In this document: positions 1-44,684 of the stretch, in pieces
Position numbering within the stretch: position 1 is the first letter of the stretch
Layout of the letters: every line of letters starts with the position of its first letter
Source of the DNA: Candidatus Uhrbacteria bacterium
GTDB taxonomy: Bacteria > Patescibacteriota > Patescibacteriia > JACRJV01
Length of the DNA: 44,684 nucleotides
Direction of reading: 5' to 3'
Assembly: GCA_016215325.1 (NCBI GenBank)
Contig: JACRJV010000023.1
Location: forward strand, 1-44,684
Translations under genes and position numbers: made by a program
The notes under the pieces: generated by a model
What the model was told of the DNA's origin: nothing
Database searches by the model: none
Seen by the model: only the letters and a program-made list of their open reading frames with translations

Positions 1-48
1 AACACGACCAATTCTTTGGATGGAACGTTCTCCAATGTCAAAACACTT

Positions 49-300
49 TTACGAATCCATCGAGGCCTGAACCCCGAAACCAAAGCCAAACTTATCGGAG
101 AAATCCTTTCCAAGTAGCCTTACAGATTTACCATTAGACCACAGAGATTGGAATGAGTCCTCCAGAGTTAACTCCTGAGCATCGGGGTTGCGCTCAATGA
201 GCATCTTGGGTGTGGATTTGGCAACGACAACCACCGGGGCGAGTAATATGAGAACTGCAACGATGAACATCTTGCGCATAATCCGCAATGCGGTGCGCAC
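49..300 (-). CDS. Small exported or membrane-anchored protein, unknown
   Basis: I do not recognise this family. The 83-residue product begins with basic residues followed by a hydrophobic run (FIVAVLILLAPVVVVA, about residues 12-27), as in a signal peptide or N-terminal anchor. The remaining 55 residues are polar and have no known motif. The start used is a GTG one base after the TAG stop of the upstream helicase gene; an ATG seven codons later (position 279) would still keep the signal sequence. The tight spacing suggests co-transcription with the helicase. The small size and lack of homology that I can recall keep confidence moderate. Confidence 0.5.
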   Translation of the reverse strand: MRTALRIMRKMFIVAVLILLAPVVVVAKSTPKMLIERNPDAQELTLEDSFQSLWSNGKSVRLLGKDFSDKFGFGFGVQASMDS

Positions 301-301
301 C

Positions 302-2254
302 CTAGCGCATCTTTTTCATGAGCAAAATTTTATCCAAAATGCCGATGGGCTTACCCGACACATCGATAACAGGGAGGCCCTCATCATCCAACTCTTGGGC
401 GCCCACAAGGCTGGGTCGCAGTTCTTCCAAGAACCGACTCGGCAGGGCATACTGGCCCCCGATCCCTTCCCGTGCGCTCGAAAAAACCAGATGGTCCTTT
501 GCTCTGGTGATCGCGACATATAACAACCGGCGCTCTTCTTCGAGCTCTTCAAGAGAATTTAAACTTCGGTAATGGGGCAGGGCACCGTCGGTGAGGCCAA
601 TCAAATATACAACACTCCACTCGAGCCCTTTGGCTTGATGGATGGTGCTACACACTAACCGGGGCTGGTGCGGCGCGCCCGCATCATCATGTTCAAACTG
701 CTCGGACAACGCGATGTCCGCAAACAGTTGTTCGCGATCGGTATAACGCGAAACAAACGAACAAAAGGCGGCGCAGTCGTCGTAGCGCTGCCCGGCATCA
801 TCGTAATTGTCTTCCAAGTATTGGTGATACCACCCGTTGAGCCAATCCGTGAGTTGGGTGGCAAGATCGGCTGTATTGCCGCGCAGATGATTAACCACCG
901 GCGTGAGATGCGTTTTGATTGCGGGATTGCGATCAAGCGCGATATTCAGCTCTTGCTGCGATGTGGATTTAATCAGTGCCCAAATTTTTGTCGACGCCGC
1001 GGGCCCCACCCCTGGCAATAATTCGGCAAACCGCAGCCACGCCAATTCATCAGCCCAATAATTCAAAATCCGGGCAGTCGCCACCATATCTTTGATGTGC
1101 GCTTGCTCAAAAAATCGCAGTCCCCCACGCAAAATATATGGAACCCCCGCGCGCTGAAGTTCTAATTCCAAGGTGATCGAGCTCGCGCTGGCCCGGAACA
1201 GCACTGCTTGATCGTTGAGCGAGAGCCCTTCCCGCACCCGTGTTTGAATCTGATCAATGATCCACTGCGCTTCTTCCTCTAACGTCAACGGTTCAATGAG
1301 GCGCGGCGACTCCCCGGCCCCTCGTTGAGCCGACAGCTCTTTTTGGAATGCTTGGGCATGGCGTTTGAGAGCGGTGTTCGCAAGGCCCAGAATTTCGGAC
1401 GTGCTCCGATAGTTGATCGTTAACGGGAATGTCTTGGCCTGTGGGAAGCGACGCGGAAACGCGCGGATGTGGTCCACATTAGCCCCCCTAAACCCGTAGA
1501 TACTCTGGGCATCATCCCCCACGACCAACAGATTATGGTGGACACTGCTTAATGCTTGGACAATCTCATCCTGGAGTAGATTAATGTCTTGATACTCATC
1601 GACCAAAATATATTCGAACCGCTCCGACCACTTCTGCGCAGCGCTCGGGTGATCCTTAAGCAGCGCCAACCAGAGCAAAAGCAAGTCATCAAAATCCATG
1701 GCGTTTAATTCTTTTTTCCGCCTTGCAAAAAATTGGTTAAACTCCAAAAACCATTGCGGAAGGTATTGCGTGTGGCTAAATCGCTGTTTGGCGTAGACGT
1801 CGATGGCCACCATGGTATTCGTAGCAGCGCTCACGATGCTGCCCACTACTTCGGGCTTGAGCGGACGCTCCGGTGCCTCACCAAATTGCTTTAACGATTG
1901 TTTGAGCAAGCGCTTGCGGTCGTCCTCATCCAAAATAGTGAACCGCGATGTAAAACCAATGTCTTGCGCGTGTTGGCGGAGGATCCGATTGCCAATGTGG
2001 TGGAATGTGCCGCCCCAAATCTGACGGCTCGAAGCGCCGAACATCGCTTCGCAGCGTGCCATCATTTCGTTGGCCGCCTTATTCGTAAAGGTGAGCAAAA
2101 GAATGTGCCAAGGCGAGATGCCCGTCTCTAAGAGACGGGCGACGCGATGCACGATGGTTTTGGTTTTCCCCGATCCAGCGCCGGCCAACACCAAACACGG
2201 CCCCTCGGCGTTGTCGACCACTGTTTGTTGTTGTGGATTGAGTCGTGATGACAT
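302..2254 (-). CDS. UvrD/PcrA-type superfamily 1 DNA helicase
   Basis: An ATP-dependent 3'-5' DNA helicase of the UvrD/PcrA/Rep family, acting in repair and in clearing replication forks. The 650-residue length fits the family. Visible motifs in order: the Q-motif region LNPQQQ at the N-terminus, Walker A AGAGSGKTKT (about residue 24), motif II VDEYQDIN, motif III GDDAQSIYGFRGA, motif IV INYRS, motif V TIHQAKGLEW and motif VI VAITRAKDHL. The ATG at 2254 is chosen because the conserved N-terminus (MSSRLNPQQQ) starts there and a promoter lies just upstream. A longer in-frame extension would run through that promoter and the preceding terminator, so it is unlikely. UvrD, PcrA and Rep cannot be separated by eye. 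Confidence 0.95.
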   Translation of the reverse strand: MSSRLNPQQQTVVDNAEGPCLVLAGAGSGKTKTIVHRVARLLETGISPWHILLLTFTNKAANEMMARCEAMFGASSRQIWGGTFHHIGNRILRQHAQDIGFTSRFTILDEDDRKRLLKQSLKQFGEAPERPLKPEVVGSIVSAATNTMVAIDVYAKQRFSHTQYLPQWFLEFNQFFARRKKELNAMDFDDLLLLWLALLKDHPSAAQKWSERFEYILVDEYQDINLLQDEIVQALSSVHHNLLVVGDDAQSIYGFRGANVDHIRAFPRRFPQAKTFPLTINYRSTSEILGLANTALKRHAQAFQKELSAQRGAGESPRLIEPLTLEEEAQWIIDQIQTRVREGLSLNDQAVLFRASASSITLELELQRAGVPYILRGGLRFFEQAHIKDMVATARILNYWADELAWLRFAELLPGVGPAASTKIWALIKSTSQQELNIALDRNPAIKTHLTPVVNHLRGNTADLATQLTDWLNGWYHQYLEDNYDDAGQRYDDCAAFCSFVSRYTDREQLFADIALSEQFEHDDAGAPHQPRLVCSTIHQAKGLEWSVVYLIGLTDGALPHYRSLNSLEELEEERRLLYVAITRAKDHLVFSSAREGIGGQYALPSRFLEELRPSLVGAQELDDEGLPVIDVSGKPIGILDKILLMKKMR

Positions 2255-2267
2255 AGCTTGAGTTCTG

Positions 2268-2296
2268 ATTTTAGCACATTCAATATTCCCGTTCAA
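2268..2296 (-). promoter_or_regulatory. Sigma-70-like promoter for the helicase gene
   Basis: On the minus strand, TTGAAC (2296-2291), a 17-base spacer and an extended -10 TGC-TAAAAT (box 2273-2268). The predicted transcript would begin about six bases before the helicase ATG. It sits immediately after the terminator of the zinc-ribbon gene, which supports an independent start. Confidence 0.6.
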
Positions 2297-2300
2297 TGCA

Positions 2301-2331
2301 AAAACCGTCCCGACAGTATCGGGACGGTTTT
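2301..2331 (-). terminator. Rho-independent terminator after the zinc-ribbon gene
   Basis: A perfect 13-bp stem (2301-2313 with 2319-2331) with a 5-base loop. The stem runs from an A-tract to a T-tract, so on the minus strand the GC-rich core is followed by a T-run. It lies 11 bases past the zinc-ribbon stop codon. Confidence 0.85.
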
Positions 2332-2342
2332 GATTGCAGATA

Positions 2343-2675
2343 CTAGTTCCGTTTGTAGCAATCTTTACAATAGATTGCTCGGCTCGGATCTGGAGTAAAT
2401 GGCAACTGCGTGATGGCTGCACCGCAACCAGCGCACTTGATCCCCATTGCAGAGACATCGTTCATCTGGCGAGGAGGGCGGCTGCCCATTCCACCTCCGC
2501 GGTTATCGCGGAAGCTTTGCCGGCGCTGCGAATTGCAGTCGCGGCAGTAAACGGGTCGGGAGCCATCTGGAACGAACGGAAGTTCGGTCACGGCGACTCC
2601 ACAACCAGCGCACTTGAGCCCCATGCTAGAGACATCGTTCATCGGACGAGGAGAGGACTGTTGATCGTTATACAC
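2343..2675 (-). CDS. Tandem CxxC zinc-ribbon protein
   Basis: A 110-residue protein with two nearly identical zinc-ribbon modules. Each has CAGC, then 18 residues including a conserved T[EQ]LPF and a basic residue, then C[RK]DC. Each module is preceded by MNDVS(S/A)MG(L/I)KC. This resembles the CxxC-x17-CxxC domain family frequent in Patescibacteria; the function is unknown, and nucleic-acid binding is an inference from the type of fold. The start is placed at GTG 2675 because an unusually strong Shine-Dalgarno (AAGGGGGTGA, about 2696-2684) lies 8 bases upstream; a TTG at 2711 would place that ribosome site inside the gene. The gene has its own consensus promoter, a 136-base leader and a terminator, so it is monocistronic and probably highly expressed. 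Confidence 0.85.
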   Translation of the reverse strand: MYNDQQSSPRPMNDVSSMGLKCAGCGVAVTELPFVPDGSRPVYCRDCNSQRRQSFRDNRGGGMGSRPPRQMNDVSAMGIKCAGCGAAITQLPFTPDPSRAIYCKDCYKRN

Positions 2676-2811
2676 AAAGGATTTCACCCCCTTTCTTTGG
2701 CTGAGACTCAAAATATATCTGAGTTCTCAAAACGGCGAATCCTTTGATACGATCCTCTCGCGACGTCGATGATGTCGACTTGACGATGGTTTCTTCTCTA
2801 GATTCTACCTG
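2676..2811 (-). promoter_or_regulatory. Structured 5' leader of the zinc-ribbon gene
   Basis: Between the predicted transcription start (about 2811) and the GTG start are three possible helices. One is a 5-bp GTCGA/TCGAC hairpin. The second is a bulged stem GAG-A-ACTCA with TGAGTCTC. The third is a 9-bp long-range pairing of CAAAGGATT (2746-2738 on the minus strand) with AATCCTTTG (2683-2675). The last pairs the spacer after the Shine-Dalgarno and the first base of the start codon, so it could control translation. The ligand or signal is unknown. Confidence 0.5.
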
Positions 2812-2817
2812 GATCGT

Positions 2818-2845
2818 ATTATACCAGACTTTACAAAAATGTCAA
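2818..2845 (-). promoter_or_regulatory. Consensus sigma-70 promoter for the zinc-ribbon gene
   Basis: On the minus strand, a perfect -35 TTGACA (2845-2840), a 16-base spacer and a perfect -10 TATAAT (2823-2818). It is the best promoter match in the window and lies just past the stop codon of the 6-phosphogluconate dehydrogenase gene. Confidence 0.85.
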
Positions 2846-2862
2846 TAGCGCGTGGATGCCCC

Positions 2863-3750
2863 TCAATTCAAGAGGTGTCCGCCAAATTCATTGCGCATAA
2901 GTGCAATAAGTTTTCCTGCGAATGTCGGCTTGGTACGGCTTTCCACGCGACACTCACGAGCTTTTCGCAATATCGGCATGCGCGCAATCTTCTCGAGATG
3001 GCGCATTTCTGCCTCTGTTTCTCCTGGAGGTACTGACCCTGAAATTTGCTTTAAATCGCTACGTTTGAGACCAGAAGATGCCCAGGACATAAGCCGGCTT
3101 TCGATAATACTGCCGTGCGCATACACTTGAGCAACTCTATTGAGATCCATCCCCAATGATTTGGAATGCTGTCCAATCGCCTGCAGCCCTTCGGCAATCG
3201 CCCCCATCATGCCATACTCAATCCCATTATGGACCATCTTTACAAAATGCCCGGCACCAGATCGCCCCATGTACTCATAGCCACCTTTTACACACATGAC
3301 CTTATAGAGAAATTCGGTCTTCTTATATGCTTGTTTATCGCCACCCACCATCATGCAGGCACCATGACGCGCGCCCGAGATGCCGCCAGAGGTTCCAACG
3401 TCCAAAAAAGTAATACCCTTTTTCTTGAGTGCATTCGCCCGTCGCTGTGAGTCCGTATACAACGAATTTCCCCCATCGATGACAATATCTCCAGGGCGAA
3501 GCTGCGGAAGCAGCTGCTGGATTACCGTATCAACCGGCTTGCCAGCTGTGATCATCAGCCAGATAATTTTTTGCTTGGGCAAAAGCGTCACGAGTTCTTC
3601 CAAAAAAAATGCGGGGCGCGCGCCATAATGCGCGACGTCTTTGACGGCATCCGGTTCGCGGTTATACGCCACAACAGGAATACGATGCTCCAGCAGATTC
3701 AGCACCATGTTCTTGCCCATGCGTCCAAGGCCGATAAAGCCGATTGTCAT
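2863..3750 (-). CDS. gnd: 6-phosphogluconate dehydrogenase, short decarboxylating form
   Basis: Catalyses oxidative decarboxylation of 6-phosphogluconate to ribulose 5-phosphate. At 295 residues it matches the short (about 300-residue) branch, not the roughly 470-residue form. Motifs: GLGRMG dinucleotide fold at residues 7-12, DGGNS substrate loop, DVGTSGGISGA, and the catalytic segment with KMVHNGIEYGMM. NAD or NADP preference cannot be read with confidence, although the residues after the glycine motif would decide it. Its ATG overlaps the TGA stop of the glucose dehydrogenase gene (ATGA), implying translational coupling. Together the two suggest an oxidative route from glucose to pentose phosphate. 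A gluconate kinase and a glucose-6-phosphate dehydrogenase are not in the window. Confidence 0.93.
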   Translation of the reverse strand: MTIGFIGLGRMGKNMVLNLLEHRIPVVAYNREPDAVKDVAHYGARPAFFLEELVTLLPKQKIIWLMITAGKPVDTVIQQLLPQLRPGDIVIDGGNSLYTDSQRRANALKKKGITFLDVGTSGGISGARHGACMMVGGDKQAYKKTEFLYKVMCVKGGYEYMGRSGAGHFVKMVHNGIEYGMMGAIAEGLQAIGQHSKSLGMDLNRVAQVYAHGSIIESRLMSWASSGLKRSDLKQISGSVPPGETEAEMRHLEKIARMPILRKARECRVESRTKPTFAGKLIALMRNEFGGHLLN

Positions 3751-4874
3751 ATTGTTCCAATATCAAACACCACCTTTAATCGATCATCGCCTCGTTCAAA
3801 CGCCTGTTCATATTGATCCAATGTAAATCGATGGGTAATCGCCCGCTCGAGGATTCCGCTAAATTTTGCGTTTACTGTTCGGACAAATTCAACCGCACGG
3901 CGAAAGTGTTCTGCGTTGGAATTCACAGACCCCAAAATTACCTGATTCTGCCGGACAATATGCCGCAACATCGAGTTAGCATCAAAACAAATGTTGTTTT
4001 CGGCGGCGCGCGGGACTCCCATGAGCAGGTACACGCTGTTGCGGCTCATCATTTCGATAAACGAGAGGGCCACGTCCGACGCCCCGGTTGCTTCAAAGAT
4101 CACATCCACATGGCCGATCCCTTCCATGATTTTCTTGGGCCCGAAATTGCGGCCATCCACATATCGCGCGCCCATTTCTTTGACCATTTGGATCTTGAGC
4201 GCATCGCGATGCACGACTTCGAGCACATAGGTTTCGATCCCGTAACTGCGCAGCCACGCCACGGCAAGGAACCCCAACGGCCCGGCACCCAGCACCAATG
4301 CGCGTTTGCAACCCGGCCAATCGCTCTGGTCCCAGTCATGCTCCAAATGTGAACACGCTGATGGGACGCGCTGCTGAATGCGCAGCATCTGGTCAAACGC
4401 TTTGACCACAATCGATGCCGGCTCTACCCATACGGCAATGGGCAGATCGCCTTTTTCAACCCGCACCAAATATTTTTCCTGTGCAACGGTATATTCGGTT
4501 AAAAATCCATGGAGGAAATGGAGGCCATGCTCCTTGTAAAGGCCAGTGTAGCAGTAATCACTCATGTTGGCCTGACAGGCGGGACACAATCCACACCCAC
4601 GGCGGACTGTTGGCACGACAAAATCCCCGACGTTCAAATTCTTGACATCAGCGCCAATCGCTTCGACCACTCCGACACTTTCGTGCCCCAATGTCATAAA
4701 CTGCTCGTCTTGCGGTGGCTCGACAAGGTGATTTTTAATGAGTGAAAAATCCGAACCGTCAATCGCAGAAGACAAGATCCGGACAAGCACTTCGGTTTTG
4801 CGCGCAATCGTTGGTTTTGCAATATCTGCGATTGCCACCCCCGGCTTTGATTTATAGAGACCAACGGCGCGCAT
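3747..4874 (-). CDS. Zinc-dependent glucose dehydrogenase-like MDR protein
   Basis: A 375-residue medium-chain dehydrogenase resembling the glucose 1-dehydrogenases of archaea (glucose to glucono-lactone with NAD(P)). Catalytic zinc ligands appear as D39 (AIDGSD, where most alcohol dehydrogenases have Cys) and H64/E65 in GHE. The Asp ligand is a feature I associate with halophilic archaeal glucose dehydrogenase. The structural zinc lobe has C94, C97, C100 and C108. The nucleotide fold has LGAGPLG, followed by YVLEVVHRD. Exact substrate is an inference; another sugar or polyol is possible. It is followed with a 4-base overlap by the 6-phosphogluconate dehydrogenase gene, which supports a sugar-acid oxidative pathway. 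A cyclase-family hydrolase gene lies 41 bases upstream. Confidence 0.8.
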   Translation of the reverse strand: MRAVGLYKSKPGVAIADIAKPTIARKTEVLVRILSSAIDGSDFSLIKNHLVEPPQDEQFMTLGHESVGVVEAIGADVKNLNVGDFVVPTVRRGCGLCPACQANMSDYCYTGLYKEHGLHFLHGFLTEYTVAQEKYLVRVEKGDLPIAVWVEPASIVVKAFDQMLRIQQRVPSACSHLEHDWDQSDWPGCKRALVLGAGPLGFLAVAWLRSYGIETYVLEVVHRDALKIQMVKEMGARYVDGRNFGPKKIMEGIGHVDVIFEATGASDVALSFIEMMSRNSVYLLMGVPRAAENNICFDANSMLRHIVRQNQVILGSVNSNAEHFRRAVEFVRTVNAKFSGILERAITHRFTLDQYEQAFERGDDRLKVVFDIGTI

Positions 4875-4915
4875 AGACGAGAAACAAAGAAGTGAGAAGG
4901 TAAAAAAGTTAAGAA

Positions 4916-5551
4916 TTACGGTCGCTTCCGTAGGAGTACGCGGGCGGGGGAACCGTCGAGCCCCTTGAGCCGGAGCGGTAACGCTATGCTATCGTACACC
5001 CCGGGCTTTACCATCCGTAAATCACAGCCTTCAATAATGACGATGCCCGCTTTGAGCAGTGTTTTATGTACCGGGTGGCCGGGATTGCCTTTGCGCTCGA
5101 CGGAAAGATAATCCACGCCCACGAGTTTTACCCCCTTGCGTACCAATAACGCCGCAGTGTCCACGGCTAATGAGTAGTAATGCGATGTAAATTCTTTTTG
5201 ATGGAGTTTTTTAGAATCGCCTGTTTGGAAAAATAAACGTTCGACACCCTTCCATGACCGGATGGGCAGATCGCTCGGCTGGATTTCCCATCGGTTCTTT
5301 GGTCGGACAGCGATGACAACAGCGGGGCCAATGAACTTTTCAAGATCAATCTCGTCCACGCTGCGTGTTCCTGCCACAAAATGGCGTGGCGCATCGATAT
5401 GGGTGCCAGTGTGCGTTGACAATGCAATATCGTGGACTTCAACACCATCCTTTTTGATTGATTCCAATGCACGCACACGCAACCCCTGCTGGCCGGGCCA
5501 GTGTACAAGAGTGGTAGTGAGCGGGAGAGAGATGTCGATCCAGCGAGGCAT
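4916..5551 (-). CDS. Putative cyclase / kynurenine-formamidase-like metal hydrolase
   Basis: A 211-residue member of the putative cyclase family (includes KynB and isatin hydrolase). The family metal motif HxGTHxDxPxH is present as HTGTHIDAPRH around residue 50, after an N-terminal DISLPL. Later conserved features are GVDYLSVE and a C-terminal LPLRLKGLDGSPAR. The substrate is unknown; no tryptophan catabolism genes are near, so the formamidase name should not be transferred. The start is the ATG at 5551 (MPRWIDISLP). An upstream in-frame extension would be translated from a dispersed repeat element, so it is rejected. Being upstream of glucose dehydrogenase hints at a role on a lactone or acid intermediate, but this is inference. 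Confidence 0.8.
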   Translation of the reverse strand: MPRWIDISLPLTTTLVHWPGQQGLRVRALESIKKDGVEVHDIALSTHTGTHIDAPRHFVAGTRSVDEIDLEKFIGPAVVIAVRPKNRWEIQPSDLPIRSWKGVERLFFQTGDSKKLHQKEFTSHYYSLAVDTAALLVRKGVKLVGVDYLSVERKGNPGHPVHKTLLKAGIVIIEGCDLRMVKPGVYDSIALPLRLKGLDGSPARVLLRKRP

Positions 5552-5559
5552 AATGCACA

Positions 5560-5652
5560 TCGTCATTCTGAGTGTGGCGCCTGCCTGCCGGTAGGCAGGA
5601 AGGATCTGGTCCACAATCGACGAAATCCTTCAGTAGAGATTCAGGATGACGA
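5560..5652. repeat. Short inverted-repeat element (GTCATTCTGA type)
   Basis: Ends TCGTCATTCTGA (5560-5571) and TCAGGATGACGA (5641-5652) are inverted with one mismatch, a layout typical of small non-autonomous repeats. Inside is the palindrome CCTGCCTGCCGGTAGGCAGG (5580-5599). One end overlaps the last codons and stop of the Nudix gene. I see only this copy with complete ends in the window. Confidence 0.6.
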
Positions 5653-6225
5653 ACCCCTAAACAATAAATTTCGGAACTCCTCTTTTTTCTTTGGACTGTG
5701 TCCAATATCCAATAATTCGATCTTCAATCCGCGATCGCGGAAATGATCACGGTGAATCACACGAAATAAATCGTCAAATGTAACCCACTCATGGATAAAC
5801 CGCTCGCCTTTCTGCGCCAATGGTTCAGCCACCTTCTGGGCATTGCGAATAATATAGTAATACACTGCCCAACTCATCTTGCGGCTCGGGACGTCCACAT
5901 TCCACAGCTCTGGCGCATCCCCTTTGTATCCGGTTTCTTCGAGAACTTCGCGCACGATGGCCTGCGCCGGAGTTTCGCCGGGATCAATACGGCCGCCGGG
6001 GAAACTCAAAAATGGATGTTCACGGTCCGGTTGTTCCTGCTCTTGTAAGAGAATGGCATTGTCTGCAATCACGAACGCCGTGGCCGCATCCGCGCGTTCC
6101 ACCATTTCAAACGTCTCAAACGAACCGTCGTACATTTTTTGCTGCCATTGCCACACGCTCCACATCACTCCGCTAAACACTTTCCTCGCCCCAGACGGGG
6201 GCATCGGTTTTTGGGGGGCATTCAT
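5641..6225 (-). CDS. Nudix hydrolase
   Basis: A hydrolase of nucleoside diphosphate-linked compounds; the substrate is not predictable. The Nudix box is complete: GGRIDPGETPAQAIVREVLEE followed by TGY. It is preceded by a strand reading AFVIADNAILLQEQEQ and a FLSFPGG segment. The chosen ATG at 6225 gives 194 residues. A TTG at 6264 would add a hydrophobic stretch (WIALLLWYARQR), and the frame is open back to the stop of the upstream glycosyltransferase, so a membrane-anchored longer form is possible. The last residues (SSS and the stop) are encoded by the end of a dispersed repeat, so the C-terminus may have been remodelled by insertion. Confidence 0.85.
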   Translation of the reverse strand: MNAPQKPMPPSGARKVFSGVMWSVWQWQQKMYDGSFETFEMVERADAATAFVIADNAILLQEQEQPDREHPFLSFPGGRIDPGETPAQAIVREVLEETGYKGDAPELWNVDVPSRKMSWAVYYYIIRNAQKVAEPLAQKGERFIHEWVTFDDLFRVIHRDHFRDRGLKIELLDIGHSPKKKEEFRNLLFRGSSS

Positions 6226-6279
6226 ACGCTGCCTAGCATACCACAGCAGCAGCGCGATCCACAATACGATGATAGTTGT

Positions 6280-7359
6280 CTATACCAGACCGCGGATACA
6301 CTTGTAGTAGATATGCATCAAGGGATTGCCCACCCGGTCTAACAATGTGCTGGGAATCGGTTGATCAGTGATTTGGCTGCTCATCATCTGCAGTATTTCA
6401 CTGTCCTTCTTAATTCTCGCGTCCATGCTCTTCCGGCGTACAGCGAATACGCCGGGGAATAATCGGAGTACATCGCGGTAGGATCGGAGTTTTTGCTTCC
6501 ACCAACCATTGCGGATGGCGAACGCAAGCATGCCCGCCTCCAGAACCAGTGCCATAGGCGCAAGCAAGAACAGTGTCCAGGACTGGTAATGCATGAGCAT
6601 GACCAAGAGCCGATTGCGTTCCATAAAATAGTATTTATATCCAGAGGGACTACTGTTGTATTTATGATAGACAATTGCGTCACGCACGCAGATGGACTGC
6701 CCGCCGGAGAGATTGAGCCGCCAACCAAATTCCAAGTCTTCGTGGTACATTTCGAGAATTTCGGAGAAACCGCCGGACTCCTCCCAGAGTGTCGCCGATA
6801 CCATCATTGCACCGCCGGATGCATAGGTCACGGGCCAAAACGCGGGACCGTGTACAGAGGATACCGCATATTCCTTTCCGTTCCCATCGCTGAAACCAAA
6901 CCCAAGGTAATGAATTCTATTACCAAGCGAATTCACCCGTTCGGATTCCGGCGGCCATATCATCATCCGCGCTTGGACCACGGTGCGATCCTTATCGAAT
7001 GACTGTAACGCATTAACGAGCCGCTGAATACAATCTGCGTCCAGCACTGTATCTTGATTTAACAAAAATAATACATCATACCCTTTATTGATGGCAGCTT
7101 TCGCGCCTTGGTTGATTGCTTTGGCAAAATAATAATTCTTCGGATTTTTGATGACGTGCAATTGAGGGAGTAACGCCGATATATTAACAATCCGCGAAAG
7201 CATTGCATCCCTTGACGCATTATCGATAACAAAAATCCCCAATCGATCTTTGGGGTACATACTGGCATTGATACTGCCAAAAAGTTCGTTCACGTACTGC
7301 TGCCCATTAAACGTCGGGATGATGACCGCGACGCGTGGCATCCCGGGATGTTCGTTCAT
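6280..7359 (-). CDS. Family 2 glycosyltransferase, rhamnosyltransferase-like
   Basis: A GT-A fold glycosyltransferase of about 359 residues. N-terminal VAVIIPTFNG and VIDNASRD bind the nucleotide sugar. NQDTVLDAD carries the metal-binding DxD-like motif. The acceptor region has GGAMMVSATLWEESGGFSE and the ED motif YHEDLEFGWR. A C-terminal hydrophobic segment (LFLLAPMALVLEAGMLAFAI) suggests membrane association. It resembles rhamnosyl- and other surface polysaccharide transferases, but the sugar is unknown. The start is uncertain: ATG 7359 overlaps the DUF2304 gene by 53 bases, and ATG 7341 is the other choice. It belongs to the surface-sugar group at 6.3-9.3 kb. Confidence 0.88.
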   Translation of the reverse strand: MNEHPGMPRVAVIIPTFNGQQYVNELFGSINASMYPKDRLGIFVIDNASRDAMLSRIVNISALLPQLHVIKNPKNYYFAKAINQGAKAAINKGYDVLFLLNQDTVLDADCIQRLVNALQSFDKDRTVVQARMMIWPPESERVNSLGNRIHYLGFGFSDGNGKEYAVSSVHGPAFWPVTYASGGAMMVSATLWEESGGFSEILEMYHEDLEFGWRLNLSGGQSICVRDAIVYHKYNSSPSGYKYYFMERNRLLVMLMHYQSWTLFLLAPMALVLEAGMLAFAIRNGWWKQKLRSYRDVLRLFPGVFAVRRKSMDARIKKDSEILQMMSSQITDQPIPSTLLDRVGNPLMHIYYKCIRGLV

Positions 7360-7675
7360 ACTCTTCGATGGCGTGCTGACCAACGAGCTTGGAAATGCGC
7401 TCATCAAGATTATCAACCCAAACCAATAAACTCAAGACTACGGCGGTAAGGACAATAATGGCAATATAAAATACGAGATCGCTGCCGCGGCCAATCCCCA
7501 CCCACGATGCCACACGAGTTGTAATCTCTGGGTAAAGAATCAACACGGCCGCACTTCCCCACACCAGTAACCAAATTCCCCGCGCGAGAATGGAGCGGTC
7601 AAGTCGCCGTGCGCGACGCACGCCCGCGATCAGAATAACACCGATAATCGGCAACGCAATCAGTTTGAAGATCAT
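7307..7675 (-). CDS. DUF2304-family membrane protein
   Basis: A 122-residue protein with three predicted membrane segments (about residues 2-17, 32-50 and 68-88), then a charged coiled tail (DNLDERISKLVGQHAIEEYER). This fits DUF2304, small membrane proteins that usually follow a dolichyl-phosphate-mannose-synthase-like glycosyltransferase. That is exactly the arrangement here, 8 bases after such a gene. The likely role is as a membrane partner of the transferase or in lipid-linked sugar handling; this is inferred from context. The start is ATG 7675. Its 3' end overlaps the next glycosyltransferase gene. Confidence 0.78.
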   Translation of the reverse strand: MIFKLIALPIIGVILIAGVRRARRLDRSILARGIWLLVWGSAAVLILYPEITTRVASWVGIGRGSDLVFYIAIIVLTAVVLSLLVWVDNLDERISKLVGQHAIEEYERTSRDATRRGHHPDV

Positions 7676-7683
7676 AGTACCAC

Positions 7684-8349
7684 TTACCGCCGCATCGCAA
7701 GCCGAGCAAGTGTGCGTACCCCATGGAAAAAATTCTGGCCTTTGGAGAGTGAATAGGCGGTATATTGGATCCGGACCGGGACTTCCTGCCAACGGATATT
7801 TCGCCGCTGAATTTCAAGGAAGAATTCGCTCGATACTTCCATCCGCGAACACCGTAAGCCAATAGAATCCATCGCGTGGGCATTAAACCCCCGAATACCC
7901 GATTGGCTATCGCTGGTTTGAATTCCAAACAGCGCCCAAGTAAGGATATTGCCAATGCGATTGTACAAACGCCGGCGCTTGGGTATCGCGTTGCCCCCTT
8001 CTAAAAAACGAGAGCCAATCACCAGATCGCATCGACCTTCTTCCAGCGGAGCGCAGATGCGCGCTATATCCTCTGCAAACATTTGCCCATCGGCATCAAG
8101 GGTTACGACAAAGTCGGCGCCCCTTCGGCGGGCGACATGGAGGCCAGTTGAAAGGGCGGCGCCCAGCCCGCAATTAAGGCGGTGGTCAATCACGACCACG
8201 CCTTCGGCTCGAGCGATTGCGCTTGTGGCGTCCAGTGACCCGTCATTGATCACAATGATTTCCTGAACCATTGGGCGCACGCTACGGATGACCTCTTGGA
8301 TTGTGGCCTGTTCGTTGAATGCCGGAATCACGGCAACTACCTTGGACAT
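7684..8349 (-). CDS. Dolichyl-phosphate-mannose-synthase-like GT2
   Basis: A 221-residue soluble GT-A transferase. Motifs: VVAVIPAFNE at the N-terminus, VINDGSLDAT, NCGLGAAL and the DADGQ metal-binding motif near residue 97, then IGSRFLEGG and SGIRGF. This is the polyprenyl-phosphate-sugar synthase branch of family 2, transferring a sugar from a nucleotide donor to a polyprenyl phosphate. No C-terminal membrane helices are present; the DUF2304 protein downstream may supply anchoring. The gene begins two bases after the stop of the epimerase-like gene, so the two are co-transcribed. Confidence 0.9.
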   Translation of the reverse strand: MSKVVAVIPAFNEQATIQEVIRSVRPMVQEIIVINDGSLDATSAIARAEGVVVIDHRLNCGLGAALSTGLHVARRRGADFVVTLDADGQMFAEDIARICAPLEEGRCDLVIGSRFLEGGNAIPKRRRLYNRIGNILTWALFGIQTSDSQSGIRGFNAHAMDSIGLRCSRMEVSSEFFLEIQRRNIRWQEVPVRIQYTAYSLSKGQNFFHGVRTLARLAMRR

Positions 8350-8351
8350 AC

Positions 8352-9347
8352 TTACCGCAATACCGCCTTCTCCGCCAACGTATACTCAATCGAATTTTTT
8401 AGCCCTTCTTCCAACGTGGTCAACGGAATCCACCCGAGCTGCTCCTTTGCTCTTGAAATATTCGGCAGCGGTAGCGGGGTCATGAATAAAAGCGGTTCTT
8501 GGAATTCGATACCCGATGAGGATTGCGTGAGCGCAATCACTTGTTGCGCCACATCCTTGAGTCGGTACGATTGTTCACCACCAAAATTCATGGGTTCTGT
8601 CCCAAGCGGCGCGGCCATAAGCTTGAGCAGCCCATCAATTAGATCTTCGACATAGAGCAGCGATGTCTCAAATGTTTCGTTCCCATAAATTACCAAGGGG
8701 TTTCGGTCCAATGCGGCAAGAATAAAGTCGGGAATCATATGACCTTGGTTAATAGGAACGCGCGGACCGTACGTCCGAAATATCCGCGCGATTTTCGCGT
8801 CGAGACGATGAACTTGTTGATAGGTCGCCATGCAGGTCTCGGCAAACCGCTTGCCTTCGTCATAACAAGCGCGCATGCCCAGCATATCAACGGTCCCTTG
8901 GTCCTGTTCATCAACCCGATCCGCCGCATGCGGTAAATGGCCATACACGACCGACGAAGACGCATGGAGCATTTTTGAACTATATTTGCGGGCAAGTTCC
9001 AATATATTGAGCATGCCGGCAGAGTTTGCCCACAATGTTTGATACCGCAAATGCAAAAAATCTTTTGGTGATGTTGGGCACGCCAAATGATAGATCTCCT
9101 GGATCCCCTGACCACCCAACGAAAATTTATGGAGCTCTGGAATTTGCTCCAACGCCAAGGGTTGGGTAACATCCAGTTTTAAAAACTCAAAATGCGGATG
9201 CGCAAATAAATGGTTGATGTTGCGCTCTTCGGAGCCCTCAAGATTATCGATGCAAATGACGCGGTGGCCTTCTTTGATTAAGCGGTGGCAAAGATGAGAA
9301 CCAATAAAACCCGCCCCGCCGGTGACGACAATATTTTTGATATCCAT
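8352..9347 (-). CDS. UDP-glucuronate decarboxylase-like SDR epimerase
   Basis: A 331-residue extended short-chain dehydrogenase/reductase. It has the TGGAGFIGSHL NAD-binding motif at residues 9-19, the DNLEG loop, ACPTSPKDF (close to the ASP-containing motif of UDP-xylose synthases), and the catalytic YDEGK pair (YxxxK). The C-terminal half has IARIFRTYGPR and PLPNISRAKEQLGW. UDP-glucuronate decarboxylase (giving UDP-xylose) is the best guess, but dTDP-glucose dehydratase or epimerase relatives cannot be excluded. It supplies activated sugar for the two downstream transferases. The start is ATG 9347 (MDIKNIVVTGG), 35 bases after the subtilase gene. Confidence 0.85.
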   Translation of the reverse strand: MDIKNIVVTGGAGFIGSHLCHRLIKEGHRVICIDNLEGSEERNINHLFAHPHFEFLKLDVTQPLALEQIPELHKFSLGGQGIQEIYHLACPTSPKDFLHLRYQTLWANSAGMLNILELARKYSSKMLHASSSVVYGHLPHAADRVDEQDQGTVDMLGMRACYDEGKRFAETCMATYQQVHRLDAKIARIFRTYGPRVPINQGHMIPDFILAALDRNPLVIYGNETFETSLLYVEDLIDGLLKLMAAPLGTEPMNFGGEQSYRLKDVAQQVIALTQSSSGIEFQEPLLFMTPLPLPNISRAKEQLGWIPLTTLEEGLKNSIEYTLAEKAVLR

Positions 9348-9382
9348 ATACCACAATATTGAATACAATCGTTCTTACTGTA

Positions 9383-11440
9383 TCACACCCCGAACGGGAG
9401 GGCAAAGGCAAAGCTCCAAAGCGCGCGATCGCCTGCCTTGCCGATAAACCAGTCTTGTTGGAACTCACCTGTTTTTGAAAATACGCGAATATGTCCGGGG
9501 CCGCTGCGCGGGACAGTGACGACGGCGTGCTCTTGACCTAAAACTCCGGTTGCCAATACATCAATAGCAAACTGGGGCGTATACGCATGATAGACGTCTT
9601 TGTTTATACGCATCGCAGAGGACCGACTCAATCCCTCGATGGTCCACGGTGCATTCTCTGCGCTCTCCCAAACACTCATGAGACGCTGTGGTATGCTGCC
9701 CACGGTTTGATCGGCGAACTCGGGTGTCGTGATATTCCCATCGGTGGTCACAGTGCGGTCCGCACGGGTGGCGCTGCGGATGCGGAGCGCTTGTCGCCCA
9801 TCCGCCATAATGTGCGGACCCACTATCCAATTATCGCGAATTGATTTGTTAAAGAAAAATTGGTTAGCAAGCAGTCGGCCATCGGGGGAATACACTTGAA
9901 GCGCCGGGCCCGCATTCTGTTGGGGGACGACAGCGATGCGCTCATTGCCCGCCGTGCCAATCGGGACAACAGCCACCCCCCCTCGGAACCCTTTCCCAAA
10001 AGGGGTTAATCGTCGAACCACTCCCCCACGGCTGTCAAGAATCAAAACACTCGACTCGGTTCCCGGGGGAGACCCAAGCACCCATTCGCCCGAGCTCAAA
10101 TGGGCGACACTGGGCATGTGTTCCCAGGGGCTTGAAAGCGCAATGGAATTGTTCAAGCCTCCATCAAGCGTGTAGGAATACACCGTGATGGTCTTCCCTG
10201 CCAAACGAGCGATTTGGATCGTTTCGGTGCGTTGGGCAGGCAGGGCCTGGGTAATGGGCGTGGGTTGTGGAGGCGGTATGGTTGCTTCAGATTTGAGCTG
10301 CTGGGTTGCACGAAAAACGTTCAGCCGGCCAGCGCCGAGTGTACCGACAAATGCTGGATTCTGCACGTCAATAGAGTCCGCCGTCGATACCAACACTTGT
10401 CCAATCCGGCGCATTGTTGTAGTGGGAAACAGCGACTTGAGCAGAGCCGCCGCGCCGCTCACCAGTGCCGTCGACATGGATGTGCCTTCAACGGGAGAGC
10501 CATAGGGGCGGACCGATCCAAACGCAGGATCTGTGGATCGCGTAACGACTAAATCCTCTCCGGGGGCAGAAAGATCGATGCATCGTTTTCCAAAACTTGC
10601 GAAATCAGACTTTTTGTCATTTCGATCCGTGGCGGTTACCCCGATAATAGCGTCGTTCGTTCCGTCATTGCAAACAGGATATAAGGGAGTGGAATCAAGA
10701 TTGTAGACCTCTGTCACCCCGCTCTCTCGCTTAATCTGATTCCCTGCGGACGCAATAATAAGGACGTCGTTTTCCGCGGCCCTTTGGATGACACGCTCTA
10801 AACTCGGGGCGCTTGTGTCGCCCACAAAACTAAAATTGATGACGTTGGCGCCGTTATCGATTGCGTAATTCATAGCAGCGACAACTTGTTTCGCCTCGCC
10901 TGTGCCATCCGATTGGATCACTCGAATCGGCATGATGCTTGCAGACCACGACACTCCGGTAATCCCTTCTTGATTATTCCCTGCTGCTGCGGCAAGACCG
11001 GCAAGAATCGTCCCATGATGGACGCCCAGCGGCGAACGATCAAGATCTCCGGCCTGGTCGAGCCGTGGACGCGGGTCATTAGTACCATTGACAAAATTCC
11101 AACCATGAATGTCATCGACGAAACCATTACGGTCGTCGTCAATACCGTTGCCGGGGATTTCACCAGGATTTGTCCAAATATTGGATTGCAGGTCCGGATG
11201 GTAAATATCAACACCGCTATCGATAATGGCAATGATCACGTCCGCAGACCCTTGGCCAAGACTGCCGCGCAGTTGCCTACCCATATCCCACGCTTGAGGC
11301 GCTTGGATTGCGTTTAAATACCACTGCTGTGAAAATCCTGGATCGTTGGGGACAATTTGCTCTGCCGCAAACACGGGCCGGGCAAGGGCCGGTACGATCG
11401 CGAGCGCGACGATAGGACCAATATATCGAATTAGGCCCAT
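9383..11440 (-). CDS. Secreted subtilisin-like serine protease (S8)
   Basis: A 685-residue exported protease. The signal peptide runs to about residue 25 (IVALAIVPALARPVFAA). The catalytic triad is D74 (IIDSGVD), H142 (HHGT) and Ser in GTSMSTALVSG (about residue 345), with the oxyanion Asn in ASAGN (N234). An insertion between D and H carries DDDRNG and DDIHGWNF, as in the subgroup with extra calcium-type loops. After a proline-rich linker (IPPPQPTPITQ) the last roughly 290 residues contain repeated beta-rich segments that resemble a propeller or lectin-like domain, which I cannot name. No sorting motif or C-terminal anchor is seen. It sits between glycolytic and surface-sugar genes; a role at the cell surface is inferred. 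Confidence 0.92.
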   Translation of the reverse strand: MGLIRYIGPIVALAIVPALARPVFAAEQIVPNDPGFSQQWYLNAIQAPQAWDMGRQLRGSLGQGSADVIIAIIDSGVDIYHPDLQSNIWTNPGEIPGNGIDDDRNGFVDDIHGWNFVNGTNDPRPRLDQAGDLDRSPLGVHHGTILAGLAAAAGNNQEGITGVSWSASIMPIRVIQSDGTGEAKQVVAAMNYAIDNGANVINFSFVGDTSAPSLERVIQRAAENDVLIIASAGNQIKRESGVTEVYNLDSTPLYPVCNDGTNDAIIGVTATDRNDKKSDFASFGKRCIDLSAPGEDLVVTRSTDPAFGSVRPYGSPVEGTSMSTALVSGAAALLKSLFPTTTMRRIGQVLVSTADSIDVQNPAFVGTLGAGRLNVFRATQQLKSEATIPPPQPTPITQALPAQRTETIQIARLAGKTITVYSYTLDGGLNNSIALSSPWEHMPSVAHLSSGEWVLGSPPGTESSVLILDSRGGVVRRLTPFGKGFRGGVAVVPIGTAGNERIAVVPQQNAGPALQVYSPDGRLLANQFFFNKSIRDNWIVGPHIMADGRQALRIRSATRADRTVTTDGNITTPEFADQTVGSIPQRLMSVWESAENAPWTIEGLSRSSAMRINKDVYHAYTPQFAIDVLATGVLGQEHAVVTVPRSGPGHIRVFSKTGEFQQDWFIGKAGDRALWSFAFALPFGV

Positions 11441-11445
11441 ATGGC

Positions 11446-13029
11446 TTATACCATGTACGATAACAAGCTTTTCCCCGTCATCTCCGGCGGTTTTGGCAGC
11501 CCCATGAGTTCCAAAATAGTCGGCGCCACATCAGCAAGAATTCCGATCGGTGTGGGGTTATCCAGGAGCATCGTTATTTCTTCTGATGATTTTTGTCGAC
11601 GTCGCTGCTGATCCACGATACATAATGGGACGGGGTTGGCTGTATGTTCTTTCGAGGGCTGGCCGCTCGAGGGGTCTTTTTTTTGCTCCGCATTGCCATG
11701 ATCCGCCGTAATGACAAGGACCCCATCGATCTGCTCCACCGCCGAAACGATCTTGGCAAGACATTGGTCAACCACCTCTACCCCTTTTACCGTTGCATTA
11801 AAGTCGCCCGTATGACCGACCATATCCGCATTGGCAAAATTTGTAACAATCAAGGCATATTTCCGGGACACAATCTCGGCAACCAGCCGCTCGGTGATCT
11901 CCCGCGCGCTCATTTCTGGGACAGTCGCATAACTCTCCACCTTCTTTGAAGGGACTAACACGCGTGTTTCATTTGCGTATTCTTTTTCTCCTCCCCCGTT
12001 AAAAAAATAAGTGACGTGCGCGTACTTTTCGGTCTCCGCAATGCGCAATTGTGCAAGCCCCTGATCCGCAATCACTTTGCCCAACGGTTCCGTCACGGGC
12101 TGCGGAGGGAATGCCACGCATACGGGCAAATCTTTTTCGTATTCGATCATGGTCACCATGAGGAGGTCTGTATAAATTTTTGCGCGGGTAAAACCCGAAA
12201 AGCCTTTGACAACAAATGCTTGCGTAAGTTGCCGAGCGCGATCTTCGCGATAATTAAAAAAAATGAGAGCGTCGCCATCGTTGATCGTTGCAACAGGCGT
12301 ACGGCCATCGACGATCACGGTCGGGACAATTTCCTCATCAAATATTTGTTTTGTATAAGATTGTTGGACGGCATCTTCCGCCGTCGTCGCTGTCGATCCC
12401 TTCGCTTCGGTCATCGCCTCATACGCTTTTTGGACGCGATCCCAATTGGTGTTGCGATCCATAGAATAATAACGCCCTGCGACAGTCGCGATCTTGCCCC
12501 GTCCGTACTGTTTGATCGCTGCGCGAATCTGCGCTACGAACTCCAGCGCTTTTTGCGGCGCCGTGTCCCTGCCATCGGTGATCATATGGATGGCAACTCG
12601 ATCAACTCCTTGCTGCTGGCAAAGTGCAAGCAAATGTTCGAGATGTTCAATATGCGCGTGGACTCCGCCCGAACTGCATAGTCCCAGCAAGTGAAGCGTC
12701 CCGCCATTGGCTTGAACACGCTTACAGGCTTTAATGAACTCGAGGTTGTTGAAAAAACTTTTATCTTCGATAGCAAGCTGAATGCGGGGAAGATTCTGGT
12801 ACACGACCATGCCCGCGCCAATCCCAAGATGCCCGACTTCCGAGTTGCCGGGTTCGCCCCACATGACACCGACCGCGATCCCAGACGCCTCGAGCGGCCC
12901 TACGGGGAACTCACTCCACAGGCGGTTGATCGTTGGGGTGTTCGCCGATCGGATGGCATTACCGTCCGTTTGCGAACTCATACCAAAGCCATCGAGGATT
13001 GTGAGGACAATGGTGCGGGGGTTGGCCAT
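11446..13029 (-). CDS. gpmI: 2,3-BPG-independent phosphoglycerate mutase
   Basis: Interconverts 3- and 2-phosphoglycerate in lower glycolysis using two manganese ions and a phosphoserine. At 527 residues it matches the family. D13 in LTILDGFG binds metal and S63 in GNSEVGH is the phosphorylated serine. The phosphotransferase domain has RYYSMDRN. The C-terminal metal-binding motifs include NFANADMVGHTGD and ITADHGNAE. It starts with ATG 13029, nine bases after the inositol-phosphatase-like gene, and ends five bases before the protease gene. The short gaps suggest one transcript. Confidence 0.96.
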   Translation of the reverse strand: MANPRTIVLTILDGFGMSSQTDGNAIRSANTPTINRLWSEFPVGPLEASGIAVGVMWGEPGNSEVGHLGIGAGMVVYQNLPRIQLAIEDKSFFNNLEFIKACKRVQANGGTLHLLGLCSSGGVHAHIEHLEHLLALCQQQGVDRVAIHMITDGRDTAPQKALEFVAQIRAAIKQYGRGKIATVAGRYYSMDRNTNWDRVQKAYEAMTEAKGSTATTAEDAVQQSYTKQIFDEEIVPTVIVDGRTPVATINDGDALIFFNYREDRARQLTQAFVVKGFSGFTRAKIYTDLLMVTMIEYEKDLPVCVAFPPQPVTEPLGKVIADQGLAQLRIAETEKYAHVTYFFNGGGEKEYANETRVLVPSKKVESYATVPEMSAREITERLVAEIVSRKYALIVTNFANADMVGHTGDFNATVKGVEVVDQCLAKIVSAVEQIDGVLVITADHGNAEQKKDPSSGQPSKEHTANPVPLCIVDQQRRRQKSSEEITMLLDNPTPIGILADVAPTILELMGLPKPPEMTGKSLLSYMV

Positions 13030-13038
13030 AGGGTAGAA

Positions 13039-13818
13039 TTATTTCCTGCCGACCATTTTTTTAATGCTGGAGTAGAGTTGAGGATGCGAAATAATCGCGC
13101 CATGAATCGGCTGGTCGTATCGCTGTGGGGCACCACTCAAATTGGTGACAATGCCGCCAGCTTCCCGCACGATGACATCAACAGCGGCAATGTCCCATGG
13201 ATTCTTATACGGGTATACCGTTGCGCCAAAATTCCCGAGCGCCACCATCATCGCATCGTAGGTAATACACGCTAACTGAACAACGAGATATTTCTGAGCA
13301 ATCGTCGGGTAGACAATCGGCGCACGATCCCATCGGAAAAACCCTTCCAGTGCAACCAGGGGCCGACTCGAAACGATGCGGGGAAGTTGCATGCGCTTCT
13401 TGTTGCATGTTGCCCCAACACCATGGATACCAATAAACTCTCGTCGAGCAATCGGATCGATAATGACCCCAATCAGCGGCTTTCCATCTCGGACAAATGC
13501 CAAGGAAAAACAAAATGTTGGGACGCCGTGCGAAAAGGGGATGGTCCCATCAATCGGATCAATCACCCAAGCATCTCCACTGGTCCCCTTCCGGGCAGGA
13601 CTTTCTTCGCTAATGATCGTATCGTTGGGGAATTGTTTTTGAATTGCCCGTATAACACGGCGATCAACTGCTTTATCCACTGCCGTCACCGGGGACTTGT
13701 CCTCTTTCCACTCTTTTGTGATCCCCAATGTAAAATGATTGCGGATATACGTTGCACAATTACGCGCGAGCTCGATGGCAAACGACCGTTGAAGAGATAG
13801 GGAATCCATAGATATCAT
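13039..13818 (-). CDS. Inositol monophosphatase-family phosphatase
   Basis: A Mg2+-dependent phosphatase of the IMPase/FBPase/CysQ superfamily, 259 residues. Metal ligands: E71 (SEESP), D87 and D90 in WVIDPIDGT, plus the C-terminal WDIAA with a catalytic Asp and the following REAGG. The segment after DPIDGT (IPFSHG) recalls histidinol-phosphatase-like members, so the substrate may be inositol phosphate, histidinol phosphate or another small phosphate ester. The start could be ATG 13818 or ATG 13809. The extended -10 box upstream ends 7 bases before ATG 13818, which favours that start and a leaderless message. Confidence 0.9.
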   Translation of the reverse strand: MISMDSLSLQRSFAIELARNCATYIRNHFTLGITKEWKEDKSPVTAVDKAVDRRVIRAIQKQFPNDTIISEESPARKGTSGDAWVIDPIDGTIPFSHGVPTFCFSLAFVRDGKPLIGVIIDPIARREFIGIHGVGATCNKKRMQLPRIVSSRPLVALEGFFRWDRAPIVYPTIAQKYLVVQLACITYDAMMVALGNFGATVYPYKNPWDIAAVDVIVREAGGIVTNLSGAPQRYDQPIHGAIISHPQLYSSIKKMVGRK

Positions 13819-13825
13819 GCGCTGT

Positions 13826-13834
13826 ATTATATCA
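13826..13834 (-). promoter_or_regulatory. Extended -10 promoter inside the Sua5 stop codon
   Basis: On the minus strand, TGA-TATAAT, a perfect extended -10. The TATAAT contains the TAA stop of the upstream Sua5-like gene. Seven bases separate the box from ATG 13818, so the predicted transcript starts at or next to the start codon. I see no good -35. Confidence 0.55.
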
Positions 13835-14423
13835 CAATCCGCACCGATCCGTTACGGATGATCTTGGGATGCTTGCGGACATCGACCACGGTGGATGGCT
13901 GCCGGCGCGGGAGGCTCCCCGCGTTTATAAGGAGGTCTGGCAGTGCGGTCGAGCGTTGCCTCTTCACTTGGCTCAAAAAGCTAGGAATAGAATAACAAGG
14001 ACTCTCTCCGGAGATGTTTGCAGATGTTGTGATAATCGGTTTGTGGTATGCCTTTGCAATTTGCAATGCTAGATCATGGTTTGGCATACGCACTCCAACC
14101 GTACCACGACCAATTTTCTGTTTAAGAACAATGGTGAGCGCTCCGGGCCACCATTGTGAAGCAAGTGATTGCGCGCGCGCGTTCCATTGACAGCATCGTC
14201 TTGCCATGGAGATGCCGCTGACCATCACGGACATTTGTTTGTCTGCTGGACGGTGTTTAATTGCAAATACGTTCTTTACCGCGTCTGGGTTGGTGGCGTC
14301 GCACCCAATACCATATGTCGTATCGGTCGGGTACACAATGCTGCCGCCGTTATGGAGAATCTGGGTCACTGCACGCAGTTGCCGTTGGGTAAGACGCCCG
14401 GGAGCGACCCTAAGAATTTCCAT
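13827..14423 (-). CDS. Sua5/YciO/YrdC-family threonylcarbamoyl-AMP synthase
   Basis: Makes threonylcarbamoyl-AMP from threonine, bicarbonate and ATP, the first step of tRNA t6A modification. At 198 residues it is the short TsaC-type form with only the YrdC domain. Conserved features: GGSIVYPTDTTYGIGCDA near residue 29, IKHRPADKQMSVMV, WWPGALTIVLKQK, VGVRMPNHDLA and TTSANISGE. The start is ATG 14423 (MEILRVAPGRL), overlapping the Mur ligase gene by 14 bases. The gene fits a minimal-genome lifestyle in which t6A is retained. Confidence 0.93.
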   Translation of the reverse strand: MEILRVAPGRLTQRQLRAVTQILHNGGSIVYPTDTTYGIGCDATNPDAVKNVFAIKHRPADKQMSVMVSGISMARRCCQWNARAQSLASQWWPGALTIVLKQKIGRGTVGVRMPNHDLALQIAKAYHKPIITTSANISGESPCYSIPSFLSQVKRQRSTALPDLLINAGSLPRRQPSTVVDVRKHPKIIRNGSVRIVI

Positions 14424-15774
14424 ACTTCTGTTTAATTGCCTCACGCAGCTGGAGACGGTCATCCCAGGGGATCTTCTTTCCGCCCGCAACACAAATGGTT
14501 TGCTCGCAGGCCTTGCCCGTGAGTAAAAGCAGGTCCCCGGGAGCCGCTAGTGCTACCGCGCGGGTAATCGCTTGACCGCGATCAACAATCGTTTCTAACT
14601 GCTTCATCCGCGTAGCGATGGCACTGCGCGCGCCTTGGGCAACTTGATCGATGATCGAATGTGGATCTTCGTCGTACGGATCTTCGTTGGTAACAATCAC
14701 GATATCCGCATTGCTCGCCGCAATCTGGCCCATTATGGGACGGCGCGCTTTGTCCCGGCCGCCGCCCGCAGACCCCAATACATGGATAATTCTCCCGCTG
14801 TGATGGCGAGTGACATATTGATACAGGGCATTGAGCGATGCCGGCTCTGGGGAGTACTCGACCATCGCCAAAAACGGTTGACCCTCAACAATCCATTCCA
14901 TCCGTCCCGGCACACCCTGGGCGCGGGAAAGCGCCTCGGCCACCGTCGCGAGAGGGATATTGAACGATCGCGTTGCCGCAATCGCTGCCATGGCATTGTA
15001 CACATTGACGACGGATGGGAGCGCAAGCGTCATCGGGCAGCCATCAACACTTATGGATGTCCCCTCAAGACGCTGTTGTTGGATAACGCCCACCAACCGT
15101 TCGACTCCGACGGGAACCGGCGCGTGCCCGGCATCACTGCCCGCGACAACGCTGTAACCAATCCAGCGGTTTGCGGGCAATCGAAGGAACTCGCGTCCGA
15201 CATCATCATCGGCGTTAGAAACGATCACCGTGGGGACGTCTACGGATTGAATGGTTTTGGGCTCACGTGCTGCAAGCGTTTCAAACAGCATCCGTTTTGC
15301 TGCGATGTAATTACTCATCCCCCCATGGCGTTCGAGATGTTCTGGGGTGAGATTGGTGAATACCGCCGTATCAAACACAATGCCTTGATGCCGGAATAGT
15401 GCAAGGCCTTCTGAGGAGACTTCCACAATAGCAACGGTGCATTTGGCTTGTTTCATTCGCCGCAATAGCCGCTGGAGGGCAAACGGACCCAACATGGTCA
15501 TCTTTGTATCATTAAGCCACTGCGTGTCACCAATGCGGATGGTTGCGGTGGATGTCCATCCAATCCGGTACCCAGAGTGCATGAGAATCTGCCCGATCAG
15601 GCTTACGGTCGTCGATTTGCCATTGGTGCCGGTAACGCCAATTACCATCATCGATCGAGACGCATTGCCGTACCACCACGAGGCCACCGCAGCGAGCAAT
15701 CGATGGTATCCGGTGAGCATGATCACGGGCAGCACTGCTCTGATTGCTGTCTTTATCGTATACACATCAATCAT
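14410..15774 (-). CDS. MurE-like Mur ligase lacking the UDP-binding domain
   Basis: An ATP-dependent amide ligase of the Mur family, 454 residues. The central domain has VTGTNGKSTT (P-loop) near residue 47, NLTPEHLERHGG and a carbamylated-lysine region YIAAKRMLFE. The C-terminal domain has VEYSPEPASLNAL, LGSAGGGRDKARRP and TNEDPYDEDP, patterns shared with MurE. The about 90-residue N-terminal UDP-sugar-binding domain is absent and replaced by a 40-residue hydrophobic lead (RAVLPVIMLTGYHRLLAAVASWW). The family TGKGHE is altered to TGKACEQ. Such short MurE-like proteins occur in Patescibacteria; whether they act on UDP-MurNAc peptides is untested as far as I know. It overlaps murD by 4 bases. 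Confidence 0.82.
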   Translation of the reverse strand: MIDVYTIKTAIRAVLPVIMLTGYHRLLAAVASWWYGNASRSMMVIGVTGTNGKSTTVSLIGQILMHSGYRIGWTSTATIRIGDTQWLNDTKMTMLGPFALQRLLRRMKQAKCTVAIVEVSSEGLALFRHQGIVFDTAVFTNLTPEHLERHGGMSNYIAAKRMLFETLAAREPKTIQSVDVPTVIVSNADDDVGREFLRLPANRWIGYSVVAGSDAGHAPVPVGVERLVGVIQQQRLEGTSISVDGCPMTLALPSVVNVYNAMAAIAATRSFNIPLATVAEALSRAQGVPGRMEWIVEGQPFLAMVEYSPEPASLNALYQYVTRHHSGRIIHVLGSAGGGRDKARRPIMGQIAASNADIVIVTNEDPYDEDPHSIIDQVAQGARSAIATRMKQLETIVDRGQAITRAVALAAPGDLLLLTGKACEQTICVAGGKKIPWDDRLQLREAIKQKYGNS

Positions 15775-17222
15775 AAGCCACGGACAATCCGTTCAAATTG
15801 CTGCCCGCGATCATACGCGTGCCTGAATATGCCAAAACTGGCGGCAGCAGGTGATAATAGAACGACATCGCCGGGGGTCGCCATTGCGGCGGCCTTGAGT
15901 ACGGCGGACTCCATCGAAGCCACCGGCCCTGCTAATCGAGGAGGTGTACCTCCATTCTGTTGCAGAGTACCGACAATCTCCCGCATCTTGTCACTGGCGT
16001 TCCCTCGGAAGAATACGAGCGCCTTGAGATAAGGCAGAATCGCCGCAAGGAAGGGCATATAGTCCAGTCCTTTGTCCATACCGCCCGCAAGAAGGATGAT
16101 CTTGCCCGCTCTATTTCGCTTGAGCAGCGCTCGAATAGCGGCCTGGGTTGCTTCGGGAATCGTTGCCGCCGTATCGTTGATATATTCAACGCCGCGGACC
16201 ATGCGCACCCGCTGGTTACGCCCCCATACGCCACGAAATTTACGGAGACTTTGCGTAATAATGGATCGCGGCATATCCGCAGCCGTTGCAGCTGCGATCG
16301 CAAAAAGCATATTGACCACAACGTGATCATCGTCTAAGCGCAATGAAGATCGCGCGATAACGTTATGCGAAACGCCGCGTGTGCGGATCCAAAGCCTGCC
16401 GCGATCCAGATACGCACCGTTATACCGCTTGGGCAGCACTGTGCTGCTCACCCACCATTTGCGTGCTTTAGTCTTGGATGCCATTGCTCGGATAATTGTT
16501 TGATCGTAGTTGAGCACCGCGTGGTCTGTTGCTTGTTGGTACTTGAGCAATAACGATTTTGCTCGAGCATACGCCGCCATCGAGGGGTAGCGATTCAAAT
16601 GATCAGGGGCGATGTTGGTCATGACAGCTATATGCGGACTCTTTTTAATATCATTCAACCCTTCCACTTGCCAACTGGAGAGCTCTAATACTGCCCAACG
16701 GGGCCGTTGTAAAAAATCCAGCGGGCTAATCCGCAGATTACCCGCGACAATTGTGTCTTTGTGCACCCCACGCATCATATTCCCGATGAGGGTTGTTGTG
16801 GTGGTCTTACCGCGCGTCCCTGTGATACCAATAATTCTTCCCGCAAATCGTTCAACAAACAGTGTGGTATCCCCTACACGGATCGGAATGCGAAGTTCGG
16901 CAGCCCATTGGAATGTTGCAGATGTACGCGGGACATCTGGGTTTACGACGATGAGTTGTGAACGCGCAATCTGGCTGCGTGTATGCGCAGTGCCAAGGCG
17001 CCACGTGGGTGCAGGCAACGTGGGAATGTGCGCTTTGTACTGACGATAGATTCTCATCACCTCTGCAACCGATGAGGGAAGTTCCTTCTTCGACTTACGG
17101 TCGCAAATGCAGACCGTTGCCCCCTGCTTCAAAAGCCAACGGACAGAGCCGACCCCTCCGCCATGGACCCCAAGCCCCACCACGGTCACGCGCGTACCCT
17201 TATGAATGGGGATCATACACAT
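15771..17222 (-). CDS. murD: UDP-N-acetylmuramoylalanine--D-glutamate ligase
   Basis: Adds D-glutamate to UDP-MurNAc-L-alanine in cytoplasmic peptidoglycan synthesis. The 483 residues hold the three Mur domains. The N-terminal Rossmann-like domain has VVGLGVHGGGVG. The central domain has GITGTRGKTTTT (P-loop, with Arg in place of the usual Asn), ELSSWQ and NIAPDHLNRYPSM. The C-terminal domain has NDTAATIPEA, LLAGGMDKG and LLSPAAASFGIF. Start choice is ATG 17222 or ATG 17216; either overlaps the P-type ATPase gene by 17-23 bases. The 4-base overlap with the next Mur ligase implies coupled translation of two peptidoglycan precursor enzymes. Confidence 0.92.
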   Translation of the reverse strand: MCMIPIHKGTRVTVVGLGVHGGGVGSVRWLLKQGATVCICDRKSKKELPSSVAEVMRIYRQYKAHIPTLPAPTWRLGTAHTRSQIARSQLIVVNPDVPRTSATFQWAAELRIPIRVGDTTLFVERFAGRIIGITGTRGKTTTTTLIGNMMRGVHKDTIVAGNLRISPLDFLQRPRWAVLELSSWQVEGLNDIKKSPHIAVMTNIAPDHLNRYPSMAAYARAKSLLLKYQQATDHAVLNYDQTIIRAMASKTKARKWWVSSTVLPKRYNGAYLDRGRLWIRTRGVSHNVIARSSLRLDDDHVVVNMLFAIAAATAADMPRSIITQSLRKFRGVWGRNQRVRMVRGVEYINDTAATIPEATQAAIRALLKRNRAGKIILLAGGMDKGLDYMPFLAAILPYLKALVFFRGNASDKMREIVGTLQQNGGTPPRLAGPVASMESAVLKAAAMATPGDVVLLSPAAASFGIFRHAYDRGQQFERIVRGL

Positions 17223-19800
17223 GCATCGGCTTCACAAAAAGCCATCCCATCGCGGTTGTGATACCAAGCCCCATCAATAGGACGCTCCAAGCCCACATCG
17301 GGAAGTCTCGGACTCCAAAAAAAACTTGCGCCCACGGATCTGACAGGACAAGCACTTGCAGGAGAAACGGCAAGCCGAGAGTAGTGATCGCAAACAACCA
17401 TCGACGATTGCCAGGCATGGCCATGAACAGGGGGAGAACAATGCCGATCGGGATAATGGAGAGGCAGACCCAGATCAGGCCGGATGCCGAAAGTCGATCG
17501 GGGATTGTCTGAACACCCAGAAGGGCGATAGCACTCCCCAGCACGCCGCCCAAGGCTATTGCGCTGCCAAGCCAGGGCAGCGTGCCCCACCGTGGACGAA
17601 ATCGAATCGAACGTGCCGGCATAAGGAGAAGGGACGTCATGATGATAGTGATCACGACCACGGGCACCCAAATAACCTGCCAGAGTGAGAGCAATCCCGT
17701 CCTACTTGCCGTGGTAATAAATCCAGCGACCAACAAGGCGCTCGTAAATGAAAAAAGAACGCCCATCAATCGTTCGAGGATTCGGATCCAACGACCTTCA
17801 TTGAGCGCAGACACGATCGAAAATAAATTATCCGATCCAATAATGATGCGCGCTGCGTTGCGAGCAACATCTGTGGCATTGGAAACGGCGACACCGACAT
17901 CCGCAGTTTGAAGGGCATACGCATCATTGACCCCATCCCCCGTCATCAGCACGATGTCGCCACGCCGTTGGAACATACTGATAATTCTCTCTTTCTGCCT
18001 CGGTTCGACCCGAGCAAAGGCGTGCTGGAGTCCGGTCATCGCATCGAGTTGCTCGTCATTCATCGCTTCAAGCTGATCGCCGGTGATGGCAGCCGTGTTC
18101 CAACCGAGTTGCTGCCCCACGGTTGTTGCATTGGCGGCGTGATCGCCAGTGAGCATCACCATGCGACAAAAGTTTCGCTCAAGTTGTGCGAGGCTCAATC
18201 GCGCATCATCGCGGACCGGGTCGCTCAACACAAACATTCCCATCCACTCGAGATTCACGACATCCGTTTCACTGCCCGGAGGACGTCGAAAAACTTGGGT
18301 CGCAACACCGATCACGCGTTTGCCTGCGGACGAAAGCATTGTGACTTCCTGTTCGATTGTTTGACGCATTGACTCCGTAAGCGGAAGGGGTTTGCCCTTG
18401 GGGCGCCACCGCGCACGACAGCGTGCTAGAACCCGTTCGGGGGCGCCCTTCACAAACACGAGTGATTGATCCCGGAATTGATGGACAGAAGCCGCCCATT
18501 TCCTGGACGTATCAAACGGAATTGTTTTGATTAATGGAAACCGCGTAAGAAGTTTCTCCCGTTGCAATCCCAAGACATGTGCGCTTTTTGCAAGAGCGCA
18601 ATCCGTGCTGTCGCCAATCCATCGTCCCGATCCTCTGGAAGCCGGAATATTTATGAGCATTGCATCGTTGGCGAGCAGGACCGCGCTCCAGAGCAACTCC
18701 GGGATCTGTTCCAAAGACTTCGGCCCAAATCGCTGCAGTTGCCCATCGAGCGCCATTTCTACAGCAAGCGCGCCTTTGGTGATCGTGGCTGTCTTGTCAA
18801 AACAGACGGTGGTTACATCTCCCAGTCGGCTGATCGTCCCCGGCTCTTTCACGATAATTCCAATACGCAATAACCGTCGCGTCGCCTCGTATTCGAGAAT
18901 GGTCGTCGCAATGCTCTGCCAATACGGGGCGCAAATGATCAGGATGGCCGCAAACGCGGACAGCACCATTGCCGGCTGCCACGGGGCGCTCCATTGCATG
19001 AAGAGAATCGAGACCACCCCCGTGATGGCGACCACCGCAATGGCAACAACAGAAGGGCCAAGAAAAATCATATTACGCAACAGGCGAGAACGCTGTTGAA
19101 CCGATTGCGCGATCGACCCCACAACCGTCTGCGCTCCCGTTGCTGTCACCGCCACGACAGCGCGGCCGCGTGTGACGACAGAGCTGGAATACACCATATT
19201 ATGCCGATCCAATAACGGGGTGGTTGCGTTCAGTGGCGACGGATCTTTCTCTTGGTACAAGGGCTCGCCGGTAAGCATTGATTCATCAACGGAAAGGTCT
19301 TGTGACTGAATCACTCGCCCATCCGCCGGGATATTTTCTCCGCCACTGACCACAACAATATCGCCGGGTACAAGCTGATCCACAGGCCGGAGCTGCGGTT
19401 CTGATCGCGCGCGCGGACTCTTTAAGCGCTTTACCAACGTGACAGAATGAGCAAATGTTTGGATGAATTCTTGGATATAGCGGCATCGTTCATCCAGCAC
19501 CACGGCCAGCGTTGTTTGTGCGATCGCGAGTACGAGAAAGATTCGCGTAAGAAGGATGAGATGCAATCCAAACGATGAAATTGCCGCAAGAGCAACAAAC
19601 ACGATAGTCGCGATACTCCCAATATGGGAAGCGATAACAACCCATAGTGGGGGCGGTGGCGTTGGTCGGAAAACAATATTCGCCCCAAACTGCTGGGTGC
19701 GGCGTTTTGCTTCGCGTTCCACCAGCCCTGACGGGGTTGTTTTTAATTTTGAAAAGACGCTTTTGAGCGATAGGCTGTGCCAGGGTGCGAATGAATTCAT
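17200..19800 (-). CDS. P-type cation-transporting ATPase with altered signature motifs
   Basis: An 866-residue membrane pump of the P-type superfamily, closest in layout to P2/P3 cation ATPases. It has an N-terminal cation-ATPase domain, the actuator loop with MLTGEP, the phosphorylation motif, the hinge TGDGVNDAYAL, and MLTGDHAAN. About ten membrane segments are expected; several C-terminal ones are evident after residue 680. Two motifs are unusual. The phosphorylation site reads DKTATIT (D335) where DKTGT is nearly invariant, and the TM4 ion-binding motif reads ICAPYW (about residues 289-294) instead of PEGLP, PVALP or CPC. The transported ion therefore cannot be predicted. It has its own promoter, 9 bases from the -10 box to ATG, and heads the long minus-strand block. 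Confidence 0.9.
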   Translation of the reverse strand: MNSFAPWHSLSLKSVFSKLKTTPSGLVEREAKRRTQQFGANIVFRPTPPPPLWVVIASHIGSIATIVFVALAAISSFGLHLILLTRIFLVLAIAQTTLAVVLDERCRYIQEFIQTFAHSVTLVKRLKSPRARSEPQLRPVDQLVPGDIVVVSGGENIPADGRVIQSQDLSVDESMLTGEPLYQEKDPSPLNATTPLLDRHNMVYSSSVVTRGRAVVAVTATGAQTVVGSIAQSVQQRSRLLRNMIFLGPSVVAIAVVAITGVVSILFMQWSAPWQPAMVLSAFAAILIICAPYWQSIATTILEYEATRRLLRIGIIVKEPGTISRLGDVTTVCFDKTATITKGALAVEMALDGQLQRFGPKSLEQIPELLWSAVLLANDAMLINIPASRGSGRWIGDSTDCALAKSAHVLGLQREKLLTRFPLIKTIPFDTSRKWAASVHQFRDQSLVFVKGAPERVLARCRARWRPKGKPLPLTESMRQTIEQEVTMLSSAGKRVIGVATQVFRRPPGSETDVVNLEWMGMFVLSDPVRDDARLSLAQLERNFCRMVMLTGDHAANATTVGQQLGWNTAAITGDQLEAMNDEQLDAMTGLQHAFARVEPRQKERIISMFQRRGDIVLMTGDGVNDAYALQTADVGVAVSNATDVARNAARIIIGSDNLFSIVSALNEGRWIRILERLMGVLFSFTSALLVAGFITTASRTGLLSLWQVIWVPVVVITIIMTSLLLMPARSIRFRPRWGTLPWLGSAIALGGVLGSAIALLGVQTIPDRLSASGLIWVCLSIIPIGIVLPLFMAMPGNRRWLFAITTLGLPFLLQVLVLSDPWAQVFFGVRDFPMWAWSVLLMGLGITTAMGWLFVKPMHVYDPHS

Positions 19801-19809
19801 AGTCGTGAT

Positions 19810-19839
19810 ACTATACCATTTTATGCACTCCTATTTCAA
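19810..19839 (-). promoter_or_regulatory. Promoter of the P-type ATPase gene
   Basis: On the minus strand, TTGAAA (19839-19834), an 18-base spacer and TATAGT (19815-19810). Nine bases separate the -10 box from the ATG at 19800, so the message would be leaderless or nearly so. Its -35 overlaps that of the divergent pilus promoter. Confidence 0.6.
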
Positions 19840-19863
19840 GCCAAAATTATTTTATGCTATAAT
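19835..19863 (+). promoter_or_regulatory. Promoter of the pilus operon
   Basis: TTCAAG (19835-19840), a 17-base spacer and a perfect TATAAT (19858-19863). It leaves a leader of about 20 bases before the pilB ATG, with no visible Shine-Dalgarno. The -35 is weak and shares bases with the divergent ATPase promoter, so the two may compete. Confidence 0.55.
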
Positions 19864-19891
19864 ATGAGACAACATCATAAAACGATTCAAT

Positions 19892-21250
19892 ATGCCGACC
19901 ACTCCGACAAAAAAATCTCCATCGAAAAGGGCGTCAACAACCAGTAGATTATCAACCGGGCCCTCTGCGCCCGTTAAACCCATCTCCCCTGCCCTCCAAA
20001 ACGCTGCCCCCCGATCACTGGATACCAAATTCAGCACCATTATCCAATCCGGTCGTCGGGTGGCGCCAGAAATCATTGATGCGATTTTTGCGGACGCCCT
20101 TGGGTATCGATCCAGCGATATCCATTTTGAACCGCAGGAAAAAGAAGTGGTGGTCCGCTTTCGCGTCGACGGGGTACTCCAAGAAGCAGGCAAACTCCCG
20201 CGCGAACATTACGAAAATATTCTCAATCGGATCAAAGTTCTCGCTCACTTGCGCACGGATGAGCACTTTTCCGCCCAAGATGGATCGATCCGCTACGCGC
20301 ATAATGATCTGGCCATTGATTTGCGGGTGTCGATTGTTCCGGTGTTAGATGGTGAAAAGATCGCTATCCGACTGCTCCATGGATATATCAAGGAGTTTAC
20401 TCTTGGAAACCTTGGGTTTTCACTCCCAGACCAGGAACTCCTGACGCGAAGCTCCCAAAAGCCGTTCGGAATGATTCTCGTCACAGGACCCACGGGCAGT
20501 GGGAAAACAACGACGTTGTATGCCCTGCTCAATATTCTCAATCGTCCCGGGGTCAACATTACGACGATCGAGGATCCGGTAGAGTACAAAATTGCCGGGG
20601 CCAACCAAATCCAGGTGAACACACAAACCAATCTCACGTTTGCAAAGGGGCTCCGATCCATTGTCCGCCAAGATCCTGATATCGTACTCGTGGGAGAAAT
20701 CCGGGACCATGAAACCGCCGAAATCGCCGTCAATGCGGCCCTGACCGGCCATTTATTGCTCTCCACGTTTCATGCCAACGATGCAGCCACTAGCGTGCCC
20801 CGTTTGCTGGATATGGGGGTTGAACCGTTCTTATTGACATCGACACTCGAGGTGATTGTTGCCCAACGCCTGGTCCGGAAATTGTGTGATGCGTGCCGCA
20901 AACCCACCGAGATGGATTACGACGGGCTCAAGCCATTGCTGGCGGACGCCAAAAAATATTTTTCCGAAAAAACGCGTGTGGTCCAACGCGCAGTGGGATG
21001 CAAAGTATGCGGACAAACCGGATACAAAGGACGCATGGGGATCTTTGAATTCATCGTGAATACCCGGCAAATGCAGGATTTAATTCTCAAGAACCCCACC
21101 ACGCAACAAATCCAAGATCTGGCCAGAGGCCAAGGCTCCCATTCACTGTTTGAAGACGGAATAGAAAAGGTAAAGGCTGGGCTCACCACCATCGAAGAAG
21201 TATTGCGCGTTGCAGAACCGCCGTCTTCACGCCCCTATGCCCAGTCGTAA
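19892..21250 (+). CDS. pilB: Type IV pilus / type II secretion assembly ATPase (PilB/GspE)
   Basis: A hexameric cytoplasmic ATPase that powers pilus or pseudopilus extension, 452 residues. The N-terminal 40 residues are low-complexity and the usual N1 (MshEN) domain is missing. Then come the N2 domain with SSDIHFEP and RVDGVL, Walker A GPTGSGKTTT (about residues 199-206), the Asp box TIEDPVEYK, Walker B DIVLVGEIRD, and the His box LTGHLLLSTFHANDA. A zinc-binding tetracysteine (CDAC then CKVC) and GYKGRMGIFE follow. This is the extension type, not PilT. It is first in the operon; pilC follows with a 14-base overlap. Confidence 0.95.
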   Translation: MPTTPTKKSPSKRASTTSRLSTGPSAPVKPISPALQNAAPRSLDTKFSTIIQSGRRVAPEIIDAIFADALGYRSSDIHFEPQEKEVVVRFRVDGVLQEAGKLPREHYENILNRIKVLAHLRTDEHFSAQDGSIRYAHNDLAIDLRVSIVPVLDGEKIAIRLLHGYIKEFTLGNLGFSLPDQELLTRSSQKPFGMILVTGPTGSGKTTTLYALLNILNRPGVNITTIEDPVEYKIAGANQIQVNTQTNLTFAKGLRSIVRQDPDIVLVGEIRDHETAEIAVNAALTGHLLLSTFHANDAATSVPRLLDMGVEPFLLTSTLEVIVAQRLVRKLCDACRKPTEMDYDGLKPLLADAKKYFSEKTRVVQRAVGCKVCGQTGYKGRMGIFEFIVNTRQMQDLILKNPTTQQIQDLARGQGSHSLFEDGIEKVKAGLTTIEEVLRVAEPPSSRPYAQS

Positions 21251-22364
21251 GCCCACTGTCGCTGCGGTCGAGCGCGTGTCCAGCGATTACCACTATTCTA
21301 AAATCTCGCTGATGGGCATTGGCAAAGAGCGTGATTATTTTATCGAAAATCTTGCGACCCTTTTGGCCTCGGGCATGGATGTCTCCGTTGCGATCGAAGC
21401 GATCAAGGGTGGAATTCGCTCAAAGACGATGAAAGAAATCATCGGCCAAGTGAAGGATGCCGTGGACAGCGGTTCAACATTATGGCGCGCACTCGAAGCA
21501 ACGCAACTATTGAGCGGCCCCGTGATCAGCCTTGTCCGCTTAGGTGAAGAAAGCGGGCAACTATCCGCTAATCTTACAGTGATTGTAAACCAGCAACGCA
21601 AGGATCGACTGTTCCGATCAAAAGTCCGCTCTGCCATGCTCTATCCCGCACTCGTTATCATCATCGGCATTGTGGTAAGCCTTGGTATTTCTTGGTTTAT
21701 CTTGCCGCGGCTTTCCACCGTATTCTCTTCTCTGCACGTTACACTCCCGCTGATCACCCGCGTGATGATTGCCGTGGGGGCTTGGGTAGGACAATACGGG
21801 TCGCTCGTCATCCCATTACTACTGTTGGTGCTCATCGTTGTCTGGTACATTCTTTTTGTATTCCACCCTACAAAACATGTTGGGCAACGATTGTTGTTTG
21901 CTCTGCCAGGCGTGGGCCGGCTCATCCAAGAAGTCGAATTGGCTCGTTTTGGATATGTCTTAGGAACACTCTTGGACGCGGGGCTGACGGTGCCTAAATC
22001 CATGCGATCATTGCGCGATACCACAGAACTCAAGTTCTACCAAAGTTTCTATGAGAATCTGCGACAAGGCGTTGAAGAAGGAAACAGCTTTCAAAAATGC
22101 TTTGTTGCCTTTGGCTCAACGGATCAACTCATCCCGCCGCCCATCCAACAAATGATGATGGCAGCCGAACGCAGCGGAATATTGGCTTCGACCCTGCTCA
22201 AGATTGGCGAAACATTCGAAGACCGGGCCGAAACAACCACAAAAAATCTTTCCGTTTTGATCGAACCCGTTTTGCTCGCTCTTATTTGGGTCGGAGTCGT
22301 TGCCGTTGCCATGGCGGTGATTCTGCCGGTGTACAGCATCCTTGGGGGGCTTAACCGAATGTAG
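21237..22364 (+). CDS. pilC: Pilus inner-membrane platform protein (PilC/GspF)
   Basis: A 375-residue platform protein linking the ATPase to pilin assembly. Two GspF domains are visible. The first (about residues 40-165) has ASGMDVSVAIEAI and LVRLGEESGQL and ends in a membrane helix (LVIIIGIVVSLGISWFIL). The second (about 230-355) has LGTLLDAGLTVPKSM and MMAAERSGIL and ends with a final helix (VLLALIWVGVVAVAMAVIL). A middle helix (LLLLVLIVVWYILFVF) completes three membrane spans. The start is ATG 21237, overlapping pilB; an earlier in-frame ATG would sit deeper inside pilB. No SD is seen, so coupling to pilB is likely. Confidence 0.93.
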   Translation: MPSRKPTVAAVERVSSDYHYSKISLMGIGKERDYFIENLATLLASGMDVSVAIEAIKGGIRSKTMKEIIGQVKDAVDSGSTLWRALEATQLLSGPVISLVRLGEESGQLSANLTVIVNQQRKDRLFRSKVRSAMLYPALVIIIGIVVSLGISWFILPRLSTVFSSLHVTLPLITRVMIAVGAWVGQYGSLVIPLLLLVLIVVWYILFVFHPTKHVGQRLLFALPGVGRLIQEVELARFGYVLGTLLDAGLTVPKSMRSLRDTTELKFYQSFYENLRQGVEEGNSFQKCFVAFGSTDQLIPPPIQQMMMAAERSGILASTLLKIGETFEDRAETTTKNLSVLIEPVLLALIWVGVVAVAMAVILPVYSILGGLNRM

Positions 22365-22380
22365 CGCGCAGGGCATCTTT

Positions 22381-23337
22381 GTGAAAACTGGATTTACCCT
22401 GATCGAAATCGTTCTCACCGTCGCACTTGTTGCAATCATCGCCACAAGCACGGCGGTACTCTCACTTACTCTCTTGCGAACAAATGACCTTGATAATGCC
22501 GTTACGTCCGTGGTTTCAGCGCTCTACCGAGCGCAGACACTCTCTCGCGCGGGGGACCATGATAGCGCTTGGGGTGTGAATATCCAGCCGGGTATCATGA
22601 CTCTTTTTTCGGGGTCGGCCTTTGAGTCACGCAACCAGTCCTTGGATCAGACGAGCGACATCCCAACAACAATCAGCGCCTCGGGGATTACCGAATTAGT
22701 GTTCGCCAAAACAACCGGGCTCCCCTCTTCCGCCGGTGTCATCGTCCTCACCCATAATATCGTCGGCGATCGAAGGCTTTTTATTAATTCGATCGGCACT
22801 ATCGATGAGGTCGCCAGCGGGCCAACCATTTCCTTCGGCGCCACACGGGATGCGACCCTTATCCAAAGCAGCCCGACAACCAATGATGGGGCGGGGGTGA
22901 GCCTCCAGGAGTACCCCCGTAACACTGGATACAATAAACGATTGGTGGTTGGCTTTACCCTCTCAACAATCCCGCCATCGGCCATCATAACTTCGGCAGT
23001 GCTCAAACTCAAAGAAACACAAACATATGGCGCCACGCGTGTGGTCGCGGTACACGCGTTGACACAATCCTGGAGCGAAACCAATGCCACGTGGAATACG
23101 CTTTCGAACGAATTTACGCCAACCGCAAGCGCCACAACCAACGTATCATGGACCAGAACGCTCAAATGGGATCAGTGGGATGTCACCGGCGATGTCCAAG
23201 CCTTTGTAAACGGAAGCAGACCGAACCATGGATGGCTCATCAAGGATGCGAATGAAGACACATCAGAAGCCTACTGGTATTTCTCGAGCCGCGAAGGAAC
23301 CGATCCGCCGGTGCTGGAGATCACCTACACACTATGA
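22381..23337 (+). CDS. Minor pseudopilin fused to a DNRLRE-type domain
   Basis: A 318-residue protein whose N-terminus is a classical class III signal, KTG followed by FTLIE, with cleavage expected after Gly and a hydrophobic helix (VLTVALVAIIATSTAVLSLTLL). The first about 150 residues resemble a GspH/FimT-type minor pseudopilin. The last about 130 residues look like a DNRLRE / CBM96-like beta-sandwich: NKRLVVGFTL, WSETNATWNT, WDVTGDVQAFVNG, GWLIKDA and YWYFSSREGTDPPVLEI. The fusion would place a sugar- or surface-binding domain on the pilus or pseudopilus tip. The start is GTG 22381, with AGGG at 22370-22373 as a possible SD; it ends with an ATGA overlap into the next gene. Confidence 0.82.
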   Translation: MKTGFTLIEIVLTVALVAIIATSTAVLSLTLLRTNDLDNAVTSVVSALYRAQTLSRAGDHDSAWGVNIQPGIMTLFSGSAFESRNQSLDQTSDIPTTISASGITELVFAKTTGLPSSAGVIVLTHNIVGDRRLFINSIGTIDEVASGPTISFGATRDATLIQSSPTTNDGAGVSLQEYPRNTGYNKRLVVGFTLSTIPPSAIITSAVLKLKETQTYGATRVVAVHALTQSWSETNATWNTLSNEFTPTASATTNVSWTRTLKWDQWDVTGDVQAFVNGSRPNHGWLIKDANEDTSEAYWYFSSREGTDPPVLEITYTL

Positions 23338-24146
23338 CCCGGCAGGGCTTTAGTTTGATCGAAGCGATTTTGGCCAGTGCCCTCTTCGGATTGCTTGTCA
23401 CCGGCATTGTGGGCACATTGGCCGTAGGGCAGCAAAGCGCTGAATTTGCGGGCCGCCGCAACAGGGCTCTCTTTCTGGCGCAAGAAACGCTCGAAGCCGC
23501 ACGCAACCTCCGAGATAGCGATATGACGCTGCTGCTGGACGGGACGTATGGCCTGGCGATTGTAAACAATCAATGGACGTTTTCGGGATCGTCGGATTCG
23601 GTTGATGGATTTACAAGGGCACTTACGATTTCTTCCATTGACGCGAACACAAAACAGATAACCGCAACGGTAAACTGGCCGCAATCAATCGGCCGCGATG
23701 GTAACGTTTCCATCGTTACGCACATGACCAATTGGCGCATGGCAACGCAGACGGCGGCAGACACTGTGAATATCGATGTAAATGGAGCAACGGTGGGCGG
23801 CAGCGGCAAATCCGAAGTGCAAGGGGTCGAAATCGAAAATTTCGGCTCCATGGCGGCGATCATCGACAAGATAACGGTTTCTTGGACAAAACCCAATCAA
23901 AATATTAAGGAGATTAAAATAGACAGCACAGTGGTCTGGTCGAACAATGGACCGGGGGCTCCAACAGGAACCCAATCCAGTGCCACCGAATTGGATGTCC
24001 AAAATGTAACCATCCCCGCGGGAGAAAACGACTACTCTATTGACCGCATCAAGATGACGGGCAATGCCGAAGGCGATACGTTCACGCTCCAGCTCAAATT
24101 TACGGATGGATCAGTCAAGCAAGTAACGTTTACACCGGGGTCGTAA
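23334..24146 (+). CDS. Minor pilin-like protein (PilV/GspI position)
   Basis: A 270-residue type IV pilin-like protein. The prepilin signal is MTRQG followed by FSLIEA, then a hydrophobic helix (ILASALFGLLVTGIVGTLAV). Next is the typical AQETLEAARNLRD after the helix, which in PilV/GspI proteins marks the start of the globular domain. The C-terminal about 140 residues form a separate beta-rich region without a known motif, unusually long for a minor pilin. Its ATG overlaps the stop of the previous gene (ATGA), and it ends one base before the next start codon. Confidence 0.85.
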   Translation: MTRQGFSLIEAILASALFGLLVTGIVGTLAVGQQSAEFAGRRNRALFLAQETLEAARNLRDSDMTLLLDGTYGLAIVNNQWTFSGSSDSVDGFTRALTISSIDANTKQITATVNWPQSIGRDGNVSIVTHMTNWRMATQTAADTVNIDVNGATVGGSGKSEVQGVEIENFGSMAAIIDKITVSWTKPNQNIKEIKIDSTVVWSNNGPGAPTGTQSSATELDVQNVTIPAGENDYSIDRIKMTGNAEGDTFTLQLKFTDGSVKQVTFTPGS

Positions 24147-24147
24147 T

Positions 24148-24672
24148 ATGCGAGAAACAAACAAGCAAAGGACCGATAACGGCAACGGGCATCGAAAAGG
24201 GCTCACCCTGCTTGAAGTTTTACTTTCTGTCGGGTTAGCGGGAATCCTTCTGGGAGCCGTAAGTATGTTTTTGGCAATTGTATTGAACGCCCGCATTAAA
24301 CAGCAAACCATTGTGGAAGTGGAAGAACAAGGAGTGCAAATGATGGAGTTGATTTCATCCAGCGTTCGATCGGCATCATCAATAACAACTCCAATCGTCG
24401 GAAACAGCGCCTCGAACGTGGTTCTTGCCGGCAGCGACGCCATCACCGTAGAACCGATCAACGGGACGCTTTGGTACACCAAAGGGGTTGCCTCCCCCTT
24501 GGCTATGCATAATTCGAATGTCATTATTTCCAATGCCCAATTTAGTAACCGCTCACGTGCGCAAACTCCTGGAACAATCCAAATCCAATTTACCCTTTCA
24601 CGGGTCAACCGCGAAGGACGGAATGAATACAATTACAGCCAGACATTCTATGGATCAGCGTCAATCCGATAA
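24148..24672 (+). CDS. Minor pilin-like protein (PilW/GspJ position)
   Basis: A 174-residue prepilin-like protein with a 17-18 residue basic leader, then KG followed by LTLLEVLLS and a hydrophobic helix (VGLAGILLGAVSMFLAIVL). Residues 60-80 (QMMELISSSVRSASSI) fit the region after the helix in PilW/GspJ proteins, where the first part of the globular domain handles reading of hydrophobic minor pilins. The assignment to the PilW position rests on gene order. It overlaps the next gene by 23 bases. Confidence 0.8.
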   Translation: MRETNKQRTDNGNGHRKGLTLLEVLLSVGLAGILLGAVSMFLAIVLNARIKQQTIVEVEEQGVQMMELISSSVRSASSITTPIVGNSASNVVLAGSDAITVEPINGTLWYTKGVASPLAMHNSNVIISNAQFSNRSRAQTPGTIQIQFTLSRVNREGRNEYNYSQTFYGSASIR

Positions 24673-25051
24673 AGGCTTTGCTACCCTCACCAGCGTCATT
24701 GTGGCTAGCGCGATCGCCTCGGCCATTGGTGTCACGCTCTTGCTGTCTGGCATCAGCAGCACGAGGGGCAGCATCGCAACAAGTCTTGGCGCTCAAGCTA
24801 ATGCATTAGCCAATGCTTGTGCAGAAGAAGCGCTCCAGGCGATCCACGACAACCTCTCCTACACCGGACAATTCAATCGAACGCTGGGGGATGGTACGTG
24901 TAGCGCGACCGTTACAGATGGGGGCGGACAACTTCGGACGATCACGAGCACAGGCACTGTCGGAGGCATCATTCGCAAAGTCAAGATAACAACCAGCGCA
25001 CTCACGCCCAAAATTACCGTGTCCAGTTGGCAAGAAGTCGGTGATTTTTAA
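24650..25051 (+). CDS. PilX-like exported protein of the pilus cluster
   Basis: A 133-residue protein starting MDQRQSDKG then FATLTSVIVASAIASAIGVTLLLSG. This is a prepilin-like signal with Ala-Thr in place of the usual Thr-Leu-Ile-Glu; the Glu at +5 is missing, as in PilX/GspK-type minor pilins. Two cysteines (ACAEE and GTCSA) could form a disulfide. The start at ATG 24650 is chosen because it places the basic leader and Gly cleavage site correctly; an earlier start would overlap the previous gene by more than 180 bases. PilX is suggested by position after the PilW-like gene. Confidence 0.75.
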   Translation: MDQRQSDKGFATLTSVIVASAIASAIGVTLLLSGISSTRGSIATSLGAQANALANACAEEALQAIHDNLSYTGQFNRTLGDGTCSATVTDGGGQLRTITSTGTVGGIIRKVKITTSALTPKITVSSWQEVGDF

Positions 25052-25063
25052 CCGTATTTACGC

Positions 25064-25069
25064 TATACT
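25064..25069 (+). promoter_or_regulatory. Possible -10 box for the major pilin gene
   Basis: TATACT at 25064-25069 in the 78-base gap before the pilin ATG. There is no convincing -35 at the right distance, so this is only suggestive of separate, stronger expression of the pilin subunit. Confidence 0.3.
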
Positions 25070-25129
25070 ATCTTTAAGATCGAAAAGTTATCAACAGGCC
25101 TTTATTTACTATTTATCATCGTGTTTGTT

Positions 25130-25573
25130 ATGAGAAACCGTTTTATCCCAAAAGGATTCACCCTCTTGGAAATCCTTCTGGTCGTTGCTGCCATTGCTAT
25201 TTTGGCGGGAATCGTGATTATCGCTATTAACCCCGGCAAACAGCTTGGAGAAACCAACAACGCTCAACGCCGCAGTGATGTGAATGCGGTTTTGAATGCA
25301 GTCTATCAGTACTCTGTGGACAACAAAGGGGCGCTGCCGACCGCAATCACGACAACGCAGACCGAAATCTGCAAAACGGGCGGAACCTGCACGGGACTCA
25401 TCGACTTATCGGCACTGACGACAAATGGAAAGTATCTCGTCTCTATCCCGGCGGACCCCACCGGCAGCTCCACTAATGGCGCTGGCTATGAAATTAAGAA
25501 GGACGCAAACGGCCGTATAACAGTGGTCGCCCCCGACGCAGAACAAAGCGCAACGATCAGCGTGACGCGGTAA
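25130..25573 (+). CDS. Major pilin / pseudopilin-like protein
   Basis: A 147-residue type IV pilin-like protein with signal KG then FTLLEILLVVAAIAILAGIVIIAI, Glu at +5 and the typical hydrophobic helix. It is followed by NPGKQLGETNNAQRRSDVNAVLNAVYQY, the usual region of GspG/PilA-type pseudopilins. Two cysteines (EICKTGGTC) sit in the variable region. The start is ATG 25130; GTG 25121 is also possible. It ends the plus-strand operon and is followed by a strong terminator. The GspG-like calcium-site region is not clearly recognisable. Confidence 0.88.
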   Translation: MRNRFIPKGFTLLEILLVVAAIAILAGIVIIAINPGKQLGETNNAQRRSDVNAVLNAVYQYSVDNKGALPTAITTTQTEICKTGGTCTGLIDLSALTTNGKYLVSIPADPTGSSTNGAGYEIKKDANGRITVVAPDAEQSATISVTR

Positions 25574-25588
25574 TACATCCAGGACCGT

Positions 25589-25622
25589 AAAAAAATCTGT
25601 CAGATCCCTGACAGATTTTTTT
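25589..25622. terminator. Bidirectional terminator between pilin and DEAD helicase genes
   Basis: A perfect 15-bp stem, an A7 tract plus ATCTGTCAG-type arm (25589-25603) and its complement (25608-25622), with loop ATCC. T-runs on both strands allow it to serve both convergent genes. Confidence 0.9.
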
Positions 25623-25634
25623 ATAACAGCGCAA

Positions 25635-26903
25635 TTACACCTGACCGCCAAATATTGAATGATGCCGTTGCTGAAATGGACGGCGTCGGTGTGGGCGCAA
25701 GCTGCCCCGCCCTACAACGCTGGGTCTTCGTGATCCCCGCCGAAACGGTTGCCGAGATGGTTCGAACGCACCCTGCAAACGTTCTGGCGGCAGCTCTGGT
25801 AATCGAGAGACGGGGAGGGCCACCCGGACGAATTTCTCAATGTCTCGCACGACACTGCCTTGTTCGCGGGTCGCAAATGAAATTGCGGTTCCTGTCATGC
25901 CGGCACGGCCCGTACGGCCAATGCGGTGCACGTAATCTTCGGGATGCTCTGGGATGTCATAATTAATCACTAATTCAATCCCTGTTACATCGATCCCCCG
26001 AGCCGCTATGTCTGTTGCGACGAGCACACGATACACTCCTCGTTTAAATCCCTCCAACGCCTCTTTGCGTTGCGCAAGGCTCCGCTCGGAGTGCAGCTCT
26101 GCAGAAGAATGCCCCATGGTCCGCACCCGCCGACACACTCTCTTGGCGCCGTACTTCGTGCGAGTAAATACCAATACCGAACCGTGATACTCGGATAAAA
26201 TTTTATCAAGCAGCCGATCTTTTTGATCCTTACTGACCACGTACAGTTCTTGCTCGACGTTGTCAGCAGTCGCGCCGGTAGGAGCAATCTCCACCCGTAC
26301 TGGCAATTTCATCTGCCGGCTTGCGATCCGGACGATGTCGTCTGGCATTGTTGCAGAAAATAGCATGGTTTGCCGCTCTTTTGGAATCGAACGGAGAATC
26401 TCATTAATCTGCGGAGCAAATCCCATGTCAAGCATCCGATCGGCCTCATCCAGAACAAGAACCGACACGTCCCGGAGATCCAAGCTCTTTTGATGCAGAT
26501 GGTCGATAATACGCCCAGGGGTGCCAATCACCACATGGGGGCGACGTCGGATCATATGTACTTGATTACTGATCGACGCACCACCAATGAGCACCGCCGT
26601 GCGCAACCCGATCGATCGCCCGATTTTCTGGTACGATTCGTCTACTTGCAGCGCGAGTTCGCGCGTTGGCAGGATCACAAGGCCTTTCCCCTTCACTTGT
26701 GCTAATCGTTGGATCATGGGGATGCCGAATGCGAGCGTTTTCCCGGTCCCGGTTTGGGCAATACCGATCACATCCTTCCCTTCCAATGCAACCGGGATCG
26801 ATTTTTGCTGGATGGGCGTCGGAGTGACAAACTGAAGTTTGTCCAAAATCTCTAGAAGTCTTGGAGCAATGCCGAGGTGGTAAAACGATTGTTTGGTGTC
26901 CAT
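25635..26903 (-). CDS. DEAD-box RNA helicase (RhlE/CsdA-like)
   Basis: A 422-residue ATP-dependent RNA helicase. Motifs in order: Q-motif FVTPTPIQQKSIP, motif I AQTGTGKT, motif Ia PTRELALQ, GG, motif Ib TPGR, motif II DEAD, motif III SAT, motif IV VLVFTRTK, motif V TDIAARGIDV and motif VI HRIGRTGRAG. The last 50 residues are Arg-rich (RRGSRRPSVVGRGSLRPHRRRPF), typical of RhlE-like RNA-binding tails. The role is RNA unwinding in ribosome assembly or RNA decay. It lies 18 bases after thrC and is probably read on the same transcript. Confidence 0.94.
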   Translation of the reverse strand: MDTKQSFYHLGIAPRLLEILDKLQFVTPTPIQQKSIPVALEGKDVIGIAQTGTGKTLAFGIPMIQRLAQVKGKGLVILPTRELALQVDESYQKIGRSIGLRTAVLIGGASISNQVHMIRRRPHVVIGTPGRIIDHLHQKSLDLRDVSVLVLDEADRMLDMGFAPQINEILRSIPKERQTMLFSATMPDDIVRIASRQMKLPVRVEIAPTGATADNVEQELYVVSKDQKDRLLDKILSEYHGSVLVFTRTKYGAKRVCRRVRTMGHSSAELHSERSLAQRKEALEGFKRGVYRVLVATDIAARGIDVTGIELVINYDIPEHPEDYVHRIGRTGRAGMTGTAISFATREQGSVVRDIEKFVRVALPVSRLPELPPERLQGAFEPSRQPFRRGSRRPSVVGRGSLRPHRRRPFQQRHHSIFGGQV

Positions 26904-26921
26904 AATGTAATCCGTCTTGTT

Positions 26922-28223
26922 TTAATGCTTTGAAGTGAGGAACGTCTTGAGATCCTCAAATGTATTGCCAATGACAATCGATTGCTTGGCGCGTGCTGCA
27001 TACGCGCCCAGTCGATCAGGCATGGGGACTGTTTGACCGATCGCGGGCTCAACGACATCGGCGAATTTTGCGGGATGAGCAGTTTCTACGATCACCCCGG
27101 TGCAACTGGAATGCATCTGTTGGTATTCTTGGAGCGCCAAATACCCGACTGCCCCGTGTGGGTCCATGATATAGCCGTATTGCTTATATGTTGTCGCAAT
27201 GGCTCTCGTGGTCTGACCATCGGTGAATGAATAGCCGATGACGTCGTGGCGCATGGCCTCTACATCATTATTGTACAAGGCCTGCATCCGCGCAAAGTTG
27301 CTGGGGTTGCCCACATCCATGGCATTGGAAACGGTCGAAACACTCGGTTTTGGATGAAACACGCCGGTGCGCAGATACTGTGCCAATGTATCATTATTGT
27401 TGTTGGCAGCAATAAAATGTTGTATCGGGGCACCCATGCGTTTTGCCATGAGGCCTGCCGTGAGATTGCCCAGATTACCGCTCGGGACGGAAACGGTAAT
27501 CGGCATCCATTGCGGGCGCAATCGTGAACAAAGAAAAATATAATAAAACATTTGCGGGAGCAGCCGAGCAATATTAATAGAGTTTGCACTCGCGAGTTTC
27601 ATTCGCTGCGCGAGCTCTGGATCCAAAAACGCCGTTTTAACCATTGCCTGGCAGTCGTCAAAACTCCCCTGCACTTCCAGTGCCGTGATATTTTGGCCCA
27701 TGGTCGTCAATTGCTTTTCTTGCATGACGCTGACTCGACCGCTCGGATATAAGATCACTACATCAATCTTGTCGACACCTAAAAATCCGTGCGCAACGGC
27801 GCTGCCGGTATCGCCGCTGGTGGCCACAAGCACGGTGATCCGCTGGTCGAATTCTTGCGCATAGTGTGCCATCAAGCGCGCCATGAACCGCGCAGCAAAA
27901 TCTTTGAATGCAAGGGTTGGCCCGTGAAAAAGTTCTAACACCCAACTATCACGATCGAGCTGGACAAGAGGGACATCAAAGTTGAATGATTCGTCTACTA
28001 TGCGGCGGTATTCGAACCCCGGAACGCTGTCGAGAAAATACGGTGCGCCAAAAATGTAAGCGATGTCCTGAAACGACAACGAATCCATCGCCCCGATAAA
28101 CTCTGGAGAAACATGCGGGATCTCCGACGGCATGTAGAGGCCTCCGTCAGGCGCAAGTCCATTGAGTACGGCTTGTTGGAGGCTAACGGCGGGAGAACTC
28201 CCGTTCGTGCTCTGATAGTTCAC
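26922..28223 (-). CDS. thrC: Threonine synthase
   Basis: Converts O-phosphohomoserine to threonine with pyridoxal phosphate. The 433 residues include LELFHGPTLAFKDFAARFM, with the PLP-binding Lys, then VATSGDTGSAVAHGF, ILYPSGRVSVMQEKQL and SVPSGNLGNLTAGL. The overall pattern is that of the bacterial E. coli/Bacteroidetes-type enzyme. The start is set at GTG 28223 because VNYQSTNGSSPAVSLQ matches the usual family N-terminus (KYxSTxG...VS). This start overlaps the P-loop kinase gene by 41 bases. It is the last biosynthetic gene of the threonine set. Confidence 0.93.
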   Translation of the reverse strand: MNYQSTNGSSPAVSLQQAVLNGLAPDGGLYMPSEIPHVSPEFIGAMDSLSFQDIAYIFGAPYFLDSVPGFEYRRIVDESFNFDVPLVQLDRDSWVLELFHGPTLAFKDFAARFMARLMAHYAQEFDQRITVLVATSGDTGSAVAHGFLGVDKIDVVILYPSGRVSVMQEKQLTTMGQNITALEVQGSFDDCQAMVKTAFLDPELAQRMKLASANSINIARLLPQMFYYIFLCSRLRPQWMPITVSVPSGNLGNLTAGLMAKRMGAPIQHFIAANNNNDTLAQYLRTGVFHPKPSVSTVSNAMDVGNPSNFARMQALYNNDVEAMRHDVIGYSFTDGQTTRAIATTYKQYGYIMDPHGAVGYLALQEYQQMHSSCTGVIVETAHPAKFADVVEPAIGQTVPMPDRLGAYAARAKQSIVIGNTFEDLKTFLTSKH

Positions 28224-28896
28224 AATGTTTATGAACAAGGTTGATAAATTCCGAAAGTTCCATCCCTTCGGTAATTTCTTCCCGGGGAATCATGATATCT
28301 GCCAACTGCTCATAGAGCCCGCTGCGGACCTCCAGGAGTTTTAAATAGGATCGTGCCAAGGCTTGCTCATTTGTTTCATCGGGCAGCTTGGTGAACACAG
28401 ACCCGAAACACACCGGCTCCAACTCTTTAATGTATTTCTCGTACATCTCTCGTTTTCGATCTTCCGTCGCTCGGATCCCGACGACCAGTGTCTTTTGTTT
28501 GAGTTCTTCACCAATAGAGGGGTCCAGGTGGATGACGCTTCCCGTGGTATCGATCGCCGTGTTGCCGGGTGTCTTTTGAACTTCCACTAATGCCTCGCGC
28601 GTAACATCAGCTTCGATCTCAAGGTACCGCTGCTGATGTTGGGCATAGCGCTCGTCATAGGGCTGCCCCATCCAGCGCGATACATCGGCAATACCTCCGC
28701 CATATCCAGCAGCTTTCAATTCCGGGGTGAGGATCGCTTCGATGCGGTCATCGCACCCGATATACCGGAATCCTAACTTCTTCGCAAATTCATTCCGCGC
28801 CCAATGGGTTTTCCCAAGGTTGCTCATGCCAACAAACGTAATGACGAGCCGGTTGCTGAGATGGGCTTGGTCGAATTGTTCCCGCGTCATGTGCAT
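28183..28896 (-). CDS. P-loop small-molecule kinase, candidate homoserine kinase
   Basis: A 237-residue P-loop kinase-like protein. Walker A is GMSNLGKT (residues 23-30), followed by a shikimate-kinase-like sequence RYIGCDDRIEAI (D49, D50) and a lid-like GQPYDERYAQHQQRYLEIE region. The C-terminus is helical and charged. It sits between asd and thrC in the order thrA-asd-this-thrC, where a homoserine kinase gene (thrB) would be expected, and no GHMP-type ThrB is visible in the window. Homoserine kinase activity is therefore an inference from context; it could be another kinase. The start at ATG 28896 follows a good Shine-Dalgarno (AAAGGA, 6-7 bases). It overlaps asd by 10 bases. Confidence 0.75.
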   Translation of the reverse strand: MHMTREQFDQAHLSNRLVITFVGMSNLGKTHWARNEFAKKLGFRYIGCDDRIEAILTPELKAAGYGGGIADVSRWMGQPYDERYAQHQQRYLEIEADVTREALVEVQKTPGNTAIDTTGSVIHLDPSIGEELKQKTLVVGIRATEDRKREMYEKYIKELEPVCFGSVFTKLPDETNEQALARSYLKLLEVRSGLYEQLADIMIPREEITEGMELSEFINLVHKHCELSEHEREFSRR

Positions 28897-29972
28897 ATAT
28901 ATCCTTTCGCAACGAGCAATTCTGCAATCAGCACTGCCCCGCCGGCAGCGCCGCGGATGGTGTTGTGCGAAAGGCTTACGCATTTCCAACCGCCCAGCGG
29001 GTCCTCGCGCAACCGCCCCATGCTAATGCCCATCCCGTGATCAATATTCCGATCCAGTTTTGTCTGCGGGCGGTTCTCTTCATCGAAATAGGTGATAAAT
29101 GGCTCTGGCGCAGAGGGTAATTTTAAGTCGCTCAATGGATTCGGGAAATTCCGGATCGCGTCCAGTAGTTGCTGTTTGGTGGGGCTGCCCTTGAACAACA
29201 CATTCAGGGTCGCAAAATGCCCGTCCGAAGCGCTCACGCGGATGCATTGGGCCGAAATGCGTGGTGTCTCTGACAATATAAATTCCCCATCAACAATGGT
29301 TGCCCAAATTTTGAGCGGTTCTTTCTCACTCTTTTCTTCTTCTCCGCCAATATAGGGGATGACATTGTCGACCATTTCGGGCCAAGTGGCAAATGTTTTG
29401 CCTGCACCGGAGATCGCTTGATACGTGGAAACGCGCAATTGTTGAGGCTCAAATTGCTTCCATGCCTCCAAGATCGGGACATAACATTGAATCGAGCAAT
29501 TGGGTTTGACAACGATGAACCCCGTATTCCATCCGCGATGGTTGCGTTGCACCGGAATCATATCCAAATGGTGGGGATTAACCTCTGGCATAATCATAGG
29601 CACATCAGCGGTCCAACGGTTGGCAGAATTATTCGAGACGACCGCTACCCCGGCTTTGGCATACCCGTCTTCGATCGATCTAATTGCGTCGGCATCCAAA
29701 TCAATCGCGCAAAACACAAGTTTTACTTTTGAAGCAATGGTCACAAGGTCCTGGTCCACAGCATACACGGGCATTTGCTTCACCGCATCGGGCATCGGCT
29801 CGACGAGTGCCCAACGATTGCCGATGGCCTGATCGTAGGGCTTGCCCGCAGAGGCAGACGATGCCCCCAGTGCTGAAATTTCAAACCATGGGTGCTTGGC
29901 CAAGAGAGTGACAAATCGCTGGCCCACCATCCCAGTAGCGCCTAAAATTCCAACGGGGATTTTTTGCTGCAT
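28887..29972 (-). CDS. asd: Aspartate-semialdehyde dehydrogenase
   Basis: Reduces aspartyl phosphate to aspartate semialdehyde with NADPH, the branch step to threonine and lysine. At 361 residues and with an archaeal/fungal-style sequence (GILGATGMVGQRFV, NNSANRW, PNCSIQC with the catalytic Cys, SGAGKTF), it is not the usual short bacterial type. The C-terminal part has HNTIRGAAGG. It starts three bases after the thrA-encoded stop and ends with a 10-base overlap into the kinase gene, so all four genes form one unit. Confidence 0.92.
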   Translation of the reverse strand: MQQKIPVGILGATGMVGQRFVTLLAKHPWFEISALGASSASAGKPYDQAIGNRWALVEPMPDAVKQMPVYAVDQDLVTIASKVKLVFCAIDLDADAIRSIEDGYAKAGVAVVSNNSANRWTADVPMIMPEVNPHHLDMIPVQRNHRGWNTGFIVVKPNCSIQCYVPILEAWKQFEPQQLRVSTYQAISGAGKTFATWPEMVDNVIPYIGGEEEKSEKEPLKIWATIVDGEFILSETPRISAQCIRVSASDGHFATLNVLFKGSPTKQQLLDAIRNFPNPLSDLKLPSAPEPFITYFDEENRPQTKLDRNIDHGMGISMGRLREDPLGGWKCVSLSHNTIRGAAGGAVLIAELLVAKGYICT

Positions 29973-29975
29973 ATT

Positions 29976-30899
29976 CTAACTCTTAAAACATTGAATAATG
30001 TCCGCTAATACTCCGCCCGCCGTCACTTCGGCTCCGGCGCCAGGGCCGCGAATCACCAGTGGCGTCGTGTTGTAGCGCTTGGTGGTAAACATCACAATGT
30101 TATCGCTGCCGCTCAACCCATACATCGCGTGTGTGCGGTCAACGGCGGTCAGTGCGATACGCGCCTCACCGTTGTCCAGCGTTGCCACAAAACATAACTT
30201 CTTATTATCCGCTGCAGCGAGTTGTTTTTTTGATTCGAAATCTACATTGAGTGTTTCCAGTGCTGTAAAGAATTGTTCGATGGATGGAGCGCTAAAACAT
30301 TCTGCCGGCAGCAGGGCCTCGATCTGGACATCCGCAAGCTCCATCGCCAATCCCATCTCACGTGCCAAAATCAAGATCTTTCGCGCAACGTCTTTGCCGT
30401 TTAGATCATCGCGCGGGTCTGGCTCGGTATAACCTTTGCTCTGGGCATCCCGAACAATGGCGCTGAAGGGCAGGTTGGATGATGCAAATGTATTAAAAAT
30501 GTAGCTCAGGGTGCCGGAAAGGACCGCTTCGATCCGGATAATCTCATCGCCGCATTGCATCAGGCTTTTGATCGTATGAATGACGGGCAGCGCCGCGCCG
30601 ACATTTGTTTCGTATCGAAACACGGCGCCGTTGTCGCCGCTTGCGTTCTGGAGCGCCCGATACTGCTCTAGGGACCCGGAGTTCCCTTTTTTATTGGGGG
30701 TGACCACAGAGATGCCGCGCTCGAGTAGCCCCCGATACCAACGCGGGATTTCTTCACTGGCCGTGCAGTCCACGAAGACGCTGCTGCCCGGGCGCGCCTC
30801 TTGGACAGCACGCACAAACTGTTCGGGACTGCTCGCCGAACCGCTGCTTATTGATTTTTTCCAGGCATCCAGCGCAATGCCCTGGGGGTCGATCAACAT
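29976..30899 (-). CDS. Homoserine dehydrogenase part of ThrA, truncated at its start
   Basis: The 307-residue product holds the catalytic half of homoserine dehydrogenase: VFVDCTASEEIP, VVTPNKKGNSGSL, YETNVGAALPVI, LSGTLSYIFN and GYTEPDPRDDLNG, and it ends with RGPGAGAEVTAGGVLADI. If translated from ATG 30899 it lacks the GxGxxG nucleotide fold, which is encoded just upstream in the same frame but without a start codon. A functional enzyme would need a frameshift repair, a fused product, or a non-standard start. It ends three bases before asd. Confidence 0.7.
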   Translation of the reverse strand: MLIDPQGIALDAWKKSISSGSASSPEQFVRAVQEARPGSSVFVDCTASEEIPRWYRGLLERGISVVTPNKKGNSGSLEQYRALQNASGDNGAVFRYETNVGAALPVIHTIKSLMQCGDEIIRIEAVLSGTLSYIFNTFASSNLPFSAIVRDAQSKGYTEPDPRDDLNGKDVARKILILAREMGLAMELADVQIEALLPAECFSAPSIEQFFTALETLNVDFESKKQLAAADNKKLCFVATLDNGEARIALTAVDRTHAMYGLSGSDNIVMFTTKRYNTTPLVIRGPGAGAEVTAGGVLADIIQCFKS

Positions 30900-30934
30900 A
30901 GTTTTTTGGTTTGCAATGCCGCAAACGCGGATCG

Positions 30935-31297
30935 TCAGGCCGTATTGTGTATAATGGCGTTCCTTCGCTTCATGGATTTGCTTAAGCAGCGTCCCGCCAA
31001 TAAGCCCGGTGCCGATGAGGAATACATGAATCGTTCGCTGGCTCCCCTCTGAAAAGAATGCTTCATGAATGGCGTTGACTCTGCCGATTTCTCATCGTTC
31101 ATCTCAACGACAGCGGAAATATTGAGTTCCGAAGATCCTTGGGCAATGGCGACGATATTGATCCCGAGCCGGCCAAGAGTATCAAAGACTTTCCCCGCGA
31201 TGCCGGGGACTCCTTTCATTTGCTCCCCCACCACTGCCACAATCGAGAGGTGATCTTGGACCGTGATCGGGCTCATCCGCTGCATTTGGAGTTCCAT
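30935..31297 (-). CDS. ThrA middle fragment with an ACT domain
   Basis: A 120-residue reading frame in the same frame as the aspartate kinase part, beyond its stop. It carries an ACT-domain sequence (LSIVAVVGEQMKGVPGIAGKVF and NIVAIAQGSSELNIS) that matches the second ACT region of ThrA. It then goes out of frame after EMNDEKSA; the rest of the open frame is nonsense. Unlikely to be a gene by itself; listed as a part of the disrupted thrA. Confidence 0.45.
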   Translation of the reverse strand: MELQMQRMSPITVQDHLSIVAVVGEQMKGVPGIAGKVFDTLGRLGINIVAIAQGSSELNISAVVEMNDEKSAESTPFMKHSFQRGASERFMYSSSAPGLLAGRCLSKSMKRRNAIIHNTA

Positions 31298-31381
31298 CTC
31301 AAAAACTTCTTCCAGCAGTTTTTGCGCCGCAGTCGCCTGGGGTGCATGGACGCCGATACAAACACTCGGCTCATACGAGGC

Positions 31382-32431
31382 TTACGTGGTAAGCAATACT
31401 TCGATGTGTTCCTTGGAAAGCGCCTGAAATACACGAGCGGAAATCTCCGAAATATATTTGATGCTGCTGCTTTGCAATCGTAACAACGCGATATTGGCTA
31501 ACGACGAGACACCCGTGACAAGGTGTTGGCGTTGTTTGGAAACTCCGTCAATCAGCGTCCCCGGCGCCTCGGGGTTAAAAGTATTTTTAATGAGAATTGG
31601 AATATTCTTGAGCCGTGCGGGCTTCATGGTTTTGGGATGAATGACCTTTGCCCCAAAGTGCGCGAGCTCCCCTGCTTCCTCGTACGAAATTGATGTGAGC
31701 GGAAACGCGCCCTTCACATGCCGCGGATCTGCCGTCATGACCCCATCCACATCGGTCCAAATTTCGATGATCGGAGCATCCAACGCTGCGCCCAGCAGCG
31801 ATGCTGTATAATCAGAGCCGCCGCGGCCCAACGTAGTCGTAACCCCGCTTTGGTCTGCGGCAATAAAGCCGCCCATCACCGAAAGCCCTTGTTGCTGCTT
31901 GAACGCATGGGCAATCCGCTGATAGGTGGCTTCGATCTGCACAGCGGCATGCCCAAATTTATTGTCGGTTTGGATGAGCTCGCGCGCATCGACATACGTA
32001 CAAGGCACGCCGCGATAATTGAATGCCGCGCTGATGATTTGCGCAGAAAGTTGCTCGCCCGTGCTCATAATGGCGTCGAGCGCCTGAGTAGAGAGCTCTT
32101 TGAGCAGTGCAACGCCTTGGAGCAGGTTGTCGAGTTCATCGCAGAGTTTTTGGGCCTGCGTCTGGACGGGTTGCCGGGCGTTTGTCCCAAGGAGTTCTTC
32201 GATCATCTCTTGGTGTTTGCGGCAAAGCGCTTCAAACAGGGCCTGATACGAGTCGTTCCCAGACCGTGCGGCTTCCGCCATTTGAATCAGGCTGTCGGTT
32301 ATCCCGCCCGCGGCAGAGACGACCACGATAATATCGTGATCCTGTTGGTGTTGTCCCAAGACAATATCAATAACGCGGCTGATATTGGCCGCGTTGGCAA
32401 CAGACGAACCCCCAAATTTAAGCACTTTCAT
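31382..32431 (-). CDS. Aspartate kinase part of ThrA, ending at an in-frame stop
   Basis: A 349-residue product as written. It starts MKVLKFGGSSVANA, the conserved aspartate kinase N-terminus, with later VVSAAGG, MSTGEQLSA, GFIAADQSG, TTLGRGGSDYTA, WTDVDGVMTADPR and SYEEAGELAHFGAKVIHPKTM. It phosphorylates aspartate at the head of the threonine/lysine pathway. It includes the first ACT region (ISARVFQALSKEHIEVLLTT) and then stops where a Gln codon is expected. The kinase domain itself is complete and could still work on its own. The start ATG is 8 bases after a -10 box, so it is probably leaderless. Confidence 0.85.
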   Translation of the reverse strand: MKVLKFGGSSVANAANISRVIDIVLGQHQQDHDIIVVVSAAGGITDSLIQMAEAARSGNDSYQALFEALCRKHQEMIEELLGTNARQPVQTQAQKLCDELDNLLQGVALLKELSTQALDAIMSTGEQLSAQIISAAFNYRGVPCTYVDARELIQTDNKFGHAAVQIEATYQRIAHAFKQQQGLSVMGGFIAADQSGVTTTLGRGGSDYTASLLGAALDAPIIEIWTDVDGVMTADPRHVKGAFPLTSISYEEAGELAHFGAKVIHPKTMKPARLKNIPILIKNTFNPEAPGTLIDGVSKQRQHLVTGVSSLANIALLRLQSSSIKYISEISARVFQALSKEHIEVLLTT

Positions 32432-32439
32432 ACTTGGCT

Positions 32440-32469
32440 ATCATACCCGAAGACAGCGAGATATGGCAA
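32440..32469 (-). promoter_or_regulatory. Promoter of the threonine operon
   Basis: On the minus strand, TTGCCA (32469-32464), an 18-base spacer and TATGAT (32445-32440). Eight bases separate the -10 box from the ATG of the aspartate kinase reading frame, predicting a leaderless message. No obvious leader peptide or attenuator is present between the promoter and the gene. Confidence 0.6.
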
Positions 32470-32496
32470 GGCGAGGTGCGTTATGCTGTATAAAAC

Positions 32497-33366
32497 TCAG
32501 GGGTACCCAAATATTGGAATGGTGTAGGTACCGTATCGCCACACACGTGGGCTTCCCTCGGGAGCAGGAATAAATGTATTGCCAACGGATATCGCTCTGG
32601 ATTCTGGACTCAAAAACACCCCATCGCCACAATTGGTGATGGTGTTATTTTTTATCATTTGCGAACCCGCCATCGATGCGATGCCGGTATGGCAATCATC
32701 AATCACGTTGCCAGAAACTTCTTGGTTGCCATCATATTTCAAATCAATCCCCTCGTGTCCCGCGTCTGATAACTGATTATTGATGATCCTGATATTTGAG
32801 TTTGCCGATGATATTGCTCCCCACAGTGCGTGCCGGGATATGGAATTTTTAATCACGCTATTGGGCTGTGCTCCGGCTGGGTTGAGCCCGTTGCGCGTGT
32901 ATTCCACAATACTATGTTCAACGATGCTCCCGTCGCCCATAAAGATAATTGCTTCCCAATCAGCCAGCTGCGGTTTCTCTGCCGCGGAGGTAAAAAGAAT
33001 CGGCTGGCTGCTTTCGCCCGTTGCCACGAATTGACGTAACACAAATAGACTGGAGTGTGTAGTGGAGTAGGAGAGCAGCCGCGTCGGATCGTTATCGTTA
33101 AATCCGTCCGCCGGGACCTCATCGCCCCAACGGCGATCGTCTCCGACCGAAAACTTCACGGTTGTCCCGGGAAGCACCGTGAGATTTCCAAAAATTTGCA
33201 CGTCCCCCGTGACGATGATATTCCCGCTCCAAATCTGATTGCCTAGATACCAACCGCTCACGGAAGTATTGGATAGTTGCGTTGTTGAAAAAAATTTGAT
33301 CAAAAAAACAACAGTAATGAGCGCGATCACTGCCCCGAGTAGGACAAGGCCTTTTTTCCAGTTCAT
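32497..33366 (-). CDS. Membrane-anchored right-handed beta-helix protein
   Basis: A 289-residue protein with an N-terminal anchor (LVLLGAVIALITVVFLIKFF, residues 7-26). The beta-helix region has repeated short turns such as NSVIKNSISRHALWGAISSANSNIRIINNQLSDAGHEGIDL and NTITNCGDGVFLSP, typical of right-handed parallel beta-helices (pectate-lyase-like, NosD/PbH1 repeats). No catalytic residues can be assigned. The role is probably surface binding or carbohydrate interaction. Downstream is the thrA promoter; upstream is a kinase-like gene 26 bases away. Confidence 0.75.
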   Translation of the reverse strand: MNWKKGLVLLGAVIALITVVFLIKFFSTTQLSNTSVSGWYLGNQIWSGNIIVTGDVQIFGNLTVLPGTTVKFSVGDDRRWGDEVPADGFNDNDPTRLLSYSTTHSSLFVLRQFVATGESSQPILFTSAAEKPQLADWEAIIFMGDGSIVEHSIVEYTRNGLNPAGAQPNSVIKNSISRHALWGAISSANSNIRIINNQLSDAGHEGIDLKYDGNQEVSGNVIDDCHTGIASMAGSQMIKNNTITNCGDGVFLSPESRAISVGNTFIPAPEGSPRVWRYGTYTIPIFGYP

Positions 33367-33392
33367 AATCTCAACAACAGAATTCGAAATTA

Positions 33393-33914
33393 CTAAATAT
33401 TCGCTATGATTTTCTGAACCATCACCTCAACAGGCTGCTGGGCATCAATAACAATCGCCCCCTTTATGATCATTTCTTTTTCAAATTCACCCTGCCAACT
33501 GAGAACGTGCCCTACTTCTGTTTCGCTTTTCCCGAATTCATCTTGCCCGGGCCGATCCTCAAGCCGTTGACGCACTACTGAGGGTGGAATCTGCAGTAAG
33601 AACACTTTGTCAAACCGATGAAGTTGATCAAGAATATCAGAAGTGACTCCAACGACAAATACAGGATTTCCCGGATCACGATTCAGTAGTTCGGTCATCA
33701 TCGCCTCATCCCAAAGCCATGCATGGCGATTGAGCCACTCTTCGCTCACCTTGCCGGGCGTGTACTCGGCGCGTTCGCCTGTTTGTTTATTAATCCAATG
33801 GGTAAGCCTAGGTTCTTGATCAATATCAATGGTCCGATACCCTTTTTTCCATAGTTCATTTTCCACTGTTGATTTCCCCGAACCACTCACCCCCACAATA
33901 AGATATTTTTTCAT
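33393..33914 (-). CDS. P-loop nucleotide kinase-like protein
   Basis: A 173-residue AAA/adenylate-kinase-like P-loop protein. Walker A is GVSGSGKST (residues 8-16), followed by KKGYRTIDIDQEPRLTHWI, a later VFVVGV strand (Walker B-like without a clear acidic residue), and QIPPSVVRQRLEDRPGQDEFG as a possible lid region. The substrate is unknown. This short form is common in bacterial genomes without a defined role. It is preceded on its upstream side by a dispersed palindromic repeat. Confidence 0.7.
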   Translation of the reverse strand: MKKYLIVGVSGSGKSTVENELWKKGYRTIDIDQEPRLTHWINKQTGERAEYTPGKVSEEWLNRHAWLWDEAMMTELLNRDPGNPVFVVGVTSDILDQLHRFDKVFLLQIPPSVVRQRLEDRPGQDEFGKSETEVGHVLSWQGEFEKEMIIKGAIVIDAQQPVEVMVQKIIANI

Positions 33915-33935
33915 ATTCGATCACTCCGACATTCT

Positions 33936-33950
33936 CCCGCCAGAGGCGGG
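33936..33950. repeat. Short palindromic repeat CCCGCCAGAGGCGGG
   Basis: A 6-bp perfect stem with loop AGA, followed by CAGGTAAG. A degenerate copy (CCCGTCAAAGGCGGACAGGTATG) occurs at 34978-35000. Repeats of this type are dispersed in many Patescibacterial genomes. Confidence 0.6.
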
Positions 33951-33986
33951 CAGGTAAGAATTTGCGAATGAACACATACTGAGGGA

Positions 33987-34886
33987 TTACACAGCTGCCA
34001 TAGAAACGACTTGATCTTCCGATTCTGCTGTGCCGCCGATCAACATCTTACTCCCGTTTTGGGCCCAGAGTTTGTATGGTGGGCACACGCGGGCAGCCCC
34101 AACTTCCGCATCCCCTGATTCCCATTGCTCCGACGACATTCCGAGGCTCATGGCGAATTCCTTGGCAATTTCTCGGGCAAACTGCGGATCTTTGCGAATA
34201 TGTTCTAGTGTCAATACTCCCAAGGATGACGGAACAGCAATAGCGACCTCCATATAATTTCCGCTGCGCCCCGTGTAATCTTTGTAGGGCGCCCTAAACA
34301 CTGTTCGGTAAATAATAAATACCGCCGGTTCGGTGCTTCCATTAGCTTGGACCTCAGAATGAAGCACGGGGCTACGGCCGACTTTTTTTCGTTCGGTACC
34401 TTGGTATTTTTCTACCTTCTTAAAAATTCCTAAAAAGCCGGAGACAATGCGTTCGCGTACGACGGGAACATCTGTAAAATTGTCCTTCATGATAGGCCGA
34501 AGCCGGACTTCTTCAAACATCAATTGTTCAACCATCTTGGACTCGGATTCCGGATTACGATGATGAATAGACCCAAAATAATGTTCGATCTCTAGCAACG
34601 GAGCAATTTTAGCCCCCGCCTTAATAATGGGACTAAACCCTGGGCCATGCCCGCCTTGAGAGCCACTTTCGGTTCGATTATTCCACCCTTGAATACTGAC
34701 ATTCAAGGAAGCAGTTTTTTGTTCGAGAATTTGTTTGAGGATCTCCCGCCGTTGCTCGACCCCTTCCACTGATGGAGGAATATGGCGTATCGCCGGAGGA
34801 GTAGCTGGCCGCGTGGGATATTGACTTGATTGCTCACGGGGGGTTCCAGGCTCCACAATCATTTCGGGTCGTTCTTGTGTGGCCAT
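33987..34886 (-). CDS. Unknown protein, about 300 residues
   Basis: I do not recognise a family. The 299-residue product starts with a Pro/Thr-rich, probably disordered segment (residues 1-45) followed by a mixed alpha/beta region. Possible secondary structure includes a helix (EQRREILKQILEQKTA) and hydrophobic strands (VFIIYRTVFRAPYKD, YMEVAIAVPSSLGVL). One Cys lies in ARVCPPYKLW near the C-terminus. No signal peptide or membrane helix is seen. It faces the 35.0-kb hairpin region. The start ATG 34886 is the only one giving the complete frame. Confidence 0.6.
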   Translation of the reverse strand: MATQERPEMIVEPGTPREQSSQYPTRPATPPAIRHIPPSVEGVEQRREILKQILEQKTASLNVSIQGWNNRTESGSQGGHGPGFSPIIKAGAKIAPLLEIEHYFGSIHHRNPESESKMVEQLMFEEVRLRPIMKDNFTDVPVVRERIVSGFLGIFKKVEKYQGTERKKVGRSPVLHSEVQANGSTEPAVFIIYRTVFRAPYKDYTGRSGNYMEVAIAVPSSLGVLTLEHIRKDPQFAREIAKEFAMSLGMSSEQWESGDAEVGAARVCPPYKLWAQNGSKMLIGGTAESEDQVVSMAAV

Positions 34887-35019
34887 AATGTTGCGGAATT
34901 AAATTGATCATTTTTCGGTAGAATATTGCTGGCGTTAATAAAGTGAGTGGTGCCATTTCCCAATCTCTGGAATCATTCCCGTCAAAGGCGGACAGGTATG
35001 TGAGTGAGAGTACGGTTAG

Positions 35020-35059
35020 CACAACATACCAACATACTCCAGTTTGTTGGTATGTTGTG
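35020..35059. repeat. 15-bp inverted repeat with 10-base loop
   Basis: CACAACATACCAACA pairs perfectly with TGTTGGTATGTTGTG around loop TACTCCAGTT. No T-run follows on either strand, so it is more like an operator or an RNA structural element than a terminator. Confidence 0.7.
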
Positions 35060-35175
35060 GTGTATGATTTAATGAAATTCGCCAAACATAAAAGGTCGCG
35101 CAATGGGCCATCCGGACTATAATTGCAATATCATCGTACGCCGGTTGGAGACCATTGTAAAGGTAAAATAGCGGG

Positions 35176-35207
35176 TAACGCCTCAACGGGAACTTGTTGA
35201 GGCGTTA
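35176..35207. repeat. 12-bp hairpin
   Basis: TAACGCCTCAAC and GTTGAGGCGTTA pair with loop GGGAACTT. On the plus strand it is followed by ATAATC, and on the minus strand by CCCGC; neither is a T-run. Possibly part of a leader RNA structure. Confidence 0.6.
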
Positions 35208-35381
35208 ATAATCAATATGGCGAAACTACCATAGTAAGAATGACACATCGCAATGTCATGAGGCAGACTCTACCCTGACACAGACTCTACCCCGAATTGC
35301 CTTATTCCAGAAACTATCGTATGGTGCATTTAGACTGCACTTGATCTCGCACCTTTCACCACTTTACGCAAGGGAGTTGGC

Positions 35382-35921
35382 ATGAATCATGTGGATGATC
35401 TCACGGTCCTCGATGTCCAAGTCGAGGTATCCTGCAAGATTTGCTATCGGACTTGCCGACACGACGTCATCCTCACGTCGAAAAATGGAGCGGGCCGGTA
35501 TACGTTCCGGTGCACACGGTGCCACGCGGCGCAGCCATACGACCCGACCATCCACCGCGATCTCGGCCCACTTCTGGGCGCCAAAACGCAACCGCTCCGT
35601 CGCGCAATGCATGCAAAGCGCTGGTGGACGTATGCGAGCATCGCATGCTGGGTCGCGAGCGCCGCCTATCTCACCCGACATGGATGGCCGATAGATGGGA
35701 CGGATGCCTGCGTGTCCGGCCTCCTGTTCGGCTTCCTCATCGGCGCGTTCGAACGCCGAAGGCCCCAACGGAACGCGAACATGCTTTGGGCGGTCGCGTT
35801 GGTAATCTCCGGAATTCTGTGTTATCGCGTCGGCCTTCATCACGCCACCGTTTACGTGTTCTGCCTTTTCACCTCGCTTCACGTCGCCCAGTTTTTAGAC
35901 TGGTGTTACAGCGAACCATAG
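35382..35921 (+). CDS. Zinc-ribbon membrane protein, unknown
   Basis: A 179-residue protein with an N-terminal zinc-binding module, C18-K-I-C21 ... CTRC (two CxxC pairs), and at least three hydrophobic segments (TYASIACWVASAAYL, ACVSGLLFGFLIGAF, MLWAVALVISGILCYRVGL). It looks like a small integral membrane protein with a cytoplasmic zinc knuckle. The Shine-Dalgarno AGGGAG sits 6-7 bases before ATG. It is alone on the plus strand with its own terminator, and its codons look more GC-rich than its neighbours; transfer is possible. Function unknown. Confidence 0.75.
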   Translation: MNHVDDLTVLDVQVEVSCKICYRTCRHDVILTSKNGAGRYTFRCTRCHAAQPYDPTIHRDLGPLLGAKTQPLRRAMHAKRWWTYASIACWVASAAYLTRHGWPIDGTDACVSGLLFGFLIGAFERRRPQRNANMLWAVALVISGILCYRVGLHHATVYVFCLFTSLHVAQFLDWCYSEP

Positions 35922-35940
35922 GCGCGACAACATCGCCCCC

Positions 35941-35978
35941 AAGAGGCAGTCCGGCCAAGTCCGCGACTGCCTCTTCTT
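35941..35978 (+). terminator. Terminator of the zinc-ribbon membrane gene
   Basis: An 11-bp stem, AAGAGGCAGTC (35941-35951) with GACTGCCTCTT (35965-35975), followed by CTTATT on the plus strand. It sits 20 bases past the stop codon and 16 bases before the convergent PhnB-like gene ends. Confidence 0.75.
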
Positions 35979-35994
35979 ATTGAATCGTAGTGAA

Positions 35995-36423
35995 CTACTT
36001 CTTGTTAGGATCATGATAATTGATCATCCACCGTATCCCATATTTATCTTCGAACGCTCCGTAGTAGTCCCCCCAGACCTGGTCTGCAATCGGCATTTCA
36101 ACCTTGCCACCGACAGACAGCCCCGCGAAGAGTCGATCGGCTTCTTCCTTGCTATCGGGATGAATAGAAATATTCACGTTGTTGCCAACGGTCAATGTAT
36201 GGCCCATCGAAGCGAGGGCATCAGTGCCCATGAGCATATTATCACCGACCGACAAAGCAATATGCATGATCAAATTCTGCTCTGCTTCTGGGATGGTAAC
36301 ACCGGGTATGGGGAAGTCCTTGAACCGCACAAAGGAACTAAATTCTCCACCTAATACTGATTTATAGAAATTAAACGCTTCTTCAGTTTTAGCGAAAAAA
36401 TTAAGATAGGTATTGAATTTCAT
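35995..36423 (-). CDS. PhnB-like VOC-family protein
   Basis: A 142-residue vicinal-oxygen-chelate fold protein of the PhnB/3-demethylubiquinone-methyltransferase-like group. Features: MKFNTYLNFFAKTEEAFNFYKSVLGGEF at the N-terminus, IMHIALSVGDNMLMGTDA in the middle and DQVWGDYYGAFEDKYGIRWMINY at the C-terminus, exactly the pattern of that family. No function is firmly known; members are often plasmid- or stress-associated. It is a single gene with a 109-base gap upstream where I see no clear promoter. Confidence 0.88.
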   Translation of the reverse strand: MKFNTYLNFFAKTEEAFNFYKSVLGGEFSSFVRFKDFPIPGVTIPEAEQNLIMHIALSVGDNMLMGTDALASMGHTLTVGNNVNISIHPDSKEEADRLFAGLSVGGKVEMPIADQVWGDYYGAFEDKYGIRWMINYHDPNKK

Positions 36424-36532
36424 AGATGGTGTTATCCATTATTGAATAATCGTTCATTGCATATCGTGCATCATGCGGGAATTCTCGCGTGAAATAAGGG
36501 GGAAACGGACCAACAAACAAAAGAGGCGCATA

Positions 36533-37957
36533 CTAGAGGGTATTCCAGAGCACAAACCCGCTGAAAAAAGAAAAGAAGAGGAAGATGATTGCAATGATGG
36601 TTTTGCGCACCCTGCTTGGCTGGAAGGCCCGTGAGAGCGCCTTATGATTAAGCCAAGACACCAGCGCGATATGCACAGTCATGGCGATCGCATTCAAAAC
36701 CGCGCCAAGCACGATCAATGATTTTGGTTCGTAAATATTGAATGTAAATAAGAGGATGCCAAAAACAATTTGCGCCCAAACAAAAAAGGAGTAGAGTTTT
36801 GAAAGGTGAACTGTCGTCCCGTTTTTCCGGCGTAAGGCATGGATCGCGACATTTTCTGCCATAATGCGACTGGTGGAATCCATCACCCCCAATTGCGTTT
36901 GGAAGAGCATCACTGAAACAGCAACCAAGAACAATATCCCCACGATTGGTGAAAGACGATTGCCGATGATTTGGCCTTCGGTCAGGACAAATCGAATCCC
37001 TTGGGCATTGCCGGTTGCGCCAAACGCAGTGGAGTATGCGAGCACCATCAACAACAACATCGAGAACGCCCCGATCGCCAAAAATACGATCGCATGTTCA
37101 TGGTTGATTACTTTCCACCAGCGCCGGAAGCGCGCAATGCTGATGGCATTTTCTTCAAATTGGTGGCCGTGGAGCCGAATCGATTGTTGCTGGCCGCCCC
37201 GAACCAAACCGGCAATTTTTTGCGAGTACTGCCCCATGCCATATCCTTTTTCTTTGATGTAAATCGATTGGGTAAGGTTGAGGTTGCCGCCGGCGCCCGA
37301 ATAGGCAAACGCTGCCATAAAGGTCGCCAGTGCAACCCCCGGCGGAAGAAACCAAAAGCCTTCTCCGCGACCCACCACGCCGCCCACCAGTGCAGCCCAT
37401 GTACTGGGCGTGCTCAAGACCACTGCCAATGCAAAGATAAATGGGACACCAATCAGCAGGATTGTCTTGGTGAGTGCTTCCATACGATCATACACGGTCT
37501 TGCCAGAGCTCAAGATAACTCCAATCACGACCAGCAATAGAGCGGCGGCCCAACGGTACTGCTCAACGCCAATGAGCGCCGTAAGCACTTGCGCGGATGC
37601 GGCAACAATCCCAGGCAACCCAAAACCAATGAAGGTCGAAACAATAAACCAATACGGAGCCCAGCGAACCAATCGGCCAATGCCCACAAACACGCTCTCC
37701 CCTTTGACTAACGCATAGCGCTCGATCTCCATGTTGATAAAAAACTGGAAGGTAATGCCCACAATAGCGCCCCATGCGATCCCTAATCCATAATTGGAAA
37801 CAAGATAGGGCCACAAAATCACTTCGCCGGAGCCCAACCCCAGCGCAAGGATCACAAAACTTGGGCCCAAGATCTTTTTGAGTGGAATCGCTTCAGGGAA
37901 TTCCTTGACGTCTGCAACGATGGCAGAATCTTGCGTTTTTATGGACTTACGATGCAT
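36533..37957 (-). CDS. Nramp-superfamily transporter without canonical metal motifs
   Basis: A 474-residue membrane protein of about 11 helices with the Nramp-type architecture. TM1 reads ALGLGSGEVILWPYLVSNYG where canonical Nramp has DPGN. The TM6 region reads FAYSGAGGNLNLTQS, followed by YIKEKGYGMGQYS; the MPH motif is missing. The rest fits COG1914-like transporters. The substrate is not predictable: the loss of DPGN and MPH argues against canonical Mn2+/Fe2+ transport. The start is ATG 37957, overlapping the Kef-type gene by 11 bases; a farther start would run deep into that gene. Confidence 0.8.
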   Translation of the reverse strand: MHRKSIKTQDSAIVADVKEFPEAIPLKKILGPSFVILALGLGSGEVILWPYLVSNYGLGIAWGAIVGITFQFFINMEIERYALVKGESVFVGIGRLVRWAPYWFIVSTFIGFGLPGIVAASAQVLTALIGVEQYRWAAALLLVVIGVILSSGKTVYDRMEALTKTILLIGVPFIFALAVVLSTPSTWAALVGGVVGRGEGFWFLPPGVALATFMAAFAYSGAGGNLNLTQSIYIKEKGYGMGQYSQKIAGLVRGGQQQSIRLHGHQFEENAISIARFRRWWKVINHEHAIVFLAIGAFSMLLLMVLAYSTAFGATGNAQGIRFVLTEGQIIGNRLSPIVGILFLVAVSVMLFQTQLGVMDSTSRIMAENVAIHALRRKNGTTVHLSKLYSFFVWAQIVFGILLFTFNIYEPKSLIVLGAVLNAIAMTVHIALVSWLNHKALSRAFQPSRVRKTIIAIIFLFFSFFSGFVLWNTL

Positions 37958-39614
37958 ACAGTGATTGCTCTGACCGTAATTGTGAAAAGAATTTTTTGGT
38001 GAGCTTCTTTTGCTTGAGCGTTGACACAATCCAGTCGGCGCCCATGGCATGCGGCATCATCACATAATCCGCTCCGGCCTCATAGAGGGTTGATGCATCT
38101 TCTTTTTGGTAGGCATTCCCCAATACCATGATCCGCGGGTTAAGCCTGCGGACATGCTCAATGAGATTTACTTGGTCATCCACCGACGGAATAGTCATGA
38201 TCACGAGCCGCGCCGACGCAAGGCGCAACTGTTCTAAAAACTCGATATCCGCGACATCGCCGAAAATCGATGGGATCTGTTGCTCCCGCATCGCCCGGAT
38301 CGCATCGGGGTCATAATCGATCACTGAAAAATTTGCTTTGAGCGCCTTGAGCGCTTGGCATACCCTGGAGCCAATGCGGTGGTGGCCTACGACCCAGATG
38401 TCATAGACAGCGGCAGCGGCATTCGGCTGACGATACCGATCCGGACCAAACCAACGAAACAACGGCTGCAACCATTGATATAAACGATCGCCATAGTACA
38501 CGAGATACGACGATGTCATGATCGTCACAATTGCCACGATCGTAAAAATCGAAATAATCGAAGGATCAACATGCCCGATTTGCTGCCCGGTAAATAGCAA
38601 GACGAAGCCGAACTCACTCACTTGAGCGGCGGTGAGCCCAATTAATAGACTGTTGCGGCGCGTGAACTTTGACAACCGAAAAACAAAGAATAGGATCAAC
38701 GGGTTGCCGATCAGGATGAACAAAGATAATGCTGCGGCGATGGGCCACACGGATTCAACAGCACTCAAGGCCGTTTCGCTGCCTAGGACGATAAAAAATA
38801 AGATGAGGAAAAAATCCCGCAGCGGCTTAATGCGGCTCGAAATCTCCGGCTGGTAGGGGGATGAACTCAATGCGATGCCGGCGGCAATGGCACCGATCTC
38901 AACAGAAAACCCAAGCCAATATACGAGGCTGGCAACGCCAAAACACCAACTTACGGTGAACAAAAATAAGAGTTCGTTGGAATGCGAGATATTGCCCAGG
39001 AGCCATGGCAGGATGTACTGCGATAAAAAGATGAGGGTGAGGATGCCGGCAACGCCTCCAAGGCCCAACAGGAACGCCGACCCAGCTACGCTGCCCCCGC
39101 CCTTGAGAACGCCGATAAATACCATGATGAGTACCGCAATCACATCCTGGACCAACATAAGCCCAATGGTGTGGCGGCCGTAGACGGTCTCTGTTTCCTT
39201 TTTGTCGGCAAGCAGCTTGCTGATGATCACGGTACTGGAAAATGTCGCGGCAACGGCTAAATAGAGGGACGGCAGCGACGCGAGCCCCAGGACGCGCAGG
39301 ATGATCATCCCTAGCGCTGACGTAAAGAGTACTTGCGCAAACCCCGAGGCGATCGAAATGCGGCCGATGCTTTTAAGGTGCCGGAAGTTTAATTCCAACC
39401 CGATAATAAACAGCAACAATACCACGCCAAACTGGGCGAATGCTTCATACATTTTTTTATCCCCATGCAGGAGATTAAAAAACATCGGCCCAGCGATCAC
39501 GCCGGCGATGATATAGGAGATCACTAATGGCTGCCGCAGTAATCGCATCACTAACGCAATCGACACGGTGAGCCCCAACAAAATACTGATTTGAAAAAAA
39601 ATGTTTTCGGTCAC
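37947..39614 (-). CDS. Kef/CPA2-type cation:proton antiporter with RCK domain
   Basis: A 555-residue protein with about 12 membrane helices (Na+/H+ exchanger domain, about residues 1-390) and a C-terminal TrkA-N/RCK nucleotide-binding domain (DIWVVGHHRIGSRVCQALK, SVIDYDPDAIRAM, IFGDVADIEFLEQ). The exchanger part shows FIIGLELNFRHLK, AATFSSTVI, QDVIAVL and QVSEFGFVL. It probably exchanges K+ or Na+ for protons, gated by NAD(H). The start is GTG 39614 (VTENIFFQISILL), about 27 bases past an extended -10 box. A longer reading frame from 39704 would encode a non-family N-terminus. Confidence 0.88.
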   Translation of the reverse strand: MTENIFFQISILLGLTVSIALVMRLLRQPLVISYIIAGVIAGPMFFNLLHGDKKMYEAFAQFGVVLLLFIIGLELNFRHLKSIGRISIASGFAQVLFTSALGMIILRVLGLASLPSLYLAVAATFSSTVIISKLLADKKETETVYGRHTIGLMLVQDVIAVLIMVFIGVLKGGGSVAGSAFLLGLGGVAGILTLIFLSQYILPWLLGNISHSNELLFLFTVSWCFGVASLVYWLGFSVEIGAIAAGIALSSSPYQPEISSRIKPLRDFFLILFFIVLGSETALSAVESVWPIAAALSLFILIGNPLILFFVFRLSKFTRRNSLLIGLTAAQVSEFGFVLLFTGQQIGHVDPSIISIFTIVAIVTIMTSSYLVYYGDRLYQWLQPLFRWFGPDRYRQPNAAAAVYDIWVVGHHRIGSRVCQALKALKANFSVIDYDPDAIRAMREQQIPSIFGDVADIEFLEQLRLASARLVIMTIPSVDDQVNLIEHVRRLNPRIMVLGNAYQKEDASTLYEAGADYVMMPHAMGADWIVSTLKQKKLTKKFFSQLRSEQSLYAS

Positions 39615-39641
39615 AGCGCGGGCGTGTGTATAGATGCCGAT

Positions 39642-39650
39642 AGTATACCA
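39642..39650 (-). promoter_or_regulatory. Extended -10 promoter of the Kef-type gene
   Basis: On the minus strand, TGG-TATACT, an extended -10 with the TG motif. The predicted start gives a leader of about 20 bases. It lies directly after the terminator of the preceding gene. Confidence 0.5.
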
Positions 39651-39655
39651 TAAAT

Positions 39656-39686
39656 ACAAAAATCCCGCCGTACACAAGCAGGATTT
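39656..39686 (-). terminator. Terminator after the 2TM protein gene
   Basis: On the minus strand, AAATCCTGC pairs with GCGGGATTT (one G-T pair) around loop TTGTGTACG and is followed by T residues. It lies 11 bases past the stop codon of the 39697-39960 gene. Confidence 0.65.
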
Positions 39687-39696
39687 CGGACATCCG

Positions 39697-39960
39697 TTAA
39701 ACAACCTTAGAGTGTCGATTCTTCAGCCACCGTGATTTGATGCGAGGGAGTGAAAACGTTGAAAGAAGGAAACCAGCGACCGGTACCAATGCCTTCAGTA
39801 GCGGACTCGAATCGCCGATGATCATTAACCACACACTCGCGATCAGATACGTAAACCCCGCAATGACTAGCGCCCGTGTCCAGCTGGTCTCCCATGCTTT
39901 ATCAACCTCCACACGCGCGTTGCGCTCCTGTAATTGACGAATTTTTTCTTCGACGTGCAT
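39697..39960 (-). CDS. Small two-helix membrane protein (2TM family)
   Basis: An 87-residue protein starting MHVEEKIRQLQERNARVEVDKAWETSWTR, followed by two membrane helices (ALVIAGFTYLIASVWLMII and LLKALVPVAGFLLSTFSL) and a basic tail (PRIKSRWLKNRHSK). I recall this arrangement, with the VExDKAWExSWTR signature, as a widely conserved uncharacterised 2TM family. ATG 39960 is chosen because the family N-terminus starts there; a start at 40062 would extend into the end of the next gene. Function unknown. Confidence 0.7.
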   Translation of the reverse strand: MHVEEKIRQLQERNARVEVDKAWETSWTRALVIAGFTYLIASVWLMIIGDSSPLLKALVPVAGFLLSTFSLPRIKSRWLKNRHSKVV

Positions 39961-40054
39961 AGAGGCGGCTGTCCAAGAGTAAGCGTCGCTTTGATTGGAT
40001 TGATAGAAATGCACGGTTGGACCGCAATATTTTGGGGGGATACTGTGTTGCGTA

Positions 40055-40717
40055 CTATCCATCGTGTTTCCGGAAACGCTGCACCCGGTATTCTACATGC
40101 CCTTGCCCATACGGCGGAACCGAGACAATCACTACACCATCTCCTTGTTTGGCAAGTCCCGCCTGATAATGCTCGATGATAACATCAGAAATACCGAGCG
40201 TTTGTTGTATTGTTTGCTGGATTAATTCCAGCCCTTCCGTGTATCGGTCGTCAAGAAAGATAATGGCTTTCTTTACAACCCCAGCATCGAACATATGAAT
40301 ACGTTGTTGCTCAAGAGCTGCAATATGACGCTTATTCATAAGTGTAGGAAAATGGGAAATGGCAACAGATCGTTTGCCTCGCTGATCCTCGGTGTACACC
40401 AGTGTCGCCATACATCCATTAAGCTTATTGGTCGCAATCCATTTTGGAGAATCGATCGCAGATACTTCGATAGAGTCCGAGCCAAAAACCGGCACGAATT
40501 TCACGGGCAATTTTCCGCCCTCGCGTTCCAGGAGTGCCTGCCATTCTTCTTCTTCCGATGTTCCATTCTCAATCATGCCGGTTAACTTGTGTAGTAACAA
40601 TGCTGCGCTTTTGGAATCGTCTGGAAACAATTGTTTCGCAATCCCTTGAGCAAATACAACAACATTTTCGTTGCAAAAGATTTCTTCCTGATGGGAAGTT
40701 ATGTCTTTCCTTGTCAT
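40055..40717 (-). CDS. Unknown soluble protein
   Basis: A 220-residue protein with no recognised family. It is mainly charged and polar, with hydrophobic strands (KAIIFLDDRYTEGLELIQQTI and DGVVIVSVPPYGQGHVEY) and the segment KFVPVFGSDSIEVSAIDSPKWIATNKLNGCMATLVYTEDQ. There is no signal peptide or membrane helix. The 152-base gap upstream contains an interleaved inverted repeat. Found next to a 2TM protein and a queuosine-precursor transporter; no functional link is visible. Confidence 0.65.
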   Translation of the reverse strand: MTRKDITSHQEEIFCNENVVVFAQGIAKQLFPDDSKSAALLLHKLTGMIENGTSEEEEWQALLEREGGKLPVKFVPVFGSDSIEVSAIDSPKWIATNKLNGCMATLVYTEDQRGKRSVAISHFPTLMNKRHIAALEQQRIHMFDAGVVKKAIIFLDDRYTEGLELIQQTIQQTLGISDVIIEHYQAGLAKQGDGVVIVSVPPYGQGHVEYRVQRFRKHDG

Positions 40718-40793
40718 AAAGAATTATTGTTTGGACTTCCGTACAGGCCCCCGACCAGCGATCCCGCCAATATCACCAACTTCCTGTTAACTT

Positions 40794-40839
40794 ACTGTCC
40801 GTAGTGTTGACCTGTAAGCCTTGGACAGTGGCGCAACAC
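40794..40839. other. Interleaved inverted repeats, possible pseudoknot
   Basis: Two complementary pairs cross: ACTGTCC (40794-40800) with GGACAGT (40823-40829), and GTGTTG (40804-40809) with CAACAC (40834-40839). The order a-b-a'-b' is pseudoknot topology. It lies between the YhhQ-type gene and the unknown gene, in the direction of transcription of both. The rest of the 40718-40869 gap shows nothing further. Confidence 0.4.
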
Positions 40840-40869
40840 AAATGATGCACAATACGCAAAGCGTTTCAA

Positions 40870-41541
40870 TTATCGCAAAAGAAAAGGATTGAAGTTCGTG
40901 CCCCGATCAAAATAATCTTCATGCTCCCGAGTCTTGAGGAATCGTACCACCGCGTATGTGACCGGCGTCAACAAAATTTCCATTGCTGTCTTAAAGACGT
41001 AATTCGAAATAATTAATGGAGCAATTAGGGTTGATGGCAGAACTCCTGCGAATGCAATGGTCACAAAAAGGACGCTATCCACGAGCTCCCCGACTACTGT
41101 CGACCCGATGGTACGCGCCCAAAGCCGTCTGCCATTGGTCCAAACTTTCATCTTGGCAAGAATCACCGAGTTGCTGAATTCCCCACACCAATAAGCGATG
41201 AGGCTCGCAAACACGATCCGAGGGGTTGCCCCAAGAATGGCATCATAGGCCGCTTGGTTTGGCCAATCCGCTGCGGCCGGCAACTTGCCGACGGTCACAA
41301 ACAACGCTGACATGAGCAGCGCCGAGAAAAACCCAAGCCAAATGGTTATCCGTGATTGCCGATACCCATACACCTCTGTGAGGATATCTCCAAAGATGTA
41401 GCTCAATGGGAACAAGATTGTCCCCCCGTCAAACGTAAACCACCGCGCCTCAACAATTTTTGTTGAGGCGACATTAGAAATGAGTAAGACGGCCACGAAC
41501 AGGACGCTGATGTGCGTAAAGTATTTGTATGCCCGATCCAT
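40870..41541 (-). CDS. Queuosine precursor transporter (YhhQ/QueT-like VUT family)
   Basis: A 223-residue membrane protein of about six helices in the VUT/YhhQ family, which imports 7-deazaguanine precursors (preQ0/preQ1) for tRNA queuosine. The signature features are LLISNVASTKIVE near residue 20, TILFPLSYIFGDILTEVYGYRQSR, ASLIAYWCGEFSNSVILAK and TIGSTVVGELVDSVLFVTIAF. The start is ATG 41541 (MDRAYKYFTH), with a longer frame running into the preceding terminator. I looked for a preQ1 riboswitch upstream and found none. Confidence 0.9.
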   Translation of the reverse strand: MDRAYKYFTHISVLFVAVLLISNVASTKIVEARWFTFDGGTILFPLSYIFGDILTEVYGYRQSRITIWLGFFSALLMSALFVTVGKLPAAADWPNQAAYDAILGATPRIVFASLIAYWCGEFSNSVILAKMKVWTNGRRLWARTIGSTVVGELVDSVLFVTIAFAGVLPSTLIAPLIISNYVFKTAMEILLTPVTYAVVRFLKTREHEDYFDRGTNFNPFLLR

Positions 41542-41613
41542 ACGGGGAGAACAATCTTGAATACCGTTACGGTAGCGCGAGATGGGAGTACTGTAAAGAT
41601 CCTGATCCTGGCC

Positions 41614-41646
41614 AAAAACCCACACGAGAATCACTCGTGTGGGTTT
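41614..41646 (-). terminator. Rho-independent terminator of the metal-rich exported protein
   Basis: A 13-bp perfect stem, AAACCCACACGAG (41616-41628) with CTCGTGTGGGTTT (41634-41646), with a 5-base loop. On the minus strand the second arm is followed by more T residues. It lies 33 bases past the stop codon. Confidence 0.85.
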
Positions 41647-41679
41647 ATCAGACAAAAGTAAAAGGGATACATCGCGGTG

Positions 41680-42180
41680 TTATCGCATCATCGAGCCCAT
41701 CGGTGCACCCACCCCTTTGGCACCGTGGTGGCCGAAACCGCCCACACCCAACATTCCAGCGCCCATCGTACCCTTGCCCATCATCTTAGCGCCCATCGTT
41801 TCGCCCAAAGGCGCGGGATTATCCGTAAGCCATTGCTGGAGCTTGTCTTGCCATGCGAACTGCGCATCGGCTTGCACTTGGGTGATGTCCCCCGCTTTGA
41901 CCATCGCATTCAAGCGCTCCTGCATACGCTCACGATGCAATGCGTGCATCCGCTCTTGGAGATCAGATTGGGTAATTCCTTTTTCTTGCGCGATCTGTAC
42001 TAACGTTTTCTTCGGCGAGAGATCGGATTGTAATTCCGTTGGACTGACGCCGAGGATATTTGCGAGTACATCGATTCGAGATTGCCTTGGACCCGCGTCC
42101 CGCGCAAAAGCCACGCCGGCAACCGTCAAAGCAATTCCGGCGGTTGCTGCGCTTAATATTAGCGTCTGTTTGATATTCAT
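41680..42180 (-). CDS. Exported protein with Met/Gly/His-rich C-terminus
   Basis: A 166-residue secreted protein. The signal peptide covers residues 1-26 (LILSAATAGIALTVAGVAFA followed by RD). The middle (LVQIAQEKGITQSDLQERMHALHRERMQERLNAMVKAGDITQVQADAQF) is helical, like the helical ITQxQAD region of DUF2680-type proteins. The last 40 residues are Gly/Met/His-rich (MGKGTMGAGMLGVGGFGHHGAKGVGAPMGSMM), suggesting metal binding, perhaps copper or nickel, by analogy only. It starts at ATG 42180. It has a terminator downstream. Confidence 0.7.
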   Translation of the reverse strand: MNIKQTLILSAATAGIALTVAGVAFARDAGPRQSRIDVLANILGVSPTELQSDLSPKKTLVQIAQEKGITQSDLQERMHALHRERMQERLNAMVKAGDITQVQADAQFAWQDKLQQWLTDNPAPLGETMGAKMMGKGTMGAGMLGVGGFGHHGAKGVGAPMGSMMR

Positions 42181-42281
42181 AGAATGGAATGTTAATGGTG
42201 AACTTCGACCTTGCACTTCATACTACATCACGATCACGCATTTATTTCATTTGACATGTTCCACGAAACATCCACACGGCC

Positions 42282-42310
42282 TTGCTCGATGGCCCCTCCT
42301 TTGCTAGGAT
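42282..42310 (+). promoter_or_regulatory. Promoter of the GKRYVF-type secreted protein
   Basis: TTGCTC (42282-42287), a 17-base spacer and an extended -10 TGC-TAGGAT (box 42305-42310). Eight bases separate the box from the ATG at 42319, which predicts a leaderless message. Confidence 0.5.
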
Positions 42311-42318
42311 GCTGATAT

Positions 42319-42957
42319 ATGAAACCATCCTCAAAACAACGCTCATTACTAATCGGAGTGCTCGTCATACTGACAGTCGCCGTCGTTATTGCAAACCGGC
42401 CGCCAACAGCAGACCCCAATCGCACCCCCCCCGAACGAGCGATTTCTGCGCCGCAAGATTTTCTTGATACCAAGGACACCGTCGTGCGAGCGGGCGATGT
42501 GGTGACATCGGAAGGATTATCCACTCGGTATTATGTCGCCCCAACAATGAAGCGGTACGTGTTCACCGATGACCAAACATTTGCAACATGGTATCCGAGC
42601 ACATTCCAACCAAAAATAATCAACCGCAAGGCGTTGGAAGCATTGCCGTTGGCCGGCAATGTCACACAACGCCCCGGGATGCGCGTTATCAAATTTGCCA
42701 GTGACCCGGCCTATTATGTTGTTGCGCACGCAGGTGTATTGCGCAGCATCGCTCCGCGGCTGCTCAAATCGTATTATGGGCCCGACTGGGCGAAACGCGT
42801 CGATCAAATTGAGGAATACTATCGGGCAGACTATACCATCGGCGCTGAACTATCTTCATTTAGAGACTATTCACCACTTGATCAGTATACCTCTTCACCG
42901 ACCATCAGCATTGATAAAGGAGTGATTCCCTCCATCAAAGTTGAGCGTAAGCAGTAA
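42319..42957 (+). CDS. Membrane-anchored secreted protein of CPR type
   Basis: A 212-residue protein with an N-terminal anchor (SLLIGVLVILTVAVVIA) and a single extracellular domain. The domain pattern is RYYVAPTMKRYVFTDDQTFATWYPSTFQPKII, then LPLAGNVTQRPGMRVIKFASDPAYYVVAHAGVLRSI, followed by LLKSYYGPDWAKRVDQIEEYYRADYTIG. I recall this pattern (YY-GKRYVF, GNVTYRPGT, LYG.DW) as a recurrent extracellular domain in Patescibacteria, function unknown. It is transcribed toward folC, with stop codons only 6 bases apart. Confidence 0.8.
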   Translation: MKPSSKQRSLLIGVLVILTVAVVIANRPPTADPNRTPPERAISAPQDFLDTKDTVVRAGDVVTSEGLSTRYYVAPTMKRYVFTDDQTFATWYPSTFQPKIINRKALEALPLAGNVTQRPGMRVIKFASDPAYYVVAHAGVLRSIAPRLLKSYYGPDWAKRVDQIEEYYRADYTIGAELSSFRDYSPLDQYTSSPTISIDKGVIPSIKVERKQ

Positions 42958-42963
42958 CGCTGT

Positions 42964-44226
42964 CTAGAACGAACGACGGTGGCGAAGGGTCCACTGCTCG
43001 CTATACCATTGGCGACGCAGAAATCCCGCTAAGTAAAAAGATCCGGTGATGATGATCAAGTCGTCCGCACGTGCCAGCGCGCGGGCTTTTTTTAATGCTG
43101 CCAAAGGAGCAGAAACAATACGAACGTCGATCGAGGGACGGATGCGCCGAGCAGTGGCTGCGAGCTCACCGGCGGTGGCACTGCGACGCCGCCCCCAACC
43201 GTTCATGGGAAATGGCGTTACGATAAGTGTATCAATGTGGGGAATAAGGGTTCTCAAAATTCCTTCTTTATTTTTGTCGCTGGTTATTCCAACGACGGCA
43301 ATCCGGGAGGCGCCATGTTTGCGCCTGGGCAGCGACTGGCAGAAGTATCGCATTTTAACGGGGCTGTGCGCCCCATCGAGAACAATATGCGATTCAACCC
43401 ATTCCCGACGGCAGGGCAGATGCGTCTGTTCAATGACTTGTTGAATGGCGTGGTCCGGCAACCTTAAAACGGTGCCAATACGCTCGGAAAGATACACGTT
43501 GGTGAGTGGCCTTTGCGGCGGATGAAACCGTGCTCCAACCCGCTGGGATTGTTGGCGCAAAATTCCTACAACGCCCTCCTGGGAAACGTTTGTAAATACG
43601 TCTGCTTGGAATTTAATGATTTGGGCTTTATCGCGAGCAATGGCTTGAACGGTTTTGCCAAGAACATTGGTATGATCAAGACCGATTGCGGTAATAGCGC
43701 ATATACTTGGATGTTCGACAATATTGGTCGCATCGTACCTTCCGCCTAACCCTGCTTCAATGACAGCCCACGCGCACTGCCGCTGCTTAAAATACAAAAA
43801 TGCCATCGCGGTCATCAACTCAAACGTTGATGGAGACCCCAATGAACTTTTTCGCAACCGCACGATCGTTTCTTTGAGCTGCAGGGTAATCCCCTGGAAT
43901 TCCTTTGGACTGATGTATTGCCCATTGACGGCGATATTCTCAATTGGTGTGATGCAATACGGTGAAGTATAGAGCCCGGTTCGATGCCCAGCGGCCGCGA
44001 GCATGCCCGCAACCAAGGTGGCAACGGTCCCCTTCCCCGCTGTACCAGCGATATGAATAATCCGAAATGCGTCTTGAGGGTTGCCAAGATGAGCACACAA
44101 TACCCTCATGCGATCAAGGTACCGTTGCGGATTGCGTCGGTCGAGGGTAAATTGAACACTGGGCCGCACAAACGATTGAATCCATCGGACCGCATTGTGG
44201 TATTGCCGAATGTTTTGACCTTCCAT
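42964..44226 (-). CDS. folC: Folylpolyglutamate synthase / dihydrofolate synthase-like Mur ligase
   Basis: A 420-residue Mur-superfamily ligase. The P-loop is IAGTAGKGTVATL (Ala instead of the usual Asn), followed by TGLYTSPYCITPIENIAVNG, EAGLGGRYDATNI, AIGLDHTNVLG and VLDGAHSPVKM. These are FolC features: glutamylation of folates. Whether this organism makes folate is unknown; many CPR genomes lack the pathway, so the enzyme may work on salvaged folate. The start is ATG 44226 (MEGQNIRQYHNAV); a short hairpin precedes it. It follows tRNA-Lys. Confidence 0.9.
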   Translation of the reverse strand: MEGQNIRQYHNAVRWIQSFVRPSVQFTLDRRNPQRYLDRMRVLCAHLGNPQDAFRIIHIAGTAGKGTVATLVAGMLAAAGHRTGLYTSPYCITPIENIAVNGQYISPKEFQGITLQLKETIVRLRKSSLGSPSTFELMTAMAFLYFKQRQCAWAVIEAGLGGRYDATNIVEHPSICAITAIGLDHTNVLGKTVQAIARDKAQIIKFQADVFTNVSQEGVVGILRQQSQRVGARFHPPQRPLTNVYLSERIGTVLRLPDHAIQQVIEQTHLPCRREWVESHIVLDGAHSPVKMRYFCQSLPRRKHGASRIAVVGITSDKNKEGILRTLIPHIDTLIVTPFPMNGWGRRRSATAGELAATARRIRPSIDVRIVSAPLAALKKARALARADDLIIITGSFYLAGFLRRQWYSEQWTLRHRRSF

Positions 44227-44237
44227 AGATACAAGAA

Positions 44238-44258
44238 CATCCACGATTCCCGTGGATG
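44238..44258. repeat. Short perfect hairpin before folC
   Basis: CATCCACG (44238-44245) pairs with CGTGGATG (44251-44258) around loop ATTCC. It lies 12 bases upstream of the folC ATG on the minus strand and could form in the leader RNA. Confidence 0.6.
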
Positions 44259-44275
44259 AGACATTTGGGTCCATT

Positions 44276-44292
44276 CCCGACCAAGGGTCGGG
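44276..44292. repeat. Short hairpin between tRNA-Lys and folC
   Basis: CCCGACC (44276-44282) with GGTCGGG (44286-44292), loop AAG. The arm repeats the GGGTCGG of the tRNA acceptor end. There is no T-run, so it is not a clear terminator. Confidence 0.5.
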
Positions 44293-44311
44293 GGTGCTCT
44301 CAATGTTACGT

Positions 44312-44412
44312 ACAGAATTTAGCTTTGGGTCGGCTGGGGATCGAACCCAGGACCATCAGCTTAAAAGGCTGTTGCTCTACCGCTGAGCTACCGACCCAAA
44401 GCTAAATTCTGT
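44312..44412. repeat. 22-bp perfect inverted repeat flanking tRNA-Lys
   Basis: Left arm 44312-44333 and right arm 44391-44412 are exact reverse complements over 22 bases: the 7 acceptor-stem pairs plus 15 flanking pairs. The flanking part (ACAGAATTTAGCTTT on the minus-strand 5' side) pairs with the bases directly after the acceptor stem, starting with the discriminator base. Confidence 0.95.
44326..44397 (-). tRNA. tRNA-Lys(UUU)
   Basis: A 72-base cloverleaf. Acceptor GGGTCGG/CCGACCC, D-stem GCTC/GAGC, anticodon stem ACAGC/GCTGA with an A-A mismatch at the top pair, loop CTTTTAA giving anticodon TTT (Lys), T-arm CTGGG-TTCGATC-CCCAG and discriminator A. The 3' CCA is not encoded, so CCA addition is needed. 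It is transcribed on the minus strand toward folC. Confidence 0.97.
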
Positions 44413-44684
44413 TTTACGCGCTGAATCATTCCTATATCTTTTGTTTACTTTTCCAGCGGAGCTACACGCCCCGCACCCGCAGACCGGGGCCGACCCAAGT
44501 GATGCTAGTGTACTGATTTGTTGATATTTTTTCAATAGTGACTCATCAGTGGATAGATGGTGGACAGGCAGTCGTTGACGCAACGACTTACCAACGGTAG
44601 GATACGATGGCGCATCTCAAATCACTCCTCACTCCCGGATCAAGCCCGGGGCAGGCTCTGACCCTCTCCCGAGGGAAAGGTAAA
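44398..44684. other. Region upstream of tRNA-Lys, noncoding
   Basis: I see no supported gene in this 287-base stretch. It holds a probable promoter (44507-44535), a GC-rich hairpin GCCCCG/CGGGGC in the predicted leader, an 8-bp hairpin AGTCGTTG/CAACGACT (44570-44577 with 44581-44588), and at the window edge a CCCGG-ATCAAG-CCCGGG palindrome followed by CCCTC-GAGGG-type sequence that may be the start of a dispersed repeat running out of the window. Confidence 0.4.
44507..44535 (-). promoter_or_regulatory. Promoter of the tRNA-Lys transcript
   Basis: On the minus strand, TTGAAA (44535-44530), a 17-base spacer and TACACT (44512-44507). The predicted transcript begins about 100 bases before the tRNA and includes the whole 22-bp inverted repeat. 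Confidence 0.5.

Follow-up and report, generated by a model that had tools for sequence, protein, structure and literature searches.

How does a bacterium that carries the genes for making threonine phosphorylate homoserine, when neither of the usual homoserine kinases is encoded beside them? This question is raised by the window, i.e. the whole stretch of 44,684 nucleotides analysed here from Candidatus Uhrbacteria bacterium (contig JACRJV010000023.1), in which adjoining genes on the minus strand run in the order thrA (broken), asd, a P-loop kinase gene and thrC:

31080..32431, minus strand: thrA, aspartate kinase half, with an in-frame TAA at 31382-31384
29976..31080, minus strand: thrA, homoserine dehydrogenase half, after the frameshift
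28887..29972, minus strand: asd, aspartate-semialdehyde dehydrogenase (NF006416, 1.7e-133)
28183..28896, minus strand: P-loop kinase gene, 237 aa, proposed homoserine kinase of a long, divergent shikimate-kinase-like family
26922..28223, minus strand: thrC, threonine synthase, starting with GTG at 28223 (TIGR00260, 2.8e-83)

The genes are closely packed, as hom, which ends at 29976, is separated from asd by 3 bases, asd and the kinase gene overlap by 10 bases, and the kinase gene and thrC by 41 bases. Rereading of the open reading frames, together with profile matches, bore out this arrangement as the first-pass annotation had described it, including the intact kinase frame of 237 residues with the motifs GMSNLGKT and YIGCDDRIE, and the disruption of thrA. 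Compared with an intact 812-residue relative from locus L027, thrA carries that single stop and a single frameshift near 31080, and is otherwise in frame; with the downstream genes intact, this break is either a fresh pseudogene or a product of assembly errors. Upstream of the threonine operon, at 33393-33914, the window also encodes a second small P-loop kinase (AAA_18, 173 aa).

The kinase gene would fill the sole gap between hom and thrC, and it co-occurs with thrC, not with ThrB. The first-pass annotation had stated that neither ThrB nor ThrB2 is encoded in the window; indeed, PF00288 (GHMP kinases), PF01636 (aminoglycoside phosphotransferases), TIGR00191 (ThrB) and TIGR00938 (ThrB2) were all without a match there, and extending the search to the genome (1.14 Mb, 92.6% complete), in which thrC is present, gave no match to any of the four models either. 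The kinase protein itself has no PF00288 match and no aminoglycoside-phosphotransferase-type kinase domain. At 92.6% completeness, the evidence for absence of ThrB and ThrB2 is strong, not absolute. ThrB, of the GHMP superfamily, has in common with the window kinase only the proposed reaction and the operon position, without any relation in sequence or fold, and ThrB2 only the proposed reaction, its fold being different. For other bacteria, the apgM-type putative homoserine kinase (TIGR02535, BT2402), encoded close to threonine genes, has also been proposed as a substitute for ThrB; it has a phosphoglycerate-mutase fold, unlike the kinase. As a candidate in this genome it was set aside: TIGR02535 gave weak, partial matches to two proteins (490 and 527 aa) resembling phosphoglycerate mutases, one of them encoded inside the window. 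As a separate observation, two different full-length-looking cofactor-independent phosphoglycerate mutases (window 11446-13029 and L005:1408-2880) occur in this one 1.1-Mb genome.

What kind of protein the kinase is was approached through its predicted structure. The best PDB matches of an AlphaFold2 model built with 70 family members (mean pLDDT 96, pTM 0.91) are shikimate kinases, and the model shows a shikimate-kinase fold of the NMP-kinase-like P-loop type; the earlier impression of a shikimate-kinase-like protein was thus right. The same genome has a dedicated shikimate kinase of 178 aa, with FRxxE and GGG motifs, at L136:14656-15192. It belongs to an operon (G000:C18:14400-34300) whose genes, named from their translations, are aroA-aroK-aroQ-aroE-DAHP synthase-aroB-aroC, followed by pheA/tyrA-like genes; a full shikimate/aromatic operon is unusual in a phylum with such small genomes.

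Alignment with shikimate kinases (AroK/AroL, PF01202) placed the following positions of the window kinase:

28807..28830, minus strand: Walker A motif GMSNLGKT (residues 23-30), in which G23 and K29 do not vary among 70 relatives
28750..28752, minus strand: Asp49, at the shikimate-kinase Asp34 position; the same residue in every group compared
28660..28674, minus strand: family-specific W-x-G-x-P, residues 75-79; W75, G77 and P79 unchanged among 70 relatives
28621..28623, minus strand: Leu92, at the shikimate-kinase Arg58 position
28537..28551, minus strand: D116-T-T-G-S120, with a gained Walker-B-like Asp116, and Ser120
28324..28326, minus strand: Arg191, aligned with shikimate-kinase Arg136; invariant

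The two enzymes thus have in common the fold, the Walker A motif and the equivalents of Asp34, Glu61 (here E95) and Arg136. In the window kinase, however, Arg58 is replaced by Leu, Gly79-Gly80-Gly81 by Thr-Gly-Ser, the Asp at position 32 is lost and an Asp is gained at position 77, and there are extra segments in the lid and around W75-P79, the latter an invariant, family-specific insert in the substrate-binding part. These differences separate whole groups. The hallmarks Arg58 and GGG, which the window kinase lacks (L92 and TGS), are present in 25 of 25 shikimate kinases, whereas the 31 long-family members compared have T-G-S and, at the Arg58 position, L, I or V (31/31), with L in the three Desulfovibrio-type proteins (3/3). 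The Ser120 position is Gly in 25/25 shikimate kinases and Ser in all homoserine-kinase-like groups; the Asp32 position is lost in 29 of 31 long-family members, and the newly gained D116 is invariant. The roles assigned to these residues follow the shikimate kinase of M. tuberculosis, namely Asp34 as base, Asp32 as metal ligand, Arg136 as carboxylate-binding residue, and Arg58, whose numbering comes from the same enzyme, as a shikimate-binding residue.

A relative of shikimate kinase that acts on homoserine is already on record. DvMF_0971 of Desulfovibrio vulgaris was shown in 2018 to be a homoserine kinase, by mutant fitness and by its ability to rescue a thrB mutant of E. coli (PMC5764234); Price et al. 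used the argument applied here, that D. vulgaris has a separate, true shikimate kinase (PMC5764234). The corresponding model, NF040667, is the best NCBIfam match of the window kinase (2e-6, 27.7 bits over 43 residues), but this score lies approximately 170 bits under the curated cut-off of 197 bits, and none of the 70 relatives comes near it (best E 2.9e-13). The closest curated family is therefore a proven homoserine kinase, though without a call. PF01202 matched 41 of the 70 relatives. NF040667 matched all 70 relatives, versus at most 21 for any single shikimate-kinase model. The window kinase and the DvMF_0971/NF040667 proteins have in common the P-loop fold of the shikimate-kinase family, GS in place of GG of the GGG motif (Ser for Gly81) and Leu in place of Arg58, and the Desulfovibrio host, like the Uhrbacteria genome, has a second, true shikimate kinase. 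They differ in that NF040667 is shorter (163 model positions versus 205-237 aa in the long family), retains the Asp32 position and, unlike the long family, is without Asp116 and W-x-G-x-P; moreover, among the loci fetched, NF040667-type genes are not beside threonine genes. The window kinase is a divergent relative or a parallel of the DvMF_0971 enzyme.

To see how the family is distributed, 84,980 species genomes were scanned, yielding 278 relatives, of which 80 were kept. They were found in Patescibacteria, Acidobacteriota, Myxococcota, Bdellovibrionota, Chloroflexota, Spirochaetota and Alphaproteobacteria. At 44 of the 80 kept loci, the kinase gene has thrC, asd, hom or ak no more than 200 bp away on the same strand, and among these linked loci are some from Patescibacteria, Acidobacteriota, Bdellovibrionota, Myxococcota, Spirochaetota and Alphaproteobacteria; the order is not fixed, thrC being upstream or downstream and the other neighbour being asd or hom. 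The first-pass annotation had held that the frequency with which the gene neighbours thrC would be informative, and that frequent occurrence far from threonine genes would speak against it. Both situations were encountered: thrC itself adjoins the kinase gene within 200 bases on the same strand in 39/80 loci, and approximately 36/80 kinases, mostly from Delta- and Alphaproteobacteria, Myxococcota and Chloroflexota, lie away from threonine genes. Most of the searched genomes with such unlinked members have thrC and lack ThrB; a few are without thrC.

Searches of 62 genomes, including that of the window and two with short forms, found ThrB (TIGR00191) over the cut-off in a single genome, a Woesearchaeota in which the kinase is unlinked, while none of the 59 kinase-bearing genomes had ThrB2 (TIGR00938) over the cut-off and 50 of the 59 had thrC over the cut-off. 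A few patescibacterial and woesearchaeal members come from genomes that lack thrC (L013/L081, L021, L042, L082 and the Woesearchaeota L031), and part of the family may be doing something else. Of 380 evenly sampled genomes from the phylum of the window, 18 contained thrC and 7 the long kinase; 6 had both (Fisher p=3e-8, without correction for kinship), and none had ThrB over the cut-off. Plasmid and phage collections held no relative of the kinase, a viral fold library gave generic P-loop kinases only, and a literature search found no paper on the family in Patescibacteria or Acidobacteria. Several loci have peculiarities of their own. The Woesearchaeota locus L035:4015-5672 has two tandem kinase copies; the related L031 genome, without thrC, carries the GHMP-type ThrB; and at L042:3098-5624, also from a genome without thrC, the kinase gene is directly downstream of a phosphoglycerate-mutase-like gene. 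An apparent kinase fusion in L067 was rejected, being no more than an extended open frame in GC-rich sequence.

Because ThrB and ThrB2 are absent, the genes of this family are linked to thrC, asd and hom in many phyla, NF040667, a proven homoserine kinase family, is the closest model and a separate shikimate kinase exists, the product of the kinase gene is very probably the ATP:L-homoserine phosphotransferase in this Patescibacterium. The assignment of the P-loop protein to this step by the first-pass annotation is thereby well supported. Against it weigh the low score relative to the NF040667 cut-off, the unlinked loci, the genomes without thrC and the broken thrA upstream.

The enzyme would make O-phosphohomoserine, which the thrC product would convert to threonine. 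Judging from the aligned positions, its mode of working would be that of a shikimate kinase: K29 and T30 of Walker A would bind ATP, the invariant D49 would act as base on the substrate hydroxyl, and R191 would grip the carboxylate of homoserine. Many P-loop kinases have a Walker B aspartate at the end of the third strand; D116, at that place, would bind Mg2+ instead of the lost Asp32. With Leu replacing Arg58, the second contact to the shikimate carboxylate, and Ser replacing Gly81, both as in the proven enzyme of Desulfovibrio, the pocket would no longer suit shikimate.

The fold of the model, the PF01202 matches among the relatives and the presence of a shikimate pathway in the genome would all agree with a second shikimate kinase, whose place in the threonine operon would be due to chance or to co-regulation. 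Yet the aro operon already contains a dedicated enzyme, Arg58 and Gly81 are lost here and kept in every shikimate kinase compared, some kinase-bearing genomes (e.g. G429, G435 and G436, thrC-linked) are without chorismate synthase, and the linkage goes to threonine genes; we regard this reading as extremely improbable. A kinase that acts on some other small molecule, or that regulates threonine or aspartate-family metabolism while an unknown enzyme phosphorylates homoserine, would be easier to reconcile with the relatives from genomes without thrC and with the great divergence of the family from the proven enzyme. Homoserine kinase is, however, the only step missing between the neighbours, no other known type is present, and the carboxylate-binding Arg and the catalytic Asp are invariant, which makes such a role quite improbable. 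There is also a small chance that the operon is decaying and that the kinase is here a functionless remnant, as the two lesions of thrA would suggest. Still, asd, the kinase gene and thrC are intact with overlapping starts, the kinase retains all residues that do not vary among 70 relatives, and a metagenome assembly error could explain both lesions.

If the kinase is, as we favour, a homoserine kinase, it remains to be asked where its family came from. In a tree of 71 sequences, shikimate kinases stand apart from all GS-motif proteins (support 100/100) and the long family forms a single clade (100/99). In a wider, quick tree, two short patescibacterial proteins, L015 and L014, branch off directly beneath the long family; the L015 gene is directly upstream of thrC, and its product scores 154 bits to NF040667. 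A single origin of the long family and NF040667 is likely on these sequences, if not proven. Profile comparison was less decisive, with scores for the long family of 137 against NF040667 plus related GS proteins and of 130 against the shikimate kinases; being about equally far from both, it cannot be given a substrate by homology alone. We consider it rather unlikely that the long family arose from a shikimate-kinase-like ancestor and turned to homoserine independently of the Desulfovibrio enzyme, with its metal site rebuilt by loss of Asp32 and gain of the Walker-B Asp116, and its substrate lid rebuilt with W-x-G-x-P. If so, it would represent a further, independent and much wider-spread way of phosphorylating homoserine, and the usual one in threonine-making Patescibacteria.

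The idea of a third evolutionary solution, put forward in the first-pass annotation, does not hold as a novelty, because a shikimate-kinase-like homoserine kinase was published in 2018, when DvMF_0971 complemented an E. coli thrB mutant (PMC5764234), unless an independent origin is shown. The kind of enzyme is already known (DvMF_0971, NF040667); what is new is a widespread, divergent branch with a remodelled active site, called by no curated model, whether from Pfam or NCBIfam. This long branch near NF040667 would stand in for the missing thrB of many Patescibacteria, Acidobacteriota and Alphaproteobacteria, and of other groups. When amino-acid pathways are predicted automatically, homoserine kinase is among the commonest ‘missing’ steps, with low confidence in 29 of 148 prototrophs in the GapMind study, and adding the long family to the models would close this gap for numerous uncultured lineages now resembling threonine auxotrophs. 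The family could also offer a clean, testable case of a change of kinase substrate by few changes in the pocket.

A further group, L110-L130 from Desulfobacterota, is neither a clear shikimate kinase nor a called homoserine kinase: its proteins have a GGS motif and score under the NF040667 cut-off, and some of them keep Arg at the Arg58 position.

What the first reader, a model, noticed from the sequence alone, without database searches (positions are those of the whole stretch)
29976..32431. Full-length bifunctional ThrA broken by an in-frame TAA and a one-base frameshift
Seen: reading through one TAA (31384-31382) and one -1 shift near 31083 restores an 818-residue ThrA with all motifs, including GTGLIG. 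The stop falls exactly where a Gln is conserved in the family, one C-to-T change from CAA. The rest of the operon is intact and the kinase domain is complete. Inference: either very recent decay of an acquired operon, a consensus error in the assembly, or real decoding events (readthrough and frameshift). The frameshift site has no classical slippery heptamer.
Basis: partly seen in the sequence, partly recalled or inferred. Interest (0 to 1): 0.75.

Follow-up and report, generated by a model that had tools for sequence, protein, structure and literature searches.

The report
Recently broken threonine-pathway gene thrA
The gene for the first and third steps of threonine synthesis in an uncultured small-genome bacterium is interrupted by one stop codon and one small insertion, most likely ordinary recent gene decay (or, less likely, an assembly error), with nothing to suggest special decoding.

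Summary
The two breaks are real in the sequence. A TAA at 31384-31382 sits on a column that is Gln in 67 of 67 intact ThrA, and the frame changes at about 31080. The lesion fits an extra AG (AGAG, 31082-31079) better than a lost base: this restores the family length and scores higher (1150.8 against 1146.1 bits). The window is a contig of a 1.14-Mb draft genome placed in Patescibacteria. This is its only homoserine dehydrogenase and only aspartokinase hit, so the pathway looks blocked although asd, a P-loop kinase and thrC are intact. No recoding signal was found: TAA is the commonest stop, none of 46 tRNAs reads a stop codon, both sites fold ordinarily, and the closest relative (G040) has an uninterrupted thrA in the same operon. 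In 414 kb sampled, thrA is the only clear nonsense break; the only other convincing frame break is in valS, at a 7-nt repeat. Two different lesions 300 nt apart favour recent decay over scattered consensus errors, but without reads an artefact stays possible. Side result: own, G040 and G387 ThrA form a 100/100 clade whose first ACT domain lost the usual effector-loop glycines.

The parts
31382..32431 (-). thrA piece 1: aspartokinase catalytic domain, ends at in-frame TAA inside the first ACT domain (349 aa)
   Evidence: ORF list; PF00696 2e-50; NF006959 ThrA model 1-350 of 819
31382..31384 (-). in-frame TAA on the column that is Gln in 67 of 67 intact ThrA
31079..31082 (-). AGAG: apparent AG duplication (+2) that shifts the frame
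   Evidence: HMM of 67 intact ThrA: 2-nt removal 1150.8 bits, best 1-nt addition 1146.1 bits; family length restored
30935..31381 (-). thrA piece 2, same frame as piece 1: end of ACT1 and ACT2 up to the shift, then out-of-frame tail to a stop at 30937-30935
   Evidence: ACT_9 4.7e-27 in the read-through protein P0001
29976..31091 (-). thrA piece 3: homoserine dehydrogenase in the shifted frame; frame opens after TGA at 31094-31092; first ATG at 30899 lies after GTGLIG (31013-30996)
   Evidence: PF00742 1.9e-49
28887..29972 (-). asd, aspartate-semialdehyde dehydrogenase, intact
   Evidence: TIGR00978 9.2e-93
28222..28896 (-). P-loop kinase, probable homoserine kinase of the operon, intact
   Evidence: weak NF040667 match; 46% identical to the gene at the same place in G040
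26922..28238 (-). thrC, threonine synthase, intact
   Evidence: TIGR00260 2.8e-83

Best explanation
A recently inactivated thrA. A C-to-T change made a TAA in the first ACT domain and an AG duplication shifted the frame 300 nt further on, so the cell would make an aspartokinase catalytic piece without a complete regulatory domain and no working homoserine dehydrogenase. As no other copy was found, synthesis of threonine from aspartate is probably lost or being lost in the sampled strain, while asd, the kinase gene and thrC have not yet decayed. Shown: both lesions in the sequence, the intact relatives, the absence of a second copy in a genome rated 92.6% complete. Inferred: that the lesions exist in the living population, their order, and loss of the pathway.
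For: Two unlike lesions 303 nt apart in one gene, while a coding-potential survey of 414 kb found one other convincing mid-gene shift, in valS, and no other nonsense case without a nearby start codon except one pilin-region case. With about three lesions per 414 kb, two falling within 303 nt by chance is about 0.4% (my rough calculation). Both are ordinary spontaneous mutation types and neither is at a homopolymer. Relatives are intact: 67 full-length loci, nearest G040. Only homoserine dehydrogenase and only aspartokinase hit in the genome; no DHDPS, so only threonine would depend on the aspartokinase. The first ACT domain was already under relaxed constraint in this clade.
Against: No reads, no second strain and no close relative (own order holds one genome), so the base calls cannot be checked. 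Outside ACT1 none of the conserved columns is violated, as expected for an intact gene or very recent decay. The only valS is also out of frame, so this assembly may contain indel errors.
Confidence: 0.62

Rival explanations
1. Consensus or assembly error: the organism has an intact thrA and both breaks were made by sequencing, low coverage or mixing of strains.
For: Everything outside the two sites looks like a gene under selection (3 of 123 conserved columns changed, median of others 2). The only valS, an essential gene, is also out of frame, so errors or strain mixing may exist in this assembly.
Against: Breaks are rare in 414 kb, so two independent errors 303 nt apart are unlikely unless this stretch was poorly covered. 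Neither lesion is at a homopolymer, and flanking operon genes are clean.
Confidence: 0.29
2. Programmed decoding: the TAA is read through and the ribosome changes frame, giving full-length ThrA.
For: The frames remain open and conserved on both sides of each site.
Against: TAA ends 118 of 256 long ORFs; none of 46 tRNA loci has a stop-reading anticodon; folds at the sites are ordinary (z -0.38 and +1.39); two separate events would be needed, the second best described as a 2-nt gain; relatives including G040 have an uninterrupted gene; stops in other ThrA lie elsewhere (codons 91 and 536).
Confidence: 0.03
3. Useful fission: a deregulated kinase piece and a separate homoserine dehydrogenase are both made and work.
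For: Adjacent separate aspartokinase and homoserine dehydrogenase genes occur in the same class (L093, L099, L101-L103). A GAGGGGAG stretch lies upstream of GTGLIG in the dehydrogenase frame.
Against: Natural splits fall after ACT2, and L093 for instance has Met just before the Rossmann motif. Here the first stop cuts ACT1, and the dehydrogenase frame has no ATG, GTG or TTG before GTGLIG.
Confidence: 0.06

Closest known systems
Bifunctional aspartokinase/homoserine dehydrogenase I (ThrA, NF006959)
   Same: Domain order AK-ACT1-ACT2-HDH, and all pieces hit this model in order
   Different: Interrupted by a TAA and a frameshift; the first ACT domain is divergent
thrA of class-mate G040 (L006, L128)
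   Same: 58% identical in the kinase half, same operon thrA-asd-kinase-thrC
   Different: Open reading frame of 815 codons without a break; flanked by transposases and a recombinase
Other broken ThrA: L098 (G200, TAA at codon 91) and L074 (stop at aa 536)
   Same: Full-length homology with an in-frame stop
   Different: Single lesions at other places

Membership tests
ThrA (bifunctional AK-HDH) | AK catalytic domain | tested here: met
   PF00696 2e-50
ThrA (bifunctional AK-HDH) | two ACT domains between AK and HDH | tested here: met
   Present in the read-through protein, but ACT1 is divergent
ThrA (bifunctional AK-HDH) | HDH domain | tested here: met
   PF00742 1.9e-49
ThrA (bifunctional AK-HDH) | one uninterrupted open reading frame | tested here: not met
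   TAA plus frameshift
pseudogene | disabling lesions absent from homologues | tested here: met
   67 intact relatives
pseudogene | lesions present in the organism's DNA (not an assembly artefact) | not testable with these tools
   no reads available
programmed recoding | site conserved in relatives | tested here: not met
   G040, G387 and the other intact relatives have no break
programmed recoding | stimulatory structure | tested here: not met
stop-codon reassignment | TAA used as sense codon and a matching tRNA | tested here: not met

The most novel reading that the evidence does not exclude
In a small clade of Patescibacteria ThrA (own, G040, G387) the first ACT domain has lost the usual effector-loop glycines and evolves under relaxed constraint, so feedback control by threonine was given up first and the gene then began to break down: a visible order of steps in the loss of an amino-acid pathway.
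Probability: 0.35. Interest if true: 0.35.

Novelty: new member of a known kind. Interest (0 to 1): 0.17.

Why it matters
If the decay is real, it catches an early stage of pathway loss in a small-genome bacterium, with the rest of the operon still intact. The shared change in the regulatory ACT1 domain gives a testable idea about the order of events. Otherwise it is a reminder that single-genome breaks in draft assemblies need read support before recoding is invoked.

Tried and rejected
Programmed readthrough and frameshifting: no tRNA, structure or conservation supports them. Genetic code change: TAA is the commonest stop. A functional split gene: the breaks are in the wrong places and the dehydrogenase lacks a start codon. 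A second copy elsewhere: none found. One-base deletion: fits worse than an AG duplication. Looking for closer relatives in the own order: none held. The frame survey has limits: at the loose setting it recovered 10 of 10 test shifts but only 3 of 10 test stops, so stops were surveyed separately. A paper search on the threonine-binding Gln found nothing directly usable.

Full report
What was checked. The window is contig C20 of a draft genome of 1,136,975 bases in 27 contigs, rated 92.6% complete. Its phylum is taken as Patescibacteria, because class-mate G320 holds the contig named 'Patescibacteria group bacterium isolate B18T3L11' (L068 and L092 share sequence). On the minus strand the ThrA kinase frame runs from 32431 to a TAA at 31384-31382. 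Homology goes on in the same frame to about residue 449 and then in another frame to 29976. The pieces match the ThrA model NF006959 in order.

The stop. In an alignment with 67 intact ThrA sequences the column of the TAA is Gln in all 67. TAA lies one change from CAA. From my own knowledge this Gln corresponds to a threonine-binding residue of plant AK-HSDH; I could not cite it from the library.

The frameshift. All 67 relatives have a gap where the one-base reading would add a residue. Scoring all one-base additions and two-base removals near the site against a profile of the 67, removal of one AG from AGAG (31082-31079) scored best, 1150.8 bits against 1146.1 for the best one-base addition. 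It gives ...NDEKSAVNAIHEAFF..., with the family's usual Ala. So the lesion is most likely a dinucleotide duplication and the full product would have 817 residues. The margin is small (4.7 bits), so the length argument carries as much weight as the score.

No second copy. The genome has one homoserine dehydrogenase, one match to the ThrA kinase half and no dihydrodipicolinate synthase. If thrA is dead, the intact asd, P-loop kinase and thrC cannot make threonine from aspartate, unless a copy lies in the missing part of the genome.

No decoding signal. TAA ends 118 of 256 long ORFs in the sample. ARAGORN found no tRNA reading a stop codon among the 46 tRNA loci. The RNA around both sites folds no better than shuffled sequence (z -0.38 and +1.39). 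The nearest relative G040 has an open 815-codon thrA in the same operon, and G387 is also open. In-frame stops in two other ThrA, L098 and L074, are at other positions.

Decay or artefact. I took stretches adding up to 414 kb with the window. A frame-aware coding model at a strict setting found three shifts: thrA, valS on C5, and one on C6 whose upstream stop and downstream start codon are close, as between neighbouring genes. At a looser setting most calls were ordinary gene junctions; the remaining mid-gene candidates looked like short spurious frames when translated. Among 24 in-frame stops with coding signal on both sides, nearly all have a start codon within about 50 nt downstream; thrA (first start at 87) and a pilin-region case (72) are the exceptions. 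Two lesions of different type 303 nt apart are thus unlikely as scattered errors (about 0.4% by a rough count). Against this, valS, present once and essential, is also out of frame, at an array of four 7-nt units, so indel errors or strain mixing in this assembly cannot be dismissed. Outside ACT1 the protein shows no excess of odd residues. Real decay must therefore be recent.

ACT1. At columns conserved in at least 80% of ThrA, own mismatches 59% in residues 320-360, G040 50%, the others 5.7% on average with a maximum of 39%. G387 shares this (58%). The three form a clade with 100/100 support. The usual GxGMxGxxG loop reads SSSIKYISE, SNNGKSIGE and SNNGKSVAE. Inside the clade this stretch is 9 to 19 points less conserved than the kinase domain, while in pairs outside the clade it is on average 12 points more conserved. 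This points to relaxed constraint on the first regulatory domain before the break, which is inference. The cluster of odd residues near the stop is therefore inherited and not a trace of the decay.

Natural splits. Several class members carry separate neighbouring aspartokinase and homoserine dehydrogenase genes (L093, L099, L101-L103), with the boundary after ACT2. Here the first stop lies inside ACT1, and the dehydrogenase frame has no ATG, GTG or TTG before GTGLIG, so a useful fission is unlikely.

Verdict. The most likely reading is ordinary recent decay of thrA in an uncultured bacterium, with consensus error as the main rival. Recoding is not supported.

Noticed in passing
L132 (G000:C5) 8241-11095: The only valS is split by a frame change at four 7-nt units (GGGTCCA twice, GGGTTCA twice) in the linker before the anticodon-binding part; error, strain mixing or real variation.
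   Followed up: partly
window 31290-31480 (ACT1 of thrA), L006, L190: Three ThrA from two classes share a first ACT domain without the usual effector-loop glycines.
   Followed up: partly
window 28222-28896: P-loop kinase between asd and thrC, conserved in thr operons of at least five Patescibacteria; probable homoserine kinase only weakly matched by NF040667.
   Followed up: partly
L194, L195 (G454, G441): ThrA homology begins only at residue 218, with the HDH half intact, in genomes that hold a second aspartokinase.
   Followed up: no
L098 (codon 91), L074 (aa 536): Two other ThrA loci carry a single in-frame stop.
   Followed up: partly
window about 1-120 and L129 (G000:C1) about 1-120: The two contig ends gave an identical frame-survey pattern at position 57, suggesting a shared repeat at the ends.
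   Followed up: no
L128 3489-5439 and 11623-12432: The intact thr operon of G040 is flanked by IS481-like and IS982 transposases and a serine recombinase-like gene.
   Followed up: partly
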